Shown here piece after piece: positions 1 to 12,275 of a stretch of 12,275 bases of DNA. Positions within the stretch are counted from its first letter, which is position 1. Every line of letters begins with the position of its first letter. The DNA is taken from assembly GCA_026395455.1 (NCBI GenBank), contig JAPLYR010000081.1, forward strand, positions 1-12,275, given 5' to 3'. The translations under genes were made by a program, and so were the position numbers. Source of the stretch: Candidatus Roizmanbacteria bacterium. GTDB taxonomy: Bacteria > Patescibacteriota > Microgenomatia > UBA1406 > GWC2-37-13. The notes under the pieces are model-generated. The model searched no databases, was not told the origin of the DNA, and saw only the letters and a program-made list of their open reading frames with translations.

Positions 1-479
1 ACTACATCGGAGTGTTCTATTAATGCAGAAACGTATTGTGCAGCAGTTTCAATTGTTTTCAAATGGCGTTTATCAGGTTCGACTTTTGCCCGTTCTCCAA
101 GTCCCCCACAGCCTCCTGGTGGTTCACCCGTCTTAACGGTTTCTCCATCATAATGTCCATTTACGAGTACTGCTTTTGCAGCGTAGTGACCATATACAAA
201 TGAAAAGGGATCATCAGCAGTCTCTTCTCGTGTATTCGCGGATGCAATTGAATTAAGAGCAACGATTCCAGGTCTTCCCAGTACATCTGCGCTTGAAACA
301 CGTGCATCTCCACAGTCATGGGTAACAATAAGGTTGTGTGTCCTTTTTGCCTCTTCCCAAACAGCCAAAAGTTCTCTTGACCTAGGTAACTCATTATCCT
401 TCATTAACATTTCGGGGGTTATTATGAGCATATTTTTTCTTGCCATTTCTCGTATATTAATTGGTTTAGACTCAGCCAT
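1..479 (-). CDS. Beta-carbonic-anhydrase-like protein, C-terminus cut off by the window edge
   Basis: An open frame starts at the ATG at 479 and runs off the left edge (159 residues visible). It contains CGDAR at residues 56-60, resembling the Cys-x-Asp-x-Arg zinc/active-site motif of beta-carbonic anhydrases. A Gly-His pair follows (H109 in VNGHYD), then a cysteine in GGCGG (C124). The 53-residue spacing from the first Cys to the His fits the family. The classical His-x2-Cys pair is widened to His-x14-Cys by a Gly/Pro-rich insert, so this is either a divergent member or a paralogue without the usual zinc site. A true enzyme would interconvert CO2 and bicarbonate in the cytoplasm. The start lies 10 nt after the tgt stop, so co-transcription is likely, although a TATAAT box 9 nt before the ATG could give it its own leaderless message. 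The family call is by motif only. Confidence 0.5.
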   Translation of the reverse strand, partial: MAESKPINIREMARKNMLIITPEMLMKDNELPRSRELLAVWEEAKRTHNLIVTHDCGDARVSSADVLGRPGIVALNSIASANTREETADDPFSFVYGHYAAKAVLVNGHYDGETVKTGEPPGGCGGLGERAKVEPDKRHLKTIETAAQYVSALIEHSDV

Positions 480-488
480 AGAACATTT

Positions 489-494
489 ATTATA
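489..494 (-). promoter_or_regulatory. TATAAT -10 box before the carbonic-anhydrase-like gene
   Basis: On the minus strand a perfect TATAAT overlaps the tgt stop codon and ends 9 nt before the ATG at 479. I see no convincing -35 box. The placement matches other near-leaderless starts in this window, but being inside an operon it may be accidental. Confidence 0.35.
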
Positions 495-1683
495 TCAAAT
501 CATTCCCAATCTGAACCCTAATTTCTTGCAACAATCGCTCCATCACAGATAAATTGTGATATGAAAGTAGCGTGTACCCCAAGAGTTCACGTTGTTTGAA
601 CAAATGGTGTAGATATGCCTTACTATAGTTCACACAAGTTGAACAATTACATTTTTCATCAAGTGGGGTAAGGTCTGATTTATAAACTGCCTTATTCACA
701 TCTAATTCGTATGATCCACGATTTCCTTCAAGATACGCCAAAACTGCTTGTGTTTGATACGCAATACCCATTCGAGCAACTCTTGTTGGTTCCACACAAT
801 CAAACGTATCAATTCCTTGTGTTACCAAATCTACTATATCATCCACCTGCCCAACACCAAGCAAATGAACTGGACGATCATTTGGCAGATAGGGAGCTAC
901 CCACTTCACTTGACTGCGCATTTCTTCTTTTGTCTCTCCAACTGACACTCCTCCAATTGCGATTCCGGGAGTATTTTGAGCAACAACAAACTCTGCAGAC
1001 TTCTTTCGCAAGTCTTCAAATGTTCCGCCTTGGATAATGCCATATAAAAATTGGTGGTTAGTGGCTAGTGATTGGTGATTAGTTGGATTTTTAGCTTCCA
1101 ACTCTCTATGAGTAATGCATCTTTTTAACCATTCATGTGTTCTATTCATTGCTTTTTCCGTATATTCGTGAGTTGCAGGATAGTAAGTACATTCATCAAA
1201 TGCCATATTGATATCTGCTCCAATTGCGACTTGAAAATCCATAGATGTTTCAGGTGTAAAGATAATCTTTTGACCGTCATAAACTGAACGAAATATAACT
1301 CCATTTTCATCAATTTTTTCAACGAGTGGCTCCTCTTCACCTCTTACTCGTGCTTTTCGCTGTTCCTTTTGCCTTAAAGCAAGCGAGAATACTTGAAAGC
1401 CACCTGAGTCAGACATGAGGGGAATAGAATATTTTGCAAGCGCATGAACTCCACCGGCTTTCTGCAATACATCAACGCCAGGATGGGTTACTAGATGATA
1501 TGTATTAACAAATGAAAGTTGAATAGTAAGATCTTTTATCTGCTCTTGAGTTAAGCCTTTTATTGTCCCTTTTGTCCCCACAGGCACAAATGCAGGAGTT
1601 TGAACCACTCCATGATCTGTTGTGATTGTGCCAAGACGTGCTTTTGACCTTGTAGATCGATGGTTTACTTTAAAAAAGGACAT
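490..1683 (-). CDS. tgt: tRNA-guanine transglycosylase
   Basis: Tgt exchanges guanine-34 in the anticodon of His, Asn, Asp and Tyr tRNAs for preQ1 on the queuosine route. The 397-aa product has SDSGGFQVFS (D92, base catalysis), GGVSVGE (244-250) for substrate-base recognition, and IDTFDCVEPTR with the nucleophile D295. The C-terminal zinc site is CNC-x2-C (C345, C347, C350) plus H376 at the expected distance. I chose the ATG at 1683 rather than upstream in-frame ones because MSFFKVNHRS-TRSKARLG aligns with the usual family N-terminus. The 34 extra residues of the longer frame would be read through an inverted-repeat element. A TATAAT box sits 7 nt before this ATG, with no Shine-Dalgarno sequence. 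Residues 201-212 (TNHQSLATNHQF) come from a 7-bp tandem repeat and look like an expansion in a surface loop. The gene is followed after 10 nt by the carbonic-anhydrase-like gene. Confidence 0.95.
   Translation of the reverse strand: MSFFKVNHRSTRSKARLGTITTDHGVVQTPAFVPVGTKGTIKGLTQEQIKDLTIQLSFVNTYHLVTHPGVDVLQKAGGVHALAKYSIPLMSDSGGFQVFSLALRQKEQRKARVRGEEEPLVEKIDENGVIFRSVYDGQKIIFTPETSMDFQVAIGADINMAFDECTYYPATHEYTEKAMNRTHEWLKRCITHRELEAKNPTNHQSLATNHQFLYGIIQGGTFEDLRKKSAEFVVAQNTPGIAIGGVSVGETKEEMRSQVKWVAPYLPNDRPVHLLGVGQVDDIVDLVTQGIDTFDCVEPTRVARMGIAYQTQAVLAYLEGNRGSYELDVNKAVYKSDLTPLDEKCNCSTCVNYSKAYLHHLFKQRELLGYTLLSYHNLSVMERLLQEIRVQIGNDLI
1049..1083 (-). repeat. Five tandem 7-bp units inside tgt
   Basis: Read on the minus strand, 35 bp divide into five heptamers, ACTAATC, ACCAATC, ACTAGCC, ACTAACC and ACCAATT (consensus AC-Y-A-R-Y-C). 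They encode the NHQSLATNHQ stretch of Tgt. The period is seven, not three, so the repeat is a DNA-level feature that happens to stay in frame. It resembles heptameric short tandem repeats known from some bacterial genomes. Whether it recurs elsewhere in this genome cannot be told here. Confidence 0.7.
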
Positions 1684-1690
1684 ACAAGGT

Positions 1691-1696
1691 ATTATA
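1691..1696 (-). promoter_or_regulatory. TATAAT -10 box of tgt
   Basis: A perfect TATAAT on the minus strand ends 7 nt before the chosen tgt ATG (1683). This would place the transcription start at or very near the A of the start codon, giving a leaderless mRNA. No good -35 hexamer lies at 16-18 bp. The position also supports the shorter Tgt start. Confidence 0.5.
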
Positions 1697-1736
1697 AATG
1701 AGAATTGATAAACAATCACATAAACAATTGGGTGTA

Positions 1737-1824
1737 GTATTTTGCATATTTGACAGGAGATGTCCTGTTTGAGCACTCGAATCATCCTTGTGTGAGTTCA
1801 TCGGATGGAAAATATGCAAAATAC
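1737..1824. other. 88-bp element bounded by a perfect 15-bp inverted repeat, with two inner hairpins
   Basis: Arms 1737-1751 (GTATTTTGCATATTT) and 1810-1824 are perfect reverse complements. Inside are a perfect hairpin, ACAGGA-GATG-TCCTGT (1753-1768), and a weaker one, CATCC (1783-1787) with GGATG (1803-1807). Together these would fold as a three-way junction on either strand. The element sits between the terminator of the upstream membrane-protein gene and the tgt -10 box. It may be a small RNA, a leader if tgt is also transcribed from further upstream, or a miniature mobile element. I see no target-site duplication and no match to a riboswitch I know. Confidence 0.55.
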
Positions 1825-1838
1825 GAAACATATATCTT

Positions 1839-1868
1839 ATAAAAAAGACGCTGGTTTCCCAGCGTCTT
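1839..1868 (-). terminator. Strong intrinsic terminator of the small membrane-protein gene
   Basis: A perfect 10-bp stem, 1845-1854 (AAGACGCTGG) with 1859-1868, has a 4-nt loop. On the minus strand it is followed directly by a run of U residues (six A on the plus strand, 1839-1844, merging with the stem). It lies 24 nt after the stop codon of the 1893-2369 gene, so it separates that gene from tgt. Confidence 0.9.
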
Positions 1869-1892
1869 GTTATTTTCTATCAAAAACTCAGA

Positions 1893-2369
1893 TTATTTAT
1901 ATTTATTCTTTACTTGGAATAAGATATAAAGTCCGATAAGTCCCCCGATTATGGCACCCCCAAAACTCCCTTGTAATACTGATGCGACAAATGAAACAAG
2001 TGATGAGTAGTACATAAGTCTCCATGCACCCATTGATCGTTTAAAAAGTCCCGAAATTGCTAAACCCTCAAAAATCGCTACAATAACAAAGCAAACTATA
2101 CCCAAATAATATCCTATTCCATAAGACATCATATATGAAGCACCTAAAAGTGCACTGAAGGGACCCATTAAAGCTCCAATACCTAATATGGGCAGTACTG
2201 TAGAAACTGAAAATATCAAACCAACAATGGCTAGATAGGGAGCAAATGAAACAAGAGTTTCTTTAATATTTTCTGGCATTTCTGGAGCTTTCTTTCCTAG
2301 GTATTCGTCAAAAATTGACTCTAACTGATTAAGTGAAGCTTTATAATCTGGGGCTTTAGATGTACTCAT
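1893..2369 (-). CDS. Small multi-spanning membrane protein of unknown function
   Basis: The 158-aa product has a hydrophilic N-terminus (1-40), predicted by eye to be amphipathic and possibly coiled (SLNQLESIFDEYLGKK). About four hydrophobic segments follow, near residues 42-66, 84-107, 119-133 and 136-153. A Gly/Ala-rich stretch lies around 61-90, a basic loop with Trp (FKRSMGAWRL, 109-118) sits between the second and third helices, and the tail is basic (KNKYK). I cannot assign a family. It is monocistronic: a good promoter lies 44 nt upstream and a strong terminator directly downstream. The start ATG has no Shine-Dalgarno sequence. The short N-terminal domain plus helical bundle could fit an envelope or scaffolding role, but nothing in the sequence shows one. 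Confidence 0.85.
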   Translation of the reverse strand: MSTSKAPDYKASLNQLESIFDEYLGKKAPEMPENIKETLVSFAPYLAIVGLIFSVSTVLPILGIGALMGPFSALLGASYMMSYGIGYYLGIVCFVIVAIFEGLAISGLFKRSMGAWRLMYYSSLVSFVASVLQGSFGGAIIGGLIGLYILFQVKNKYK

Positions 2370-2403
2370 AAATATAAATGTGAAATTAATAAATAGTTAA
2401 TTC

Positions 2404-2417
2404 ACTATCCTGATAGT
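2404..2417. promoter_or_regulatory. Perfect inverted repeat overlapping the -10 box (possible operator)
   Basis: ACTATC-CT-GATAGT is a perfect 6+6 bp dyad that covers most of the -10 hexamer of the membrane-protein promoter. Such a position would suit a repressor site. No regulator gene is adjacent, so this is an inference from position and symmetry only. Confidence 0.35.
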
Positions 2418-2441
2418 ACCCTAGGGAAGAACAAAATTCAA
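2413..2441 (-). promoter_or_regulatory. Promoter of the small membrane-protein gene
   Basis: On the minus strand TTGAAT (-35, 2436-2441) is separated by exactly 17 bp from TACTAT (-10, 2413-2418), close to the sigma-70 consensus. The predicted leader to the ATG at 2369 is about 35-40 nt, longer than for most genes here. Confidence 0.6.
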
Positions 2442-2476
2442 GCTCCATATTAAAATGAGTAAATAATATACGATCC

Positions 2477-2545
2477 GTTTATTATTATTTTATTGCTTCA
2501 TCGTACCTTTGTACTTGGTACGAGGCGCATAAAATAATAATAAAC
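2477..2545. repeat. Long AT-rich hairpin with 17-bp perfect arms
   Basis: Arms 2477-2493 and 2529-2545 are perfect reverse complements made almost only of A and T. Inside, CGTACC (2502-2507) pairs with GGTACG (2517-2522) around a 9-nt loop, and GC pairs near 2495 and 2527 link the two stems. GTAC occurs three times in the loop region. It could form a cruciform in DNA or a long RNA stem on either strand. It lies 30 nt beyond element A on the minus strand and might stop or stabilise the queA transcript, but it lacks a U-tract typical of a terminator. Confidence 0.6.
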
Positions 2546-2575
2546 TCTACATTAGAAAATGACTTTTTATGTTTC

Positions 2576-2683
2576 GCAATTCGAAACAATATGCTCAACA
2601 CCTGACCTTTTTACCAGTGAGATTTTAGGGTGGGTGGGAAAAACGAAGCAAAAGACGTCACTGTGAGCATATGTGAGAATTGT
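2576..2683 (-). ncRNA. Structured element A, copy 1 of an unnamed family, in the 3' region of queA
   Basis: This 108-nt element matches 7930-8041. Shared blocks in the same order are AATTCGAA (2578), TATGC (2590), GACCTTTTT (2604-2612), GGAAAAACGA-x-GCAAAA (2637-2653), GCATATG (2667-2673) and GAGAATT (2675-2681). The ends pair: GCAATTC (2576-2582) with GAATTGT (2677-2683), then TATGCTCA (2590-2597) with TGAGCATA (2664-2671), then CAGTGA (2615-2620) with TCACTG (2658-2663). In the other copy the outer pairs change together (C-G becomes T-A, G-U becomes G-C), which argues for a selected RNA fold. The minus strand is my choice because it begins 12 nt after the queA stop codon. The block order is given as read on the plus strand. 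Confidence 0.6.
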
Positions 2684-2695
2684 AGAAAAATACAA

Positions 2696-3739
2696 CTATA
2701 GAATAAGCATTGCATCCCCAAATGAATAGAATCGAAACTTGTTCTTCTTTGCAAATTCATAGAGTTCTAGTATTCTTTTTGGGGCTTTCTTATACTCTAA
2801 AAATGCGTCAACAAGCATCATAAGAGACGAGCTTGGGAGATGAAAATTAGTGATTAGATGATCAACAACTTTAAACTCATAAGGAGGAAGAATAAATAAA
2901 TCTGTTTCTCCGCGGAGTCTTCTTTCATCGCCTTTAGGGTATCGACCAATGGATTCTAAGGTACGAGCTACTGTTGTACCAACCGCTGTAATATCAGAGT
3001 CTAGTTTTAAAGTATGTGGCGTTTCATACCACTCATGATGAAGAGTTTTTGTCTTGAGATTTTCTTCCGTGAGGGGAGCAAATGTACCTAATCCAACGTG
3101 AAGAGTAATATATTGCTTTTTAATCCCAGCTTTTTTTAAACTATCAAAAACTGCTGGGGTAAAGTGAAGTGAGGCAGTTGGTGCAGCACTTGACCCTCTT
3201 TTTTTTGCAAACACTGTTTGATATTTCTCTAGGAGCTCATCTCGGGATAATGGAGAGTTTTTAATATAGGGAGGGACTGGCATCACCCCATATAGATCAA
3301 GTTTGTGAAGTAGTGCGTCAGCTGAACCATCCCACTCAACATAGAAAAGTCCTTCTTCTTGTTTTTGGATTGTCACAAAGGTCTTATCAGGAAAATAGAG
3401 TTTATCCCCCACTGTTCCCTTGCGATCAAGGAAGCAGGGAATAGGTCCTTCAGACAGTGTAATCCATTCATTCACTAAAAATAAGACAACTATTTTCCCC
3501 CCCGTTTCCTTAAAAAGCGTCACCCGTGCAGGTATCACCTTCGCGTCGTTTAAGGTAAGAGCGGTAGAAGGGGGAAGATAGGTAACTAAATGTGAGAATG
3601 TATCGATAATTACTTCGTTTGTCTTCGTGTTATATATCAATAATCTACTTGAATCACGCGGATTTGCCGGTTCCTGGGCGATTAATTCTTCTGGCAAATC
3701 ATACCAATACTCGTGCGCAATGTCTGTCTTCATATTCAA
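2696..3739 (-). CDS. queA: S-adenosylmethionine:tRNA ribosyltransferase-isomerase
   Basis: QueA transfers and isomerises the ribosyl part of SAM onto preQ1-34 in tRNA to make epoxyqueuosine, the step after Tgt. The 347-aa product is full length for the family. Recognisable blocks are LPEELIAQEP (15-24), RDSSRLLIY (28-36), LNDAKVIPARV (63-73), the strongly conserved GSSAAPTASLHFTP (182-195), YITLHVGLGTF (210-220), HHEWYE (234-239), GETDLFILPPYEFKVVD (277-293), LITNFHLPSSSL (295-306) and the C-terminal FRFYSFGDAMLI. The start at 3739 lies 4 nt after the stop of the Nmad1-like gene, so it is co-transcribed with the thyA-folA block. The second Met (3733) is an alternative start. Element A follows the stop after 12 nt. 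Confidence 0.96.
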   Translation of the reverse strand: MNMKTDIAHEYWYDLPEELIAQEPANPRDSSRLLIYNTKTNEVIIDTFSHLVTYLPPSTALTLNDAKVIPARVTLFKETGGKIVVLFLVNEWITLSEGPIPCFLDRKGTVGDKLYFPDKTFVTIQKQEEGLFYVEWDGSADALLHKLDLYGVMPVPPYIKNSPLSRDELLEKYQTVFAKKRGSSAAPTASLHFTPAVFDSLKKAGIKKQYITLHVGLGTFAPLTEENLKTKTLHHEWYETPHTLKLDSDITAVGTTVARTLESIGRYPKGDERRLRGETDLFILPPYEFKVVDHLITNFHLPSSSLMMLVDAFLEYKKAPKRILELYEFAKKNKFRFYSFGDAMLIL

Positions 3740-3743
3740 TTGT

Positions 3744-4040
3744 TTACTTTTTCTTTAACTCCAATTTTTGAAACCATTTTTTTCGAAACATAAGTGCAAT
3801 CACAGCATATACTCCAATGTCTGTCCAACTATCGTCAACTCCCTCATTTTTTGGCTTCTTCCCTGTGCTTAAAATATTTTTTAGTCTGTTAAGTTTGTCA
3901 CTTTCCCGAAAAACGATACCCAACTCCCCTGTATCTAAAATATTTCCTTTCCCGTAGTCTTTATGTTTTTTTATAAATACCTCTAACATCTCTTGCGTTA
4001 TGAGGCTAAATGCTTCTTCTAGTGAGGTAGGCTTCTTCAT
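3744..4040 (-). CDS. Small DUF1599/Nmad1-like protein (nucleotide-modification-associated domain)
   Basis: The 98-aa protein has the pattern of the DUF1599 family, also called nucleotide modification associated domain 1: KHKDYG (25-30), RESDKLNRLKNIL (45-57), then NEGVDDSWTDIGVYAVIAL (65-83). The acidic positions E66, D69, D70 and D74 on predicted helices recall all-alpha metal-dependent nucleotide hydrolases of the MazG type, which is an inference. A basic tail (RKKWFQKLELKKK) ends the protein. Its ATG overlaps the folA stop by ATGA, implying translational coupling, and queA follows after 4 nt. Position within a thymidylate block fits work on deoxynucleotides, but the reaction is unknown. 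The family call is from memory of the conserved motif, not a search. Confidence 0.6.
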   Translation of the reverse strand: MKKPTSLEEAFSLITQEMLEVFIKKHKDYGKGNILDTGELGIVFRESDKLNRLKNILSTGKKPKNEGVDDSWTDIGVYAVIALMFRKKWFQKLELKKK

Positions 4041-4536
4041 TTTTCTAAGTCTAAAAACGTGTAGGCGAGTCCCTCGGCAGTTTTTTTATCTTCCTTCCCT
4101 ACTACTTTTTTAAAGTTACTGTAATCTGGAAAATAGGTGTCCCCTTCAAACGTTTCATGAACAAGTGTGAGATGAAGTTTATCTGCTTTTTCTATTGTTT
4201 GGTTAAATATGGATGCTCCTCCTGACACAAACACCTCTCCCCCATCCCCCACTGCTTCCCTTTCTTTTTCAACTCCAACATTTAATGCATTCTCAACTGA
4301 GCTTACGACATAACAATTGGGCACATCTGTTACGTAGTTTTTGTCTCTACTTACAATAATGTGCTTTTTTTGTAGTATGCGAGAATTGAATCAAATGTTG
4401 TACGCCCCATGATGACCGTATGGTGAAGTGTTAAATATTTGAAATGAAGTAAATCATCTTTAATGTGCCAAGGAATTCTGTTTTTATTCCCTATTACTCT
4501 ATTCTCAGACATGACCGCAATAAGTGAGATTATCAT
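4037..4536 (-). pseudogene. folA: Dihydrofolate reductase, reading frame broken at an A7 run
   Basis: DHFR reduces dihydrofolate, the by-product of ThyA, to tetrahydrofolate. The first frame (4536 down to 4351, 61 aa) gives MIISLIAVMSENRVIGNKNR, then PW and the substrate-binding acid D28 (IPWHIKDDL), then VIMGRTTFDSI. It hits a stop at 4351-4353. The rest of the protein continues in the -1 frame, with KHIIVSRDKNY directly after the A-run and VFVSGGASIFNQ, GDTYFPDYS and AYTFLDLEK at the C-terminus. One extra base at the seven-A run (T7 on the plus strand, 4365-4371) restores about 166 residues, normal for DHFR. Causes could be a sequencing error, a real mutation, or slippage on the A-run. The start overlaps the thyA stop (ATGA) and the end overlaps the next start, so the operon structure is intact. 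That, and the good conservation of both halves, favours a functional gene. Confidence 0.85.
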
Positions 4537-5480
4537 TTCTTCTTTTTTTCAAAATAGCCACCAGATACTGAAAGAGCAGCCTTGATTGGTGGGTGGAATT
4601 CATAATTGTTTAGATTGACATATTTTGTTTTGAAGCCATTTACTGTCTTAAAAGGATGAGTGAATAAAATGGTAGGAAATGGAAGTGGCTTTCGTTTTAA
4701 CTGTTCTTTTACTTGTTCCAAATGTATTTCATAGATATGAACATCTCCAAATGTGTGGACAAATTCACCAGGTTCATATCCTGTTATTTTTGCAAGAATT
4801 AAAGTTAATAATGCATAAGAAGCAATGTTAAATGGCACACCAAGAAATATGTCTGCGCTTCGCTGATAGAGCTGTAGTGACAATTTTCCATCAATAATAT
4901 TTACCTGATACATGTTGTGACATATAGGAAATCGAGAAGCATCCTTTTTAACTGCCATTGTGTATAAATATTCCGGATTCCATGAATTCACGATAAGATT
5001 GTGAGCATTCGGGTCATCTTTTATCTCTTGTATCACCCATTTCAATTGATCTACAGTTCTTCCTGTTCTAGTAGGCCATCTCCTCCATAGTTCTCCATAT
5101 ATTTTTGGAAGATTCCCCCATTTTTTAGCAAATTTTGTGTCTGATTCAATGCGCGCAATAAACTCTTCTTTACTTAGGTTTCCACCTTTTTTTTCAACGT
5201 ATATTTTATATGGATAATCATCCCATATATGCACTTTATTCTTCACTAAGTATTCAATATTTGATTGTCCAGAAAGAAACCAATAGAGTTCATGAAGTAC
5301 ACCCTTCCAATACACTTTTTTTGTCGTGAGAAGCGGAAATCCTTCAGAAAGATCAAATCGAAGTTGTCTTCCAAATACACTGTAAGATGCATCCCCTGTT
5401 CCTCTATCTACTTTTCGTACACCATTATCTAAAATGTCTTTTAAAAGGTTGAGATATTGATATTCTGGATGTGTTTTCAT
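4533..5480 (-). CDS. thyA: Thymidylate synthase (ThyA type)
   Basis: ThyA methylates dUMP to dTMP using methylene-tetrahydrofolate. The 315-aa product shows DRGTGD (25-30) with the phosphate-binding Arg, FDLSEGFPLLTTKK (42-55), HELYWFLSG (63-71), RRWPTRTGR (133-141), the nucleophile C187 in FPICHNMYQ, YQRSADIFLGVPFNIASYA (205-223) with D210 and N218, and GDVHIYEIHL (245-254) with H248 and Y250. Length matches ThyAs that carry the roughly 50-residue insert (about residues 90-130 here). After the usual end (HPPIKAALSV) there are 11 more residues (SGGYFEKKKK region). Family members normally end near this point, with the terminal carboxylate closing the active site. The purine-rich codons of that tail precede the folA start, which overlaps by ATGA. 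No Shine-Dalgarno sequence precedes thyA. Confidence 0.97.
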   Translation of the reverse strand: MKTHPEYQYLNLLKDILDNGVRKVDRGTGDASYSVFGRQLRFDLSEGFPLLTTKKVYWKGVLHELYWFLSGQSNIEYLVKNKVHIWDDYPYKIYVEKKGGNLSKEEFIARIESDTKFAKKWGNLPKIYGELWRRWPTRTGRTVDQLKWVIQEIKDDPNAHNLIVNSWNPEYLYTMAVKKDASRFPICHNMYQVNIIDGKLSLQLYQRSADIFLGVPFNIASYALLTLILAKITGYEPGEFVHTFGDVHIYEIHLEQVKEQLKRKPLPFPTILFTHPFKTVNGFKTKYVNLNNYEFHPPIKAALSVSGGYFEKKKK

Positions 5481-5493
5481 AAGAAAATTAATG

Positions 5494-5507
5494 ATTTGAA
5501 TTCAAAT
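5494..5507. promoter_or_regulatory. 14-bp perfect palindrome upstream of thyA
   Basis: ATTTGAATTCAAAT lies 14-27 nt before the thyA ATG, next to a further TTCAAA copy (so TTTGAA/TTCAAA occurs three times in about 20 bp). It could be an operator, but AT-rich palindromes arise easily and no regulator is adjacent. Confidence 0.25.
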
Positions 5508-5583
5508 TCAAAATAAGTGTAATATAAAAAACAAAAACTTCAAACCCATTTTATATTTTTATCTATATATATAAACTAGGTGG

Positions 5584-5672
5584 CTTGATTGAAGGGGCCC
5601 GACACGCGCGGAAAAAGTGCAAGCCAGCAGGCTATTGCAGCTTTTGAGCACTGGCGGGAAGTCTCAATCAAG
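5584..5672. other. 89-bp GC-rich structured element between the dUTPase-like gene and thyA
   Basis: Perfect 9-bp arms CTTGATTGA (5584-5592) and TCAATCAAG (5664-5672) enclose a stretch much richer in G and C than its surroundings. Inside, GCCAG (5623-5627) can pair with CTGGC (5651-5655) around a small hairpin AGGCT-ATTGC-AGCTT (5629-5643), and CAC (5603-5605) can pair with GTG (5617-5619). It starts about 28 nt after the stop of the upstream gene and ends about 104 nt before the thyA ATG, so it would lie in the leader of a thyA message. I compared it mentally with SAM, THF, preQ1, cobalamin, fluoride and SRP RNA signatures and found no match. A structured RNA or a small mobile insert are both possible. 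Confidence 0.5.
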
Positions 5673-5699
5673 ACGGAATCTGGTTTATGTTTTAAATTG

Positions 5700-6239
5700 T
5701 TATATCTGTTTTTCTCTTTTTTCTGTTGTTACTCTTCCCCCTTGCCATTGTCCTTTATATTGTGTTCCTCCCCCATCAACCCATTCAAATTGGGCATGGA
5801 CAAATCGCGCTCCCATCTCTATTTCAACCACAATTGGACCTTCATTTTTGAGCCCAAATGTCAGTTTTCCACAATATCCCGGTGCCCCATTCCCTGTTCG
5901 TAAAAAAAGTCCACTTCGAAATGTAGTTGTGCGAGGTTTAAAATTAACAGTAATATCTAAAGGAAGGTTTACTTTTTCAATCGTGCTGACCAGGAAAAAA
6001 TCCCCTGGATTAATCTTAATTGTGCGCAACTCCCCTTCTTTATACTCCACAACTTTTTCTATTTTTGGTGTTTCTCTATGGGTTATGCCAAGAAATGCAT
6101 TACCAGATATTTTAAATACCTCTCCGAGACGAAGATCAAGACCTGCCCCTTCTGGAGTTTTAAGATCTCTCTCCCCTAACCCCTCCACTAATTTTTTTTC
6201 TTTAATGAGTTTGAGTAATAATTCAGGTCCGAGTATCAT
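5700..6239 (-). CDS. dUTPase/dCTP-deaminase-fold protein
   Basis: The 179-aa product follows the trimeric dUTPase/Dcd fold in order: GAGLDLRLGE (31-40), INPGDFFLVSTIEKVNLP (76-93), FKPRTTTFRSGL (100-111), GAPGYCGKLTFGLKNEG (118-134), then YKGQWQGGRV (161-170) as a C-terminal phosphate-binding-type motif. Next to thyA the natural role is making dUMP and clearing dUTP. In a hand alignment the Asp of the usual IDPG/ID-x2-Y motif falls on A119, and the deaminase Glu of the LE-x2-N block falls on G129. Deaminase activity is therefore doubtful, and the hydrolase chemistry would need another acid. It starts 14 nt after the upstream unknown gene, which suggests one transcript. Overall fold assignment is fairly safe; substrate is not. 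Confidence 0.75.
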   Translation of the reverse strand: MILGPELLLKLIKEKKLVEGLGERDLKTPEGAGLDLRLGEVFKISGNAFLGITHRETPKIEKVVEYKEGELRTIKINPGDFFLVSTIEKVNLPLDITVNFKPRTTTFRSGLFLRTGNGAPGYCGKLTFGLKNEGPIVVEIEMGARFVHAQFEWVDGGGTQYKGQWQGGRVTTEKREKQI

Positions 6240-6253
6240 AAAATAAAGACAAA

Positions 6254-6790
6254 TTAATAATGAGATTCATCCAGTTCCACCGCTTTAAAGTGCCCATTTT
6301 CATCAAATTCAATCTGCACTATTTGAAAGCCAACTCCCAGTTTTACCACCTCTTCCATTGAGATGTTAAATGCTGTTTCGCGAAGTGCTTCATATAAATA
6401 TTCTTTATCTACTGAGACAACAGAACTAACTATTTCTTTGTCATATAGCTCCTGCGCAAGCATGTGTAGTCTTTGTGCGGACATATACTCTTGAATGATG
6501 TAGGGTCGAACTTTTATCATGCCGTGATCTGAACTAAAACGAGCTTCACGAGGGAGGGTAAAAGGTCCTTTTATACGAAAAATAATGTTGTAGTCTTGAG
6601 GCGGGTAATCAAAGCTTTTTGCTTGAAATTTTTCATCGATCGTAAGTCCATATTCAACTCCACATCTATATACAATTCCCTTTTCTTCTGGAGTGATTTC
6701 ACCCTCGTTTAAAATACATCTTTCTCTAAACTCTTGGATATAATTATTAAACTCATCATTCCTAAGATGTATTGGCTTTATGATATTCAT
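6254..6790 (-). CDS. Hypothetical protein upstream of the dUTPase-like gene
   Basis: The 178-aa soluble protein has no signal peptide or membrane segment and I do not recognise its family. Visible features: a charged N-terminal helix-like part (RNDEFNNYIQEFRERCI), a middle part with alternating hydrophobics that could be beta strands (YNIIFRIKGPFTLP, MIKVRPYIIQEYM), a helical part (AQRLHMLAQELYDKEI), and an acidic C-terminus. Two Cys (C25, C43) are too far apart for a typical zinc knuckle. It heads the minus-strand series, 14 nt before the dUTPase-like gene, and diverges from the glycosyltransferase gene with a 64-bp gap. Linkage to nucleotide metabolism is suggested only by position. Confidence 0.8.
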   Translation of the reverse strand: MNIIKPIHLRNDEFNNYIQEFRERCILNEGEITPEEKGIVYRCGVEYGLTIDEKFQAKSFDYPPQDYNIIFRIKGPFTLPREARFSSDHGMIKVRPYIIQEYMSAQRLHMLAQELYDKEIVSSVVSVDKEYLYEALRETAFNISMEEVVKLGVGFQIVQIEFDENGHFKAVELDESHY

Positions 6791-6842
6791 ATATATTTAC
6801 TGTTAAACAAATCACAAATTAGTATTTATATTTCTTCTAGTA

Positions 6843-6848
6843 TACAAT
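6843..6848 (+). promoter_or_regulatory. -10 box of the glycosyltransferase gene
   Basis: TACAAT (within TATACAAT, 6841-6848) ends 6 nt before the ATG at 6855, the spacing expected when transcription begins at the start codon. The -35 region is weak (TTAGTA near 6819). No Shine-Dalgarno sequence is present. Confidence 0.45.
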
Positions 6849-6854
6849 ATACCC

Positions 6855-7865
6855 ATGCGTGCACCAGTTTATATTTATGATCCTACAATCGCAGATACAC
6901 AGAGTAAAGTTCGTGGTATTGGGCGCTATTTACAGATATTAAGGGAAAATGCACCTTCTGATTGGATATTTACTGAACATTTGAAGGGGATTCCCTCTCA
7001 TTCAGTTCTTATCCAGCCTTTCTACACATTCTATCAACCACCTCTCATCACGAAACGCATTACCGATCATCAAATTGCAGTTATTCATGATGTGGTTCCC
7101 TTAAAGTATCCTGAACACTACCCTATTGGTCTCAAAGCATTTTTTTATTCACTTATTGAGCGGTTTCACCTTCATTTATATGATCATTTCATTACCGATT
7201 CAGAAACAAGTAAAGAGGATATTGCGAGCTATTTGAAAATAAAGAAAGAAAAAATATCGGTGGTATATCCAACATTAGCTCGCTGTTTTTGGGAACATCC
7301 CATTCATCGATCTCTTCCCTCTGATTATTGCTTATATGTTGGAGATGGCACATGGAATAAGAATCTTTCTACATTGGCAAGAGCAATAAAAAAAACGAAT
7401 ATAACTTGTATATTTGCAGGGAAGATATTTAGCGATCCAAACCCTGAGCACTATACTCATCCCTGGCAGCTAGACTTGCAACTCTTTTTTAAAGAAGCGA
7501 TGAATGATAAACGGTTCATTTTTGCGGGTTATGTAACCGATAAAGAGCTGTTAAATTTATATGTACAAGCTAAGCTAAATATATTGTTGTCACACGATGA
7601 AGGATTTGGTTTTTCTTATGTTGAAGCCGGGTCTTTAGGGTGTCCCTCACTATTAAGTGACAGACCCATTTTCCATGAAATTGCAGGGACTCATGCCGCA
7701 TTTGTAGATGAAACAAGCCCAGAAAAAATAGCAGCAACACTTACCTCTCTTGTTGGGAACACCGATAGGCTCAACCAACTTTCTGTTGGGGCTCTAGAAC
7801 AATCTAGTAAATACAATAGTGAATCCTTCAAAAAAAGACTCCATGAAGTAGTATACCCCTATTAG
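6855..7865 (+). CDS. GT4-type glycosyltransferase
   Basis: The 336-aa product has the two-domain GT-B layout of family 4 glycosyltransferases. In the N-terminal half are VRGIGRYL (19-26), the acceptor-domain stretch VIHDVVPLKYPEHY (76-89), and ITDSETSKEDI (113-123). In the C-terminal half are YVGDGTWNKN-L (161-171), where many GT4s have YVG-x4-KN, FIFAGYVTDKELLNLY (221-236), and the nucleotide-sugar site DEGFGFSYVEAGSLGCPSL (248-266) with the E-x7-E pair E249/E257. No signal peptide or membrane helix is present, so it is cytosolic and likely transfers a sugar onto a lipid-linked or surface polysaccharide; donor and acceptor cannot be told. It stands alone on the plus strand with its own promoter and no neighbouring polysaccharide genes. 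Confidence 0.88.
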   Translation: MRAPVYIYDPTIADTQSKVRGIGRYLQILRENAPSDWIFTEHLKGIPSHSVLIQPFYTFYQPPLITKRITDHQIAVIHDVVPLKYPEHYPIGLKAFFYSLIERFHLHLYDHFITDSETSKEDIASYLKIKKEKISVVYPTLARCFWEHPIHRSLPSDYCLYVGDGTWNKNLSTLARAIKKTNITCIFAGKIFSDPNPEHYTHPWQLDLQLFFKEAMNDKRFIFAGYVTDKELLNLYVQAKLNILLSHDEGFGFSYVEAGSLGCPSLLSDRPIFHEIAGTHAAFVDETSPEKIAATLTSLVGNTDRLNQLSVGALEQSSKYNSESFKKRLHEVVYPY

Positions 7866-7871
7866 TCAAGT

Positions 7872-7904
7872 TTGTTAAATTGGTTGAATCAGTTAATTTA
7901 GCAA
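7872..7904. repeat. AT-rich stem-loop between the glycosyltransferase gene and element B
   Basis: TTGTTAAATT (7872-7881) pairs with AATTTAGCAA (7895-7904), nine Watson-Crick pairs plus one G-U, around a 13-nt loop. It starts 7 nt after the glycosyltransferase stop and lies 25 nt beyond element B on the minus strand. It may help end either convergent transcript, but no U-tract follows on either side. Confidence 0.4.
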
Positions 7905-7929
7905 AGCAAAATTGGTAACAAAATTATAT

Positions 7930-8041
7930 GTAATTCGAAGCAGTATGCCAGGCATGTAGACCTTTTTGCGGTTGCAAGTTGAGAGTGAGGTTTGGAAAAA
8001 CGATGCAAAACGGCGCTACTGCCGGCATATGCGAGAATTAC
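7930..8041 (-). ncRNA. Structured element B, copy 2 of the unnamed family, in the 3' region of tatD
   Basis: This 112-nt element carries the same ordered blocks as 2576-2683: AATTCGAA (7932), TATGCC (7944), GACCTTTTT (7959-7967), GGAAAAACGATGCAAAA (7994-8010), GCATATG (8025-8031) and GAGAATT (8033-8039). Outer arms GTAATTC (7930-7936) and GAATTAC (8035-8041) pair perfectly. TATGCC (7944-7949) pairs with GGCATA (8024-8029), and after a bulged A, GGCA (7951-7954) pairs with TGCC (8020-8023). Between copies these inner arms differ in sequence but keep pairing. It starts 10 nt after the tatD stop on the minus strand, almost the same distance as copy A from queA. No U-tract follows, so it is not a plain intrinsic terminator. 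Confidence 0.6.
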
Positions 8042-8051
8042 TCTGACATTT

Positions 8052-8888
8052 TTACTTATTTAGGTTAAATAGTCTTTTTGCATTCTTTGTAGTCACCTCC
8101 GCCACCTCTTCAACTCGTATCCCCTTTAAATCAGCTATATACTGCGCGATTATGGGAATATTTGCAGGAGTATTTGGGTAGAGCCGTTGTGTTTTCAGTG
8201 GTTCTGGAAGAAGAAATGGAGAGTCTGTTTCCAAAACAAGCATAGTAAGGGGAACTTTCTTTATAAATGAAGATTTTTCACCTCCATAGGTCACATCACC
8301 ATCTACTCCGATATATATATCGTGTGCTTGTGCATAACTGAGGAGATCTTCATCTGGTTCACAACAGTGGAATACTGTCCGAAAACGCATTTCTTCGCAC
8401 CACTCTTGATTGATAATATCGATAATCTCTGTTTTTGTCTCGCGGTTATGGAGAATAAGGGCTTTGTCATATTTTCTTGCAAGTCGTATCTGAGCAATAC
8501 AATATTCTTTTTGTGCGTTTAAAAATTCATCACTTATCTGATAGTTTTCATATTTCGTATCCTCATACATATGTTTATCTAACCCAATCTCCCCAATTGC
8601 AACCACTTTGGGGTGAGTAATCAGTTTTTCAAGCTCATTCATGTCATCTTGCATCGTATTTGACGCTTCTTTATTAAATGTGTGATGAGGATGAATCCCA
8701 ATAGCAACGTATATTGAGTCATCTTGTTTAGCAATCTCTATAGCTTTCAGTGAAGAAAATAGATCAGTTCCAGGTACTACAAATATTCCAACTCCCTTTT
8801 TATGTGACTCCTTAATTACTTGTTCTCGTGTTTTGTTAAACCGTTTAAAGTTAAGATGACAATGAGTATCAATAAATGTTGTATTCAT
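8052..8888 (-). CDS. tatD: TatD-family metal-dependent hydrolase (3'-5' DNase type)
   Basis: The 278-aa product is a TatD/YcfH-type amidohydrolase-fold nuclease. Metal ligands are visible in order: DTHCHLNF (H9 and H11), the Glu of AIGEIGLD, the His of LILHNRE, the His of VFHCCEP (usually HCFSG), and the Asp of LETDSPFL. The C-terminal part (PNTPANIPIIAQYIADLKG, then TTKNAKRLFNL) matches the family end. Members remove damaged DNA ends or act in RNA and D-amino-acyl-tRNA quality control; which applies here cannot be read from sequence. The ATG at 8888 lies 12 nt after a -10 box shared with the divergent TSP1 gene, so the message has at most a very short leader. Element B begins 10 nt after the stop. 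Confidence 0.93.
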   Translation of the reverse strand: MNTTFIDTHCHLNFKRFNKTREQVIKESHKKGVGIFVVPGTDLFSSLKAIEIAKQDDSIYVAIGIHPHHTFNKEASNTMQDDMNELEKLITHPKVVAIGEIGLDKHMYEDTKYENYQISDEFLNAQKEYCIAQIRLARKYDKALILHNRETKTEIIDIINQEWCEEMRFRTVFHCCEPDEDLLSYAQAHDIYIGVDGDVTYGGEKSSFIKKVPLTMLVLETDSPFLLPEPLKTQRLYPNTPANIPIIAQYIADLKGIRVEEVAEVTTKNAKRLFNLNK

Positions 8889-8900
8889 ATAGTGAGTTTG

Positions 8901-8908
8901 ATTATAAT
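8901..8908. promoter_or_regulatory. Self-complementary -10 box shared by tatD and the TSP1 gene
   Basis: ATTATAAT reads as its own reverse complement and so supplies TATAAT on both strands: plus 8903-8908, minus 8906-8901. The start codons are only 29 nt apart (8888 minus, 8918 plus), leaving leaders of a few bases on each side. A poor -35 (TTGTAT, 8879-8884, 18-bp spacing) is available for the plus direction. Confidence 0.6.
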
Positions 8909-8917
8909 AGAAACATC

Positions 8918-10648
8918 ATGAAAAAAAGTTGGATATATATATTTCTTTTTTGCTTTCTCTTCTTAACTTTTAATAAAATTACACTTGCAGACTTCAACAT
9001 CATTAATAGCAATAGTGCTGATCCAGTGGACTGTGTATGGAGTGACTGGGGAACGTGCTCAAAATCTTGTGGAACAGGAATTCAGTGGAGATATATAGCT
9101 CTTGAAGCTTCAAATGGAGGAGTGGAATGTACCGGACAATATTATCAGCAATGTAACACTCAACCATGTCCTATCAACTGTGTATGGAGTAGTTGGAGTG
9201 CCTGTTCTGTTACTTGTGGTGGTGGAACTCAGACGAGAACCCATACTACTGAGGCGCAATGGGGAGGAGCAGAATGTGCTGGTCCATCTTCTCAATCATG
9301 CAATACTCAACATTGTCCTGTGGACTGTGAATGGAGTGATTGGAGCGCCTGTTCGGTTAGTTGTGGAGGAGGGACTCAAACAAGATATCACACGGTAGAA
9401 AAAGCATACGGAGGTAAAGATTGTACTGGCAAGTCAAGTCAGTCATGTAATACCCAATATTGTCCAATTGATTGTGTTTGGAGTAATTGGACACCATGCT
9501 CTGTCACTTGTGGCGGAGGAATTCAAACAAGATATCATCTTTCTGAAGCTAGATATTATGGAAGAGACTGTGTAGGTCCCTCAACGAATACTTGTAATGA
9601 AAATGTGTGTTCCGATATTGGTTCTGGTGGATTTGTAAAACCATCAACATCATCAACATCCTATTCTCCTCCCATTATTATTCTAAGCTCAAATAATGCA
9701 GCTCCAACCGCCTACCCAACACGTGTTCCAACAGTAAAGCAGGCAGATGCAAATTTTAATGTTGTTCAGTTGTTTACAAAGCCAACCGCTACTCCTACAC
9801 CAGTCCTCCCTACTCCTACTACGTATAAGCCTTACCAGCCACCAACGGTTGCTCCAACTAGTATTCATATTCAGCCAACTCCCATTATCCCTACTCCAAC
9901 GGTAAAACCAGAATCATTTATTCCTAATTCATTAGGATCTCAAACTAATAATGCCAACCAACAAACTTCATATACACTTAATACTCAAATTTTGAAGGAT
10001 ATTAAAGTTGCTATTAATAAGGTCACAAGGACTCCTACGGAAAAACCATTACTTCCTCAGGAACAAAAATTATTAGCGAATAAAGCGGCATCAAGTTCTT
10101 ATGGAGGTATTGTCGTATCACTTGAACAAAAGACTGGCTCGCAATTTGTCACACAACAAGATGAGCTCACAGTAAAACGAGGAAATCAATTTTTTAGTAT
10201 TTCAAATCAAGCTACCCCCATCCAAAGTATAAGTAGTCAAAAATCGACTAACACAAAGAGTGAGTTGTCTACTGAACAACTCGAAATCAATGCAAATAAC
10301 GTTATAGCACGATCAAGTATGGGTCTTTCAATTGATCCCTTAAGTGGAGTTCTCACTATAGACACTCCTACGGGTCCAAAAAAAGTGAGTATTATGCCTG
10401 ATGAGGCTCTGGGGATTGTACTAGAACTAAAGGCGCTTAATACGAAGGGCGTTGTTGAACCAACAATCCTTCTCGTTAGTGAAAAAGGTTCTCTAATCTA
10501 TCGAATATCTGGAGAAAAAGTTGAGAAATTCCTTGGCTTTTTCCCTATCTCAATTCGTAAACAAATTCTGGTCTCAGCCGATACAGGAAGTGTAGTTAAA
10601 GTTGAACTATCCCTTCTTTCACAGATACTCAGCTTCTTCACATTCTAA
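8918..10648 (+). CDS. Secreted protein with four thrombospondin type-1 repeats
   Basis: The 576-aa reading begins at the ATG at 8918, which gives a classical signal peptide: MKKSW, a hydrophobic core IYIFLFCFLFLTF, and a likely cut after TLA at residue 24. An upstream in-frame ATG (8876) would put 14 polar residues first and lies inside the opposite gene. Residues 38-231 are four TSP1 domains with an exact 49-residue period, each with six Cys and the pattern W-x2-W-x2-C-S-x2-C-G-x-G. Residues about 240-335 are a Pro/Thr/Ser-rich linker with PTPT and PTV runs. Residues about 355-576 form a C-terminal region I cannot assign (SIDPLSGVLTIDTPTGPKKV, then LIYRISGEKVEKFLGFFPI), ending in a short hydrophobic stretch without LPXTG. 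TSP1 domains usually bind proteins or glycans, so an adhesin or surface-interaction role is likely, by inference. Confidence 0.9.
   Translation: MKKSWIYIFLFCFLFLTFNKITLADFNIINSNSADPVDCVWSDWGTCSKSCGTGIQWRYIALEASNGGVECTGQYYQQCNTQPCPINCVWSSWSACSVTCGGGTQTRTHTTEAQWGGAECAGPSSQSCNTQHCPVDCEWSDWSACSVSCGGGTQTRYHTVEKAYGGKDCTGKSSQSCNTQYCPIDCVWSNWTPCSVTCGGGIQTRYHLSEARYYGRDCVGPSTNTCNENVCSDIGSGGFVKPSTSSTSYSPPIIILSSNNAAPTAYPTRVPTVKQADANFNVVQLFTKPTATPTPVLPTPTTYKPYQPPTVAPTSIHIQPTPIIPTPTVKPESFIPNSLGSQTNNANQQTSYTLNTQILKDIKVAINKVTRTPTEKPLLPQEQKLLANKAASSSYGGIVVSLEQKTGSQFVTQQDELTVKRGNQFFSISNQATPIQSISSQKSTNTKSELSTEQLEINANNVIARSSMGLSIDPLSGVLTIDTPTGPKKVSIMPDEALGIVLELKALNTKGVVEPTILLVSEKGSLIYRISGEKVEKFLGFFPISIRKQILVSADTGSVVKVELSLLSQILSFFTF
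9029..9610 (+). repeat. Four 147-bp coding repeats (TSP1 domains)
   Basis: Four units, with first-Cys residues 39, 88, 137 and 186, repeat every 147 bp. Units 2 to 4 are most alike (SACSVTCGGGTQTR and similar); unit 1 is the most divergent (TCSKSCGTGIQWR). This pattern suggests growth by internal duplication with unit 1 as an older copy. Confidence 0.9.
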
Positions 10649-10662
10649 ATTAAGGATGAGTT

Positions 10663-10692
10663 GATGGTTCCCTACAGCTGTAGTTTTTCATC
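10663..10692 (+). terminator. Possible weak terminator of the TSP1 gene
   Basis: The palindrome CTACAGCTGTAG (10672-10683) gives a 4-bp stem with a 4-nt loop followed by five T, and GATG (10663-10666) can pair with CATC (10689-10692) outside it. It lies 14 nt after the stop. The stem is short, so termination here is uncertain. The rest of the 203-nt convergent gap to 10851 shows nothing I can name. Confidence 0.35.
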
Positions 10693-10851
10693 TTCATGTT
10701 CTTTGTCTTCGATAACACAGACAGATAACATATAAACGTATTTACACATAACAAAGATAGTTATTCTACATAGTCAAGGACTATTTTATTCTAAAGAATG
10801 AAGAAGTTAGTCAATACTAGTAAGGTTGACCTCAATGCGGAGTGAGTACTG

Positions 10852-12093
10852 TTACTTTAGTATTCTTTCTATTGCTGTATCAAGTTGTTTGTCCAGTGAG
10901 CGACTGAGTGTATCTCCAGCTGGAATAACATTAACAACCTTTATCTCTGGCTCAATCCCCTTTCCATTAATCCAATCGCCCTTTGGAAGTACCCACTTTG
11001 CAACGGTTACATGAAGTCCCATTCCATCTCCAAGATCTATTGCTTCCTGTACTGATCCTTTTCCAAATGATTTTTCTCCAACGAGTGAGGCACGCTTATA
11101 GTCTCTGAGTGCTCCTGCCAAAATCTCTGCTGCAGATGCTGAACCTCCATTAATGAGAATTGTCATTGGAATAGAGAGAAGTGATCCTTGTCTTGTCACA
11201 AAATAGTCCTTGTTCTCGTAACTCGTTGATTCTTGTTTTACTACAAGCTTTCCTTGGTCTAGAAACTCTCCTGCAAGATATACTGAACTCTCTAAATATC
11301 CGCCTGGATTGTCTCGAAGATCTAAAACAAGTCCTTTAATTTCACCTTTTTCCCATTTTGCATTAATATCCGCTACTCCTTGTGCCCATTCGTCAATGGT
11401 GCTATCACCAAATTGGTTTAGAGTTAAATAGGCAACGTGATCACAATTATCAGTACATGTTGATAATTTTTCGTCCAACTTTACCTCAACAGATTTGACA
11501 TGAATTGTATCTCGAACTACATCGACTATAACTTCTTTCCCATCACGTTCAAGTGTAAGATGTACTGTTGTCCCCTTATCGCCACGTACCTTTGACACTA
11601 CTTGGGTAAGAGGCATTCCAGCAATCACTTCGTTATTAACCTTAACGATAAAGTCTCCTGTTTGAATATGTGCCTTCTCTGCTGGAGAATCTTTGAGAGC
11701 CGACATGACTACAACTCTATTTGCCTTCATTCCTAAACTTGCTCCTATACCTTCAAATTTTCCCTCAAGTCCATCCTTTGATTGTTTATTTTCAACAGGA
11801 GTTAAGAAGAATGTGTATGGATCCTCAACTGAGGCAACTAAACCCTTAATTGCACCATAATACATCTTTTTTTTATCTATTTTTTTCTGATCGACATACT
11901 TTTTTTCCATTGTTTCCCACACTTTCCAAAACATGTAAAAATCAACATCTTTATTATTTGTACTTATGCTTGTGCTCTTGTTTAGAGAAAGTTTATATTC
12001 TCCCAATTTATAGCCAGTTCCAAATAAAAGAACAGCCACTGAGGCGATAAGGAGAAGATTGGTTATCTTAAGGTGTGATTTTCCAGTTTTCAT
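10852..12093 (-). CDS. Membrane-anchored S41 C-terminal processing protease
   Basis: The 413-aa product is a CtpA/Prc-type serine protease that cuts exported or envelope proteins at C-terminal regions. Residues 9-29 form one N-terminal membrane anchor with the rest outside. Residues 52-100 are the N-terminal cap (WETMEKKYVD, SVEDPYTFFLTP), and 115-200 a PDZ domain (GIGASLGM, SPAEKAHIQTGDFIVKVN). The catalytic domain has LVLDLRDNPGGYLESS (255-270), the nucleophile S320 in INGGSASAAEIL, the general base K345 in FGKGSVQ 25 residues later as in the family, and Q349. CTDNC (213-217) between PDZ and catalytic parts could form a small disulphide loop. The ATG overlaps the stop of the upstream gene by ATGA, so it is probably the downstream member of an operon. 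No Shine-Dalgarno sequence or own promoter is evident. Confidence 0.95.
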   Translation of the reverse strand: MKTGKSHLKITNLLLIASVAVLLFGTGYKLGEYKLSLNKSTSISTNNKDVDFYMFWKVWETMEKKYVDQKKIDKKKMYYGAIKGLVASVEDPYTFFLTPVENKQSKDGLEGKFEGIGASLGMKANRVVVMSALKDSPAEKAHIQTGDFIVKVNNEVIAGMPLTQVVSKVRGDKGTTVHLTLERDGKEVIVDVVRDTIHVKSVEVKLDEKLSTCTDNCDHVAYLTLNQFGDSTIDEWAQGVADINAKWEKGEIKGLVLDLRDNPGGYLESSVYLAGEFLDQGKLVVKQESTSYENKDYFVTRQGSLLSIPMTILINGGSASAAEILAGALRDYKRASLVGEKSFGKGSVQEAIDLGDGMGLHVTVAKWVLPKGDWINGKGIEPEIKVVNVIPAGDTLSRSLDKQLDTAIERILK

Positions 12094-12275
12094 AAGGAAT
12101 AAAGTATGATTGTACTATGACGAGCCTGTGCAAAACAACAGGAAAATTCACCTGATTGTACCTGTTCAAAACTGTTTTTTAGCTTAAACTCTGCCTTAGG
12201 AAGTGAAGTTACACCTTCAAACTTGTAGGAGGTGATTAACCCTCTTCCACCGAGTGCCTCAAGTTTTGCAACGTC
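12090..12275 (-). CDS. C-terminal end of an unidentified gene, partial
   Basis: An open minus-strand frame enters from the right edge and ends at the TGA at 12090-12092 (61 residues visible: DVAKLEALGGRGLITSYKFE through CCFAQARHSTIILYSL). The stop overlaps the protease ATG in an ATGA, and codon use looks coding throughout, so I take it as the 3' end of a real gene co-transcribed with the protease. The frame is too short to assign. Features are a Gly-rich GGRG near the start, a charged middle, and adjacent cysteines followed by FAQARHS. It fills the last 180 bases, so there is no intergenic region at this end. Confidence 0.65.
   Translation of the reverse strand, partial: DVAKLEALGGRGLITSYKFEGVTSLPKAEFKLKNSFEQVQSGEFSCCFAQARHSTIILYSL

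Follow-up and report, generated by a model that had tools for sequence, protein, structure and literature searches.

The window (the whole 12,275-nt stretch of DNA that was analyzed) contains two copies of an unnamed, hairpin-forming DNA repeat of about 110 nt, dispersed in the intergenic gaps of two closely related ultra-small bacteria. It has the look of a small mobile element and not of a regulatory RNA. We will call this element E. Its copies are 109–114 nt long and belong to subtypes A (such as copy 1 of the window) and B (such as copy 2). Copy 1 is flanked by queA (3' end at 2696, minus strand) and by a 158-amino-acid open reading frame (start at 2369, minus strand). Copy 2 lies between converging genes, for a glycosyltransferase and for TatD (stop at 8052). 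Copies of three other repeat families, which we will call X, Y, and Z, are also present. The features, in order, are:

1726–1833, plus strand: copy of Y, the third family of structured palindromes
2474–2550, plus strand: copy of Z, a hairpin repeat of 77 nt, 24 nt to the left of E copy 1
2575–2684, plus strand: E copy 1, subtype A (118.1 bits with the covariance model R1, E-value 8.6e-26 in its own genome)
2576–2582, plus strand: 5' outer arm of copy 1 (P1), which pairs with 2677–2683 (alignment columns 2–8 with 113–119)
2586–2595, plus strand: 5' inner arm (P2) of copy 1, which pairs with 2666–2674 and consists of two short helices on either side of one bulged base
2637–2653, plus strand: conserved block GGAAAAACGA-x-GCAAAA of copy 1, comprising the 3' part of the apical loop and the 3' side of the apical helix
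2666–2674, plus strand: 3' inner arm of copy 1 (P2)
2677–2683, plus strand: 3' outer arm of copy 1 (P1)
5573–5686, plus strand: copy of family X, a structured palindrome distinct from E
7929–8042, plus strand: E copy 2, subtype B (112.2 bits with R1, E-value 2.5e-24)
7994–8010, plus strand: conserved block GGAAAAACGA-x-GCAAAA of copy 2

Elsewhere in the window, a terminator-like hairpin is found on both strands at 1845–1868, just past the 3' end of the 158-amino-acid frame. At 4037–4536 on the minus strand, a reading frame that we take, from its translation, to be dihydrofolate reductase looks split into two (4351–4536 and 4037–4324); this is either a real break or an assembly error. And a 590-amino-acid protein (8876–10648) contains tandem thrombospondin type 1 repeats (9116–9537).

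An earlier note on this DNA had described two copies with shared blocks, each a short distance past a stop codon. R1 finds both copies, with the blocks as described, and the distances to the stops of queA (2696) and tatD (8052) are right. The note had also proposed searching this genome and its relatives with a covariance model, and further copies do exist: R1 finds 19 in this Candidatus Roizmanbacteria genome (976,606 bases, 84.75% complete) and 18 in the sister MAG JAPLYQ01 (Candidatus Roizmanbacteria bacterium isolate LacPavin_0920_WC57_MAG_37_8, from the same genus). The pattern of the conserved block, with up to two mismatches, occurs at 20 places in the genome, and 19 of these are copies of E. 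(The other one, at locus L020, is not a copy and was dropped.) Three copies touch a contig end or are within 30 nt of one, which is expected, because repeats break MAG assemblies.

E is present in just 2 of the 72 genomes of the family that we searched. It is absent from the other genome of the genus (99% complete) and from 69 further members of the family, and, under strict filters, from the other 378 of 379 genomes in a sample of the phylum. Searches of more than 40 genomes used these stricter filters, and the search of the phylum recovered 10 of the genome's own 19 copies, so weak relatives of E may be missed. E does not match a known RNA family, which the note had also suggested checking: Rfam 15 gave no matches at the gathering threshold for the window, and none with an E-value of up to 5 for five E loci. 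We also considered an origin from viruses, plasmids, or phages and rejected it: the one match to the pattern in viral contigs had no match to the covariance model, and copy 1 had no blastn matches among plasmids or phages. Matches to the pattern in Altererythrobacter, Sulfurovum, and Haloflavibacter likewise had no match to the model, and we took them to be chance.

The fold of E is real. In an alignment of 38 matches (37 distinct rows), 97.4% of the cells at paired positions are paired, versus 88.9% in shuffled controls. Both sides have changed in 19 of 25 pairs (6.4 in shuffles), with 85 double-changed cells (20.9 in shuffles, and 3–8 if the partners are slid). When changes are mapped onto a tree built from all 37 full copies (31 pairs; a 68-nt copy at a contig end, on sister contig C45, is left out), 34 double changes keep the pairing, versus 0–2 in six slid controls. 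Another 19 single changes keep the pairing, and 25 of the 98 changes to pairs break a pair. The earlier note's claim that the outer and inner arms vary together thus holds far above both kinds of controls; both sides have changed in 5 of the 7 pairs of P1 and in 8 of the 9 pairs of P2 (helix 2). An extra helix beyond the automatic fold (GTGAC/GTCAC in subtype A, GTTG/CAAC in subtype B) covaries as well, and one diverged copy has an altered version of this helix that still covaries. Complementarity exceeds that of shuffles for about 2 bases outside the modeled arms.

The unpaired parts of E are conserved too, as the note had thought. In copy 1, a 3x2 internal loop that is rich in G and A separates P1 from P2. 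This GAA/GA loop, the single bulge in P2, and the apical block GGAAAAACGA are retained in most copies. Folding z-scores for both window copies, on both strands, range from -2.9 to -5.9 as RNA and from -2.3 to -4.3 as DNA. No terminator-like site was scored at either window copy, in agreement with the note's view that E is not a plain terminator.

To describe the gene context of E, we used crude calls of open reading frames of at least 80 codons. These counts, and those for flanking sequences, target-site duplications, and reading frames, cover 36 copies, that is, all but the one on contig C44; copies in the same gap, and loci common to both genomes, were counted separately. Thirty of the 36 copies have a reading frame on both sides, and their neighbors are convergent (11 copies), divergent (8), tandem with E in the sense orientation (7), or tandem with E antisense (4). 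So the position just after a minus-strand stop codon, which the note had emphasized, describes the two window copies, not E in general. There is a milder bias: in 11 of the 36 copies, the right edge of E lies no more than 20 nt from a neighboring frame's 3' end. Ten of the 36 partly overlap a called frame, and none lies wholly within an open frame of over 114 codons. We compared 30 of the 40 neighboring frames to Pfam: the matches are to unrelated, mostly housekeeping, genes, and 9 of the 30 have no match. No flanking sequence outside of the hairpin is common to all of the copies, although subsets share X and Z modules. A riboswitch or a 5'-UTR leader would lie in the sense orientation upstream of related genes, which does not agree with these mixed orientations and unrelated genes. 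The note's suggestion of a 3'-UTR motif or a processed small RNA tied to the 3' ends of genes fares no better, given that every arrangement of neighbors is seen, that the neighbors are unrelated, and that there is no common flank. (The neighbors do include several proteins of the DNA repair type, namely RecR, a Y-family polymerase, an S24 peptidase, an HhH-GPD glycosylase, a UvrB-like protein, and TatD, at 8052–8888 in the window. Three of these, among loci L022, L023, L031, L035, and the window, form a single cluster.)

The window is syntenic with the sister genome, at 80–90% identity, and the two corresponding gaps in the sister differ from ours. The tatD gap has no E and has another palindromic repeat instead, while in the queA gap, E is inverted and has a copy of X beside it. 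These gaps, with an inverted, different, or missing element, also speak against a 3'-UTR RNA, as does the companion X, which behaves as mobile DNA (see below). One gap with an E copy in this genome is shorter by 129 nt in the more distant genome of the same genus. (The repeat that fills the sister's tatD gap, at 3239–3385 of contig C18, is A+T-rich with many TTTAGGGTTT-like words; A+T-rich palindromic repeats that are rich in TTTAGGGTTT are also found on other contigs of both genomes.)

For part of the E copies, we could identify loci that are occupied in both genomes, as judged by similarity of the flank on at least one side. There are 10 such loci, or 11 pairs of E copies, as one locus has two copies in this genome; the comparison of pairs, like the tree, leaves out the 68-nt copy on sister contig C45. 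At four of the 10 loci, the two copies are each other's best match and are 97–100% identical. The remaining pairs differ in subtype (B versus A in one pair), orientation, or lineage; three of them, with the same orientation and type, are 8–14% different. Across the four loci with reciprocal best matches, 7 of 443 aligned sites differ in E, versus 253 of 2,429 in the flanks (Fisher P = 4e-12; gaps are ignored, one locus has no left flank, and choosing the loci by similarity favors low divergence in E). This low divergence fits domestication, and it also fits gene conversion or recent exchange. Because these four copies have stayed in place while being far less diverged than their flanks, some copies may have gained a role in the host. 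Separately, two contig-end stretches are 100% identical between the two MAGs (L066:1–705 with L015:1713–2417, and L053:1–300 with contig C44). Given the 80–90% identity across the window, these reflect recent exchange, misassembly, or cross-binning.

These genomes have at least three folded repeat families, of which E is one; X, Y, and Z are also dispersed hairpin repeats in them. At least 8 of the 37 E copies have an X 5–25 nt from their left end, and in all eight it is in the opposite orientation to E; a ninth copy of E, at the start of a contig, is adjoined by the end of an X. X and Y covary as well, with 44 double-changed cells for X (18 copies examined; 14 in shuffles) and 22 for Y (8 copies; 6.8 in shuffles). 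At least 8 copies of Y are present in the sequence that we examined. In both families, G-U cells outnumber A-C cells (31 to 9 for X and 11 to 3 for Y), which is suggestive as to which strand folds. X is also much more widespread than E. Its copies are mostly 85–116 nt, and its model matches 39 of the 72 genomes in the family, with up to 27 copies in one genome. As 29 alignments of X from across the family share long conserved loops, these matches are not generic hairpins. A refined model matches 14 of the 379 genomes in the phylum sample (these are model matches only). The X pattern had no match in viral contigs.

In other genomes, X is found in frame inside protein-coding genes, in both orientations. 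We surveyed the best match from each of 27 of the 39 X-bearing genomes (27 of 29 X matches). Of the 14 loci at which X overlaps an open reading frame, we examined 13: X lies wholly inside the frame in 10 and at its edge in 3. All 10 are long frames with Pfam matches (Fmt, asparagine synthase, a glycosyltransferase, QueA, Dus, MiaA, acetyl-CoA synthetase, TsaD, transketolase, and a P-type ATPase), and X is sense in five and antisense in five. X cannot be an intron, because the antisense strand could not be spliced. Two of the insertions were confirmed by alignment: X lengthens MiaA by 33 residues, seen as a clean 33-column gap in one uninserted relative, and QueA by 42 residues, seen as a clean 42-column gap in the window's own queA. 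Seven other in-gene cases rest on Pfam. Fmt, which we aligned separately, is not a clean case of insertion, as the loop in which X is found varies in length: opposite the 29 residues that X encodes, 14 of 119 relatives have at most 5 residues and 64 of 119 have at least 15. A screen of 120 homologs of Fmt for X-like inserts flagged 10, none of them X-like, but as it also missed the X-bearing P0001, we give it no weight. One would not expect a cis-acting structured RNA to be present within genes on either strand, but a mobile DNA repeat would do this, as RPEs (see below) do in Rickettsia (PMC2229807).

How does E compare to known classes of repeats? The bacterial interspersed mosaic elements (BIMEs) form mosaics. 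REPs are described as imperfect palindromes that are dispersed, mostly intergenic, and often within 20 bp of the 3' ends of genes (PMC3733652), and their processing is believed to involve folded single strands (PMC3733652, PMC6006769). E is likewise a dispersed imperfect palindrome in intergenic space, and the bias of its right edge towards gene 3' ends resembles the position reported for REPs in PMC3733652. But REPs are defined there as 20–40 bp, and E has 109–114 nt. The foot of the REP hairpin is reported to carry a GT[AG]G or CGTC tetranucleotide (PMC3733652, PMC6006769), and neither is found in the foot of E (alignment columns 1–8 of 38 rows). Nor are copies of E found beside a gene for a Y1 transposase (TnpAREP/RAYT), as in a REPtron.

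The Rickettsia palindromic elements (RPEs) are described as 105–146 bp long stem-loops that are found in frame within conserved protein-coding genes as well as in gaps, and the Gmk of Rickettsia is reported to tolerate its insert (PMC2229807). E matches in its length and its long stem-loop, but none of its 36 copies is inside a gene; it is the companion X that, like RPEs, is found in frame in conserved genes and in gaps. The host is unrelated, and the likeness is to the published description of RPEs. Among miniature inverted-repeat transposable elements (MITEs), Correia/NEMIS, RUP, and ERIC are reported to be non-autonomous elements of about 100–200 bp with stable stem-loops (PMC2229807). E is similar in its size, in its stem-loop, and in lacking autonomy, and it has terminal inverted repeats (96.4% of the cells of helix 1 are paired), but neither a consistent target-site duplication nor a fixed terminal TA was seen. 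E also resembles the attC sites of integrons, which are folded single strands with unpaired bases, but attC sites have conserved outer arms and a variable apex, and in E this is reversed. Since E differs in the defining features of each class (the length, foot tag, and transposase link of REPs, the duplication of MITEs, and the in-gene copies of RPEs), we consider it a variant that works like REPs, MITEs, and RPEs but is a member of none.

We propose, as the probable explanation, that E is a non-autonomous palindromic DNA repeat, similar to REP/BIME units or to RPEs, that is mobile or was so recently. As a single strand, E would form a long, imperfect hairpin whose internal loops and bulges are fixed and whose apical loop is conserved. 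A putative mobilizing protein would recognize the folded strand and copy or move it into intergenic gaps, sometimes as part of a mosaic that includes the unrelated module X. If so, E and X probably share a route of movement, and recognition of the folded hairpin would be what selects for the structure. In favor of this proposal are the 19 and 18 copies in two genomes and their absence from the other 70, the turnover at corresponding gaps, the covarying arms, the arrangement of E with X, and the copies of X inside genes. Several observations count against it: there is no consistent target-site duplication, no linked enzyme, and no copy of E inside a gene; four copies look constrained; and some changes break pairs. 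As to duplications, in 20 of 36 copies the 12-nt flanks share no word as long as 4 nt, and in the other 16 they share words of 4–7 nt that differ among copies.

We considered the Y1 transposase as the mobilizing protein. We found no Y1 domain in this genome, in which one may be missing, as it is 84.75% complete. The sole Y1 transposase in three genomes of the genus is in the sister genome, and it is flanked by its own unrelated palindrome, which is neither E nor X, so we rejected it as the mobilizer of E. (This gene, on contig C90, encodes a RAYT-like protein of 216 amino acids and has a 37-nt palindrome on both sides, near 4044–4080 and 4835–4868, in a REPtron-like layout.) Across the family, Y1 is present in 34 of 39 X-bearing genomes versus 18 of 33 others (Fisher P = 0.003, uncorrected for relatedness or genome size). 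Five X-bearing genomes have no Y1, and one of these is 99% complete.

An alternative is that E is a functional RNA, either a processed small RNA or a 3'-UTR motif for stability or protein binding. The strong covariation, the conserved unpaired blocks, the low divergence of the four shared copies, and the 11 of 36 right edges that are within 20 nt of gene 3' ends would all be explained. Also, G-U cells exceed A-C cells by 18 to 11, but the excess is small and it vanishes (20 to 22) if the doubtful pair 23–100 is included. Furthermore, the mixed orientations, with 8 of the 30 two-neighbor copies between divergent genes, the unrelated neighbors, and the lack of a flank common to all copies seem inconsistent with an RNA, as do sister loci where E is inverted or missing and its presence in just 2 of 72 genomes. 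We consider a functional RNA unlikely. Somewhat less plausible still is that E is a site in the host's DNA, such as a binding site for a nucleoid protein or a topoisomerase, that was domesticated after it spread. Such roles are attributed to the BIMEs of Escherichia coli. This would account for the absence of E from genes, the four copies that are conserved in place beyond their flanks, and the mosaic arrangement with X and Z. But E is absent from close relatives and turns over at other loci, and the protein partner would be a putative one.

The covariation itself might also be mutational, if template switching in quasi-palindromes homogenizes the two arms and maintains a fold that has no function. 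Template switching does exist, and it is reported that it can create and maintain hairpins (PMC8794818). The preponderance of double over single changes that keep the pairing (34 versus 19) and the scarcity of wobble states are in its favor. However, template switching should erase mismatches, and the GAA/GA loop, the P2 bulge, and other asymmetric loops are kept in most copies. It also leaves the dispersal of E to about 19 places unexplained, and we think it very improbable. A mobile palindrome whose folded strand is recognized, as we proposed above, remains our preferred reading.

More speculatively, and with the odds somewhat against it, Roizmanbacteria may carry a set of unrelated folded selfish repeats of about 85–116 nt (E, X, and Y, and probably others) that spread in single-stranded form and combine into mosaics, and of which X inserts in frame, in both orientations, into conserved enzymes. 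Judging by matches to the X model, some other Patescibacteria might carry such repeats as well. Accounts of protein-coding palindromes came from Rickettsia and later from Wolbachia (PMC2229807); coding palindromes are also reported in the mitochondria of nematomorphs (PMC6649704), and diverse microbes are reported to have a palindromic coding repeat (PMC2996958). In the openly licensed literature in PMC, we found no paper on such elements in Patescibacteria. If this broader proposal is true, then a system of protein-coding palindromes like that of Rickettsia would exist in unrelated host-dependent bacteria, and some copies of E would since have been recruited by the host. With E in 2 and X in 39 of the 72 genomes, the family offers a comparative set for asking what moves such elements. 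Palindromes in the genes of Patescibacteria would show that this behavior arose in a further lineage of bacteria that depend on a host and have small genomes.
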